64,000 nt of DNA from Chrysoperla carnea (taxonomy: Eukaryota; Arthropoda; Insecta; Neuroptera; Chrysopidae), in contig NC_058342.1 in the NCBI RefSeq assembly GCF_905475395.1, forward strand, positions 16,712,640 through 16,776,639, in the 5' to 3' direction. Under the pieces are notes generated by a model that had not been told where the DNA came from, ran no database searches, and worked only from the letters and a program-made list of their open reading frames with translations. Within the stretch, counting starts at the first letter, position 1. Every line of letters starts with the position of its first letter. The position numbers and the translations under genes are program-made. Below are positions 1 through 64,000 of the stretch, piece by piece.

Positions 1-136
1 TTTCTAGCAAGCTCGTCGGCTTAAAAATTTCCTCGAATGTCTATGTGTTCCGGTACCCATACCAGATTTATATTTATTTCTTCCGCCAATTCATTTAAAG
101 ACGTAAACACTATTAAAAATAAAAAAATTTACAAAC

Positions 137-3100
137 CGTTTTGAGAATTACAATCACAGCAACGATCGTTTCCTGGTAAACGTTGAATATATCGTATAAT
201 TGCTTCCTGAAGTTCTAATAGACTAGCATTAACTTTTTCATTACCAGCACCAGAGGTTCCACCACTATGGATTGTTTTCTTCATCGATAATTCTTTACAA
301 TTAACTAAGACAGACATCCAAGCGCGTTGATCTATTTCATCTTCTGCTTGAAAATGATATGTTCGATTATCTAGAAAAACAAATTTAAATTAAATACTTC
401 TTCGTGAGAAACATATCGATTTACTGATACTTACAAGAAACTAAATCAAAGCCGCGCTTATCTTCGAGAACTGGTTTAATTTGACAGGTAAGTAAATGTA
501 CTTGAGTCGGTGGTTTTGATTCGTCGGCATGGCATATGTAAAAAAACCCATCGGCTAATACTTGACATTTTCGTTTTTGCCAAACACGTCGCATTTTACC
601 CTCGGATTTTTTCAATAAATGTCCGCTACGTGTTATACCTAAATTTCTGTCCCCTTGTAATTGATGTAACGAATAACCAGTTTCTTTGTCTTTACCACTT
701 GAACACTTAAAATAAAAAATAAATGAAGTTAATATAGAGTGCTCAAAAAAAATTATACTAGTTTACATAAAATTTCATTGAGATGCACAAACAAAAATAA
801 AACAAAAAATAATTTAAAAATCATATGTAGATATAGTTTCACAACGCTGAATCGATCTGACAATGCTGAACTCAAAGTCAACTACCAGATTTGTGGTCGC
901 GTAATAGGCAGAGTGACGTATTTTTGTAATTGCAGGACAATTAAAATTAAATATTTAATTTCGAGACATAAAATTGAAAATTTGTTTTAAAGAATATACC
1001 AACGCGACTCACAAATGCTCGCTTGCGAGATAAGTTTGAAAATAAATAAATTGTTTAGAATACCCTGGTGAATCATTTCGAAAGACCACGATCATCAGCT
1101 GGTTCCATTAGAGAAGGAGAAATCGTACAAAAATTTCAGTAATTTCTTAGCAAATCTACTCGGTAAGCGATTTTTTTTAGTTGAAGCAGGCCAAACAAAA
1201 TTTGTATAGTACAAGACCACTGTCAGAGGAATAAAACGAATGCATATGTCAACGTAATATTCTAATTTCCGTCAGATTGTAAACTGGTTACAAAAAACCA
1301 CTCCAACAATGGCTAACGAAAACCAACTCATTGCGTTATGTTTAGTTGGTCTCGATTGAATTGGGGTGATTTTTGGGCTCTTCTTTGGAAGTCAAATTTA
1401 CAATTTTACTGGGCAGTCATGAATTGGATTTATAACACCCTCCCCCCACTTTCCCGTTGATCTTTGATACAGTGCATAATTCTGTATTTTCGAGGAAAAT
1501 ATGACCGCAAAAAATACATACCTCTTTATCAATTCCTGGAGCATTTCGTAACAATGATTTTAAATCCATTAAACGCCGACGTTCTTCGTCCTGTTTTTGT
1601 CGAATTTTTTGTAATTTGACACTTAAATCAGCTACATAGCCACCAAAATGTTCAATTGTTTTTAAACCATCTTGAAAATAACTACAAAAAAAAATACAAA
1701 CATTAAGAGAAAATCGATTCTATTTTCTGCGTCTCAAAAGTTTCAGTTTAAAAACTAGGAATAAATTCTTTATACTTACTTGGTTTGCGCATGGTAATAT
1801 TCGACTAAATGTTGTAGCAGTTCAATTCCTTTTTTCGTTTTAATTTCGTTAAATTTTAATAAATACTACGAAAAAAAAAACAAATATAACTCATAAACCA
1901 TAAAACTATACTTCTCAAAAGTATTAAACGATAATTTTTTACACAAAAAATTTTACTGAAATTTCACAAAGCTGTATTTTTGCGAATCTATAATACTTGC
2001 GAATGAATCATATTCGATCAATTTTTGTAAATATACAGCTCTTTGAAATTTTTTCAATAAACAAGAATCAAGTTTAATTTAACTCTTCGCCCATCGAGTG
2101 AAATTTCCGCATAAAAGACATCTGATGTAAATGTCCAATTTTTTTTTTTTTTTTCTATATAGAAAATAAATAGAAGTCTAAATATAATTGGTTTAATTCA
2201 AACATAATTCCTTAGAAATAATTTAAAAATCATAATTAAAGATTATAAATTACTTCGATAACGTAACCTCAAAGTAAATTTATAATAGCATTTAATAATA
2301 AAAATAAGTGAAGACAAACAATTGCCTGAGTTAATTGTTGAAATACCATGTATAGATAGTGTTGATTACTGAATTTTTTTTTTTTTTTTTACGTTTTGTA
2401 AGTAAAGAAAGATAGCCACTCTTACACACAAAGTAATACAAGTATCTTTTTTCTCCCTTCCTCAGTGAAAAGAGTATATATATGCTATAACACACAAACA
2501 TAATATATGTAACGTATAAAAATGTATTTAATTTGCGCCCTCATGTGTAACAGTGGTGTTTACGAAAAAAATTTATTTATTTTAAACAAAAGCTATTTAT
2601 TTATTTTTTTATAAGAAACAATTTTTTTACATTTAAACTTTTGTTGTAATCTCTAACGGTTGACAAGATGGGTCCTACAGACCCAATTGATCTCACTTTT
2701 TAAGTCCTGAGCACGCTATATATTTCAGCTTGATTTTTCTTTTCGTTTTTGAGTTATCGTGTTCACAGACGGACAGACAGACATACAAGCGGAAATGGAT
2801 TTTTTATATATCAAAATTTTGTTCGTAACATCAATATTATCAAGCGTTCAAATTTGGGACTAACCTTAATAAACATTGATATATTTCATATATTTTATTA
2901 TGGTATAATAAAACAGAATAATTTATAAATCGTTATTAGAAGTAGTTCAAATACTAAAACATAGATAGCCCTACGGTTAGGTCGAGTATTTGATAACGCT
3001 AGATACTCAAGCCTGTATTAGAAATAACTACCAGAAAATTACACATTTAATTTCGAGATATAATAATCATATATAATTATTCTAGCAAGTTTTTTCTGCC

Positions 3101-6100
3101 CTACTCTTATCTTCCTTATTCTTTTATCAAATTCCATGATTACCCCTCATTTTCAAGGTAATTATGTCTAGGTTTGACGAAAAATATACTCACGATCTAA
3201 AAATGTAAAGCTTAGGAAAAAATACGCTAGACAAATAATTTGAAAAATATCATAAATTTTAATTCATAAGTTTCTTAGGCAAAGATGTTGGTTTTTACAA
3301 ATGCTCTTCTAATACTTTAGACATATAATACTAAAAACATTATTAGGCAAGCACGTTAGTTTTTACAAATGCTCTTCTAATACTCTACACATATAATTAC
3401 TATTTTTAATGCATGTTCGGCTAACATTAATTTAAGAACTTTTGATTTTTTCATCACTTTTCTACGCAATTTGTTATTTGCTGTTTTTAGCAGCGGGTAC
3501 AGGGTTCAACGGGTTACGGGTACACCGGGAACGGAATTCCTCACGGATCGAGCTTGATGGAATGCAATTTGTTTTAATGAATACTATAATATTTATTTAA
3601 AGTATGTATTACATTTATTGTAAGCTTCTGATGTTCATAATTATTTCATTATTTAAAAAAAATTTTAATGCGGTGTCGTGCTTATCACGCAATGGACGAA
3701 GGGTTAATGATCATTTTATTTTAGAAAATGGTATAGCTATAAAACCTAAAATCAATGCGTCAGTCCTCTTACATCACGTTTTAGTTGGTATTGATATTGA
3801 AAATTTTAGGTTTCACCAAGATACCACAAACTAGATTTTCAATAAATAGAGCGCCGATGTTAAGTGAATCCTCACGAGTTTGGCTGAACGCAGCCAATGA
3901 CATTTTTATCGTTCTTCGTTTTTTTTTTCTTCAAATCGCACTTGATTTTTTTTATGATTCCGTACTAAATTAATATATACTTACTTCACACATTTGTAAT
4001 TGAAATAATCGACGCTCCTTTTCCATTTCATCAGCAATCTCTGCACTGGTAACTTCTGTACGTATTAAACCTGCTTCTTTTGCTTGTTGTTTTTTCTCTT
4101 TTTCAATTTTTACATACTTTGATTCATAATCTTTCCATGCCTTATCAAATGGTCGCTTTAAATCTCCTTTCACTCCTCTTAAATCACCTTTTAATAAACT
4201 ATCCAATGGAAACATTACTATATTATTTATATTTTGCATCTAAAATCAAGGAAATAAAAAAAAAAAAAAGTTTAAGTTTAATTTTTTTTAAATTAAAAGT
4301 TATTAAGCATTAATTTGAATTTTCCATAATTATTGCATATACAGAATGATTCATTAAAAAAGAAAAAGATACAGGGATAAAATAAAAATTAAGATGGCAA
4401 GATTTCATTTTTACAGGATAATGATTTTTCTTTGTGTTGGAATTATTTTGTGAGAGTTCCTTGACGATGCGAGGGGGTTTCAATTAATACGTCAGCACTC
4501 GCTTAATGAGCATTTTGCTCACGCTCGATTTAAAACATAAATAACTTTTATTTTTCAAAAGGAATATGTATTTGAAAAAGTTCTATCTTCATATACCTTT
4601 TCAACCTATCTATAGTTTTTAAAAATATAATTATTTCAAGTTATTCAGAATTTGTGAGAATGTCTCTTATCACGAGAGTAAAAGTGTAAGCAATTTTGTA
4701 CTCGTTAGTTCAATATAAATCATACTCGGTAAATTAAAAAAACTTATGGTGGAAATATGATGAAATTAGTTAAAATAAATTTAATTATTTAGATTATTTG
4801 TCTGCTCTAATATTTTCAATCTCAAACATCATGCAATAATCACGTAATCAAACTATTTTTAATAAGCTAGTGCATCAAAAAATAAAATTATGTAGAGGTT
4901 ATGATTTACAAAATTAAATATTATTTAATGCGAGAAATATTTGACACATGTGCAGAACGCGTGAGCAAATTTCTCATCACGTGACAAAAAATTACCAAAC
5001 GATTGACACGAGTGCTGACGGATTAATTGTACAGAAAATCAGGTATTTAAAATCAAATTCTAGATACTTTCGATATTAAAATAATCTGACTTATCCAGAA
5101 TTTAAAAATTGTCTATCATTTTTAGATTTTTCCAGGCCGATCACCACGCAACAATTTCGCTACGCAAAAATTTTAGCAATCACACTGTATGTTTTTGAGT
5201 TAAGATACTTTAAAATTTAATAACATCACGAGAGTAGTTAAAGGTTAAATTCAAGTATATAATTTTATAATAAATTACATGGAAAATCCAATTTTTTATT
5301 TAAAAAATAATAATCTAAAACCAAATTAATCACCAATGTTTTCATCAAAGCTGATAATTCTTTGGTGACAACAGCAAATTTTAAAAAAGCTGCACCAATA
5401 TCTGGTTCTTGATCGCGATTCATGGCATTGTTACCTAATTTTTCTAATGCTCGTGCTAAATACATTTCATTATCTACATGAGCTGTAACAAAAAATTAAA
5501 ACGTTCAAAATAAAATTTCCAAAAATGTCTTATGAACTGCTTTAAGTCAGTGTTTTTCAAACTTTCTATAAACCACAGTCATATATATATATACAAGTCT
5601 GTTAACGCTATATAAAATGTATTAGGAACATATGTTCCCTTATTGGTGCACGCGTTACTTCCCAAAACTGCTACATAGCAACGCCACCAGTATCCAATCC
5701 AAACCACTGGCCAATAATTTATTTATTTACTTATTAATAATTATTTTTATTTTAGTAAATATTATTGTCAATTAATTAAAATAATTTATTAACTGAATGA
5801 AAATATAAATAGAATTTAAACAAAATTAAAACTTGTTTATTTATTTTAAATTTTCAACTAATACCGCTATTTGGATACGATATATGTGGCGCTGTCTAGT
5901 GTTTAATAATGTAAACACTAGACAGCGCCACATTAAAACATTTTCATTAAGAAACCCATCGTTTTGTCAGAAGTTAAATATATTGACTGTGCTATGAACA
6001 TTTTTTTTTTTTTGAACTAGAAAATAATGTTCTTATCGCAAAATTAGCGGGACCTTCGAAGAAAGGTCGGGAGGGGTCTTCCGCCCACCTAATCGTAATA

Positions 6101-7923
6101 TGCTTCTGGTTATTACTTAAGGAAATCATAAAGAATGTTTTGAAAGATAGTAGAGTGAACGGAAGCTAGCAAACAAATTTATAATCCTCCCATGTATATA
6201 CTAAACTCCCTGTACATCATTACCAATTTGAAAAATCAAAATAAGAATAAGTTTTAAAAAGGTTCTAGTTTCTAAAGTGGTGAAAACCCCTTTTAAAGGG
6301 ACTCGTTAGTATGAAATACCGGGACCCGTGTAGATAGGGGTCAAAAAAACAATTTAATAAATTCCCTCCCAAACTATTTTTATTTCATCAAGATTTTAAA
6401 GTGATGATCAAGAGCAGATCAAGATTTTAAAGTGATGCAAAGCTATTGTTCGGGACTCTTTAAATTGGAGCTGAAGCAGGGAACACCCAAGTTGGGTTTT
6501 CGACCCCTATCTCTACGGATTCCATGGTTAGAGTCTCTGTAAAAGGGCTTTGCATTCCTTTAGAAACTTGAATCTTTTTAAAACGTATTATTATTTTAGT
6601 ATAAACTCATAAAAATTTTTTGTTTTCAATAATATTTTGGTTTTTTCAAATTGATACTAATGGATAGGGAGTTTCGTATATACAAGAGAGGGTAATAAAT
6701 TTGTCTGCTTTCGTTCATTTAAAATTAGCGGGACCTTCGAAAAAAAAATTTTTTTGATTACATATTCAAAAAATAAATTTTAAATTTTCCAGGATATCGG
6801 GAGGAGTCTGCCGTCTACCCAATCAGGCGCCTGGTTATTGCTTAAGAACATGATAATGTTTTTATCGAAAATTAGCGTTAGTTGGTATGTTGTACAATAT
6901 ATTATTATCAAGACGATAGTCATATACTATAACTATTATATATGTGTAGCTTTGATTGAACGTAGTTCGAAATCTGCATGTTAAAAAATTTTGTGTCCGT
7001 GAGAACTTTTTATCAGAACGACCCGAAGAATATTTTGGGGGCGTTTTGAAAAATTTTCACCGAAAACCATTTTCTTATCCAATCGTGCGAGGTGCTTTAA
7101 AAATCTGATGGGATAATAATAATAACAATTGTTTTTGTACGGGATCTGCAATTTTATGAAAAAAATGGTCTGACAGCCTTGGTCTATACCGGTGATTTTG
7201 TAGTTAAAATTTATGCAGAACATATACTAAATTCTAAGACATCGATGAAGAATCAGGTCTTCTGAATTCAATTCTAGATATTCAATTTTTTTTTTTCTCC
7301 GACCTATATCGAAATATCTTACATTTACAGGTTTTTCAGGTCGATCGCCACCCTGAAACACTTTGATAAATACCTAGTAAACTTTCTTTCCCAGTCGTTG
7401 ATCTCTTGACGACATCATTGACAAATTATCTCCTCTACAGAACATCAAAAAAACATCTAACCTCTGCATTTCCGTCTTATTTTATATTCCGTATTTACCC
7501 AGATGTACAATTCTGGGAGAATTTGTTTTCAAAACTGATTGCCTTAAATATGTCCTAATATTATACTCGTGACATACTTTAAAAAACACTTACTTAAAAT
7601 TCAAAATCTCTAAAGTATAAAAATAAACAAAATTCTTACAATTTCCTGAATTATGTATGGCCTTAATGGCCTTCTTCATTTTCATCAAACCATCACGATC
7701 GAAATCTAAACTCTACGGAAAAACAGAAACACAATTAATTAAAAAAGAAAACCAAAACACACTTAATTCAAAAAAAAGAAACACAAAAAATGTTTACTTC
7801 TTCCAAAGATGCAATCGTATTTCGACATTGTGGCATTCGTGATACAAATGTGGACGTAGTCGGTGAATTATAATCTTCACGAGTTTCCTCCACAAACTCA
7901 ATAACTCGTATTAAACCAGGCAT
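137..7923 (-). CDS. Asap: ASAP, ArfGAP with SH3, ankyrin repeat and PH domains (5' part, 8 exons)
   Basis: Arf GTPase-activating protein acting at membranes, adhesions and actin structures. Coding exons, in order: 7923-7798, 7712-7640, 5482-5334, 4239-3985, 1865-1780, 1681-1522, 705-435, 370-137. All have GT/AG borders and compatible phases, giving 451 codons plus one base. The start is the ATG at 7923 because [20 protein letters not shown] matches the ASAP N-terminus. Residues 1 to about 280 form the BAR domain ([44 protein letters not shown]). Residues about 310-405 form the PH domain ([20 protein letters not shown], then [11 protein letters not shown]). From about 430 the ArfGAP domain begins ([13 protein letters not shown], first zinc cysteines). 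The catalytic arginine, ankyrin repeats and any SH3 domain lie off the left edge. No coding sequence is seen in bases 1-136. Gene structure and domain order are read directly; function is inferred from the family. Confidence 0.95.
1240..1520. repeat. dispersed repeat pieces in an ASAP intron
   Basis: Two blocks recur elsewhere. Bases 1240-1360 (containing cagattgtaaactggttaca) resemble 33805-33930 in the SERF intron. Bases 1420-1500 (gatttataacaccctcc... gtgcataattctgtatttt) resemble 18760-18850. No coding potential is seen. The family is not identified. The intron lies between the exons ending at 1522 and starting at 705. Confidence 0.5.
2290..2935 (+). repeat. RepA dispersed repeat, copy 1
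   Basis: Longest plus-oriented copy of a family seen at least five times here. Landmarks in order: caattgcctgagttaattgt near 2320, aaatttatttattttaaaca near 2568, ctctaacggttgacaagatg near 2652, tgagttatcgtgttcacaga near 2750, the rich cagacggacagacagac block near 2765, and a 3' end gggactaaccttaataaaca... ttattatggtataa. It lies in the ASAP intron between exons 4 and 5. No protein is encoded. Related copies are near 9905-10200, 12070-12640, 22255-22825 and 54195-54515. Confidence 0.7.
3277..3410. repeat. two-copy tandem duplication, 67 bp
   Basis: The unit containing acaaatgctcttctaatact starts at 3277 and again at 3344, diverged at several positions. It lies in the same ASAP intron as RepA copy 1. 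Confidence 0.75.
5884..5933. repeat. perfect 22-bp inverted repeat with 6-base loop
   Basis: The arm atgtggcgctgtctagtgtt... (5884-5905) is followed by six bases and its exact reverse complement (5912-5933). It lies in the ASAP intron between exons 2 and 3, so it would be transcribed with the gene and could fold as a hairpin. It may be a MITE remnant; no target duplication is evident. Confidence 0.85.
6049..6850. repeat. composite foldback and direct repeat in an ASAP intron
   Basis: Outer direct repeats share aaaattagcgggaccttcga (starting about 6039 and 6721) followed by similar 'tcgggagg.gtct.ccg.c.ac' sequence. Inside, about 6153-6350 is an imperfect inverted copy of about 6497-6720 (gtgaacggaagctagcaaac against gctttcgttcat on the other strand; cccctatctctacgg against tagataggggtc). 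The loop holds a tandem pair of atcaagattttaaagtgatg near 6389 and 6419. This looks like a non-autonomous DNA element; the family is unknown. Confidence 0.55.
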
Positions 7924-8940
7924 TTTTGATCGGAAAACACACAACTTTTTTTTCTTTTCCACGATAATAAAAAACAAACAAAAAAATTTTTAATATTTCA
8001 CACAAATTTCGATTTTCTTTTTTTTTTTTGGAGAAATTCTTAACCACTTTCATTTAAAAAACACATTTTGATTTGGTTTTGTTTTGTTTTTTGGATGTAT
8101 TTACATTTGACACACTAATTGAAATATTTAGAAAATTTTTTTGTTATAGCTATTTAAGATGTTACACTTTTGCAAATAAATTTTTTAATTTAGATCGTAG
8201 TTAAATTTTCTATGATTGTATGTTTAGACATTTTTACGAACAATATTTTTGAACACGTTAAACGAATCTTATGCCATTTAAAAAATTGTTATAGTTTAAA
8301 ATTTGTTTATTCTATTTATTATTTTTGCTATCAAATTTGTTAAAATATAAATTACTTTTTTTGCGGACAGCATAACATACTTAATGCAATGAATATTAAC
8401 TACGACATACGTTATGTCACATACATTCATTCAAATCACAAGTATGTTATGATATACGCTGAGAGTATATGAACGTATGACGTCATTTACTCTAAAAATT
8501 AAACATCCGACTAGAGTATTAAATATGTGAGTAAGATCGTTCGCCATTTTGATGCTAATGTCAAATAAGCAGAATGTTCTGCAATGGGCAGATTGCATAT
8601 TGTAGAAGTATATTGTCTCAGCTTTTCCCCATATTTTAAAGAATAGTAGATTTATTGTTGGATCTTTTTTACTCTTACCTCTAAAAATACAGCCTTATGG
8701 AATAATTTTGTCAGATTTTGCCTTTTTATTCATAAAAAATTCTGACATTCGGAAATTTTTATATTTTAGTTTAAAGCTAAAAAATATTTTTTTAAAACAC
8801 ACACATACAATCATTTACATATTTTACCGAATGCGAATGTTTACCTTCAATATGTAAACTTTCAAATCAAACGCTCACAAATTCTAGTATATGATGATTG
8901 TTTAGTTTATATTTCCCATTTCCCACAATACCAGCCCATC
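7924..8940. other. ASAP 5' flank, no gene seen
   Basis: AT-rich sequence upstream of the ASAP start codon; a 5' UTR and promoter are expected here but no convincing core promoter motif could be chosen. Bases 8490-8590 (gagtaagatcgttcgccatt) are a RepC-type repeat also found near 37100 (plus) and 37320 (minus). The motif gaatgcgaatgttt near 8829 is answered by its inverse near 9143, so the SINE-like piece between them may sit inside a larger inverted-repeat element. Confidence 0.4.
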
Positions 8941-8954
8941 ACAATTATTAATTA

Positions 8955-9056
8955 ATTTAATTTTATTGCGACGGCAGGAATCGAACCCGCTACCCTAAGC
9001 ATACCGCGGACGGAATTGGATACGCCTTAACCAACTGAGCTAATAGGGTGACCTAA
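8955..9056 (-). repeat. tRNA-related SINE head or tRNA pseudogene
   Basis: On the minus strand an A-box-like TAGCTCAGTTGG (9042-9031) and a B-box-like GGGTTCGATTCC (8988-8977) are correctly ordered. The T-arm GCGGG-TTCGATT-CCTGC folds. The flanking acceptor strands do not pair and the A-to-B spacing is long, so this is not called a functional tRNA. A SINE promoter head is the likelier reading. Confidence 0.6.
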
Positions 9057-9904
9057 TTCATGTTAAAAATTTATTTAAATTTATTAGTTGTTTTTTCATT
9101 ACATATTATAAATGTAAATAATTTCATTTTTTTGTCAAAAACATTCGCATCGTCTCTTGCGAATGTTAAGAAATGGGGGCTGTTGACGGAAGTAAAAACT
9201 TAAAACTTTATAAAACTGTGTTTTTTATTAAATTTTTTAATTAATTATAATATGAATAATTTAAATTATAGATTGTGTATAAAAAATTATTCTAAAAACA
9301 TATAATAAAATTAATCATGTTTTTCAAATTTTATACCAAACGCCATCTATGAACAGTGATAAGAAATTACCAAAGATCCGGATCACTTAGTTAATAGTTA
9401 ATTACTATCTACCTGAGAAGGATTGAAGATAATTTTTCTCTAGTAAAATGTTGGATATACCATGGAATAACATGGAATGTTGTTCGAAAACTGTATAAGT
9501 ACTATTCGAAAATATTTCAGTTAAGTATGTTCACTACCGAATTAAATTCTAGCTAATCTGAGTAGAAGGTTTAAGTTCCTTTAAAACAAATTTTTAAAAT
9601 AAGAATTACTTTTTTATACCTTGCCACTTCAAATTTGTATAAACAATTGAATGTGTTTTCGATAACAAAAATGATAACATAAAACGTTTTTAAAATCAAA
9701 CTTGTGGTATTTTTGTGGCTTTTCCAAATGTATAAGGAAAGCCGACATTTCTTTTATAATTAAAATAGGTGTTGTAATTTAAAATATTTTCACGATATGA
9801 CTACGAAAACAATGTATGATTTAGCACTTTTTATTTCTGGAGTCATTTTTTTAAGATTCGCTGCAACATTATAACAGAAAGTATTTTATTTTTGAACCCT
9901 GTGT

Positions 9905-10200
9905 ACATGAAACTCACTAGAGTAGATTAAATTTAGCTCCAAATTTGTAACACTTTAGTATAGTTTAGTATATATTGATACTAAAAAACAAGATTTTGAT
10001 ATAAGTGTTCAAAAAATCACCTGATAATTTCATGCCCGTTTGTCCGTCTGTCCGCAAACACGATCATTCAAAAACATAAGAGATATCGACCTGAAATTTT
10101 TATATAGGCATAAAAAGTAAGTACGCATTCTTAAACGAATAAAGTAAATTACTTGGGTCATGGGCTCGTAGAACGTATCGTTATCGCTAAGAAAATGTTC
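9905..10200 (-). repeat. RepA dispersed repeat, partial copy 2
   Basis: Reverse-oriented fragment carrying the family's block gtttgtccgtctgtccgca and the adjacent 'acgatcattcaaaaac... agatatcgacctgaaattt' segment. More diverged than the copies at 12.1 and 22.3 kb. Confidence 0.6.
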
Positions 10201-11380
10201 TTCATGAGAAAATAAAAAACTTTTGTTCCAAAAATTTTTTCATAAATATCATTGATCTTCCGTGGGGAGGGGGTTTAATTTGGACACAAATCACTTTAGT
10301 TTTCATTTTTTTCAAAACTATATAAAATATAACTAATTAAAAATTAGAAGTTATCCCAATCTCCGATTGCATTTCCTGAGTGCAATGCTTTTACTGTCTA
10401 GTACTTACAGCGTATATCAGAACATACCCCAAATCGCCCAAGTTATAAAATAATATTAACTATCTATTTATTCAAATTTGTTCTGTTTTTTCCATTAATC
10501 ATCAATAAAATTTTTTCTCAAACCATTTAATTAGGTCTAAAGTAACAAAATTTTTAAATTTTTTTTATTATCATACTTTAGATTTAGTAGAATTAGTATA
10601 AATGTCAAAATTAATGTGAGATAGAAAATATTATTTTTGGTCATATGTCGCAACTTAGTAGTATCGACTTTATTTGGCTATCAAGCTTCTTTACTTGTAA
10701 AGGTGGATACACACGATGTTGTGGTCTAAGCAATATTACCTACTGTTAGTTCTTATAGGTTTTATTTATTCTCTAATTCCACTGATTAACTTTATTTTTG
10801 TGGAAAAATTTATTTAAAAATAATAAATCTGATAAAATTCATAAATTTTTTTATAGATATTCTTAGATATTATCAGTAAATTTCAAAATAAAAAATATTG
10901 GTTGCGGTTTTTGTGGTCAGCTTGTAAATTGGGGACATATTTGTATAGAGAATTATTTTAATATCTCTTATAATACTTTTATTAAATCAACACAGTAGAT
11001 AGGATATTCCTTAAATGAATTATTTCGTAATAAGTACAAAATGATTCTAAAATAAAAAGTTATATGAATTTCGGTAATTTTGCAGAAGTAGTGCTTCAAC
11101 TCTTTTTTAATATAAACTAGTTAAAAATTAGGCTCTTTCGATATTTCGATCCGGGAAAATTATATATTTTCGAGTTTTTCTTCTCTGAAGTTTTAAAAAT
11201 TTGGTTTTGTTAAAATTTTTATCTTCAAAATGATGAATTTTCCGACGTTTCCAATTTTGTTTTCCAGAAAACAATTAACTTTTTCAATTTAATTTAGTTT
11301 CGTTAGCACGGATCTACAGATATTTTGACCTTTGTGCGTGAACTCTACGATTAAAATGTACAAACCATGGTCCATGAGCT
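10200..11380. other. AT-rich intergenic DNA, nothing recognised
   Basis: No exon-like open frame, RNA gene or clear inverted repeat was found in this stretch on either strand. Confidence 0.4.
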
Positions 11381-11399
11381 CATCATGCCTCTAATGGGG

Positions 11400-11740
11400 T
11401 CTTGTCAGGGATCATTAAATTAGCTTTTTCCTTAAAGAAATTTGAAGATTGTCGCCACTCCTTTAATATTTTTCGGATACGGAACCCTAAACTCGCACTT
11501 GATACTTTAGATCTAAAATCACTCTCCGTTGAATTACCTTTCAAACGAAATAAAAAAAATTTAAATCGGTTCATCCGTTTAGGCGCTACGATGCCACAGA
11601 CAGACACACACAAACACAAACACACACACATTGCGTTAACTCTGTGATTCCATTCATTCTCTGATCTACGAGTTGGCCATGCCTCTAATAGGGTTGAATT
11701 AACACGGGTATACAGGTTTTTTCTCGTGCAAAAAAGCAAA
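11400..11740. repeat. dispersed repeat ending in CA-rich microsatellite
   Basis: Contains gatacggaaccctaaactcg, then atcggttcatccgtttaggc, then cgatgccacagacagacaca and a short (CA)-rich run to about 11630. This wording recurs in many insect genomes as a dispersed repeat tail (recalled knowledge, not checked). Open frames of 118 and 81 codons on opposite strands overlap here; they are not protein-like and are rejected as genes. Confidence 0.5.
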
Positions 11741-12069
11741 AATTGAGTTGGTTAGACTATCAGGGGAGTAGTTTCCGAGATTTCGTCAGAAATTCTATAC
11801 GAAAAATCATATCTACGATTTTTACCGATATCACCAAAACTGTTAGCACAATCATTAAATAAACTGGATTTTTATGTTTTTGGAGCTTAATTGTTCTAGA
11901 TAATTCAAAAACAGAGATAAGTGAAAACAAAGCGGATGGACCAACATATATGATTTTCTTGTCAGAAGTTTTAAAAATTTTTCATCATAAGATTTTCACC
12001 GATTTATTATATGTTAACTACATTATTCGAGAAATTAAAGAAAAAGTCACCATAAACGTGTACAAAATA

Positions 12070-12640
12070 AGTTAAATTTTTGTACCCTGTATATATCAAA
12101 TTTTGGTATAGGTGTTCATAAAGTCACTTAATTAATCTATTTCCGATTGCCCGGTTGCCTGTCTGTTTGTCAGCACGATAACTCAAAAACGAAAAAAGAT
12201 ATCAAGCTACTAATTATACCGTGCTCAGGACGTAAAAACATAGGTCAATTGGTAGGACCCATTTTGTAAACCGTAAGAGATAGAACAAAAGATTAAGTGC
12301 AAAAATGTTCCTTATAAAAAAATTAACAACTTCTGTTTGAAATATTTCTTCGCAAAAATCACTGTTTATCCATGAGGGCGAAAATTATCACAAAACTTTG
12401 GTGTCCATTTCATCCAAAATTATAAAAGATAGGGAATTAAAAATTTGCAGGTAGCTTCAACTATCAAACCATCATAATTGTGTTGATCTTTTAAACTTTC
12501 CTAATTTATTAAAAATAATGCAAACATTGACATTCAATACTTTCTATACATGGTATTTCAACAATTAACTCAGTCGAATGTTTGTTTTCACTTGTTAATT
12601 CAGTATTGAATATACTCTTGCAAGTTATCTATTTTTTCAA
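12070..12640 (-). repeat. RepA dispersed repeat, copy 3
   Basis: Reverse copy of the family at 2290-2935. It starts near cctgtatatatcaaattttg, passes through the gcctgtctgtttgtcagcac block, aaccgtaagagatagaaca and catgagggcgaaaatt, and ends near acatggtatttcaacaatta and tgttttcacttgtta. Nearly full length compared with copies 1 and 4. Confidence 0.7.
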
Positions 12641-13200
12641 AGGCCGTACCAAATAGTGTTACCTCATGTGAAGAAGTAAATAGAGGCATTCATGAATTTA
12701 GTATTCGGTTATTCATTTTTTTTGCGTGTCTTCCAAATTGATTTTTTTGCTCAATAGATACTAAAGATACTTTATTATTCTATACTTATGTAATAACATT
12801 GATTTTTTAACCGCCCGGTACAAAACTAAAAATGTATTTATTTTAAAATATATACAAAACATATTTTGTTTAGCTATTTAATTTATTTACAAACGACATA
12901 ATATAACAAATTTATAATTTAATTGATAAGTTATCAGTAATGTTAATTGAATCTAATGTTTATTTAATTGGACGAAAAATATTTGTAATTTAATAAATAT
13001 CTAACTTACTTATGGGGGCAGTTCTTGCTTTGTCCAGATATTAAAATATTGGTAGTAAAATTTTTCCCGAAAATATAGACAGAGACACTGTAAGAAATGT
13101 CAACGGGGAGAGGTGAGAGTGTGTTCCATGACAATCAGGACACAATTTATGTGGTTATCGCTACTTTTGGCAGAGGCAGATTATACATAAGGAAAAGTAG

Positions 13201-13491
13201 CATTGACATTATAGTTACATAGACTAAACGTCAAACGATTTTAGGCGTGCCAACAACTGAGGTAAAAGTTCAGTGTAATCACGATGTTTTATGAAAACAT
13301 TTTGTGATATGAAAATTTGACATTCAATGTATGTTTTTTTGATAAATGCCCCTATATTCTTTTGATAAATACATATTTTGATAAATGTCCCTAGCTGACC
13401 TAAGCAATTACCTCAGATGTTGGCACGATAGGCGATGCACATTGTGGAAAGATAGGCGATGCTTAGTCTATGTATAACTATAATATCAATG
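13201..13491. mobile_element. MITE with about 27-bp terminal inverted repeats
   Basis: Begins cattgacattatagttacat and ends with the near-inverse of this (tataactataatatcaatg). Inner segments also pair (gtgccaacaactgaggtaa against acctcagatgttggcac). No coding capacity. The class is undetermined. Confidence 0.65.
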
Positions 13492-14219
13492 AAAAAGAGG
13501 CAGGTGCCGATAAGCGCGAGGTTACAAAGGGGCGCTAGCTTGGAAGTTTTTAAACAAACATAAAATTAATTGTCTTAGTATGTCAGAAAATTGCAGTCCG
13601 TTGATATTGACATTTGTACAGTTATTCAAATGTATAGCAGAAATACAAAATTTTAATAAAATTGAACCAAGCCTCGAAACACTCAATAGTCAAAGAATAT
13701 GAAAAGGAAACAAAGAGATACGGAAGAGAAAGCTCATAGCAGATGAATCTGCCGAAGTTACTACTTCTTCATTATCTGACTGGGAAACATTAGGAGTGGC
13801 AGAATATATTTAGTAATAATAGACAGCCTTGTGCCTGAACTTCAAAAGAGCCGAGAATCGTACAAATATTTTTAAAGAAAATTTTCGTTCTTAAGCAATT
13901 TGATCAATTGAACACTGATGGGGATCAAAATAGAGCAAGTATGTTAGTACCGATGTATTCTAGTGATTTAGAAAATTGCTTTTTTGGTGAATGTATCCAT
14001 CTATGTTCTTATTTAACAACGATAGCTTGAATCGGAGACTGCCCGAAAAACCAACGTGATTTCACAGATTATTATAAATAAAGAACTAAAAAAGGTCTTT
14101 ATTGATAGATTTTTATTATGGGAGCGCCAATTTTTAAAACTACCGAAAACGGCGAAAAATATCTGAATCCATCTCTGACTTTTGGACATCTCTAGTGACT
14201 CCCTTTCGTTCAAATGAGT

Positions 14220-15370
14220 TGAAATTCGATATGCAAGATAGTTTACTAGGCAGATCAGTGTTATAAAAATATCATTTCAGCAATTTGGAGTGGATTCCGG
14301 GAGGAAAACCAGCTTTTTTGGACGTTTTTTTGGCTTGAATTTCTATAGAGTCTATCTAAATTGAGCTAGGGTGTTGAAACTCGGTACGTAGGTTGGATTA
14401 GTGTCAAGGATGTGCTTTTTTGTTAGTGTTAAATTTCCAGCACCTCTCCCTACTTTTTTCTACCACAAAATTATATTTTTTTGCCGTTTTTAAAGCATAT
14501 TTGCACACAACTACTGCCCCTCCAAATTGAGCTAGGGGTTGAAAATGGGCTTGTAAGTTCATCAAGCTCATGGATGTGCACATTGGGGTTGTCAACTTCT
14601 CAGTCCCTTTTAATTATTTTCATGGGCGTCGCAAAGGGAGAGGCAGCTGCCCCTTCTTCGAGATTCATAAAAATGGTTCAAAGCACCAACTTGTTTTAAA
14701 AAAGTAAAATTCTATTGAATTCAAAATTTTAGTTATAGGATGGGTTTAGTATGAATTTTCAACTCACCATCTTTTAAAGTTTTTAAGAAAAGGGGAACTA
14801 AATGTTTGCTCTAATTTGGGCCCATACGGGTAGCCAAAGTTATTTACGAAAAAATGTTTCAAACAAAAGTTGGGACTAAACTTAATATACTCTGAATCTC
14901 TGATATATTTCATACATAGGGTATAAAAACTAAATAAAATCATTTTTGACAACAAGTTTTTAGGAAAAGGGTGCCCATACGATGAAAGGAGAAAAACCAA
15001 ATAGTAGCAAAATAAATTTTTAAGTAAGCCCCCCCCCCCACACGAAAACACAAAAAATGTCCATGGTTCTCACCACTATAAATCCGAATTCCAGTGTCTG
15101 TGACCCCACAAAATTTAACTCTAGATCCACGCCTGTTTACAGGTAAATTAATGTTAAAAGAGGTTTAATTTTATAGTTGCAATAAATTTTCGCGTTTTAT
15201 CTCCTATATTTTTACTTGAATGTACCTACAGTTTTGTTTGAAAGCCTTTCATGTTTTTAACAAAAGACCAAATTCCCATTTCAATAAAAACCATCCAACA
15301 AAAAGAAACATTAAATGAGGGGGGGGGGGGGAATATGACATTAGTGATGAAACTCGGTTGCTCACGAGTT
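14220..15370. repeat. RepB dispersed repeat cluster with a RepA scrap
   Basis: Contains cagcaatttggagtggattc near 14280, tgtcaaggatgtgctttttt near 14402, a second similar unit near 14570, and a block near 15290-15360 (ccatttcaataaaaaccatc, gaggggg, atatgacattagtgatga). Equivalent blocks occur in the same order at 38180-38720 and 62340-62890. Bases about 14840-14940 hold the RepA 3' end (gttgggactaaacttaatat). Open frames here are chance. Confidence 0.55.
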
Positions 15371-15524
15371 TTTTGTTTTTTTATCGTTCGTATAATAAAT
15401 TATAAAAGAATTTTTAATTAGACGCTATTATTAAATCACTATTTCCGGTCAAACTATTACCTTCTTTCTAAAGTTATAAACTGCTTTTGGACTACTAATG
15501 ATCAAATTGAAATGGAATTTTTCT

Positions 15525-15730
15525 CAACTGTGCTCTAGTATATTTTAGATGAGCGCAGTCAAGTGGCTTAGGTGCCGCATGCCCTGCCCAAAGTAATCAA
15601 GATGGGTTTGTCGTAGCCATTCCTTGAGTCGGTAAATTACGGAGCATCTTGCTATGTAAATTTCAGGCTCAGGTGGAAGGAGCATTTGAGACGACAACTC
15701 CTCTCTGATCTGTATAGATGCTGATATGTG
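15525..15730 (-). mobile_element. LINE 3' fragment, decayed
   Basis: Minus-oriented fragment sharing caactgtgctctagt and catgccctgc..aaagtaatcaa with the better preserved copy at 58690-59110. No open frame survives. Confidence 0.5.
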
Positions 15731-15763
15731 CCCTACTGCAACCTTTCGATTTTTCGCCTTTTA

Positions 15764-16220
15764 CAGTAGAACTCCAATTATCCGAACTCCGACTATCCGA
15801 ATCGCCGATTATCCGAATCACTTTCAGAAAAAAATTTGTCCAAAAAAAGTCTAAGTGCGCTATTATTCTTCCCCCTGCGAAGCCAGTGTGACCACTTGCA
15901 ACTGCTCACCGTCAAGCGAATGCGTGACCTGGCTGCCCGAAAACGGATGAAGACCGCAAAACAGCTTACATTGACGGAGATGTTTAAAAAACAATGATTT
16001 TTATTTCTAAACTTGTACTTAAGTACATTTTATTTATATTTAAAACATATGAAAATATCATGTTTCTTTCATTTAATTCAATAAAAAAATAGTGCAATAT
16101 CAAAACGTAGTTTTTTTTCACTCCAATGGCAATTTTTTAAAAAAAACTCCGATTATCCGAATATTTGATTATCCGAATGGGTCCCGGTCCCCATTAATTC
16201 GGATAATTGGAGTTCTACTG
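15764..16220 (+). mobile_element. Tigger/pogo-type non-autonomous DNA transposon
   Basis: Terminal inverted repeats match perfectly over 23 bp: cagtagaactccaattatcc... at 15764 and its exact reverse complement ending at 16220. Both ends are flanked by TA. The ends contain repeated 'gattatccgaa', as in Tigger/pogo elements. An internal stretch near 15915-15995 reads KRMKTAKQLTLTEMFKKQ then stop, which resembles the C-terminus of Tigger transposases. The 457-bp element therefore looks like an internal deletion product that kept only the transposase tail. Ends and TA are read directly; the family call comes from terminal sequence and tail peptide. Confidence 0.85.
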
Positions 16221-16959
16221 TATCTCCTATATTTTTACTTGTACCTACAAGTCATACTTTTCTCATTCTCCATAAAGCAACTTGCAACCTCTTTGCTATC
16301 GACTGACGAGGTCATTGGGCAATTGAAAATAAATAGTTTACGAAGGTATAAGGAAGGGATTTTAAAATTACTAAGGCGCTATAATCATAATTGAGTTTTT
16401 ACATCGAAATAAAAATTTTGTAAAAAAAATTAAGACAAATCGATGTGTAATACGCAATTATTAACGTCAATTATGACGTTTTTGACATATTTGGCAAGTG
16501 AATAAGTATAAATTTTTATTCAAAATATAAATATCCGTACTATTAATATTTATTATAAAATAAAGCTTTTATCAAAACAACAGCTTTCAAAAAATTTGTT
16601 GATGTAAACACCGTGAAATATTATTATTATTTATTAAATGACGCGTCTGAATCTGATTAATCAAAATTTATATTTATTACTGCAAATTGCAAATGACTCA
16701 CTACAATATTATTTTATCAATGAAATATTAATAGCAAACGTTTTATTATTTCTGTTTGTTTATTATTATTTTTTTTGTTTGCATAATCATAACTAATTAT
16801 GGAGTTGTATGTGACCATAGATAAAAAATAATTAAAAATTTAAATTTTGTGTTCTATGTATGTTAAAAAAATCGTGAGCAGCGAAGATCCATCACTAAAG
16901 TCTGATTTACTTATATTGAGGAGTGGTAATGTACTTATCAGTCTATAAATGTGTGTATG

Positions 16960-17650
16960 TAGGGTAGGTTAGAGTGGCTGTCCTAGGGTGGGACACACTT
17001 AGATCATAGGGCCCGTTGTGATACCGAAAAAGGGTTGGCCCATCCCCGGCCACTACTCCATGAACGATTTGGAGCTGTTTAGGAACAGCAGGAGTGCTTT
17101 GACTACGACGGACTTTAGGTCGGACAGGTTCTCAAGGATAGGCTGGGTCAAGGAAGTCCATCTCCTCATGGCAAGAGCCGAACAATGACAAAGAAGATGA
17201 GACATTGTCTCCTTCGCCTCCCAAGTGTGTCAGCTCCTGTTTTCATTCTAATCTTGTCTGGAGGGGATCTTTACTGAGAACATGTTCCCGAAGTTAGGAG
17301 AGGGTAGGACGTAGACAACGTATCTTGGAAGTGAGTACTTTCTTAATATTCATGCATGGCCATAATGCGTCTCAGCCCCGGGTGAGACCAGATTTTGCCT
17401 GAGAGCTGCGAATTTCTCTCCAAAGAGGTCAGTTGGCAGGAGGTCCAGGATTACCTCAAGTGCTTTAGGTGGTGTTGACCGTAGACATCCTGAGATAAGT
17501 ATGGATACTAACCGTTGGACATTACCAAGTACTTTTTGGTAGATTCCCTTTTCTAGTGCTGTACACCATACTACTGACCGTAATGTATAGCCAGTGAACC
17601 TTTTTGGGATTTAAGTCCCACTGTTTCCCCATGGTGTTTGTGCAGGTGTA
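16960..17650 (-). mobile_element. non-LTR retrotransposon 3' part (reverse transcriptase end)
   Basis: On the minus strand, near 17560-17400, the frame reads VQRLVSILISGCLRSTPP and then ALEVILDLLPTDLF, the region after the reverse transcriptase palm in Jockey/I-like LINEs. Nearer the 3' end (17230-17060) it reads MSHLLCHCSALAMRRW and LLLFLNSSKSFME then stop. The 3' end (gacagccactctaacctac on the minus strand) is shared with 34560-34646 and about 52410. The two coding blocks are closer than in an intact element and out of register, so this is a decayed, internally deleted copy. Confidence 0.8.
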
Positions 17651-20060
17651 GAGGCCAAACGCGTGGCCCGATCTTGACGATTCTGCGAGTGTTACTGAAG
17701 ATAACTTAGTAATGAAAATTCAATATGGCGACCACCGGGCGTGTTTTCAAACCTAACTAAAAAGTGTAAAATAAAAAATTGATTAAAAAAGTAAAAAAAC
17801 TTGACTGTGTTAAATCAAAACTGAAAAGAAAAAATCAAATTCAGTAGTTAACATAAACTACTGGACTTGTTTTTTTCTTTTAAGTTTTTATTTAACGCGG
17901 TCGGGTTTTTTTATGTTTTTAATTACTTTTTTATTGAAATTGAATATTTCATTTTTCTGAAAACATGAAATATTTACATAAAAGGGCAGGAAGGAGAGTT
18001 TGGGAGTTGATAGTAAAGCCTTTATGGCATTTTTAAAGGATGTTTGTAACGCACAATCGGAGGTAAAAGTACTGAAAACTAGCAATTCGTGAATATCTAC
18101 ATTTTGTAGCATTTCACAAAGTAAATGAATAATTTTATTAATTAACTTTTTTCAATGAATGTACCTCAATCCATGTACATAAAATATTTTACCCGAACTC
18201 AATTCACATACAAATTCCTAATCGTCAAACTACATTTAGAAAGAGAGTAGAGGTGCGCAAAACAAGAATATTATTTTTTTGTATAAAAAAAGACATGAAA
18301 GTGAGACTGAAAAGTTAACACACTCAAAAGATACATCCTTTGACACTAACCCTTTCTACACACCGATTTTCAATCCTCTAAGTCAATTTTGAGAGGCTGT
18401 ACAGATGTTCAATGCCATAAAAACCGCGAAAAAGGTGATATTTCGACATAAAAAAGGATGGCTTAGAAATTCACATCCTCAAAAGGCACATCCTTGACAG
18501 AACCGTCAATACAGATTTCCAACTTTTAGTTCAACTTGAAGATACCGTTCGAAGTCCACAAACATAAAAACATCGAAAAAGAGTTTTTTCTGGGATTCCC
18601 CTCCAAATTGCTGAAATGAGCTCTTGCTTTTTATAACATCGATTAGTAAACAACCCTACATACCAAATTCCAGCTCATTTGCACTAAACCGTTGGGGATG
18701 AGCAAAGGTAAGGTAAGGAGAAGTATATATCCAAAAACCCATATATCGTGTTCGGGGTGTCATTAAACAGATTTATAACATCCTTCCTCGCTCCTCGCTT
18801 ACCTTCGATATAGTGCATAAGTCCATATTTTTGGGGAAAAATGTCTAAAAACATCCTTTTATAGTTATTATAGTTTACATATTTGAAAAAGCAAAATGGC
18901 GTAATCTATATTATTATAAAATTAAATGTTGTTTTGCTATGTGCGTTCATCACTGGAAACGGCTAAAGCTATCATGATGGTTATTTTTTTGTTCCTTGTA
19001 TTTTTTGTTCCAAATATTCACTGATTTAGATTTACTGACTTAAGTAAGGATTACGGGAAGTTAATTAAAATAATTTTTAATTAATTGGTCATTTATTTCT
19101 ATGTAAATAAACTAGGATGTTACGCATAATGTATTCTTCTGCATATTAAGACATTTTAAATTCGATTTAAATCTATTGGTGGCGAGTAAATCTATTGGTG
19201 GCGAGTGCCTTGTTGCCATTTCGGAACTTACATATGTATTTTGTCTTAGGTGTCTATTGTTTTAGTCCCGAAATCACCACCAGGGAAATTTACTCGCTGC
19301 GAATAATATTATTAGAGCAAAGAGATTATGTATATAAAGTGGGTATTTGATGAAATTCATGTTCCAATGTTAGAAAGAAATACAAAGAAAGTTACGGTAT
19401 AGTTATCTTTGTCATATTTTACTTATCACTTCCAGTGGAACAAAGATAGCTCTACTTTTAGATCAGAGGGTGCATCTTTCTAAAGTTCGCACAACTTTCA
19501 ACACAGAAAGTATATGAGTCAAATGTTACTATGTCTATGTATAAGATAGACAATTGCTTTGCAAATGTGTGTTCATTACTGGAAAACAAATAGTTATCAA
19601 GATAGGTTTTTCTTTGTAATAATTCACTGATTAAATTAGGGCCTAGGGTACTAGGTTAAATTATTATTATTAAAAAATTTTAATTTTAAAAAAGGTAAAG
19701 TTGAAAAACTGAGACCTAGAAAGACGATAGAAACTGAAAGGTGTAACAAGAATAATTTCTGCCTGATATTTTAAAATTTTCGTACTAGCGGATATCGGCT
19801 AGTATGTATGAACTGTGAAATACACTCCAAATATCTATTAATGAATTATCCAAATATTACAAATTCTAACTTTGGAAGGAAAAAGATTAAAATCGATTGA
19901 TTAATTACGATTTAATTTTAGATATTTTTATTTTCTATCTTTGTCTCTTTGAATAATAATCAATTTTAAAATCTTACACATTCATAGAATTTGAAAATAC
20001 TTTAATTAATTTTACATTAATCACTTTATCGAATTATTAAACTTAAATTTTTTTGAGTTT
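17650..20060. other. intergenic DNA, no gene seen
   Basis: Includes a repeat block near 18700-18850 shared with 1420-1500, and a perfect 20-bp tandem pair (aaatctattggtggcgagt) near 19168-19206. A 74-codon minus-strand open frame at 17888-18112 shows no recognisable features. Confidence 0.4.
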
Positions 20061-20062
20061 CA

Positions 20063-20219
20063 GAGCCACGATCGCTTGGTGTTTGAACCAAAAGTTTCTG
20101 CTAAAAGTGATTCCTAACTATATAGTAAGATAAAAATTCACATTGCGGATGATTCACTTTGAGCAGAAGGTTCATTTTTAACAGAAACGTTTACTTCAAA
20201 CACCAAGCGAACGTGGCTC
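20063..20219. mobile_element. 157-bp MITE
   Basis: Starts gagccacgatcgcttggtgt and ends with its inverse (one mismatch in the first 24 bases); pairing continues imperfectly inward (gtttctg.taaaa). No coding capacity. Confidence 0.75.
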
Positions 20220-20519
20220 AGCAGTTGTCAAATAAAAGATTGTATAATTTTACTTTCTTTAATCGAGATCTTAACGAATTAAGGACTTAAAAGAATTCTC
20301 ACGTTTCTTATAGAAAATGCATTGTGAGGGAGGGGGCGAAAGGGCACGTCTATGCAATTCTCTCACTAGTTAATCTATTTTGTAGTTTATATAAGTTTTT
20401 AAGTTTTCCAGTCATTTTCCCCACAGGCTAAAATAACGTCAAATAAATTTACTCCCGCACATTCAAAGCTATATTTGTTCCCGAATACTCAGTGTTCGTG
20501 CGAGTTATAGCACAATTGT

Positions 20520-20712
20520 CTTTAAAACGTTCGCCTATCGACTGGGAGATTGGGGGTTTGAATCCAGGCAGCGGCAATGTGAGCAATTATATTTAAGGGG
20601 GCGGTAAAATTGAACACACTGTCGTCGCTTGGATAAAAACGAAGTAACCCACTCCATCCACATCATTAGATGTATATTGGATGTAGCTTAAAATAAAATA
20701 AATAATGATTAA
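20520..20712 (+). repeat. tRNA-related SINE-like repeat
   Basis: Carries a B-box-like ggtttgaatcc (20555-20565) preceded by an A-box-like segment (cgcctatcgactggg near 20531). It continues into a body (cactgtcgtcgcttggataa) and ends in an A-rich tail of aataa repeats. This is the order expected of a tRNA-derived SINE. Confidence 0.5.
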
Positions 20713-22149
20713 AAAAATAATAATGTAGGTGGCCTCTGTTATAGATAGATATCTGAAAAACGAAGATTAAACCAAATTATTATTATTATTGTTCCCGGAG
20801 ACTTATATTTTGCCTTTTTGATTTTCGAAATGTGATTCAACATGTTTCACAAAACATTTAATCAAAATGTATCAAAATCCACAGTTTTAGAAACTTTGAC
20901 TTACTTGTTACGATCCCACAAGGCCGCAGCCAGCCATAGGGCCCGTATTAATCTATAAATGTAAATCATTTTTTCAAGCTATGTACTGCCCCCTCCCGCA
21001 CACAACTTTCTGGATATTGCCCTGCGGCCCCCCATCTAAATTGAATAACAAATTTTGTTTAATTTTTCAATCAAATTTTAAATTGTGATGAAATAATTTT
21101 CATGAATTCCTAACATTCCTAACACTTTTGCCAAAAAACGCTCCAGTTAAATTCATAAAAATTTTAAACGTTGACTTGATCTTGCACACGGTACAGTTCT
21201 CTTATCGAAAACGGGAAGAGATAAACGAAAAGTGCAAGGAACAAAGTTATTTCTAATAAAACTAGAAAACTTCTGTCTGAAACTTTTTTCGGCAAACTGA
21301 GAAGAAATAGTAAAATATAATTTTTGAGCGTTAATTTTAAAATAAAATATCATTAAAATACTTACATTCTTAAAAATGTTTAAAAAAAACTGAATCATTT
21401 CTAAGTATTAAAATTTGTAATCAAATAAATATTTTAATTGTTGACAATTAACACTTATTGGTGTTAAAATTCGTTATAATGTCTAGGTAAAATTTTATAC
21501 CGGTAGCGACAATATACCTACGCTCTTTATCGTCCATATTACTTTCTTTGTTCTCTATGATTCAGTGAGTAAATGGAATAATTCCGAATGTAAATGCAAA
21601 ATATTAATTAAAAAACCCACCAAGGTATCGCCAGCGTAGCAAAAGGTGTTTCATATGAACTTCTCTAAAAACTTGTTTAAATACTTACTCTTATTACTTT
21701 GTGTTTGATGTGAACTTCTCTATCCTTCTCTAACAACTTGTTTAGATTTTTATCTTACTTGTATTACTTACTTATTAGTTACATTTTTGCCAAAGCAGCA
21801 CTATTCTTTTACTGCTTTTCGATGGACACTTTTTATATGAAGAGATGGCCCTCCTTATCTAAACCCTCCATATTCATAAATAAAATGTTATAGATGTTAT
21901 TCATAAACAGAAATAAGACTAGCACATGGTTTTTTATAAAATTTTTTGAATTTTATACTCGTTATATTATACAAGTTTCATAAGTCAACATTTGGATACT
22001 ACAACACTTGGAATCACAAAACCTGTAATTCGTCAGAAAAAAATTTATATTTTAATTTTATAGTGTTATAAAGCAAATATATTCAATGAATGCCAAAATA
22101 AGTTTAATTTGTGTATTATTAATTAGTGTAAAAAGGGAATTAAAATAAA

Positions 22150-23040
22150 ACCAAGGTATGTTTCCCCTATAGAATATTGTTAAATGTAGTATAATAAAGC
22201 GGAAATTACGAAAATTTTCGTTTGATTTGCTTGGTTTTCAAATTGAAGACTGAAGAAGTGAAGAAAATTGGATAAAATTTAATATAATAACAAGTGAAAA
22301 CAAACAATTGACTGAGTTAATTGTTGAAATACCATGCATAGTCAGTGTTGATTTCTTTATCACATTACACATACAAACATGTGACACATACATAACTGAT
22401 AATCAAGTATAGTACATATTATAAAATTTCCGCCTACTTGGCGCCCTCACGGGGAAACAGTGATGTTTACGAAAAAATGTTTCAAACAAAAGTTGTTTAA
22501 TTGATAAGGAACATTTTTTACATTTAAACTTTTGTTCTATCTCTAACGGTTTACAAGACCAAATTGACCTATGATGCTCATTTACGAACTTGACCTCACT
22601 TTTTACGTCCTGAGTACGCTGTAGAAATTTCAGCTCGATATCTTTTTTCTTTTTTTAGTTATCGTGTCCACAGACGGACGGACGGACGGACAACCGGAAA
22701 TGGACTAATTATGTGATTTTATGAACACCTATGACAAAATTTTTTCCTAGCATCATTATTTTTAAGCGTTACAAACTTGGGACTAAACTTAATATACTAT
22801 GTATATTTCATATATACATGGTATAATATAGTATTCTAATACTAGAGCATACATGAATTTTGGTTTCCAAGGGAGCATACAAATTCTACAAAAAAATTCA
22901 AAAAAATGGCCTCCTAATGTATGATTTCAAATTTCACTTTAAGCGTCGAATTCTCGAAAACTAAGCCGAAACTCGAAAATGGGTGCTCTTCATTTTCGCT
23001 TTATTATACTATATTTAACAATATTCCATCCTTAAATCGA
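22150..23040. repeat. RepA copy 4 inside a larger inverted-repeat element
   Basis: Outer arms pair: gaatattgttaaatgtagta near 22172 against its near-inverse (tactatatttaacaatattc) near 23017. Between them, 22255-22825 is a plus-oriented RepA copy with all landmarks, including cagacggacggacggacgga and a 3' end ctatgtatatttcatatata followed by catggtataa. Either RepA inserted into another element or these arms are the true ends of the family. Confidence 0.6.
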
Positions 23041-23169
23041 GGCGCCACAGTTATCGTAAGTACTCGAGCCATTAAATTTGTATGAGTATACCTTTGTATG
23101 CTTTCTCAGATCTGATAAAACAATAATTTCATTATTTACTAATTATTATATTCTAATAATAATATAATA

Positions 23170-23682
23170 GGTTGGCTGATAAGTCCCCGGTCTGACACAT
23201 AAATGGCGTCGCTAGTATTAAATGCATATTATTTTTATATAGTACCAACCTTCAAATGATTCGTGTCAAAATTTGACGTCTGTAAGTCAATTAGTTTGTG
23301 AGATAGAGCGTCTTTTGTGAAGCAACTTTTGTTATTGTGAAAAAAATGGAAAAAATGGAATTTCGTGTTTTGATAAAATACTGTTTTCTGAAGGGAAAAA
23401 ATACAGTGGAAGCAAAAACTTGGCTTGATAATGAGTTTCCGGACTCTGTATTTTTTCCCTTCAGAAAACAGTATTTTATCAAAACACGAAATTCCATTTT
23501 TTCCATTTTTTTCACAATAACAAAAGTTGCTTCACAAAAGACGCTCTATCTCACAAACTAATTGACTTACAGACGTCAAATTTTGACACGAATCATTTGA
23601 AGGTTGGTACTATATAAAAATAATATGCATTTAATACTAGCGACGCCATTTATGTGTCAGACCGGGGACTTATCAGCCAACC
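23170..23682. mobile_element. mariner-derived perfect palindrome
   Basis: Two 237-bp arms (23170-23406 and 23446-23682) are exact reverse complements around a 39-base spacer. Each arm starts with a mariner-type end, ggttggctgataagtccccg, followed by the 5' UTR and the first codons of a mariner transposase. The frame from 23343 reads MEKMEFRVLIKYCFLKGKNT and the spacer continues it as EAKTWLDNEFPDS. The identical N-terminus is therefore encoded on both strands. No catalytic D,D residues remain, so the element is non-autonomous. If transcribed it would form a very long RNA hairpin. Confidence 0.93.
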
Positions 23683-24530
23683 TGTTAGATGTCTGGAAAC
23701 GTAAAACTAATACTAGACAGTTAAGTGCAAGCAGCGATGATTCTGGCAGGGGAAACCAGAATGTATTGGCGAAGAAGGTGGAATTAAAATTGGTGGTTTA
23801 CATATTGCAACCTCCAGCACCAGTTTGTAGTTTGGATGCAGGTGTACCTCGACTAATTGTAGTGCGAATTGTAAATAAGAATTTTAAATCCAATGCTTGA
23901 GTTCAAGAACTTGGTCGTTTTCATAGAGGTATTTATTGTGGTTTCTCAAGAAAGACTGACTCAAGTCGTCGAGAGAGCCTCGTTTTATACCCTGGGGTTG
24001 TTCTAGAGGCTTCTAGTTAAAAGAATGTTCGAAAGAAGGGTTTTATTCTATTCTATTAGCTTCTATTGTCCTTTTTCTTGTTAGAAAATCGTTAAATTTA
24101 ATAAAATTTGTATCCAGGCAGAATATTTTAAATAACTTACTTTTAACAATAAAACCCTTGAAAAAACACTAAACTTGGTTGAAATTAAAAGATTTAAATT
24201 TCGGAAAAAGCCCAAAAAGTTCGTGTCCGGTTCTGGCTTGATAGTTCTACTAGTTTCCGAGAGATGGCGCTAACAGCTCTCGGCCGCCAATTTAAAGTTG
24301 ATCATGATTATAGTTGTCGGTTTAAACAAACTTTCTAGATCATTTCTAAAATTTTCTAGAAAATTTCGAATCAATTTTGTCCGTTACACACATTTTGGAA
24401 GTTTCTAGATTATTCCAGAAATTTGTTCTAAAAATTTCCATAAGTTCACATGAGTAAGAAAAGGACATATATATTTTTTCACATTTTTTCCGCCCACCTC
24501 AACCAAACTTCTCCTTACTTTCACCAGGAG
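23683..24530. other. unidentified sequence next to the mariner palindrome
   Basis: An open frame (plus, 23604-23900) starts inside the mariner arm and runs into unique sequence rich in mixed codons (SASSDDSGRGNQNV, LVVYILQPPAPVCSLDAGVP). It is not recognised, lacks a splice context and is probably a transposon remnant. A following block (agcctcgttttataccctgg) resembles LTR-like non-coding DNA. No gene is called. Confidence 0.3.
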
Positions 24531-24534
24531 ATCA

Positions 24535-24702
24535 AGGGATATATACCGCCCCATCGGGAAGTTGATTGGAGTTGGTGGTCATAGAGAAAACGCGGTCTTC
24601 ACGTACTAACATACTAGCATTATATTATATATATATTATATACGCGTTTTCTCTATGACCACCAACTCCAATCAACTTCCCGATGGGGCGGTATATATCC
24701 CT
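24535..24702. repeat. perfect 60-bp inverted repeat, 48-base loop
   Basis: Arms 24535-24594 and 24643-24702 are exact reverse complements (gggatatataccgccccatc at the outer edge, gtcatagagaaaacgcg at the inner edge). The loop is AT-rich. There is no similarity to the neighbouring mariner. The right arm is followed by an (AT)n run. Confidence 0.93.
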
Positions 24703-24730
24703 ATATATATATATATATATATTTATTTTT

Positions 24731-25108
24731 GAATTTATTTTTCGTTAAAAAAAAATTTTAGTACGGGAGAATTTAGGAAGGGAGTATAATAAAATGTACC
24801 CCCTTTTTTTTATTTTTTTTTATTACGTTTATTGCACGTATTGGCCGCTCTGAAAAACTTTTCACAAAATTATTGCCCGTTATTTCATACTCGATATACA
24901 ATTGAAAATGTGTCGGGTGTTGAAACATATCAAGATGATTCAATCTATTGCAAATCGATACATCATTCGACGGCGCTTATTCAAATATACAATAGTGCAT
25001 AAGGGATCATCCATTAATTACGACACACGTTAAAAGGGGGTACATTTTATTATACTCCCTTCCTAAATTCTCCCGTACTAAAATTTTTTTTTAACGAAAA
25101 ATAAATTC
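24731..25108. repeat. perfect 77-bp inverted repeat
   Basis: Arms 24731-24807 and 25032-25108 are exact reverse complements, including identical homopolymer lengths (gtacgggagaatttaggaag in the left arm). The right arm lies inside the element at 25006-25376; the left arm is a lone inverted copy of part of it. A third diverged piece occurs near 25770-25820. Confidence 0.9.
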
Positions 25109-25376
25109 TTTATTAACGTAATCAATCCTTTATCGTTAACTTAATTAATATTTTGTTCTTTGATTTGACTTGAAGATGTTTTTATTAAAGATTTTTATTA
25201 AGAATTTAAGAAATAATAAAAAAATTTGTAACAATACTGTTTTATTTTTAATATTTCTATTAAATTATAAAATATCGCACTAAGAGGGGGCGGGCTTCAA
25301 AAATGTGAGTGACAAGGAGAAGGAGAGAGGATTAAAAATCTTAAAATTGGCGTGACGTAATTTATGGATGTCCTCT
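25006..25376. mobile_element. MITE with 'attacg(t/a)cac' ends
   Basis: Left end agggatcatccattaattac and right end (inverse) agaggacatccataaattac form imperfect terminal repeats continuing into a 'cgtcacgc'-like block. A second fragment with the same end starts near 25574 (gggtcattcataaattacga). No coding capacity. Confidence 0.6.
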
Positions 25377-25840
25377 AATGAAAAAATTGATTTTTTCAAT
25401 ACTAACTGACCAGTGCGAAACTTCCGCACCCCAATTATGCAGGCTACCTCCAAGTAAAGACAATTTTTACATCCAAAATTGGGAGACGTAATTTAATTTT
25501 GAAACAAATCTCTTTCCATATTGAATCCTGTAACGGCATATTGGGCTATTGACTTAATTTATCTTATTTTAGCTAATGGGTCATTCATAAATTACGACAC
25601 ACATATTTTGCGATTATTAAACACCCAGTCCCTTTATGCCCTCTCCCCTCGTTGGTGTGACGTCACATATTTTATAATTTAATAGAAATAGTTAAAATAA
25701 AACAGCACGATAAACGATTGATTACGTTAATAAGAGATTCAAATTAATAAGAGATTCAAACTTTCGTTCAAAAAAATTTATAGTACGGGAGAATTTAGAA
25801 ATGGATTAAGTATAATAAAAATTTGGTTTTTATGGGTTAG

Positions 25841-25942
25841 ATTATAGGCCCAAATGGAAGTGGAAAAAGTCACGTGATTCATTCAATGTCAATGTTGTTT
25901 GTGTTTGGTTATCATGAAAGTGGTTATGTTTTCAAAATTATT
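25841..25942 (+). pseudogene. SMC4 (condensin) Walker A exon relic
   Basis: The plus frame reads IIGPNGSGKSHVIHSMSMLF, then VFGYHESGYVF, before a stop at 25943. The SMC4 ATP-binding segment in animals has the form IIGPNGSGKSNVIDSMLFVFGYRA, in two overlapping parts (recalled family knowledge). The relic keeps the Walker A GPNGSGKS but has N-to-H and D-to-H changes and an extra Ser-Met before LFVFGY. It follows a ttag resembling a splice acceptor. No other SMC4 exon is seen within many kilobases, so this is a stray, probably dead, exon copy. Acquisition with a transposon is possible. Confidence 0.72.
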
Positions 25943-26009
25943 TAAACAAAGTGATCCGGGCCCCCAGTTAAGCACACGGTCTATAATAAGTACCCTGTCA
26001 AAAGATGGA

Positions 26010-26190
26010 AAGACACTTGTTTAAAATGTAACTTAAGAAATTAACACCAGATGATGACATTTGTTTAAAATGTAATTTAAGTAATTGACGCCAGATAGTA
26101 ACACTTGTTTAAAATATAAGCATTAAAATATAATTTATGAAATTAACGCCAGATGTCAACACTTTGTTAAAATTCTATATTATTTCTGTT
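26010..26190. repeat. short diverged tandem repeat, about 45-58 bp
   Basis: Units beginning cacttgtttaaaatgtaa and containing attaacgccagatg occur near 26011, 26056, 26101 and (partial) 26160. It lies just upstream of the 256-bp array. Confidence 0.6.
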
Positions 26191-26440
26191 TTTTTCCTAA
26201 GCGGTAAATTCTTAGACAGTAAGTCTAGTTTTGGCCAATAACTAGCATGATAAGCTTTAAAATGAAGTGTAAATGATGTAATTTGATAAAAGGAAGGGGT
26301 TGAGTAATAATATTTAATTTTTTTACAGAAAATGGATTCTTAAGAAAACTTCAGAAAACAAGAATAAATCTACATGATTTATCTTACAATGATAAATTAA
26401 AAGCATAAAAAAATTATCAAGTATTGAAAAAATTATATAT

Positions 26441-27390
26441 ATGGGTTACCCGTTATGGAGTAGAGTGAGCTTGAAAACCTAGGTCACGTTGTTTGCGTAT
26501 GGTGTGCGCCTATGCACACCCAACATTTTTCATCGAATATTGTCACCTCATCAACTCATCGAATATATAACTCATTTGGGTTTTAATACAGTTAGTTTAT
26601 CGAGCGAACTTAAAAAAGATTTGAAAACATGCTAAATTTAAAGGCATTCTTTCACTACTATCTGATTCATTTATATAACTTTCAAAGAGTTCATCTATGG
26701 GTTACTCGTTATGGAGTAGAGTGAGCTTGAAAAGCTAGGTCACGTTGTCTGCGTAAGATGTGCGCCTATGCACATCCAACATTTTTCATCGAATATCGTC
26801 GCCTCATCAACTCATCGAATATATAACTCATTTGGGTTTTAATACAGTTAGTTTATCGACCGAACTTAAATAAGATTTGAAAACATGCTAAATGTAAAGG
26901 CGTTCTTCTGCCACTATCTGGTTCATTTATATAACTTTCAAAGTAATAATCTATGGGTTACCCGTTACGGACTAGAGTGGCCTTGAAAAGCTAGGTTACG
27001 TTGCCTGCGTAAGATGTGTGCCAATGCACATCCAACATTTTTCATCGAATATAGTCGCCTCATCAACTCATCGAATATATAACTCATTTGGGTTTTAATA
27101 CAGTTAGTTTATCGACCGAACTTAAATAAGATTTGAAAACATGCTAAATGTAAAGGCGTTCTTCTGCCACTATCTGGTTCATTTATATAACTTTCAAAGT
27201 AATAATCTATGGGTTACCCGTAACGGACTAGAGTGGCCTTGAAAAGCTAGGTTACGTTGTCTCCGTAAGATGTGTGCCTGTGCACATCCAACATTTTTCA
27301 CTTTTTCATCGAATATCGTCGCCTAATCAACTCATCAAATATATAACTCATTTAGGTTTGAATACATTTTTATCGACCGAACTTAAAAGA
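26441..27390. repeat. 256-bp tandem array, about 3.7 copies
   Basis: Units begin atgggttacccgttatgga at 26441 and similarly at 26697, 26953 and 27209, an exact 256-bp spacing. Each contains cctatgcacatccaacattt, tcatcaactcatcgaatata and tttatcgaccgaacttaaat. The last unit is cut near 27390. Copies 2 to 4 are closer to each other than to copy 1. This is the pattern of a small satellite or minisatellite locus. No open frame is conserved across the units. Confidence 0.93.
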
Positions 27391-27544
27391 GATACCCTGT
27401 ATACAAGTCATATGTATTATATATTTACATCCACAGTTTCGCTTAAATACATAGGTTTTCTAATGGCGTTTCTTCAGTGTTCTATTTTATTTAAAAATTA
27501 TGAATTTTTCCATACAATCCCAGTTTTCGGAATAACCCTAACCT

Positions 27545-27578
27545 TATCGAGTCCCAATTATCGAGATTACTGTATATA
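27545..27578. mobile_element. lone pogo-like transposon end
   Basis: cccaattatcgagattactg followed by TA looks like one terminal repeat of a Tigger/pogo-type element (compare 16198-16222). A matching partner end was not found. Confidence 0.4.
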
Positions 27579-27579
27579 A

Positions 27580-28689
27580 TATTTTAAGGATTTACCGCTC
27601 TACATTTCTGCTTCTCCGCTATAAAATCACAGATTATAAGTTTATTTTAAGTTAAAAATTATAATCTGTGTATAAATCTCCATTCAAACTTCAGAAACAT
27701 AGTCTTCGATCAAAAAAATTGACTGAATACAATTGGGAACATGTCATAAATTTTATTAAAAGCTTTCGACATTTCATACAAATTGGAGGAAAACAGGCAG
27801 CTCTGAGTTTCGTTTCTCCCTTTAAAAAAAACACATTATAAATTGAAATGACATCACGTTTGATAAAAAAGTTTCAAATGAGTTTTAGGTAGTGCGAGCA
27901 CCAAGGCAATTTTAGATTTAGGTTTATACCTCATTTTCAACTTTGATGATGATGAATTTTGTTATAGCTTCATGAATGTCCAACTTATTGCTTGTCAGTC
28001 CGAAAAAATAAACTCTACACCTGCACTTATGACGTACAAAAAGGCCTAGTAGCAATTTAATATAAGGTTCCATATAAAATTTTGCAGTTCCTTTGCATGG
28101 TATGCTCCTGCCGTATATATTACGATAGGCAGAAGTCAAGGGGGTTTCCGATTACTTCATATAGTTATTATTCATAGAGTTGCCACATCGGAGTTCCGGG
28201 AAGTCGAGAGATAAGCCTGAAAGTCGAGATATAGTGAAATTTATCGAATTATATCACCGAATCATAATACAATATTTTTGGTGTTTTGTATGCCCAATTT
28301 TTCCATAATGCTAAGATCTATCGTATTTAATTAGTTTATTACTTGTTCAATGGTTTTAAAACAAGTGTATATTTCAAAAAAAAAAAAAGAGGTGAAGTGT
28401 TAAAATCTGGTTACCATGTAGAGATCATGCAGATTTTCATTTTTTTATGAAATATAGTATATATACCCGTTGTGCACAAAAAAAATGAACTAATATATCT
28501 ACAAAAACACGATTTCGATAGGTGTGTGAAGGCATTTTACAATATTACCAACTAATAACTTCCTATGCAAATATATTTTTTCTATGAATTCTCTACAAAA
28601 AATTCTTTTTTTTTTTTTGCCCAGCAAATATATCTTTTACTTCCATGTATAGTAATAAAACACATTTATAACAATTGAAAAAAATCTAT
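27580..28689. other. TACO1 3' flank, nothing recognised
   Basis: AT-rich. A 71-codon minus open frame at 27924-28139 has no recognisable features. The TACO1 3' UTR must lie at the right end of this stretch; no clear AATAAA was found near the stop. Confidence 0.4.
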
Positions 28690-30767
28690 TTAAACAGTTT
28701 GGACATTATCATACACATTAATAACTTCCGTAATACTTTCTAATTTTTCACATAATTTTTCGTACGTCGATAAATCTTCGTCATTAATTTGTACAAATTG
28801 TTTTGCAAAATATTCTGCGGATTTTGATGTACATACATAGTCAAAATCACTTTCTAATGAACCCGCCACTGCATTTATTTGATTTGGATCACAAATAAAT
28901 CGTATAAGTTTTGTTTTCTCATCAATTTGGATAATCTCAACATCTTCAGCCCCTGATATAATTGCATGTTCTATACAAGTTCCATGGATTTCTTCGTCTG
29001 ATTTATTCTCTAGGCTTGATTGCAATTCGCAATCTACAATACCCTAAAAAATAAAGTATAAAATATTACAACTTCTAAAAACAGACTGTTTTATGATTTC
29101 AAATATATTACATACAGTAAACTGGCAAAAAAAAATGAAAATCGAACTTATTAGACGCTATAAGTAGTTTAGAAAACAATCGAGGAAGTAAGGCATTTGA
29201 CCCAGAAATTGAATCCGCGCCAGTAGAGTTTTATGGAAGCTGGTGGAAAATGTTTGTCTAACGCCCATAAACCTGGGAAGAATCGTTAATAAAAAAATTT
29301 CAAATACAATAGTTTTTTTTTTAAATGTTAAATAAAAATAAGGGTACTTCTTTTCCACTTTATGGGCGTAAATCGAAGATCAAATGAATGAGATTTTATT
29401 GACTACACTCAGACAAATATGTTCCATTGTCTACCATAAAAATCTATTGTCGCGGAGTCACACTGTTTTTTCGGTTTTATTTCCGCGATTAAAATACCTT
29501 CTGAAATCTTATTAAAAGACATTTTCGAAAGTATTAGTTCAATCGTAAAATGAATAATAATAAATGATTTTATGTATTTTGGATTCGATTGAGATAAAAG
29601 TGATTGCAAACAGTAAATTCGATCCAAAGATAATCGAAAACTATCAGCCAAATTGTCATTTTTTATGCACATCAAGTTAGCTAAGCTCCTGCCACGCCTC
29701 CATAGAATGAATTTTGGGTTTTCGTAGAAGAATGGGAATAGAATAAGAATTTGCCGCTAATTAGTTGTAAAGGAATTACTTCCAAAATCCATTTATTTTT
29801 TTTTTGGTGCTTTACTGACTTTATATCAAGTCAGCAAAGCACGCCTCCATAAAATGACTCTAGGGTGTTCGTAGAAGAGTTAGCAAAACATCCAAAAAAC
29901 AACAACAAAAAACGAAAAATTCAACATTTCCACGACTAATTAGCGGCAAATTATCCAACTAATCTCGAATCGATTTGTGAAAGGTGCTTAGGTACTCCAC
30001 AATTGTAAAAAGCTCATAAACCACTGTCTATGTACTCCAGGTATGTTAAAATTTTACCTTATATTCAAATATATGTTTCGCTCCACTATCTGCATATTTG
30101 GTGTTTAATTTTTTTAGAAATGTCGCTAACATTTGCTTACATTTTGTTAGATTATCCGTAAATAATTCGACTAATATTATACAACCACCCGGTCCTCTAA
30201 AAATTACACCCACAAATTAAAAATAAATTTTTTTAAAGATCCAAATTTCTGGAATTATCTGAAATGTACGGCGCTACATTCGGAAATCGTCGAAATCAAA
30301 ATAAAATCAAGATACCAAAGTTTGAATAGTGGTAAATGAAGTTACATTTCGATGACTTCCAAACGAGTATATCATCTGATTATGGTACCGCATAAACCGC
30401 GAATATCTCAATTTTTTCAAAATTATTGAAATTTTGCTTACCTTAATTCTAATAAATGTTTTTTTGCTTCATTCTTATTAATTTGACTAGTTTTTAAGAC
30501 ATTTTGTATAGATGCCACAGGCATATTTAATCGTTTCGCCTGTTCGATAGCTTGTGCTAATTTTGTATTTGAATCTGGATTTGTTGATTTACCTTCTTGT
30601 ATTGCCACTTTAATTAGCCGGGACATTCGTGTGAAATTTTGTGCTTTTTGAGCATCTTTTAAACCTTTGATATGCTTGATATTTGCCCATTTTGAGTGAC
30701 CAGCAAATCGCTTACCTACATAATTTTGTAAACCATTTATTTGCGTTAATTTTATAAATCTAAACAT
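28690..30767 (-). CDS. Taco1: TACO1, mitochondrial translational activator of cytochrome c oxidase I
   Basis: YebC/PmpR-family protein that in animals supports mitochondrial translation of COX1. Three coding exons, 30767-30442, 30196-30058 and 29043-28690, with GT-AG introns and matching phases, give 272 residues, close to the family size. Residues 1-22 lack acidic residues and are rich in K/R, as in a mitochondrial presequence. From residue 23 the YebC hallmark AGHSKWANIKHIKGLKDAQK appears. Domain 2 follows with NMPVASIQNVL and RGPGGCIILVELFTDN, then SGAKHIFEYK, GAEDVEII and the C-terminal NVYDNVQTV stop. The start ATG at 30767 is followed by the presequence and no better ATG exists upstream. 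It is divergent from the SERF gene. Product and exon borders are strongly supported; the role is from homologues. Confidence 0.95.
29149..29520. pseudogene. inverted pair of related C-terminal coding relics in TACO1 intron 2
   Basis: Plus strand 29149-29262 reads LLDAISSLENNRGSKAFD, then IESAPVEFYGSWWKMFV and stop. Minus strand, ending at 29409, reads ISEGILIAEIKPKK, then DSATIDFYGRQWNIFV and stop. The shared ending (V/I)(E/D)FYGxxWxxFV-stop shows both come from the same unknown protein, now diverged and inverted. An acgcccataaa/tttatgggcgt inverted repeat (about 29260 and 29361) lies between. The parent, probably a transposon gene, is not recognised. Confidence 0.45.
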
Positions 30768-32308
30768 TCTTGGTTAATTCAATTTAAACAAATTAAATAA
30801 GTTTTGTTTAAATTAAACTATCATATTTTTTAGGTTAGGTTTGACAATTTTTTATGTAACTATGTTTTACGACGCATGGTCTTAAAACTGTTGCTAATCA
30901 AGCTAAACAATATTTTACTATGATCAATAAAAAAAAAAGAAGATTTTCTTGAAAAGTTTTATTGAAAAATTTTATCAAGATTTTTTTTAAATTTTCGCGG
31001 GTTATTAACGTATTGGCCTAAACAGGTGTGGATTTAGGATTAAATATTTGGAGGAGCGTCTATCTAAAATGGGCTCATTGGCCTTTAAAATATACAGAGT
31101 TATAATAAGAATAATATTCTTGAAGTATAGTTTTTTAAATTAAAAATCCAACTAGTTTCTTTACGATTATGTTTTCAGTCGTTAGACTCGTATGCCGAAT
31201 ACTCAAAATTTATCTGGTCGTATTTAAAAAAATATATTATGCAGTCGTTTTAAGAAAGTATTTTTTTTTTAATTTCAAGAAATATTATGGTATATACCAA
31301 TTTTGATGAAATTTATCGTGTTAAGTAATTTGGACCTGAAAATCACAAAAAACTAGATTATTCCAAGATGGAATGAATAACTTTTGAGACATATCACCAT
31401 TACGATTTTAGACGTTGTATTCGATTGTCAAAGTCATATTTTAGAAAATATTCATTCAATTGTTAAGTGAATGCGATTTTCGTATTTTTTAGGTCAAAAT
31501 TACCTTGAAAAGAAACTTTTATTAAAATCCGTGATAAATAAATTTCGAGAGTTTATTGCCACATTTGCTACCAGCCTCGGATATCCGTGCCTATAATTTG
31601 TATACTTATTATATAATATATCCGGGCCTATAATTTTATATAATTGAATATACAGTTAGAGTCTCGGATACATAATTTTCTCTCGCATGGTCTCACCCTG
31701 GGTTTGCGTTCACCGTGTGTGAAATTACAGACACGGATATCTGTGGCTGCTGGCAATAGCAGCACTCAAATAAATTTTGGCGATTGCGAAGGAGGTAGGT
31801 ATAACTTGCAAAAATTCTCTAAAAACATTTGTTTGTCGACTGCCATGAAACTTATGATAATAATAGGTTTTTCAGACAAAAAATTGTTTTTTAAGAGCGA
31901 ATATTTTTTTATATATTACTCATCCGATTACGTTTTCAGACATAATGCTCGATTCTCGCAGTTAAAGTGGTCGTATTTCGGAATCTATTCGTTCAATCAC
32001 CAAATAAATTCGATTTTTCAAATGTTCAATAAATAAAATAAAATTCGAAGCTATTCCTAATTATTTTTAAAAAGTGAGGACGCTACTACGTAGAAACCGT
32101 TTAAGGTGCACTGGTATGCGTACATTTTTGACGCATACTCCGCGAGTCATTTTACATTATTCAGAATAAAACCTAATGCCAGATTAGTATATAAAAAGTT
32201 GTAAGATATTATCCAGAAAGAGGTGGTGACGATTATTCAGTATAAATTTTTGAAAATTTATAGAATTTGTACTTAATAGTCGGAGATTGAGGCATACATT
32301 TTAGAAAA
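30768..32308. promoter_or_regulatory. shared upstream region of TACO1 and SERF
   Basis: About 1.5 kb separates the two divergent start codons. It must hold both promoters and 5' UTRs, but no specific core motif can be assigned. A transposon-like inverted repeat sits in the middle (31565-31756). Confidence 0.45.
31565..31756. mobile_element. inverted-repeat element between TACO1 and SERF
   Basis: The left end ttgctaccagcctcggatat (then ccgtg) pairs imperfectly with the right end (cacggatatctgtggctgct, then ggcaa). The interior repeats 'tccg.gcctataatttt'. A 130-codon open frame over this interval is not protein-like. Confidence 0.5.
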
Positions 32309-35055
32309 ATGACAAGTAAGTACTTTAATTGATAATTTTCTTAGAAAATTTCTATTTAAAAAAAATTTTTTGCAACGTTTTGCAATGGAACATTCTAGAA
32401 AAGCGTTAACCTAAATTTATTTTTGTTATCTTTGCAGTAATTATCTTAAAAATATACTTTTCTTATGACATATGAATTTTTCAGGGGGTAATCAACGCGA
32501 TTTAGCACGTCTCAAGAACCAAAAGAAACAACAGGAATTGGCTAAGGCTAATAAAAAGGATAAGGATGGATTAACGGTGGAGCAACGTAAATTTAGGTAC
32601 GTTTACTTCATTCTTTGTTTAAAATTAAGTTCAAAATTTTTATTATAATTCCTAAATATAATTTTTTTATCCTGAAAATATAAATGATTGTGAATCTCAA
32701 TGTATTGTCAAATCAAGTGAAATAATCAATTTGAAATTTTCTGAATGCTCACTTCTCAATAAAGATTTAAATTTTGAAATGTGAAAAAGTGAAAATTTTG
32801 AAAAAGATTCTTCCGGGAAATATCGGGAGAGAAGTTTAGAATTCCAATTACGATTTTGTTTAGCCTGCGTAATCTTTTAAAGCAGTATTTTTTTTACCGG
32901 TTATAATATTAAAAATTTAAAATTTTCTTGATCTAAACAGCGTGTGATTGTATAGCTACCTTTCTTCTGAAGCCTATATGGAAGAAAATGTAGACAATTT
33001 TTCGGAAAACAATAATAAATGTAATCAGGTTGATTTGATTCCGTTGACAGGACATTACATTTTTCATTAAAAGCAAGATCAACTTAAAGAAAATTTAAAA
33101 AAATCAGTATACTTTTTTCTAATTGACATAAAATTAGACGCAAGGTAGAAGGCGAAGAATTGTTTTGATTAAATCATTCTTTAAATAAGAAAATGAAATT
33201 CCGTTTGAGAGCTACGCTGTCAAAGTCAAAGGTTTCGAACTTATTACTTTTTTTTTTTTTGGTGTAGCTAAATTATATTTAGGATTTTTAAAAATGTTTT
33301 ACCATTTTCCCCTGAATAAGGCTAAAATTATTTGACTTTTGTGGATTCTTAAGATTTTTTGGCTTTTCTAAGACTTAAAAATGTATTTTGATAGTTCTAG
33401 CGATCTAAAAATAATGAGATTCTGTTATGCATTAGAGAATTTTAATCTTGGCCAGAAAAAAGTGGGCAAACTATTCTCAAACCGTAAATATTTTTATAAT
33501 TAACTCTCGGTAGAAAATTAGAGGTATAATAAGTCTGATTTTTACAATTTGACGCTGGTCATAACTCTATTTTTTTCAACCCTAATTTGATGCTCAAAGC
33601 CAGCGTCCAAGCGTCATCGTTAGGTTACATCTTAAGATTCGAAATGTTGTTATTTGAAAATTCAAGACTATTTGTAAAAACGGTTTTGCTCTTTGAGAAT
33701 ACTACCTTTCCCTTCCAATTTGATGTGTATTTCAAAGCTGTATTGATTTTTCTTTCTCGAGATATGCATATTTGCAAGCCGCAATCGTACAATTTCAGTT
33801 AAATCGTATATATGTTAACGTAATATTGTAATTTCCGACAGATTGTAAACTGGTTACAAAAAATCACTACAACTAGTGATAACTCAACGCCTATTAACGA
33901 AAATCGACTCATTCCGTTATGTTTATTTTATCTTGATCGAGTTCATTTCTTTACCCTTAAAATGAGTTTTGGTAAACCTCGAAAAGACCTAATGATAAAG
34001 TTACATGTTTGTAAATATAGTGTGTTTTTAATGGAACAAAAAGTGTCGTATTTTTATTTTTGCGGAATGTATTATGTATTTTGTTCCTCCGAAAATCAGT
34101 ACTGTTTTTCAGCAAAACCACCGAAGCTGTCTTAATGAAATTGGAAAGGACGATAACTCGGAGAAACTTTCTCATTCCAATAGAAATCCGTACACATCTA
34201 GAATCACTTGTGATATTGCAAGGTAGACATGGTCTGAATACAATCGTAGGCGTTCCGAAGATCTTATCTCGTTACAAAGAACAAAAAACAAAGTGTCCTG
34301 CAGCTATTACAGGACACTGGATAGGCGGCAGACACTCTGAACGACTGGGCTTACCAGTGCCTCATGATTATTACAGTAGCTGCCATAAAAGAGGGTGAAA
34401 CGATGTCCAATCTTCTCTGCCACTGTCCAGCTCTTGTCGTGAAGAGCTGGGCTCATTTAACGCAGCCTTTCTGTGATAACTTCTCCGATCGAAAGTCTGT
34501 TGACGTCAAAGCACTCCAGCTGTTCTTAAACAGCTCCAAATGGTTCATGGAATAGTAGCCGGGGAGAGATCAACCCACTTTTCGGTATCACAACTATGGT
34601 CTAGGTATGACTCACCCTAGGACAGCCACTCTAACCTAACCTAACCTTTGCCCCAATCTCGACTTAGATTAAATTTCGAACATTGTTTGTTTTCTGAGGA
34701 CGCATATAGGCCATGCAAAGAAACCGTGGAAGGTGTCTAACGGTCCTTGCAAACATCGAAAACGTGGAAATGCACCCTCGAAGGTGCACCGAGCTTTATA
34801 AACGGAATAAATTTTTTTCTTTCTAAGCGTAAATTTAAAATAAATTACTAAATTATTATTTTTAATTAACAAAATGTCTTTAAAAAACAGTATTTCCAGT
34901 CCTGGAAATCCTAGAAATACCCTTAAACTTTACCCTTCGGGGCACTGTTATTTGTACTTATGTCCTATATTTGTTACAGAGATGCCGAAATGATGCGAGA
35001 AAAACAAAAGAAGAAGGAGCTGGAGGCACAGGCGAAGAAGGAGAAGAATAAATAA
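32309..35055 (+). CDS. SERF-family small basic protein (modifier of amyloid aggregation)
   Basis: Three coding exons, 32309-32315, 32485-32596 and 34980-35055, with GT-AG introns and consistent phases, give a 64-residue protein. The N-terminus MTRGNQRDLARLKNQKK is the SERF signature; the middle EQRKFRDAEMMREKQKKK matches the second conserved block, and the tail is lysine-rich (KKEKNK). SERF proteins (the MOAG-4 group) bind amyloid-forming proteins and nucleic acids and lack a fixed fold. The first exon contributes only seven coding bases (ATG ACA A), so a simple open-frame search misses the gene. Intron 2 (about 2.4 kb) carries a LINE fragment. The ATG context is aaaaATGA. Which SERF paralogue this is cannot be decided. 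Confidence 0.93.
34120..34646 (+). mobile_element. LINE 3' end in SERF intron 2
   Basis: The plus frames read AAITGHWIGGRHSERLGLP, then ETMSNLLCHCPALVVKSW, then VKALQLFLNSSKWFME and stop at about 34555. This is the end of ORF2 in Jockey/I-type LINEs (the CHCPAL motif and SSKWF ending). The 3' tail gacagccactctaacctaac ends in three AACCT-type units (34631-34646). There is one frame change within the coding remnant. Sense orientation with SERF. Confidence 0.8.
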
Positions 35056-35152
35056 TTTTTTTTTTCGACTTTAGTGCCAATACAAAATTTAACAAGTTTA
35101 CAATTATTTTACAACATATTTAATTAAAAAATGGTTAATTAAAAAAATCTTA

Positions 35153-35158
35153 AATAAA
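35153..35158 (+). terminator. candidate polyadenylation signal of SERF
   Basis: AATAAA lies 98 bases after the SERF stop codon, the first canonical hexamer downstream. Confidence 0.55.
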
Positions 35159-35183
35159 TTTAAGTTTAAAAAAAAATCTTTTA

Positions 35184-35275
35184 CAGTGTTTCTCAACTTT
35201 TTTTTAATTTTTGCTTCGTATTAAAATCGCAATCACCGATTGAGACCATTTCATCAAGTATCATATGAAACACTG
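35184..35275. mobile_element. short hAT-like MITE
   Basis: Ends cagtgtttctcaac and (inverse) cagtgtttcatatg resemble hAT terminal repeats. It is 92 bp and lies just beyond the SERF polyadenylation signal. Related lone ends (cagtgtttttcaaa) occur near 5548 and 58439. Confidence 0.5.
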
Positions 35276-36830
35276 TAAATGAAATTTGAAAACAAAAAAG
35301 CATGCTTACCTATTTTACATAATTACGAATACAAAAAATTAGATGAATTCGATGAAAAAAAAGTTTAATTTTAAGTTAATTTAAATACAGGGGTGTCTCA
35401 GTCAGAATTGAGATTTTAGTAGCGAAAAAAAAAAACGATATTTTTTCGCTAAGAATATTTCGTAGTATATCTTGATCTGATTTCAAAATTTTAAGAAGAG
35501 ATTAATCAATACTTCATCTTGGGAAATTTGCAAGAAGAAAAGAAATATTTCGGGATTATCACGGTCAACAAAACAAAGCTTTTCTTTGGCAATTTTCACC
35601 TATATCAATTGTGTTTTCGATTTTGATAAAAATGGTTTTAAAAGCAAAAGGCAGACCTGAATTGTTATTTAAGATGTTTGATCTACAAGAAATGGAACTC
35701 AGCTCATCTAAAATGACTTTAATCGATAGAATGAGGGGGTCCTATATCATATTCTAAGTAGTCATTTGATCGACAAGATTTCTTCGACGCGTATCTACTC
35801 TAAGAATTTTATTATTATATCGGTGGATTTTCGCAATAATTCAGTGATCATTTTAAGCTATATTGAATAGTAATATGACCAAAGGCAGTTGCTCGAATTC
35901 GAAAAATGAAGAAGAGGTGTCTATCTACATGTATTACATCAGTGTAAACTTTAGGCTTTACTTGTATTTATCAAAATGCGACGTAATAGTAGAATGATCA
36001 TTTTAATGAAAAATTCTTAACAAAAAAGTAAGTTTTCTTTCGCCATTTGAAATTCTGATTCTTCTTGAGACAGCTTCAAATCATCCGACGGACAAAACAA
36101 TTATTTAAGAAAATATTATGAAAAATGAAAACCACAATTATGCCTTAAAAAAATATTAGAAAATTTTTTCAAAATAGCCAATTCTCATAATCGAGTTTTC
36201 TCTGTGTGTTTTCTGTTGTGTTTTATTTTAATAAGGGGACAATCTTTATCCTTGCTTACCTTTTATTTATTTTTGTTTTTGTGAATTTCGTTTTTTTTTT
36301 TTTTTGACAGTCATATCCATTATTTTACACAAACATACAAAATCATTGTCCTAAGTGTTTTTTTTTTACAATTTTTGTATACATTGTACTCTGTGATAGA
36401 CATACAAACTTTTGATTATGTAACAAAAACATATGTTCGAAATAAATTTTTTAATTATTATATAATGTGAATTTTTATTTTTAAATTAAAGCAAAACCAG
36501 TTCCTCTTTTATTTAAAGGTAGGACAAAAATATAAAATGAGAATATTTTTTGTAAAAAGATTTTGTAGAATTTATAAAATTATGATCTTAGGGGAGAGGA
36601 AAGGTAACCAATACGTCCCCTAGTAAAATTTCTTAGCTAATGATGAGTAGAAATGCTTAATTTAAGAGGGTAAAAGTTTTTCTTTATGTTATTTGAGAGT
36701 TTTTGCAAATGACCACCAATAGAGTATCTAAATTGGAAAAAGGTTAGTAATGCACCCCTAAGAATTGCGGTTGCCATTAAAAGTGTTGTTGTTTTAAAAG
36801 AAAGTAATAAGAGTTAGATAAAGAACAAAA
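35276..36830. other. AT-rich intergenic DNA, nothing recognised
   Basis: No coding exon found. Bases 36490-36560 (cctcttttatttaaaggtag, gacaaaaatataaaa) recur near 60690-60740 in a Mef2 intron, so part of this is a dispersed repeat. Confidence 0.4.
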
Positions 36831-37750
36831 CAAGTCGTTAGAGGAGGATAGAGAAATCATCAAACACCTTTTGTTATACAAGCGCCATTCTGGTCAATTT
36901 TAGAACTGCTATTTTCTGTTTCAAGCTGTACACTTTTTTATTTTGACTCCTATTTAACATGGTTTTCCTTATTTCTATCTTCCATAATCGAAAGATATTA
37001 TTCTGCCTTCTTCCACATTATATTACGCATACTTTGTCGTTAATTTGACGACACACATCGAGCTCTGCTTTATGATGGACTAGAGCTTTATATATTTATA
37101 TAGGTAAGATTGTTCGCCATTTTAATGCTATTGTCAAATAGACGGAATGTTCTCAAATACTACTTTTAACTAAAGATAAGTAAAATTTGAAAAGAATATC
37201 AATTATATTCCATAAAAATGCGTCAATTTTCGTGCATCGATGATATAAATTAATGAATTACTTATTTAAAAACATACCTTTTGACATTAGCTTCAAAATG
37301 GGGGCGAACGATCTTACTCACATATATAAAACCCTTGGAAGTATTATTAGAAAAGGAAATGCAATAACGTTGACTATATGGAGGATAAAGGTAAGGTGAA
37401 CTATCTTTGTATATAAAAAGTGACCATTGAAAAGTAGCAAATAAGGATGGCGCTACTGTATCAAAAGTGTAATTTTTAAAAGAAGTGCTCAAAGTAAAAG
37501 AGTAAGATCTAAACAAGTTGATAGACAATGAAAGAGAAGCTCACCTCAAACACCTTTTATTACACAAGCGCCATTCTGGTCAATTTTAGAACTGTTACTT
37601 TACTGTTATTTTGAAAACTTTTTTACTTTAACCCCTATTTAAGATAGTTCTCCTTATCTCTATCCTCCACAGTTGACTAAAACGATATCGGGTGCGCCAC
37701 CTTAGTACTAAACTTCTTTATATTACCTCCATGATAGACCTCTAAGATGA
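36830..37750. repeat. duplicated block with inverted RepC pieces
   Basis: Segments 36850-37000 and 37550-37680 are direct copies (aagcgccattctggtcaatt in both). Between them lie RepC pieces in opposite orientation: ggtaagattgttcgccattt near 37104 and its inverse (cgaacgatcttactcacata) near 37305. The plus RepC piece matches 8490-8590. This is consistent with an element having long direct and inverted repeats. Confidence 0.6.
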
Positions 37751-37859
37751 GTACGTTCTGAAAAAGATAATTTTGAAATGGTAATTTTAAAAATAATGAA
37801 TGCATGATGCCAGAAGCTTATAAACACAATCAATTTTATTTGAAATTCATATACAATAG

Positions 37860-37867
<8 letters not shown>

Positions 37868-37890
<23 letters not shown>

Positions 37891-37915
37891 AATAATTAAT
37901 AATAATAATTAATAA
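37868..37915 (+). repeat. AAT-type microsatellite
   Basis: Interrupted run of aat units (about 16), followed near 37990-38020 by further aataat/aatc units. Confidence 0.85.
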
Positions 37916-38179
37916 TGTTGATCATTTGATTAGATTGAGAAGCACCATTCAAATTTTGTACATTCATACATTATTTTCGCTCTTTTTTTATAATAATAAT
38001 AATCATAATCATAATCATAATAAACAAAAATTAAAAAAAAAAAGAAGAAAAAAAAAGAAACAATAATCTTTTACAATCATCAAAAGTTTTTCCATTTGTT
38101 TTTTTTTATACGAATAACATTAAATTTACAAACTAAAAAATTAAAAATTTTATTGGTTTATTTTGTATTAATCATATTT

Positions 38180-38720
38180 CCCACCCGAAAATATAGATTT
38201 ATGCTCAGGGCGGAGGGAGGTATGTTAGAAACTCGCTTAAATGAGTTGATATTCATATCGCATCTATCATCAAATGACAGGACGATGTTATTAAAGTGGA
38301 TATTGATTTCAGCCTTTTGAAGCTGATTCCAGTGGGAAAAACCACATTTTTTGACGTATTTAAGGTTATGCGGGTCCGGCACAGATTTTAGTAACTTAGT
38401 TAAAGGGTTGAAAATATTTCTTTAGGTTAAATAAGAGACAAGGAAGTGCCTTTTTGTGTCAAATTGCCAACACCATCTCGACAACCTCAACAAATTGAGG
38501 AAGATTAAAAAATTTGTCTTAGAATTGAGTTAATGTTAAGGAAGTGTTCTTTTTGGTAGTGCCTCCTTTCCCGCTTTTTTATGTTAATATTTATTTGTTT
38601 AAAATTATGAAAAAACAAAAATTACATTTTAATAAAAGCATCTAAATGAGGGGGAAATATGATCTTAGTGATGGAGCTCTACTGCTCATAGTTTTTTTAA
38701 AATAATATTTAACTTCTTAA
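38180..38720. repeat. RepB dispersed repeat, copy 2
   Basis: Contains gattccagtgggaaaaacca near 38325, gaagtgttctttttggtagt near 38538, ttacattttaataaaagcat near 38620 and gaggggg..atatgatcttagtgatg near 38648. The order is the same as in the other RepB copies (14220-15370, 62340-62890). Confidence 0.55.
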
Positions 38721-40985
38721 TTGTTATGTTTTTTTATTTTTTTTATTTTTTTACTTGTTTTATTATTTTATTGACTGCGCAAATAAGGTTTCACTGTATT
38801 CATCACTAAATGTAGTTGTAAAAACGTAGGGTCTTTTTTCTCTAAAAGTGCTCAAATAATTTAATTTAAAACAATTTAAAAATGAATCATGGCGGCATGT
38901 AAAAAGAAAATCTGGGCTTCAATCGCCGTTTCCCCTCTTATCAAAAAGTTTTACAATATTATGGACAGTAGAATCTCGTGATCTTTTCATTAAAATTACC
39001 CTTCTATGAGGAAAAATGAAAGTACATCAAGTTGAGACGCCCCAAAACGCCTATTTGTTATTCCAGCTTTTCTTTTGATAATCGCACTTTCATTTTTCTT
39101 CGGAGAAGGGAGATTTTGTGAAACTTCTAGTAACATTTCTCGACTGTCTATCAATCCAAAGTTCTCATAATATATAGGAATATTTCACGACTCATTTTAA
39201 ATGATACACTTTCAAAAAAAAAAATTAACCGCTGCTGTATAATGAATTAATCGTGCGAACCTCACGTGTGCCTTGAAAAAAGAAAATGTTTTTTTGTTGC
39301 TTATGATAATTTGATCCAAAAAAATACGTCGTATACAATTTTCTTTTCTTTTTTTTTTCAAAAAACCAATAAATTTTTCCCTAATATTTATGAAAAATTC
39401 TTTTAAAAATTATACCAATACTTTTTTTTTTTAATAAAATCGCAACCATTTAAGAAAATGATATATGATTTATTTTCATTCCAAAAATTATTCTATAAAT
39501 TTACTAAATATTTTAGTGGTACAATGATTCTAATGCAGCAGCGTAGCCAGAAACGTCATCTAAAATGAAATTGGATACACAATATCCAAATAAGAACTTC
39601 GTTCTTTGATCTTCTAGCCGGATTGAGAATTATAGAATTCTAAGAGACGCCCTTTTTGCCAATTTGAAAATGTAATCAGTGCTTTCGACTAGTCTCATCG
39701 AAGTAAAACCACTGACCTTTATTCTAACTGGACAGAGAGATCAGTGATTCATTTACAATGAAACACGGGCGCATTGGAATAGCATATTTCACCTTTCAAC
39801 CTGCTATTTAAATTTCAGGCCCTTTAGAATTCTCTGTTCAGTTAATGTAGATGGTAGCTAAGCTTTGATAACAAACACTATTAAAATAAAAAAAATAAAA
39901 ACATGTTTTTACACCGTGCCGCACACAGGAAAAATCTCTTAAATTGTTGAAAACGAATTTTTGACTGAGTTTTTACACCATCGATACCAAAGGAAACTGC
40001 ATTTTTTTAGAAGAAATCAAATCGATTTTTATGTAGGTACCACGAATTACAATTTTTTAATGTGCAACCAAGTGTATAGAATTTTAGACTAGCCTAAGCT
40101 AAAAACAGTTCAATGTGTGTGGTCTAAAAAACTGACAGAGTGTACCAAGACGTGTGCACACTACTTTTTATTGGCATTATTTTTCCAAGAATTTTTCCAT
40201 TTTGATTTTTTTTCTATTTATATATAAATATACTATGACTCGTTCATACGATTAATTTCACAAAAATTTTTGGCCAAACTTTTTCTCCTAAAAATATTAA
40301 ATCACCTGCTTTCGCATCATATTTGAGAGGCATTTTTGTTTTGTTTTGTTAAATTAAAAATATGTACAAAAATTTTTTCCAGTTGACTAGTAAATATATC
40401 TCGATTTATATGTTATACAAAGATGTCGAAAAAAATGCCGGTAAATATTTCGAGACTAAACAAATGCAGGTATTGTTTTTTTTTTTTTTTTGGTTTTCCA
40501 TACGCTATTTTTTTTTTCGAAAACATTCAAACATACGTGGATTTAAAATTATTTACTACATTAATTTTCACTTTTTTCGATCTCGAATCCACAAACTTTT
40601 TTAAGACATTTGTCCACTGCCTGGCTATTACTGTCTTTGCAATTTAAGCTTTTTTTAATGATGAGAACGATTTTCCTTTTAATGTAAAATCGAAAATCGA
40701 TAATTTCTCATTTGAATAAAAAAAATATACCGTCTCCGATGTCCATTTTCTATAAAATTTCGTCATTTTTCGTGAAACTTAAATAATAATTGTTCGACTA
40801 AAAATATTAATATGCAATCTTATGCAGGTGTCAAAATTCACACAAAGATGGCATCACAATCACTTGAAGAAACGTATATTAATTATTTTCTGGTTATGTA
40901 TGTAAAGAAATTTATTTTTTGAATTTTAACTGTAACTGCTGAATTTTTTGAGATTTTTAAGAAGTTTTTTAAAATGACAGGATGA
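38720..40985. other. AT-rich intergenic DNA, no gene called
   Basis: One exon-like piece, 40382-40469, sits between a pyrimidine-rich 'tttttccag' and a GT and reads KDVEKNAGKYFETKQMQ at its end. It is not recognised and has no partner exon of proven phase, so no gene is called. Confidence 0.3.
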
Positions 40986-41290
40986 AAAGTATTTTGTTGC
41001 GAATTGTATAAACATGAAGACAGTCCTATGTCCCCGTCACCAAGTTGGAGGAAATCTACTGAAACTAGGAGTAATTTAAACATGATTTGCTTTGCAGTTA
41101 ATAACAGTGGAGGCGGGTCTATAAAGGTTTGGGAGCAATTTCTACAGCAACAAGAGAATCTAGACTTGACGAAGTAATTCTGTTGGTTGATCAAGAACAA
41201 AATTTGCGTAGCCTTAAAATCCGCAATTGAAGAGAGCTGGCGAAACGATTTTTAGCCATGCCATCAACACCTGAATCTAAAGTTTAAGTC
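40986..41290 (+). pseudogene. decayed Tc1-like transposase fragment (tentative)
   Basis: An ATG-independent open frame runs 40986-41177 and includes FAVNNSGGGSIKVWEQF. The GGGSIxVW block resembles the mid-transposase motif of Tc1-like elements. After one stop, the same frame reads CVALKSAIEESWRNDF, resembling the 'LKxAIxEEW' region near the C-terminus of those transposases. The two motifs are much closer than in an intact protein, implying internal deletion. No terminal repeats were found. Confidence 0.4.
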
Positions 41291-41553
41291 ATTTTGATCT
41301 TCATGACGTAAGTGTTGCTTTTTTTAAGCTGTATTTAGTGATAATATGATCACAGGACAGAATATAGAAAGCAAACATTTTTAGGGTAACGATTGAATTG
41401 TTCTTATGAAATTTCCTGACCTTTGAATAATTATGGTACAATTTGTCTTAACTGGTCTTATAATTCGAAATCCTTTTATTCGAAAAACAAATATAAGAAA
41501 TATCGATGAATAATATCAAGTATCAAATCTTCAGAATTTAATTATAATTTTAA

Positions 41554-41675
41554 AAACCTTTAATTGCAACGTTTCGCTATTTATTTCATAGCTCATTATA
41601 ACAAGTATTAAGCTATGCCTTTAAAAGCCTGAAGAAGCTATAAATTAAATATCGAAACGTTGCAATTAAAGGTTT
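41554..41675. repeat. inverted repeat with 23-bp perfect arms
   Basis: Arms 41554-41576 (aaacctttaattgcaacgtt...) and 41653-41675 are exact inverses. Pairing continues imperfectly inward (tatttatttcatagc against gctataaattaaata). The loop contains gcctgaagaagc. The gcctgaagaag..cgaaacgtt wording occurs in many animal repeat sequences (recalled, unchecked). Confidence 0.7.
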
Positions 41676-42846
41676 ACTGATTTGGTGTTCCTTTGATCCA
41701 GGAAACCTCTTATCCTGATAATAGTATTGTAATTTATTTCTAGAGAATATTTTCCGATAGTAAAATTCCCATTTCCAGGTCTTTCATGTCAATTAATATC
41801 CAGACTTTTTACCGCAACTAGTTCGGATAAACGTCATTAAATAAGTTTCTTTCGAAAATGAATTATCGAAATGTCCACGATATGTTTGAATGAATCATCT
41901 TACTTAAATCGTATGAATTTTTTTTACGTTTTTTAACGTTTTAAAAAAAAAAATTATTCTCTTGATCGTAATAACACTTTTTTTTTTTAAATATCCTATT
42001 TTCCATTTTTTTTCAATGTTTTGTATAAAAAATATTCATCAATTTTTCATACCATAAAAATTAAAATTTTACAATTAATGTTTAAAGTAATTTTTTTGTA
42101 TTTTTTTTAATTTTTTTGTAATTTTACTACATTTAAAATTGTTTTTTTTTTATGCTACAAATCTAAATACATTTATGTGAAATCCCCCTTAAAAATATTT
42201 TTTGTTTTGAATATTTGTTGAGTCGAGAGTTCTCCTTAATAGTTAAAAAAAAAATTAAAAATGAAGCTTATGAATTTGTTTAAAAATATGTTTTTCTTTT
42301 TAAATATTATAATTCTAGGTTTTTTGATTATGGTCCACATAATTTTATAAGTGCCACTGAACTCTAATTGTGTAAAAATTAGTTTAAACCGAGAAAAACT
42401 TTTTCATTTACGACATCACAGTACGACTTGATATAAATTTTTTTTAATTTAACGAAAAATATAATTAAAAAAAAATTCTGTACTCACGATTTGTGTTTGT
42501 CTAAAACGTGAGAAACATTGGGATTTAACATTGTAAACATTTATTTATTTTTTTATTAAGCGTATGGGCTTTAACAAAACATTTAAAAAGATGAAGGTAA
42601 TATTTTTTTTCGACGTGTTTTAGAAAATGTGAGTACAGTTTTTTTCGAATAACAATTTATTTTTTATTTACTAAATTTATTTAACAATTAATACAGTGAA
42701 TTTTTTATTTTTTTTGTTTGTTTGTAAATTGGTAAAGTTTATATTTTTAAATATAACCGTCAAAAGAAATAACATCTAATTAGAATAATATCGAAAATAA
42801 ATTCAAATTTTAATCTGAATCTGAATGGTTTGTTCGTAGAGATATT

Positions 42847-43139
42847 GGGTGCGTTTAGCAGAAAAAAGCGCTAGGAAGCGCTTGTAAACAAAATGGCGAT
42901 TGTTAAGCTGTCAATTAGTAAATAGCTATATTTCTCTAGGACGCTAAGTTAGCTTTAACCGGGGAATCTAACCCAATTTAAATATATGTTTGTAAATTAT
43001 TCATATTAAAAAATTACCAATAAATAATATATTAAATAATGTTATGAATGTTAGCAAACATGTCCTGGCCGAAAACTGTACAGTTTGTTTTTCAGAGCTA
43101 GTAAGCGCTCTCAAGCGCTTTTTTCTGCCAAACGCACCC
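42847..43139. mobile_element. 293-bp MITE with GGGTGCGTTT ends
   Basis: Left end gggtgcgtttagcagaaaaa (then agcgct) and right end are inverted copies (agcgcttttttctgccaaac, then gcaccc) over about 28 bp with one mismatch. ATT flanks both ends, a possible 3-bp target duplication that would suit a PIF/Harbinger-type element. It contains no coding sequence. Confidence 0.8.
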
Positions 43140-44890
43140 ATTAAATATAGATTGCGCGAGATAATAGTCAGAGTGTGCGCAGATGAAAGAACGATGTCGA
43201 GCTAACGTAGTATTTCCTCAAAGTAGATACAATCAAAATTACAATTAAAATAACAATCAAAATAAGATAAAAATACTGCTTACGCAACGCGTAAACTCGT
43301 GGAGACGGTAGAGCAAGACAGCCTGATGCTCAGTACAAAGTAGGCAACGATCAAAGACTAGCTCCCGCCCAGATAGGGGTCGTAAATTCAGCCACTGGCG
43401 CTTATGGCTCGGTATAGGAGGTTTCATGTCCTTATTGTATATGTTTTTGGGTTTAGGTTTAGAAAATATTAAATTGAATATCAATGTGTTGTTCAGATTT
43501 GGTCATGCAGAAAGCACCAATTGACTGCACTGGGAAAAAATCTACAGCCCATCGATAGTTGATGTAATCATACAGAATGTGGACAAGATAGGACGATTCA
43601 ATGTCTTTTCCTCTGTTCTGCCAAGTTAATTTCGGCGAGTTTTACCTACTGTTCTGTGAATTATGTTCAAGACATGCTTTCCGCATTTTTTCGAATGTCT
43701 AAAAATAATTTTGAAATTTGTATACTTTAAAAAAAAAACTACAATATGAATGATATTAAACGAGAAAGCAGCGCCCTCATGTCGGAATTAATATTCATCT
43801 GCTGTGGAAGACCATCTTTTTTTAACATACAACAAAAAGGCAATTGATTAAAGAAGCTGACTCCGCTTTAGGAAATTGAATGATTTTTGACTTGAGATTT
43901 TTATAAATAATAATCAACATACCAAAATTTATCAATTCAGAAATCGATAAAGAAATGGCAGAATCCTTTCCAAACTATCAAACTAAAGTCATAGTTACGT
44001 TTTAAAATTTCATGGTAAAACGAAATCACGGTGAAGATTCATTTAAAATTTTATAAACTAGTTAAAAAAATTCAATAATTTGCGAGTAATTCAAATATTT
44101 TTAGCAAAAAAAAAATCTTTTTTTCGATAAAACTGAAAGTACGGATAAAAATTAAACAGAAAAACTTGAACATTCTTACAAAAAATTAAAATATTTAAAA
44201 ATATAAACATTACTCGAATTAATCAATAACCTATCGGATATTTTTTAATTGAGAGGACGACAAATTTTTTTTTTTTTCTGACATAAAATAGGTTATGTTT
44301 GTAACGTGTTTGTATGAGTTTTTTTTTTTTTTTTTTAAATATAGACTATATAAAATTTTTTAAAGAATATTGCACTGAAAACAAATGTTTTATTTTAAAG
44401 GCTTTTAGATAAATTGTAACATGTATAAGGAATAAGTAAATTTTTTTCTACAGGATTACATCCCCTAAAATTACGAAACTTTTTATGGCAATAATTGTCA
44501 AACTTTAAAGCACATTCGTCGTAACTAATATGACTTCATCGGAAAAAAAAATTAAAGTGTATAAATAGACATCATAAAAGGCCAATCCGTGTTAACATTT
44601 CAGAACGGTTGCACAGAGAAATATTCTCACGAGTATTTTAAAAGGGTTATTTTCTTAAAAAATTTCATGCTTTACGTGAAAGTGAAAACAAATTTTCTCA
44701 AAAACAATATTTATTAACAGCTGTGAAAGTTTTTGTCATCACTTCAGTAAAGTCGGTTAAAAAATTAACCGCAATACGGATGGCTTCGTTATTATTCGGC
44801 TATCTCCGTAGATACACTGTGTTTTCAATGACAGATGAACAAAAACTGTTTAATTAAATTTTATATTCTTTCTAATTATAATTAAATACA
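43140..44890. other. intergenic DNA, no gene seen
   Basis: A 75-codon minus frame (43257-43484) contains a slightly GC-richer stretch (RQWLNLRPLSGRELVFDRCL) that is not recognised. The remainder is AT-rich with long T runs near 44270 and 44320. Confidence 0.35.
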
Positions 44891-44892
44891 TT

Positions 44893-45097
44893 TAAGGCTT
44901 TGGTTACACGAACATCAAATCTAACACACGTTTTAAACATGCGTTTTAGCAATACATTCTGTTAAATAGAACTGTTCACACGGACGTCAATTTTAACTCA
45001 CGTTACAGGTCCATTTAACACAATATAATTCCAACAAACGTTCGTTCAACGTTCGTAAAAAGAGCATTTACATCGATTCTCGTGTGACTGAAATCTT
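44893..45097. mobile_element. diverged MITE-like inverted repeat
   Basis: aaggctttggttacacgaac at the left and the near-inverse of 'aagatttcagtcacacgag' at the right define imperfect ends; the interior is non-coding. Confidence 0.4.
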
Positions 45098-45759
45098 AAA
45101 TTCGAATAAATTTTTCAAGTGAATTAAATTTGAATAAGTAAATTTCCCGAAGGAATGAAATGTTTTGCCGATTTTTCGGGATAACCTATCATTTCTCTGA
45201 TAAAGTCGTAATAAATATGACGAATGTGATTATTTAAATACTTTTATAAAATTCGATGGTTATGCCCAGAAAAAATTTTGTAATTCGTAAGGAACATGAC
45301 CTAACATATCAATTAATTCATCTCTGTTTTCTTTGTATTTTCTTTTAAATATAATTAATTCTTAGTAACAATTGTACAAATTCCGTATGAGAAAACAGAA
45401 TTTATTTTCTTTTACTTTTTTAAATACTCTAAAAGTGATTTATAATCTTCACATGGAAGTGTTTTTTTTTAAGGTTTAATTAGTAAGGCATTTTCTTTAC
45501 GAATGTTAGTACAAACTTTCACTAAATTTTAATTTTTCTGAAAACAATTGACGCGTTTAGTGAAAATGTGCACAATTTTCGTAAAGAAAAACAACCAGTC
45601 TCAAATTTGTTACTTGTTTTCATTTTTTTTTAATTTTTTAAATTTTTTATAGATTTTTTTTTATAAGGTTTTTCTTTTTTTTTTTTTAGAGACAAGTCAA
45701 CAAGAAAATTAAAGGTGGATTTAAGCGGTCGAGAAAAGAGCAATTGATTCCATAACGGC

Positions 45760-48700
45760 TTCTCTAGCGAAATCAGGAATTTTTCATTGTAAAATTTGAA
45801 ATTTTTTTTTTGTTCGAACCATTTTTAAGCGTATGACTATCGATAATTGAAGATGCACTGCTATAAAAAATTTAATTTTAACAACTTTTTTGCACAAATA
45901 CAATCAAAATTGATTATATCTACATTGCTTTTTGTGGCGAATCGACAAATCATGGCTTAATAACATTTTGTTGCATCAAAACCAAGAATGATGGCCTTGA
46001 TTCCAGTTCATTCCGATTCAATTCCGGTTCAATCCAATAAAAACTAACCAGAAATTTCCAATTCGACCCAATTCCACTAATAATTTGGAGCCAATTGGAA
46101 ATTTCCGGTTAAAAGTTAGCATTTTTTTTCCAATCAATCTTCAATTCAATTTTATTGTAAGTTTGAATCGGTTTCAATTGTAATGAATCGGAAATTTTTT
46201 CAAATTAAATCAGATTCTTCTCAATAAAATTTCGATTCAAATTTTAACTTGGTTTCAATTGGAATGAAACGGAAAATTATCCCGTACGATCCGTTCAATG
46301 TTATCATAACCAATTTTCACTGAAATTTAAGTTTTTTTTTTCTTCAAATAATTCGAATGTCTGTTGAATTGTTCTAAAGTTAATTTTTACCCTGACAAAC
46401 GAACGCCCGATAGGAATTGCCCTTTTTAGACCTCCTTTTTTCTTAAATCCGCCGCTGATTAAAGGCAAGTGGTAAAGAATTTTTTTGTTTTTCTTTTGAT
46501 ATAAATATAAAATTTTGTGTGATGTATCAATTTCTATAAAAAATTTTGTATTCTATCTAATAGCAATTTTTTTTTCTTAATGAGCGAAGTGCTATAACAA
46601 TTTTTTTTAACAGGTCCATTTATTTCTCTTAATTTTTAAGTTATTAAGGTTACATTTTCAAATTTGAATGAGCTTACTTTTTTTTTATATTCATAACAAT
46701 TTGGTTTTTATAATTTTCGAGATCTGATCTTAAATGTTTGTATATCGAATCACTATCAGACAATAACTTTTAAATTACCTCCCTTTTTCCTTTATTTGTC
46801 CTATCCTATTATTATAACATGTTCTGTTCATGTATTGTTTTAAAAATTAACGAATAAAGATTGAAGTTAATTTTTTTTAAATTCAATATTGCCCGTGATT
46901 AGATGATACGACGCTTAACCCTTTGGAACTGAGTAAAGAGGGATTATCTCACGCTTATTTTAAAACTTTTTTTTTTTATTTCCAAATGGAATGACCACGT
47001 GAGATTTTCTCTCATCACAAGAGTAATGATCGTGGTATGAAAGACGACCAGTCTGAAGGGTTGAAACGTTATTGAAATAGATGTCATATGCCTGGAGATG
47101 CGTCTTCCGCCTGAATCACCTTCTCATGAACGAACCACGGGCAATGATTTATAATTTTCTGATTCAATATCTAGCCATGTTCAACGGCTTCTTCTAAATG
47201 AAGAATTTCTTGAAGGAAATGGATGCATTTGTCATTCTTCCCTAGGATTCTTCATTTAGAAGACGCAGTCGAACAATTCTAACAATAACCGTAACGTATT
47301 TTGTAGTTTATAAACATCTTCTTCGAACCTTTAGCTAATGGGTTATTCGTCATCGTCTAATTTTCTTATTTTTCTAGGCGCTCGTCCTCATTAACATAAT
47401 TCTGCCTCAAAGTTTCAGAAAAATATTTATTAATGTGTGGAAAAAAAGGCTAGTGTTATACCCGCTTTTTAACTTTAAATTGTCTATGGGACAGTGATTT
47501 CTATATTTTTTCTAGATTTTCCCAGATCTCTCGCGACCTACACTCATATAAAATCTAACACTCAAAATACAATCAGTTATAAGCCCATTTGTTATTTTTT
47601 TTGGTAAAGGTGACATCTATTAAGCATCTACATAAATATTTAGAGACATCTAGTAACAAAAATTTGAATATACAAAATGTAATCTTAACAACGGTATATA
47701 ATATAGGTATATAATTTTTTGTGAAAAATATTTTTATTTCTTTTAGGTAATAAATATGTGTTTTTCATTTAGAAAACCCTGCCTTTCCATTAACATATCT
47801 TAAATACATATTTCCCTAATTTTTTTAAATTTTGTTTTTAAAATTACACGACGACACAACGTTTTTTTTTTGTTTTTTTGTTTTGCAAATTTACATCAAA
47901 ATTTTTCCACATTTATAAAACATCCAATATGGGTTCTTTTTTTAAATAATTTTTTTCTTGTTTAACATCAAAATAATTTTAGGAATATTTTTTTAAGTTT
48001 TTTTTTTGTATTTTTTTTGAAATTCTTAAACGGTGACGCGATGTAAATTTTAAGAAACGTTTACTATAAAACTTTTAAATGAAACTACTGATTCAGTAGT
48101 TTATTTTAAATTGATTTTCTTTCGTTTTTCTTGTAATTTTCCTTATAAAATTAGTTTTGGGGAAACATTAAATACAATTTGCATGTCATAGAATACGTTT
48201 ATTATCTTTACTCAAAAATCGGATTCTGTTATTTCAAATATATTTGTAGCGATATGGTTATTATTCAAGCCTTGCCTACTCAACACCGCGTAGTAACTGT
48301 CATGACTCAATTGAGTTAGCAATTATTACCGCTAGAGTTCATTACCTTGGTTTTGAACCATTAATAAATGGTAAGTAATCTGGTGGTCTAAATTGGAACT
48401 ACTAAAAAAGTGGTCCACTTCCCATTTTAATTAGTACGAATTATTATCGCAAGTTGGCGGGTTGCAACTCCCAGTCAGTAATTTAATTTCTATCCATTTT
48501 ATAGAATTTAAGTAAAATTTTCGTTAGATTATATACTATCGATCGCTCTGAAAGTTTTATAAATTCTCAAGAATTTTCAAAGTATAAATTTTTTCAAATT
48601 ATATTTGAAGTTATTTTAATATTAATAATTATTCTAGTCACAACAAATACTTGTGAAAACGGAAGGGATTTGGTTCTAATTAATATTTATGATAAGAAGC

Positions 48701-48900
48701 TTTAGAAGCTTTTAAAGCACCGAATCAAGGGTATTAATATTTGTCCTAATGTTATCTTCGATCTCTTTCCCCTGTTATCCATCGCCGATCAACAATAACG
48801 CGACCGAATCAATTGTGATTAGTCTGTCTATTTTTTTCTCAGTTTTAAGATATTAAATATATAGCAGAGGTTTCGAATCCTTATGTATCAACGTGCTAAC
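45760..48900. other. AT-rich intergenic DNA with one foldback
   Basis: Bases 46000-46300 are a degenerate low-complexity tract of 'ttccaattcaatt' wording. Near 47178-47290 an imperfect hairpin forms (cttcttctaaatgaagaat against attcttcatttagaagacg). No coding exon is recognised. Confidence 0.4.
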
Positions 48901-50470
48901 CAGACTCCCTTCGAAAATCCCCCATCTTGAAGAGATTTACTATGCCAAGTAATAAAATTTGACAAATTTTGTCTAAATATATAGTCATAGAAGTAGACTG
49001 TTTATTTCTGTCTTTCATTGGACTTGTAATTAATTCCTTTTGCTCTGGTTTGCCTTTTCTGAGTAACGGATTTGTGATTTATTTCAAAATGCCAATTGTA
49101 GTCCACGATGTAACTATAATAACAAACGCGGTTGTTCGTAAAATCATTTGCGTTCGTTCGAACTACAATACTTCATAGTGAACTTTGTGATCGGTACCAT
49201 GCCCAAATCAGTGGCGTGGTGTTTGCTTTTCGGTTTGTCAAAATTTAACAGAGCGTTTCCTCACATTACGAACTACAATCATATCCGTGCCATCCAACGG
49301 TTTTTAGAACATTTTAGAACATACGGTTTTTAGAATATTGCTTTCTTCGAATGACATTTCACATTAGAAAATTTACAAAAAGAGCAATCTTGAGTTTTTA
49401 TACGCTTTTCAACAAACGAAACTGATAATAAAAATGTACTTTTCTATTTGTCTTGAGTTTGGATTATCGAATTTAAATTTCGATTGTTCTTGGCGGTGAT
49501 GGCTCACTCGTTAGGTTATGAGCGAACGCAAAAGAAAAGTAATTACTTTTTTTTAACCAGAAGATCGTGATGGGGAAGTATAGAAATTCACAGAGTGCTA
49601 ATTAGAACTACGAAATCGCTACGTCCACTTTTTGTACCAAAAATCTTACGAAAATGATAATGAAAATACTTTACTCCGACTGTTCTTTGCGATTATATAT
49701 AACTGATTACTTTTTTCTTGAACCGGATGAACGCGATTGAAAGTATAGAATTAGAACGACGAAATCGCTACATCCCCCTTTTGTTTCAAAAATCTTATGA
49801 GAGGGAAACTTAATGAATATTCTTCCAAATTATCTGGGATTCTGAGAAATAGAACGTATTCTATGTTAGACACAATTGAAGCAGTCGAAGAAAAACACCA
49901 TGCGAGAAAAATTTTATGAACGAAATTTACAGAAAATGGAAAGAAAATCCAAAATAAAGAAAAAAGTAAAAGATATTTGCGATACATTTGATATATCAGG
50001 TACCACAATTTTAAAAAGTGCTTTTATCTTTTAATTAATTAGTTTTTCTTTATACAAATATATAATTGTGTGTATATAAATATAATTTTCAAATTGGCTT
50101 TGTATTTTCAATAATTTTCATTTTTTTAAATATATATTTAATAATTAATAATTTTCATCTAAACCTTTGGGAAAATCCAAATTTTTTTAATAATATTAAT
50201 AAATTTTTCTTTATCCATTGAATCGTGTGTGAAATATTTTTTTTTTAAATATTTGGGCGGAAATGACAACTTACGGCTACAAAAATTACCAAAATAAATC
50301 ATTTATAATATTTGGAAAAATTTTCTTTTATTATTGACAATTTCAATTTTTTTATTTTGTATAAGTTGTTCTTTTTTAAAAATTATGAAAATTGTGATGA
50401 TTTTTCTTTTGTACATCAATAAAATACAACAATTTCATTTTTTCTAATTTATTTTTGCAATAATTCGGCT
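48900..50470. repeat. diverged direct duplication in unrecognised DNA
   Basis: Segments near 49575-49650 and 49740-49800 share ttagaac.acgaaatcgctac and the following 'aaaaatctta.ga' block. Open frames nearby (48969-49333 plus, 49751-50008 minus) have no recognisable features. Confidence 0.4.
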
Positions 50471-50477
50471 TAGCACA

Positions 50478-51211
50478 TTAGTGCGCAAAGTAGCACTTGA
50501 TTAATAATTAAGTCTTCAATTCTTAGGTGAAGGAGCCTAGGGCATTATAATATTCAAAATTTTGTCCACTTTTGGGAAATATTTTCCGATTCATCCTATC
50601 CATAAAAACCGTGCCGTTTAATATAAACTGTTTTCCGATAATTTACAAGTTGTTTATACTATGTTACCTTCTTGGAAAGAAGTTTCGAAACCAAAAAGGG
50701 AATTATGAGTGCATTTATTCCGTTTTGCGAGTCTATCAACCGTTTTTTTAATAGTTTTCGGATGATTTTCACGCCGGGTGTTTTCATTTTTGTCAATTAA
50801 AAAACGCCAATTTTATTATTTTGAGAGGTGTTAAACATTCGCTTTATAAAATTTGGAATTTTTTGTCTCGAAATTAAAATAATTGTTAATTTTAATGTAG
50901 TGCGCATAAAAACTGCGCCATGTAAGGAAAATAAATTGTTTTTCGACCGTTTACAAGTTGTTTATAGTACGTTGTCTTCTTGGAAAGAATTTTCGAAACA
51001 AAAATGAGTGCATTCATTCCTTTTCGAGAGCCTGTCAACCGGTTTTTTTTTCTTTCGGATTATTTTCACGCCGGGTGTTTTTGTTTTTGTCAATTACCAA
51101 TTTTGTTACTTTTAGATGCGTTAAACCATCCGCTTTAAAGAAATTGATTTTTTTGATTCTCCGTAAAATATAATAAAATTTATCAAATAAACTATCATTT
51201 TGCGCACTAAT
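50478..51211. repeat. tandem duplication of about 300 bp framed by inverted ends
   Basis: Segments about 50602-50875 and 50903-51155 are diverged direct copies: tttacaagttgtttata, cttcttggaaaga and ttttcacgccgggtgttttc/g all occur in order in each. The pair is framed by ttagtgcgca (50478-50487) and its inverse tgcgcactaa (51202-51211). This suggests one mobile element that carries an internal duplication. Confidence 0.65.
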
Positions 51212-52099
51212 GCGATAAATATAAAATCGAATTTATTTTACGAATTTTAGAATTGTTGTAAAAATTGATGCGTCGTTTTTTGTGAGGATTCTGTTTAATC
51301 ACAATCATTTTTTTTTGAGTATATAAATATGGCAAATTTTCATGAAAATGGCACACTCTCATATTTTGTTCAATTTTGAAATTGTTAACAATATTTTTTT
51401 TTAAGTACGTGTCAGCTAATTTATTTTTCTTAGAAAACAAAATCTAATCAATGTGTTTGTTAAGGAATTCAGATGTTTGTTTTTTTTCCTACATTACAAA
51501 ACTAATGTCTAAAAAAAATAAAATTACAGACTTGAATCGATGACAAGGTTTCTAAGAACCCATTCCTACTTTGTTCAAGAAACAAATTATAAAATCTGGA
51601 TTTGTATTTTGTTTATCACATTTATATTTAGAAAGTATAATCGAAATTTTTTCAATTGACAAATTGTTCGAAAATCGGTTTTTTTTACATACATTTCAGT
51701 TTATCTACACTTTTTTCGCTAAAATCATAAATAAAAACAGGTTTGAGCCATTTAAATAAATGCGTTTATCGATTAAAACAAAATAATCTCAAAAGTTTGA
51801 ATTCGATATTTCAAAAAATAATTTTGGAATTTTAAATATCTTTAGAAAACTCAATTTTGGATATAATTTTTTACATCAATCTGGCATAAAATCTCTTTCA
51901 AAGGAAGCACAGAACTGCCGAACGTCCTTAAATTAATTGGCGGAACAAACTGGTAGGGGTACCGAAACACAGGGAAATGTGAAGCCAACAAACTCGTCAG
52001 AAATGAAACAAGGCTGTCGGACAAATGAATCAATAAACATCCGGGAGTTTGCAAACTGCAAGCTGTTCCTGAATGAGGATATCTTAAAAAAGATCAATC

Positions 52100-52430
52100 A
52101 AAAGGCTTCTATAAGCAAAATTGTTGCGAGGGCACTGGCTGGCGGCTGGAAGGATTAACAGGGTATCACGATTATTTCAGGAGCTGTCACAGTGGGAGGA
52201 GGAAGAAATGATGTCCGATCTTCTCTGCCACTGCCACGTGAACTAGCCTTTCATTAACGACTATTCCTGACCTTGAGTCCGTTGACATCAAAATACTTCT
52301 ACTGTTCTTAAACATCTTCAAATGGTTCATGAGTAGTGACCCGGGATAGGCCAATCCTTTTTCGGTATCACAATAAACCTTTTGGTCTAAGTCTGCCCCA
52401 CCCTCAGGACAGCCCACTCAAATCTAACTT
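52100..52430 (+). mobile_element. LINE 3' fragment, decayed
   Basis: Same family as 34120-34646: atgtccgatcttctctgcca (reading MSDLLCHCH), ttcttaaacatcttcaaatg, and a 3' tail tttttcggtatcacaataaa... caggacagcccactcaaatc. Stops interrupt the frame. Confidence 0.65.
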
Positions 52431-52447
52431 AAGCATGATTTATAAGA

Positions 52448-52665
52448 CATATATGTAATACTCCTATATGGTTAGCCGTTCATTTGAGACTGTAAGAGGA
52501 ACAGTCTTCGGGAAGAATGATATGCAAGTAGATTTTATATGAATATGTTGGTAAAAATAATAAACTCGAGAATTGTCATTGTTCGAGAGGGAAACGATTG
52601 TCTGCACCGTTCGAAATTCGACGGGTCTTTTTCTCGACTGGCCATACAGGAGTATTACATATATG
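52448..52665. mobile_element. MITE with about 25-bp inverted ends
   Basis: Left end catatatgtaatactcctat (then atgg) and right end are inverted copies with few mismatches. It starts just after the LINE tail at 52430. The interior contains a further 'ctcgagaattgtca... cgagaggg' segment but no coding. Confidence 0.7.
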
Positions 52666-53876
52666 ACTTAAGATGATGATAAGATCAATTTTACATCATA
52701 AAAAATAATATCTGATACTGCGAAAGCGATTTGATTAGTTTTTTGTAATTCGAAAATTATTTCTAGAAAATTTTATATCGAATTTATCCAAGAATTATTT
52801 ACTCCATCGCTGTAAACACATTTATTAATGCTTGCTTGTTTTTATTTTGAAAAACAAAAAATTAAAAATGGATCAACAATTTGCGTTTTGGAAAATTAAA
52901 TGGCACAATGTTTTTTATAATATTTTCTTTGAAAATTATTTCAGGAATTTCCATATATATATATATATAATTCTAAATATAATTTTCTTTTTTTTTTAAT
53001 ATATAATATTCTTTCAGTGCAAAAATATTTTATAAGGTTTTCTCATATATATTTTCTTTTATAAATATATTATAATATTTTAAATATGTAGACCAATTTT
53101 CTTTTGTTTTGACTACGAAAAGGTTATCTTATCTGTTAAAAATTCTGCCTTAAAAACTAGAGTTTATTTTTTTTTGTTTATAAATGCTACCTAATCTCAA
53201 GAGAAAGTTTTTTTGCGCACGGAAAATTTTGATTCCGTGACGATTTGTGATGAATTAAAACACTGGGAATTTTTTTTTTGTATTTTTGCAGTGAATATCA
53301 CACGTTCCCAATCCAAAATCCAAAATTGGAATGTCATAAGGAAGAGAATTAACTTCCAAATATTTATTTTCATGGGTTTTTGGATATTCACTATATAATC
53401 TCTTGGTAAATATGGCCTAAGGTTCAAATGAGGTACAATAATCCTTAAAAAAAACGATCCACACAAAACACTTAATTAAAAATAACAATCACTGCCCTTT
53501 TTTTAAAGGTTTCCACATATTTTTAGTTCCACTAATGTGTGTGTACACTAAATCTTTCACTTTGTGTTTCTAAGTGGGGAAAAATTATGTAGCATCAAAA
53601 AAAGAGGGGAAAATGGCAAATAATTGAATAAAATAAACTTAATATTTCTATTGCACTAGATATTTTGCTTTTTTAAAAATAAAAAAAAAAAAACAAAAGG
53701 GTAAAATATTTATTTTAAATTCTAAAAAGACGATTTATCACTTATTTTGAAAGATGGCACATCGAACTTGCTAAATGTGTCACTAGAATATTTTTTTTAT
53801 CCACAATGGTTTATTATTTATGTTGTGGTGATGATATGTCTGACTAAAAAATACATTCACTTTAAAAATCAAAAAT

Positions 53877-53882
53877 TTTATT
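53877..53882 (-). terminator. candidate polyadenylation signal of Mef2
   Basis: AATAAA on the minus strand, about 145 bases after the Mef2 stop codon. More distal signals cannot be excluded, since muscle genes often use long 3' UTRs. Confidence 0.4.
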
Positions 53883-54026
53883 TATATATATTTAATATGG
53901 GCCCCATATATATATAAATCGTGCTGTTAAGAATCCCAGCACAAAAATTTTTCGTCCAGTCGATGTGGAATAAACATGGCTGTGTTTGATTTAAACATAG
54001 TTGTCTATGGGCCCATTCCAACACCA

Positions 54027-57000
54027 CTACGTGGCCCAATTCTCACCAACACGAGATCGTTTCATCATTGGGCCACTATCATAATCGGAACTACCACTAT
54101 GCCGGTTGTCGCCAACTCCTCCACTTCCTGGTGATGGCATATTTGTCGGTGTAATCGTTCCTTAAAATGGAAAAAATTCATATTAAATTTGTTTATTTTT
54201 AAAAAAAACATTTAAATTTCAAACAAAAGTTGTTTATTTTTATAATGAACTTTTTTTTATATCTCTAACGGTTGACAAGATGGATGTTAAGGACCGAAGG
54301 AAGACCCAATTGGTTAATTTTTCTCATTTACGAACTCGACCTCACTTTTTAGGTCCTAAGAATGCTATAAAAATTTTAGTTTAATATCTCTTTTCGTTTT
54401 TGAGTTATCGTGATCACAAACGGACAGATCAATAGCTGGAAATGCATTTTTTATTTGATTTTATGAACATCTATACCAAAATTTTGTTCGTAGCATCAAT
54501 ATTTTTGAGTCTTGAGGACCATTAGCGCAGACCATTACTTTCTATCACCAAAACAAAAAGTCAACAATCGTTAAATCGCAATACCTAGGCGAAAAATTAA
54601 CGTTTGCCTTACGAGAGATTATTCGATTACCAAACCGTTCAAATATCAAAATATGTTACTATTTTCGTTAACCATAATGTTTTACTTGTCACTTGTCAAA
54701 AAAAACCACATTCTAGTCCAAAACACTAAAATGGCAGCACATTAAAAAATAACATCGAAAATGGAACAGCCTACATTTGAAGTTTAATTAATAATACTAA
54801 CCTGAAGTTGGTGTTAAGTGCCCAGTGGAATTCGGTCTGGGTAAACTGTGATGTGTATGTGATAAATTGAGCGAATGTGGTGAAGCCGATAAGCCTAGAC
54901 TATTACCACTCATATGCATCGTTGATCCAGTTGATGTTGGTCCATTGCCACCAGTTTGTACAGAGCCACATGATATACTACCTCCGCCAGCTCCGTGATG
55001 ATCACGTGGCGGTGATATTGGTTCACTTTTGATTTTCATTGGCAATGGTGACGATGACGGAGGTGGTGTGCTACTAGATACTGCTAGATGTGGAAGAGCA
55101 CTATATCGAAAAACAGTATAACTTTTTATTAGTTTGATCCATGCTTTCTTTTTATTAGACTGCTTCGGAAATCAGAATTGGGATAATGACACAGCAGAAT
55201 CTCTAAGGTACTTGTACACTATAGATAGAGTTGCACAACCTAGTTCAATCTCAGCGAATTGTGTACACTAAATTTAAAATTCGCTTTGCCTCAGGCAGCC
55301 TAATTCTCGTAGAACTCACGTGGAGTTAAATAATAATAGCAACAAGAAGGATTCTACAAATTTCTAGCAAATAGACCTAACTACCTTTTGTGCTCTCCTT
55401 GAGAACAATTTGTCACCTGGAGGTGAAACATATCTAGGTGGAAGGTGCTATTTGAATATAAAGAAGCTACAGGATTCTACTGATACCAAAGATACCGCAA
55501 AAAGTTCACAACTTCTCAAACGAGATTGCTCCCAGAATTGACGGGTCCAAGGTTTCGAACCTAAACATTCTACACCTGACTCCCTACGGGATTCTTAAGA
55601 TGCAAATAACATATATGGAAGTTTTTCTGTTATAATTAATCCCAGGGTCGATGGGTCCAAAGTTTCAATGCCAAACATTCGATATCTCACTCTCTATAAG
55701 ATTCCTCGATTGGAGTTTTCAAACCCCGAAGACCCAAAGTGCGGCCTGCCAGAGAAGAATTCGGCGTCTATCAGCAGAGTGTATTGACCAAGATTAATTG
55801 CTTCCTTTATTCTAGGTTCAAAAATATTAGGTACATTTCGATCCCAGCTTTTCTGGAAGGATAGACAATCCTATATTTACGATCGAAACGGTAAACCTAA
55901 ACCTTCTGTGCTATAAATCTGGATATCAATCAGCAGGATATGATTTCTGCTTTGAAGAATCACCATGTATTGACCAATAGATCTCGCTAAATATGTATAC
56001 AGGTACCTTGAAAATCAATAACTTTTTCGCAGTGACTAGTTTACTCGAACAAAATTGATATTTAACGACGACAACTATTAATTTCAGAGATATTGTCTAT
56101 AATTTGAATGTTTATACCCAAAATATGTGAAAAAAGTTACCTTTGGTGAGCTAATGAAGTTTGAAGTTGCTGTTGTGTGCTCCATGGAAGAGAACCGAGA
56201 CCAATATCTGTGCTCATACTAAAGTCCTGTGCGCTAAATGATGTCATTGAACTGGGATAGCTGAGTCCTGGTATTGATGGTGTCTGTAAAGCAACAACCG
56301 GTGTATTCAAGGACGATGTGGACATTTTGTTGTGATGGTTCTACAAAGATAGTATTAGTGTTATAGTTAATTTTCATTTGGTGTATAAGATGCCCCCGCG
56401 CTGACGTTCAACAAAACACAAATGAAATGAGAGCTGCCACCATTTTTTGTTGTTCTTCTTAATTTTTTTTATGTTAGTCACTAGTTGTTATTGAAACTCT
56501 GAGGATAACAAACTAATTCGTATCGCGCTATTTAAGCGAATTTCTACTTATTGCATTTTACGACTCAGTTGGTAAAGAGTTTAGCAAGTAACTCGAATTA
56601 ATTTTCGAACTAACCTTACTTCAAGTGAAGGATGTCACAACAGTTTGAATTCCAGGACATTATGACATAACAGAGACTCCTCCTCTTCCTTCTTTGGACC
56701 CCTCCTCTTCCAAGGGAGGGGTCCAAACTTTTGTTGATTATGTCAGGTCATAAAGTCAATAAAAACAAGAAATTCTATTTTCGAGAATAGAACATTATTA
56801 GGTCAAAATATGATATTCAGTCATTATTTTTCAAGTTAATTCTGCGAGGTACAGAAAAAAATTTCCCAAAACCCTGTGTGCGTTGACAACTACACCGCGA
56901 TGTATATTGGGCGAGGTTAAACCGGGTTTTTAGTCGTTTTCAGACATTATATAAGATATGTTTTGAAACGACGCAAAGTTGACAAAGAGCGTTCATTCGT

Positions 57001-60000
57001 CGCTGTTGTCACAGGCAAATCTACCAGAGCGTGAAGCATTTAGTAGGCATTTGGTAACCCATCTTCATTGCAAATATCGAGTGCTTCGAATAAATTTTTA
57101 TCGTTCTGCTCGGCAATGCGTTTTCGTCACAGTTGAATTTCGTGGACCCAGATGTCACAGGAATCATTGTGCAAAATGAAAAAGTGTGGTTCAAAAAGTT
57201 GAACGCAGGAGTCTTCAACAAAATTTTAATTTTGTTGGGCAAGAGACAAACACCAAATTTGATAAAATATAGATTCAAAAATCGATCTTGAATTCTTCTC
57301 CAGCGTTTCCTCTTCTTTCAATCAAAATCTGTTTTGCAGCATCAGCTGGTTTGAAAGCCTTGCCAAGGTCCTTATACTCACATGTTGAACGGCTGACTAA
57401 TCAGTTCGCTGGAGAATAGTTCAAAAAAAATTTTTAAACCGTGGAAATACGTTTTATAAATGAATCGGAAAAACGGATTAGATGTCATGAAATTCCAATG
57501 ATCGTTCAACGTTTTAATTTGTTATCCTCAATCGAAAATAGGCACACATAAAAGCAACAAAAATTTTCCTAAAGAATATACTTACATCGTTATAAGAGAC
57601 ATCGTCATTTTGATTTATAGAAGGTCCAAGTACTGTAGGTATAACAACGCGTAAATTTGTTCGAGGTATTGGTGAGTGCTGTCGAGGTGGATGTAACATT
57701 CCACTTTTTCCTATCGGCCCAGGACTAGGGCCTGGCGACGGCGAACCACCTAGAGGAGATGATGAATTTGGATATCCATTACTTATTTCTAACATACTTC
57801 CGCTGGGATAAACTGTGGAAAAAAAATTAAAACGAAATATTAGGGAAATAGGGAATTCTTGATTCTAATGAAAATATCTTACAATTACCAGAATCAGTTT
57901 CAGATGACGAAGGCCGGGGACTAATGCTTGTGTGTGCCATTTGGGGACTTGATTGAAGTAGAACCGAATCGTTATAACTGCTGTTTGCAGGAACAGTAAC
58001 TGGCATTGTGTAATTTGAAGCTCCCATTCCCACCTAACCAAACAAAAATATTTTCGATTAACAAAATTTTCTACAAATACTTTTCGAAGAAAATCTTACT
58101 CTTTGTCCATTAATTTGATTCCGTTGCATCATCATTTGAAATTCTTCGTCAATTTTGCTGTATTTGGCTTCGGTTCGTGGTGTAAGTTGAAAATCTGCAT
58201 CTGGTTCCGGGCTGTCTGGACTCATTACTCCGTTTTTATGCTCCTTCTTATTAAGTGCCTGTAAGTGTCAGTGGACCCAGTTCATGCCGACTAGACAGTG
58301 TTCCCTAACCACATACGCAATGTACGCCCCCCAATGAAGAAATTATGAATTTTTTTGTTTGTTTTTAATTAGTAAATCCGATAAAAAGTTTCGTCTTTTT
58401 TGATCAAATGAAAGGTGTTCTGAAAAATATTCTATTCCAGTGTTTTTCAAATTTGACACATATAGAAGTTTATTTTACATAGTCATTGCTTCCGTTCCCC
58501 CCTTAACATACTTTCCAGAAAACTCAAAAGGTTTATAGATTTCGTAAATTTAAGAAATTCAATTGAGAACGTTTTGCTAATATTTTCAGGTTTAAAAAAG
58601 GTGGATATATTTCTGAAGCTTGTCTTTTTCTCTTTTGTAGCATTTTCTGATGCTTAAAGCAACAATAATAATAATACATAAGGGGGTACTGTAAATGAGT
58701 CCTTAAAAGTTTAACCAAGGAGTCCTCTGCGACCCCCTTGAGAACAACCTGTTACCCGAAGGTGAGACGTTTCCGGGAAAGAGATGCTATTTTAAGTAGA
58801 TAAAGCTATAGGATTGTGTCGAGGCCAGACAGCATAAAGCCCACAGTTTATCTGCCGAGATTTCTTTCAGAATTGATGAATCGGAGGTCTCAGATCCAAA
58901 CATTCCAAATCTGACGCCCTGCAGGATTCTGCAGGTTCGAGTAACGATGTGTGGAGGTTTACAAGTGGGATCATCAGAGATCCCCATATTATGAAGGTGG
59001 TAGTTCAATCTAGAGTGTCCTGTCGAGAGTCCCATCACCTTTCTTAACTGTGCTCTAGTGAGTTTCAGGCAAGCAAGAGAGTCGAATGGCCTGGTTATAC
59101 ACAATTTGGCCTGTCACATGCCCTGCACTTAAAGTAATCAACTCAGCCTTTATTTTTAGAGCAGGCCATTCCAATATCAGATTAACCCATAGTTCTACTT
59201 CTGGAATGCTTTATAAGTCAGGAAATTCTCCGAGGAGATTTGATGTGACGAAATGTTTAATCGATCTGGAAGAAATTTGTTAGGAGTCGTCTAAACGATT
59301 TATTTGACTGATATATTACACTTACTTTAAAGCAAGCGATAAAGGCCCGCATAAATACCCTTCGTATTTCAAAAGGTTTATAAAAACTTTTCGCATTAAA
59401 AGATTTTTTAGTCTCTTTTTGTTTCCATTCTTTTTAAGTTGAATTACGGGTGAAGTTAAGATTATGGGGGAAATTTTTTCTCACGTTGAAAAACACTCTC
59501 CCCGAATAAATATAATATTCATAATTTCTACATTGAATTTTTTCATTTGAAAAATTCATCATTTTTTTAAATTTTCAAACAGTGAAAAACGATTTTTTGT
59601 TCAATATTTAACGTCATAGATCATTGATAAACAAAATTTTTTGGCTTGTTAACAATTATCACGTGAACCGTAAACGACTTACGTAAATTCAGGTATCAAA
59701 CTTTTCAATGTAAGTGTACATATTTATTTTATATTTTACAACTGCCATCTGTAAAGGTTATTATTTCAAAATGTTTTTGTCTACTTGGTCAGTTTGTATA
59801 TCTCTGACTCATTTTGTTTAAGAGGAAAATATTCGACATTATTTCGAAATTGTTGTCGTAAATGACCTCTATATGTTGACAACAATTGAATATTTCAGAT
59901 ATTTCAAATGTTACAGTTAATTTTTATTGCTTAGTCATCAGAATGTTTAGCTGTGCCGAATTCGAAAATTTCCGATGTTTTTGTATAGTCAATTCTGGTT

Positions 60001-63000
60001 GAATGAGACTCGGATAAACGATAAATCTCTACAAGTGAGATTAATTGGGCTTTTAAACCAAATTGACAAAATGAAAGATCATCTATAAGACATCTGAGAT
60101 TACAACTTTTTTTTTTTGAGAATTTGTACAAAATTTTGAGCCGGTTAGTGTATTTTACGATGAGTTTTTCAAATATTTATAATAATAATTTTCACATACA
60201 AAGGGTGAATTTATTTTGAAATAAGACTGCACTCCTCTTAAAATAAAAACAGAAATAAAAATACCAGATAAGAGCGCTCTCATTTTAAAATAATCTCACT
60301 CGTAACATATCAAACGCATGCGCACACACAATCACAACATAACTAAAGTTAAGTATTGTTTAATGAGTAACTAAAAAGCAACAAATCTGTGATAATTCTC
60401 TCTATAAATGGCATAAACAAAAAATAATTTTATTCAATATTTATTTTCTGGTTATTTATCAAAAATTATTTGTTTCTCAAAAAATACAAAAACAAAATTA
60501 GAAACAATTAAACTAGTAAAAAAAAAAACTCAAAACACAAAAATATTAATTTGTTAGTAGAAAAATCAAATATTAAATGTTAAAAGTTTGTAGCCTAGTG
60601 GAGGTATTGGCGCATTCGATGAAAATTGTTCTTATAGATTTTTTATAGGTTATTTATTTCAACAAAAAATTAAACAATGCAGAATGGTTCCTCTTTATGT
60701 CCATGTAATGGTAGGACAAAAATATAAAACGCTTGTTTTGAGAATATTTGTAAATAAATACCATGGAGGAAAAATCATAGTGGACTTTTCTTTAAGTTTT
60801 TTGAATATTTGAGCAAATTTCTACCATGCCCGTAGCTTATGGGGCAAAAGTGGGAAATAGTCTCCTAGACTGCGCCAATGATGGCTATATCTGTCTAGGC
60901 ACAGTTTTTCAAGATCGGTAGTAAAGGCTATGAAGTTTTAAATAAATTTCGCTTGCAGTTGGATTGTTCAACAAAATTATTTTTTGACAAAAATAGAAAC
61001 ATCATATATAAGGGAAAGTGGTCTATATTGATCCCTCGTTGTTTTAAGTAAACCATTAAAGCCTTCTAGTATATTTATCGATAGATGGTTTCCACGCGAT
61101 TAAATTAATCGTTCGACAAAGACTTATGGTGATGTATAAGCTAATTTGTGTTTCGTAGCAAAAATATTAATTTTACTGCTTATGATTTATGGTGAGACAA
61201 ATTTCTCTAGGCTTTTTTTGACTTTTAATAATATTATAACACATTTTCATAGGCGTATAATAAATTTTAAGGTCAGTTTTTTGACGAAAATCAAATATGT
61301 CGTTATGAGTAAAATGATCCCCTTTATATAGGCTAAAATGATCCCTATTTTGTGTGATTCCCCATCATGTAACGGGTCTTGAATGTGTTGATTTAGATGA
61401 ATTTACGAGTGATTTTTGTTTTCATACTAATCGTTAATGCAATGTAAAAGAACAGTTAATAGTTTGGCTATAAATTAAATTTTTTCTTAAGGGGATCATT
61501 TTAGACCACCTTCCCCTATCTGAGGTGTCATCTCCAGTTGTACCACACTGTACAATTTGTATATGATCCCAGGTGAGATCGTGGTTTTACATATACACGG
61601 TGCATTTTAAATATATGACCAGTTTATTTTCTCCCAAACAATATAAAAAAACCATTTTATGGTTAAAATGGTAAATTCAATTTAATCATATTTTCCATGG
61701 AATGCGTTTAATTTTTGTGTGTTTTTCTCGTAGAAAAATGTTAAAAATTTAATTCGTTTAATTGTTTAAATACAATAGGGAAATGAGATGAATTTTTCAT
61801 GTTATTGTGATATTATAAATACACAATGTCCGTAAACACACAATGAACCAATAAATCTAATCGAAAAATTATACACTCAAAGATAAAATTAACAGTCGAT
61901 TCTTAATTTTCCAAAAATGTCTCGGCTTAATCCGTCATTGAGCATGCTTAATTTTCGCCTGGAAAATTTTTGTAGAATCCCGTTGATAACATGCTCCTGA
62001 ACGTAAAAGTGTAGGTTGCAGGTGGGTTACCCGGTAGGATATTGTTTAAACTAATTTTTTTTAAACAAATAAGTAATACTGACCGAATCGCTATCATATA
62101 ATTGGGATTAAAATTAACAAAAAAGGTTCTTAGACATTTTTCTCTATACCCTCCAGTTTTTATGGCCTATCAATAATCGCTAACGGATGGCCAGTTAATA
62201 TTTGTCTTTGAGTGTATTTAAAAAAAAACTGAGAACATTTCATCTAAAGTGCCAAACCATTATTTTTAGATATAAAAAATTGACCGGACTATAATATTGG
62301 CTACAGTAAAAACAAAAGTTTGCAGTTAGAATAAAAAATACACATAGTACAGGCGAAATCGTTCAGATTACAACATCAGCCATGGTCTCATGAACAAACT
62401 AAAAAAAGTCGTCCAGGTTGGAACAATATCTTAGAATCGGGAATGCATTCCAGCAATTTGGAGGAGATTTCCAGGGGGAAGTTGCTTTTTTCGACGATCT
62501 TAAGGCTTTGTGCATATCTTTGTATTCTGTGTCTCTCCTGTTCTGTTGCTCCTTTTTTATGCTGAAATGTCATGAAAATTTGGATGCAAGTAGAATTAAT
62601 GTCAAGGAAATTCCTTAGAAGATATTTCCTTTCCCGAAATATTATGATTTTTTTGCGCTTTTCAAGACTTTTCGTACTTTGTATTTGAATTGTAATTTGA
62701 ATTAGTGTAAAGGAAGTGCTTTTTGGGTAGTGTCAACTCCTCAGTTCCCTTCCTACCCTTTCATGAAGATATTTTATGTTTTCCAAAACAGGAAGAGACA
62801 AAAATCCTATTTCAATGAAAAGCATTTAATAATAATAAGAAGCATGTAATTGAGAGGAAACCATGAGGTGACAGTTTTTTTAAAACTAATAGACGACTTT
62901 CTTTAGTTACATTATTTAACCGTTAGAGACGCTAGTATTAACTATATTTAATTTCGCCTATTTTAGGAGCATTTTAATGTATTTTTGTTTTGTTAAAAAA

Positions 63001-63289
63001 ATTAAAAAATATTGCAACATAATTATTTTGTTGTTTAACACTCCATTCAAGAAGAATACCACAGATGCTGCCTGGGTCTCTGTACCTCTATTATGTTTTT
63101 GTTTGTCAACGACTCATGCGGTTCATTGTATTCGGTATATTTCAATAAAACTTTATCCATGTCAGTGCTTGCATATTGATATAATTTGTTACTGCTACTG
63201 AATATAATTAATGCTATTTCACAATCGCATAATACCGATAATTCGTATGCTTTCTTCATAACACCAAATTTACGTTTATTAAACGTAAC
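54027..63289 (-). CDS. Mef2: Mef2, myocyte enhancer factor 2 (lacks first coding exon)
   Basis: MADS-box transcription factor driving muscle differentiation in the nucleus. Exons: 63289-63086, 58258-58100, 58033-57883, 57812-57586, 56340-56141, 55100-54802, 54160-54027, all GT-AG with matching phases, 457 residues to the stop. Exon 63289-63086 holds the rest of the MADS box and the MEF2 domain ([39 protein letters not shown]). The next exon opens [11 protein letters not shown] and contains [19 protein letters not shown]. Exon 57812-57586 carries NLRVVIP, a conserved MEF2 motif. Exon 55100-54802 has [12 protein letters not shown], the phosphorylation-dependent SUMOylation motif of MEF2 proteins. 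The C-terminus [11 protein letters not shown] resembles the nuclear localisation end of vertebrate MEF2. The exon for the first ~18 residues (MGRKKIQ type) is not in 63290-64000. The 4.8-kb intron after the MADS exon holds several transposons. Confidence 0.97.
54195..54515 (+). repeat. RepA dispersed repeat, copy 5 (partial)
   Basis: Contains ctctaacggttgacaagatg near 54263, gagttatcgtgatcacaaac near 54401 and 'attttgttcgtagcatcaat' near 54480. It lies in the last Mef2 intron, antisense to the gene. Confidence 0.65.
55385..55700 (-). mobile_element. LINE fragments in a Mef2 intron
   Basis: Bases 55395-55620 match the order of 58725-58935 (cttgagaacaa.ttgt.acc, ggaggtgaaac, gatgctattt-like, agaattgacgggtccaaggt). 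Bases 55640-55700 repeat the last part again. Minus orientation, sense with Mef2; stops throughout. Confidence 0.6.
56693..56727. repeat. short perfect GC-rich hairpin
   Basis: tttggacccctcc (56693-56705) and its exact inverse (56715-56727) with a 9-base loop. Outer sequences (tatgacataa, then ttatgtcaggtcata) also pair loosely. It is in a Mef2 intron. Confidence 0.75.
56917..57100 (-). pseudogene. hAT transposase C-terminal (dimerisation) relic in a Mef2 intron
   Basis: The minus frame reads [18 protein letters not shown], stop, [19 protein letters not shown], continuing [10 protein letters not shown]. The block 'LPVTTATxERSxSTLRRxKTYLR' is characteristic of the hAT C-terminal dimerisation domain in P58IPK/ZMYM-like hAT families. 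Stops break the frame, so it is dead. The sequence is clearly richer in G+C than the surrounding intron. Confidence 0.8.
58690..59110 (-). mobile_element. Jockey/I-type LINE ORF2 tail in a Mef2 intron
   Basis: A minus-strand frame from 59104 reads [20 protein letters not shown], then [19 protein letters not shown] and [15 protein letters not shown]. It resembles the RNase H-to-C-terminal part of Jockey-like LINEs ('LTGH..L..HL..MG'). The zinc-knuckle-like cysteines are mostly lost. Shorter copies are at 15525-15730 and 55385-55700. Confidence 0.75.
59300..61000. other. Mef2 intron, mostly unrecognised
   Basis: AT-rich. Bases 60680-60740 share a repeat block with 36490-36560. No exon resembling other Mef2 sequence was found. 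Confidence 0.35.
61011..61517. mobile_element. 507-bp MITE in the large Mef2 intron
   Basis: Left end agggaaagtggtctatattg (then atccc) and right end (inverse: aggggaaggtggtctaaaat, then gatcccc) form imperfect 25-bp terminal repeats. The interior repeats aaaatgatcccctttatata and aaaatgatccctattttg (61311-61350). Confidence 0.7.
61874..62214. mobile_element. Tc1/mariner-type MITE, 341 bp, TA target site
   Basis: Left end cactcaaagataaaattaac (then ag) and the right-end inverse cactcaaagacaaatattaa (then ctgg) form terminal repeats. TA flanks both sides. No transposase remains. Confidence 0.8.
62340..62890. repeat. RepB dispersed repeat, copy 3
   Basis: Contains cagcaatttggaggagattt near 62452, ggaagtgctttttgggtagt near 62712, cctatttcaatgaaaagcat near 62807 and gaggaaaccatgaggtgaca near 62852. 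Same block order as 14220-15370 and 38180-38720. It lies just downstream of the Mef2 MADS exon. Confidence 0.55.
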
Positions 63290-63398
63290 CTAGAACAGAA
63301 TAAACAAAAGTCAAACACAAACGTATTAGAATAAACGTACCAAGGAGGATGCGCAAGTAAATCGAACTCAAGCGAGAAAATTAACAAAATTTGTCAAG

Positions 63399-63908
63399 GG
63401 CGCAGAAACGATGAAGTTCGAAAAAATTGAGCAGTAAGTCGGAATTATTTTCAGCATTAGGAAATAGAGCGTCAGGAAATTTTTTGTGATATATTTTGAT
63501 TTATTAGAAACTAGCAGACCCATCCACGCTTTGCTGTAACTAAGGTTCTTGTTATATTACATTGTAGTATAATATTCAAGGGAACAGTAATTGTAGCTTA
63601 TATGAAACGTTTGTATTTTTAACATAGCACCATCTATTGAATACTTTCTCAATCTAGTAGTCAACAGATATCGCCATCTGTTGGAATCAGATTGTAGCTT
63701 ATATGAAACATTTGTATTTTTAACATTGCGTCATCTAATGAATACATATTCAATCCAGTCAACAGATATCGGCATCTGTTAGAATCGTTTGGAGCTAACA
63801 GATAATTCCTGACGCTTGAACGATTTGAATGACATGAATGCATTCAAATCCGATTTACTGCTCAAATTTTTCGAACTTTGACCATTTTTAATGTTTTGTT
63901 TCTGCGTC
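63399..63908. mobile_element. foldback element with internal 101-bp tandem pair upstream of the Mef2 MADS exon
   Basis: Outer arms: gcagaaacgatgaagttcga... at about 63401-63441, and at about 63850-63906 its near-inverse (agttcgaaaaatttgagcag and aaatcgg on the minus strand). The interior holds two units of 101 bp starting ttgtagcttatatgaaac at 63591 and 63692, each ending gtcaacagatatcg.catctgtt. 'Catctgttg' wording is widespread in arthropod repeats (recalled). It lies in the Mef2 intron preceding the MADS exon. Confidence 0.7.
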
Positions 63909-64000
63909 TATCGACGAAATGGCAGAAGTTATTTGTGTCATTAGCATTGCTAGTGTTCCTTTTACACCGAAGTGCATTGCACAAAATAAACATGAACAGT

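Follow-up and report, generated by a model that had tools for sequence, protein, structure and literature searches.

A perfect mariner hairpin in the lacewing Chrysoperla carnea is very probably one copy of a young fold-back MITE family

INTRODUCTION

Is the long, perfect hairpin of mariner sequence in this stretch of the Chrysoperla carnea genome a special locus, or one member of a transposon family? The window analyzed here is 64,000 nucleotides long, and a preliminary description of it treated the hairpin as a single locus: a 237-bp arm repeated in exact inverse around 39 bases, with another inverted repeat nearby. Its perfect arms were ascribed to very recent formation, gene conversion, or an assembly fold-back, and a role as a self-made silencing trigger was proposed. 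Full-length mariners sharing the same end were named as something to search for.

The answer reached below is that the hairpin is very probably a copy of a young, high-copy, nonautonomous MITE whose parent is a Himar1-type mariner with open-frame copies still present in this genome. This reading includes the formation of the element, its spread, correction between its arms, and the cutting of its tips.

RESULTS

The hairpin ends at transposon tips

Pairing without mismatch extends over 238 bp (23169-23406 with 23446-23683), rather than the 237 bp first given; the exact inversion around 39 nt (23407-23445) stands. When the arms are run out to the transposon tips, they measure 240 bp and carry one mismatch (23168 T versus 23684 G). 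The tips are the limit of pairing: TA is present on each side, and the flanks beyond are unrelated. A mariner terminal repeat forms the start of the left arm, which also contains an ATG at 23346 with the first transposase codons; this bears out the earlier reading of its content. The predicted RNA fold of 516 nt of the hairpin has an energy of -419 kcal/mol, compared with a mean of -102 kcal/mol (sd 5.9) for 100 shuffled sequences, and chance is therefore ruled out as its source. The features of the element are as follows.

23165..23166, no strand: left TA target-site duplication, beside the left tip
23167..23685, + strand: whole fold-back mariner MITE, 519 bp, delimited by pairing extent and genome copies
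23167..23193, + strand: left terminal inverted repeat, 27 bp, tip ATA, equal to the 5' end of parents L133, L135, and L138
23167..23406, + strand: left arm with mariner 5' end, leader, ATG, and first codons, from arm pairing and parent comparison
23346..23448, + strand: Himar1-type transposase codons 1-34, running into the fold-back, from translation and parent comparison
23407..23445, + strand: spacer, 39 nt, the unduplicated remainder of the 5' fragment, from arm pairing
23446..23448, + strand: CTG microhomology at the fold-back junction, parent GGACTCTGCCCC versus MITE GGACTCTGTATT
23446..23685, - strand: right arm, the 5' end copied inverted, from arm pairing
23659..23685, - strand: right terminal inverted repeat, tip ACA (TGT on the + strand), of parental 3' type by comparison with parent ends
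23686..23687, no strand: right TA target-site duplication, beside the right tip

The hairpin has a TACO1 gene on one side, with minus-strand Pfam matches at 28.7-30.8 kb, and on the other the start, near 7.9 kb on the minus strand, of a gene that we take to be ASAP-like; its PH domain scores under the Pfam cut-off. The window covers positions 16712640-16776639 of contig C6, which is probably the X chromosome, judging from order.

The fold-back recurs 500 times in the genome

The host assembly (Chrysoperla carnea inChrCarn1.1; 559,487,470 bases in 337 contigs) contains 500 exact occurrences of the 32-base fold-back junction, 233 forward and 267 reverse, compared with none for a control. A search with the 519-bp element gave 583 first-look candidates. 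All 40 that were scored match over 517 or 519 bases, eight of them exactly. For detailed comparison we used the first 100 exact-junction places, all of which lie on contig C1 (139,979,878 bases); this set is confined to copies with an unaltered junction. A flank stretch is common to only two copy pairs among the 100 copies, so that the flanks are mostly independent.

Insertion at TA sites is evident at most copies. All 20 copies at loci L003-L022 have TA on the left and 17 have it on both sides, and among 100 further copies the corresponding counts are 94 and 69, with the remainder mostly having a damaged right end. The copies are also very similar. Mean divergence is 0.57 substitutions per 454 sites (0.13%) in 95 of the 100 copies, a value that omits sites 36, 484, 190, and 330, the tips, and five copies with 11-21 substitutions.

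Since the junction recurs identically 500 times and the 100 copies compared have mostly independent flanks, the fold-back elements are one MITE family that arose from a single fold-back event. The family has the properties that define a MITE: its members are short (519 bp), lack a transposase of their own, and form many uniform copies (500) from one progenitor. The suggestion that the window holds a single special locus is not supported, given that the identical junction occurs at 500 places.

A full-length parent persists in the same genome

The full-length mariners sought in the preliminary description do exist. A pattern for the uninterrupted gene located 21 parent-like copies, each with C after the junction CTG. 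A 348-amino-acid frame is open in 11 of these, three more have frames of 347-363 amino acids, and seven have shorter ones. Three copies that were read from end to end (L133, L135, and L138) are each 1293 bp long, encode 348 amino acids, and have TA on both sides. The L133 product matches the Pfam families Transposase_1 (6e-24), DDE_3, and HTH_48, in agreement with the ∼1.3 kb, the ∼345 codons, and the DDE and helix–turn–helix domains of a mariner. The TA target-site duplication characteristic of mariners is present in the window copy, and terminal repeats, expected to be ∼28 bp, are shared with the transposase-coding element over 27 bp. Positions 3-27 of the parental terminal repeats are identical, and L133 and L135 have one mismatch, at position 2. 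In these two copies the 5' tip is ATA and the 3' tip ACA, and L138 has ATA at both ends. The arm and spacer of the window copy differ from 15 of the 21 parent-like copies at only two of 282 positions.

The parent appears to be of the Himar1 type (irritans), a name suggested by a plasmid-fragment match. The start of the transposase is 91% identical over 100 nt to a Himar1-like plasmid fragment, and the mariner end shares an exact 25-nt match with one in a phage record. We take both of these to be Himar1, and the 348-amino-acid product is presumably almost Himar1 itself. These two records are the matches from the other collections searched, and apparently they are laboratory Himar1 pieces. The first is a Proteus mirabilis plasmid record (L001 3551-3928) with a damaged Himar1-like transposase fragment that is annotated as a hypothetical protein and is perhaps derived from a laboratory vector. 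The second, phage record HMC1 (L002 2501-2590), has two inverted Himar1-like ends ∼60 bp apart and is perhaps a laboratory mini-transposon. The first 34 codons alone gave no match in Pfam or PDB, and exact mariner-end patterns gave no match in viral_contigs or genome_contigs.

A single template switch could have formed the element

Parent and MITE are the same up to GGACTCTG. After this point the parent continues with CCCC and the MITE with TATT, which is inverted 5' sequence. The inverted 5' sequence itself starts with CTG, leaving 3 bp of microhomology at the junction. The MITE tips are ATA on the left and ACA on the right.

This pattern is explained most simply if copying switched strand once, at CTG, ran back over the 5' end, and came back to the parental 3' end inside the repeat that both ends share. 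During copying of the element, for example in gap repair after excision, synthesis that had passed codon 34 would have switched strand at the 3-bp CTG match and then copied the 5' end backward. The 27-bp repeat common to both ends may then have led copying back to the 3' end of the parent. A return within this shared repeat would explain why the right tip is ACA and not ATA. The resulting 519-bp unit was inserted into TA sites ∼500 times, as the copies show, presumably by transposase supplied in trans. Because parent, junction, and ∼500 descendants are found within one genome, this route to MITEs becomes testable.

A silencing role is possible but is not needed

The hairpins might also act on the parent. 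If RNA from the window copy and its sister copies were processed into small RNAs against the parent mariner, the family would resemble Mu killer, the proposed silencer of MuDR in maize, in which part of the transposase gene and the terminal repeats are duplicated in inverted orientation. Hardly any differences separate the arm from the parental leader and first codons, and the RNA would fold almost perfectly. A silencing hairpin should have a target of nearly the same sequence in its own genome, and 15 of the 21 parent-like copies, with the two differences in 282 positions noted above, provide one. In contrast, parents with an open frame persist (11 of 21 copies), and origin and spread as a MITE require no such role. 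A silencing function is possible by analogy, although we consider it unlikely, and ordinary MITE spread is by far the better supported reading. With open-frame parents and 500 matching hairpins in one genome, self-silencing can be tested directly.

Scars accumulate at ACA tips

The two ends of the MITE have had very different fates. On the left, an intact ATA tip with TA is present in 88 of 100 copies. On the right, only 45 of the 100 copies have intact ACA with TA, six have intact ATA, and 49 have other states. Among these 49 right ends, 14 keep TAACA with bases lost just inside it, six have ACA without TA, three carry substitutions, five have a core that cannot be read, and 21 show other changes, in many cases loss of 1-3 tip bases.

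The same bias is seen across the genome. When ends with the exact 17-base core were counted, with MITE and full-length ends mixed and "intact" meaning with TA, 87 ACA ends were scarred and 255 intact, compared with two scarred and 523 intact for ATA (Fisher P 7e-36). By hand tally of the 87 rows, shortened ends beside TAACA have deletions of 1 to 8 bases in 13, 17, 7, 15, 2, 12, 19, and 2 cases, respectively. Only three shortened ends beside TAATA occur genome-wide, and one of these is an ACA scar beside TAA. Parent-like copies follow the pattern as well: all 21 have kept an intact ATA tip at the 5' end, while the 17 readable 3' tips comprise 12 damaged, four intact ACA, and one ATA.

With arms that hardly differ otherwise, the MITE separates the effect of the tip from that of the remainder of the end. 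The site of transposase cutting seems to be decided by one tip base. The end states suggest that transposase cuts the ACA end and hardly cuts the ATA end, and that one-ended breaks would be rejoined with end bases left on the flank and a few element bases lost. The two cuts of mariner are staggered by 3 bp (PMC5714172), so that end bases retained on the flank, together with loss just inside, are the expected trace of cutting and rejoining. A poorly cut ATA tip sits awkwardly beside 500 transpositions, which implies that cutting at ATA would be slow and not dead.

The scars could instead follow from the side of the element or from the inner sequence of the end. The two ends of the parent do also differ internally, from position 28, and copies with exchanged tips, relative to the spacer, are few (three of 100). 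However, the bias persists in the MITE, whose arms are nearly the same past the tip. Two of the three exchanged copies (L063 and L112) are scarred on the ACA side, L058 is scarred on neither, and none is scarred on the ATA side. We therefore regard an effect of side or inner sequence as quite unlikely and favor the tip base. In one additional copy, L113, the right tip is ATA, and damage to the left tip has made its type illegible.

The arms have corrected each other

Comparison of each site i with its partner 520-i across the 100 copies reveals paired changes. At site 36/484, 57 of 99 copies have G-C, 29 A-T, and five T-A, and eight are unpaired; the unpaired ones could be recombinants between copies. 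Site 163/357 is T-A in 93 of 98 copies and G-C in the other five. Private complementary changes are found in one copy each at 87/433 (1/97) and 127/393 (1/99). Parent-like copies have G at 36 (20/21), T at 163 (20/21), C at 87 (21/21), and A at 127 (21/21), and thus the alternative paired states are derived.

Outside sites 36 and 190, all seven doubly changed partner cells are complementary, representing three different pairs, although five of the seven, all at 163/357, are probably one event. Chance predicts 0.47 complementary double changes, and a control in which partners were slid by 1-15 columns either way gave five double hits in total over 30 shifts. Over the same sites, 118 cells are changed on one side only versus seven that are paired. 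Arm correction is therefore real and not dominant.

Site 190/330 is mismatched in 72 of 95 copies. The others are T-A (16, the window copy included), A-T (six), and T.T (one), and all 21 parent-like copies carry A at 190. The T.T copy is what inversion of the inner part would produce. Since the common copy is mismatched here, the perfect arms of the window copy are a corrected state and not the common state of the family. These patterns suggest that near-perfect arms occasionally serve as templates for each other, whereby single mutations would become paired and the spacer would sometimes flip.

Could the arms be alike merely because the family is young, with no correction between them? The low mean divergence given above (95 of 100 copies, with the four variable sites omitted) and the preponderance of unpaired arm mutations are compatible with this idea. 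Youth alone is nevertheless very improbable as an explanation, given complementary changes at four partner pairs, polarized by the parent, and resolution of the 190/330 mismatch in both directions. Arm-to-arm correction thus remains the preferred reading, and among the three sources of perfect arms considered in the preliminary description, recent formation and gene conversion both apply.

The third source, an assembly fold-back, does not. Fold-back artefacts usually show perfect arms and a short spacer, as seen here. We give an assembly or library artefact practically no credence, and reject it, as pairing does not continue past the transposon tips, outside which come TA and unrelated flanks, the same junction occurs at 500 places, and the assembly was made from PacBio HiFi reads (PMC10116181).

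One other copy, L075 (in L152, about 4290-5690), was considered as a palindrome extended into its flank. This candidate was rejected because an older inverted repeat surrounds it (82% alike, ∼1.4 kb, in a 9.9-kb stretch), and insertion close to the center of that palindromic repeat accounts for the arrangement equally well. The flanks of L075 show near-perfect symmetry over ∼82 bp, and its tips are ATA at both ends.

Neighboring hairpins appear to be separate events

The second mismatch-free inverted repeat, reported 850 bp away, is exact over its 60 bp. We also found a 77-bp hairpin that is absent from the preliminary description, and both lie within 1.5 kb of the mariner hairpin.

24535..24702, no strand: separate perfect 60-bp hairpin, arms 24535-24594 and 24643-24702, 48 nt between arms
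24731..25108, no strand: separate perfect 77-bp hairpin, arms 24731-24807 and 25032-25108, 224 nt between arms

Comparison within the window revealed no match between the 60-bp hairpin and the mariner arm, and its pattern gave no match in viral_contigs. A TA duplication is missing from its flanks, and the sequence in which the second arm is embedded is rich in TA. Both characteristics suit a local inverted template switch, which is what this hairpin looks like. The 77-bp hairpin has a full-length match only at the window locus, with pieces elsewhere in the genome that are 72-94% alike. Both hairpins look like events separate from the mariner hairpin.

Other repeats in the window include a piece of the 77-bp hairpin arm at 25762-25820 (85%) and a tandem array at 26440-27387 (256-bp unit, 3.7 copies, 92% alike). 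A dispersed repeat family, 73-91% alike, occupies four places (2315-2910, 12098-12584, 22284-22828, and 54217-54509).

DISCUSSION

The MITE family offers hundreds of natural replicates, both for the effect of a tip base on transposase cutting in vivo and for the frequency of arm correction in a long animal palindrome. A broader scenario would join these two phenomena. The base at tip position 2 may have made the lacewing mariner and its MITE one-ended cutters, with the ACA break repaired from the other arm. Such repair would keep the palindromes near-perfect and carry tips across, and the hairpins would waste transposase. We consider this scenario doubtful. If it is true, and if the dispersed hairpins are transcribed, they would yield double-stranded RNA against the intact parent.

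Several known systems share features with the lacewing family. Relative to Himar1, the left tip of the MITE is ATA versus ACA in the phage record, and the window copy lacks a transposase of its own. Mu killer, like the lacewing MITE, is an inverted duplication made from the transposase and ends of its own parent. The difference is that Mu killer is one locus with demonstrated silencing, whereas the lacewing elements are ∼500 dispersed copies known from sequence.

Lopsided or one-ended cutting, like the ACA bias proposed here, has been described for other mariners. In vitro, Mos1 and Mboumar-9 each have one preferred end that is cut more efficiently (PMC4505599). SETMAR cuts the 5' end only, leaving small extensions and deletions, HSMAR2 footprints are most variable at the 3' end, and HSMAR2 transposition is better with the outer bases CG than with TT (PMC3770610). 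Those observations come from laboratory assays, whereas the lacewing data are standing genomic copies in which a single tip base distinguishes otherwise like ends. Our search of the literature, which reached few subscription journals and some sources only in part, found no description of such one-ended scarring among mariner copies in genomes.

Arm correction has a parallel in yeast, where template switching between the arms of inverted repeats homogenizes the arms and inverts spacers (PMC8604942), as would have occurred in the lacewing MITE. The yeast repeats are short and lie within genes, whereas the lacewing arms are 240 bp long and belong to a transposon with hundreds of copies.

The closest architectural relatives are mariner MITEs of Drosophila, such as Dromar7, Dromar11, Dromar28, and Dromar36 (PMC4161770). 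Seven sublineages have a 3' portion replaced by 5' sequence, which gives them unusually long inverted repeats, like the lacewing MITE. Among the 27 MITE sublineages in that account, four are ∼460-560 bp in length and the largest reach ∼300 copies. The seven rearranged sublineages belong to the drosophila subfamily, whereas the lacewing MITE is apparently of Himar1 type. The origin of the Drosophila rearrangements was called elusive; in the lacewing, in contrast, parent, breakpoint, and microhomology are all visible. Microhomology at breakpoints has been reported for most aphid mariner MITEs (PMC5490172). Arm correction and one-sided tip scars, which characterize the lacewing family, do not appear in the portion of the Drosophila account that was consulted (PMC4161770). 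The fold-back MITE architecture is a kind of rearrangement that is already known, and it is the coevolution of the arms and the one-sided scars at the tips that are less ordinary.
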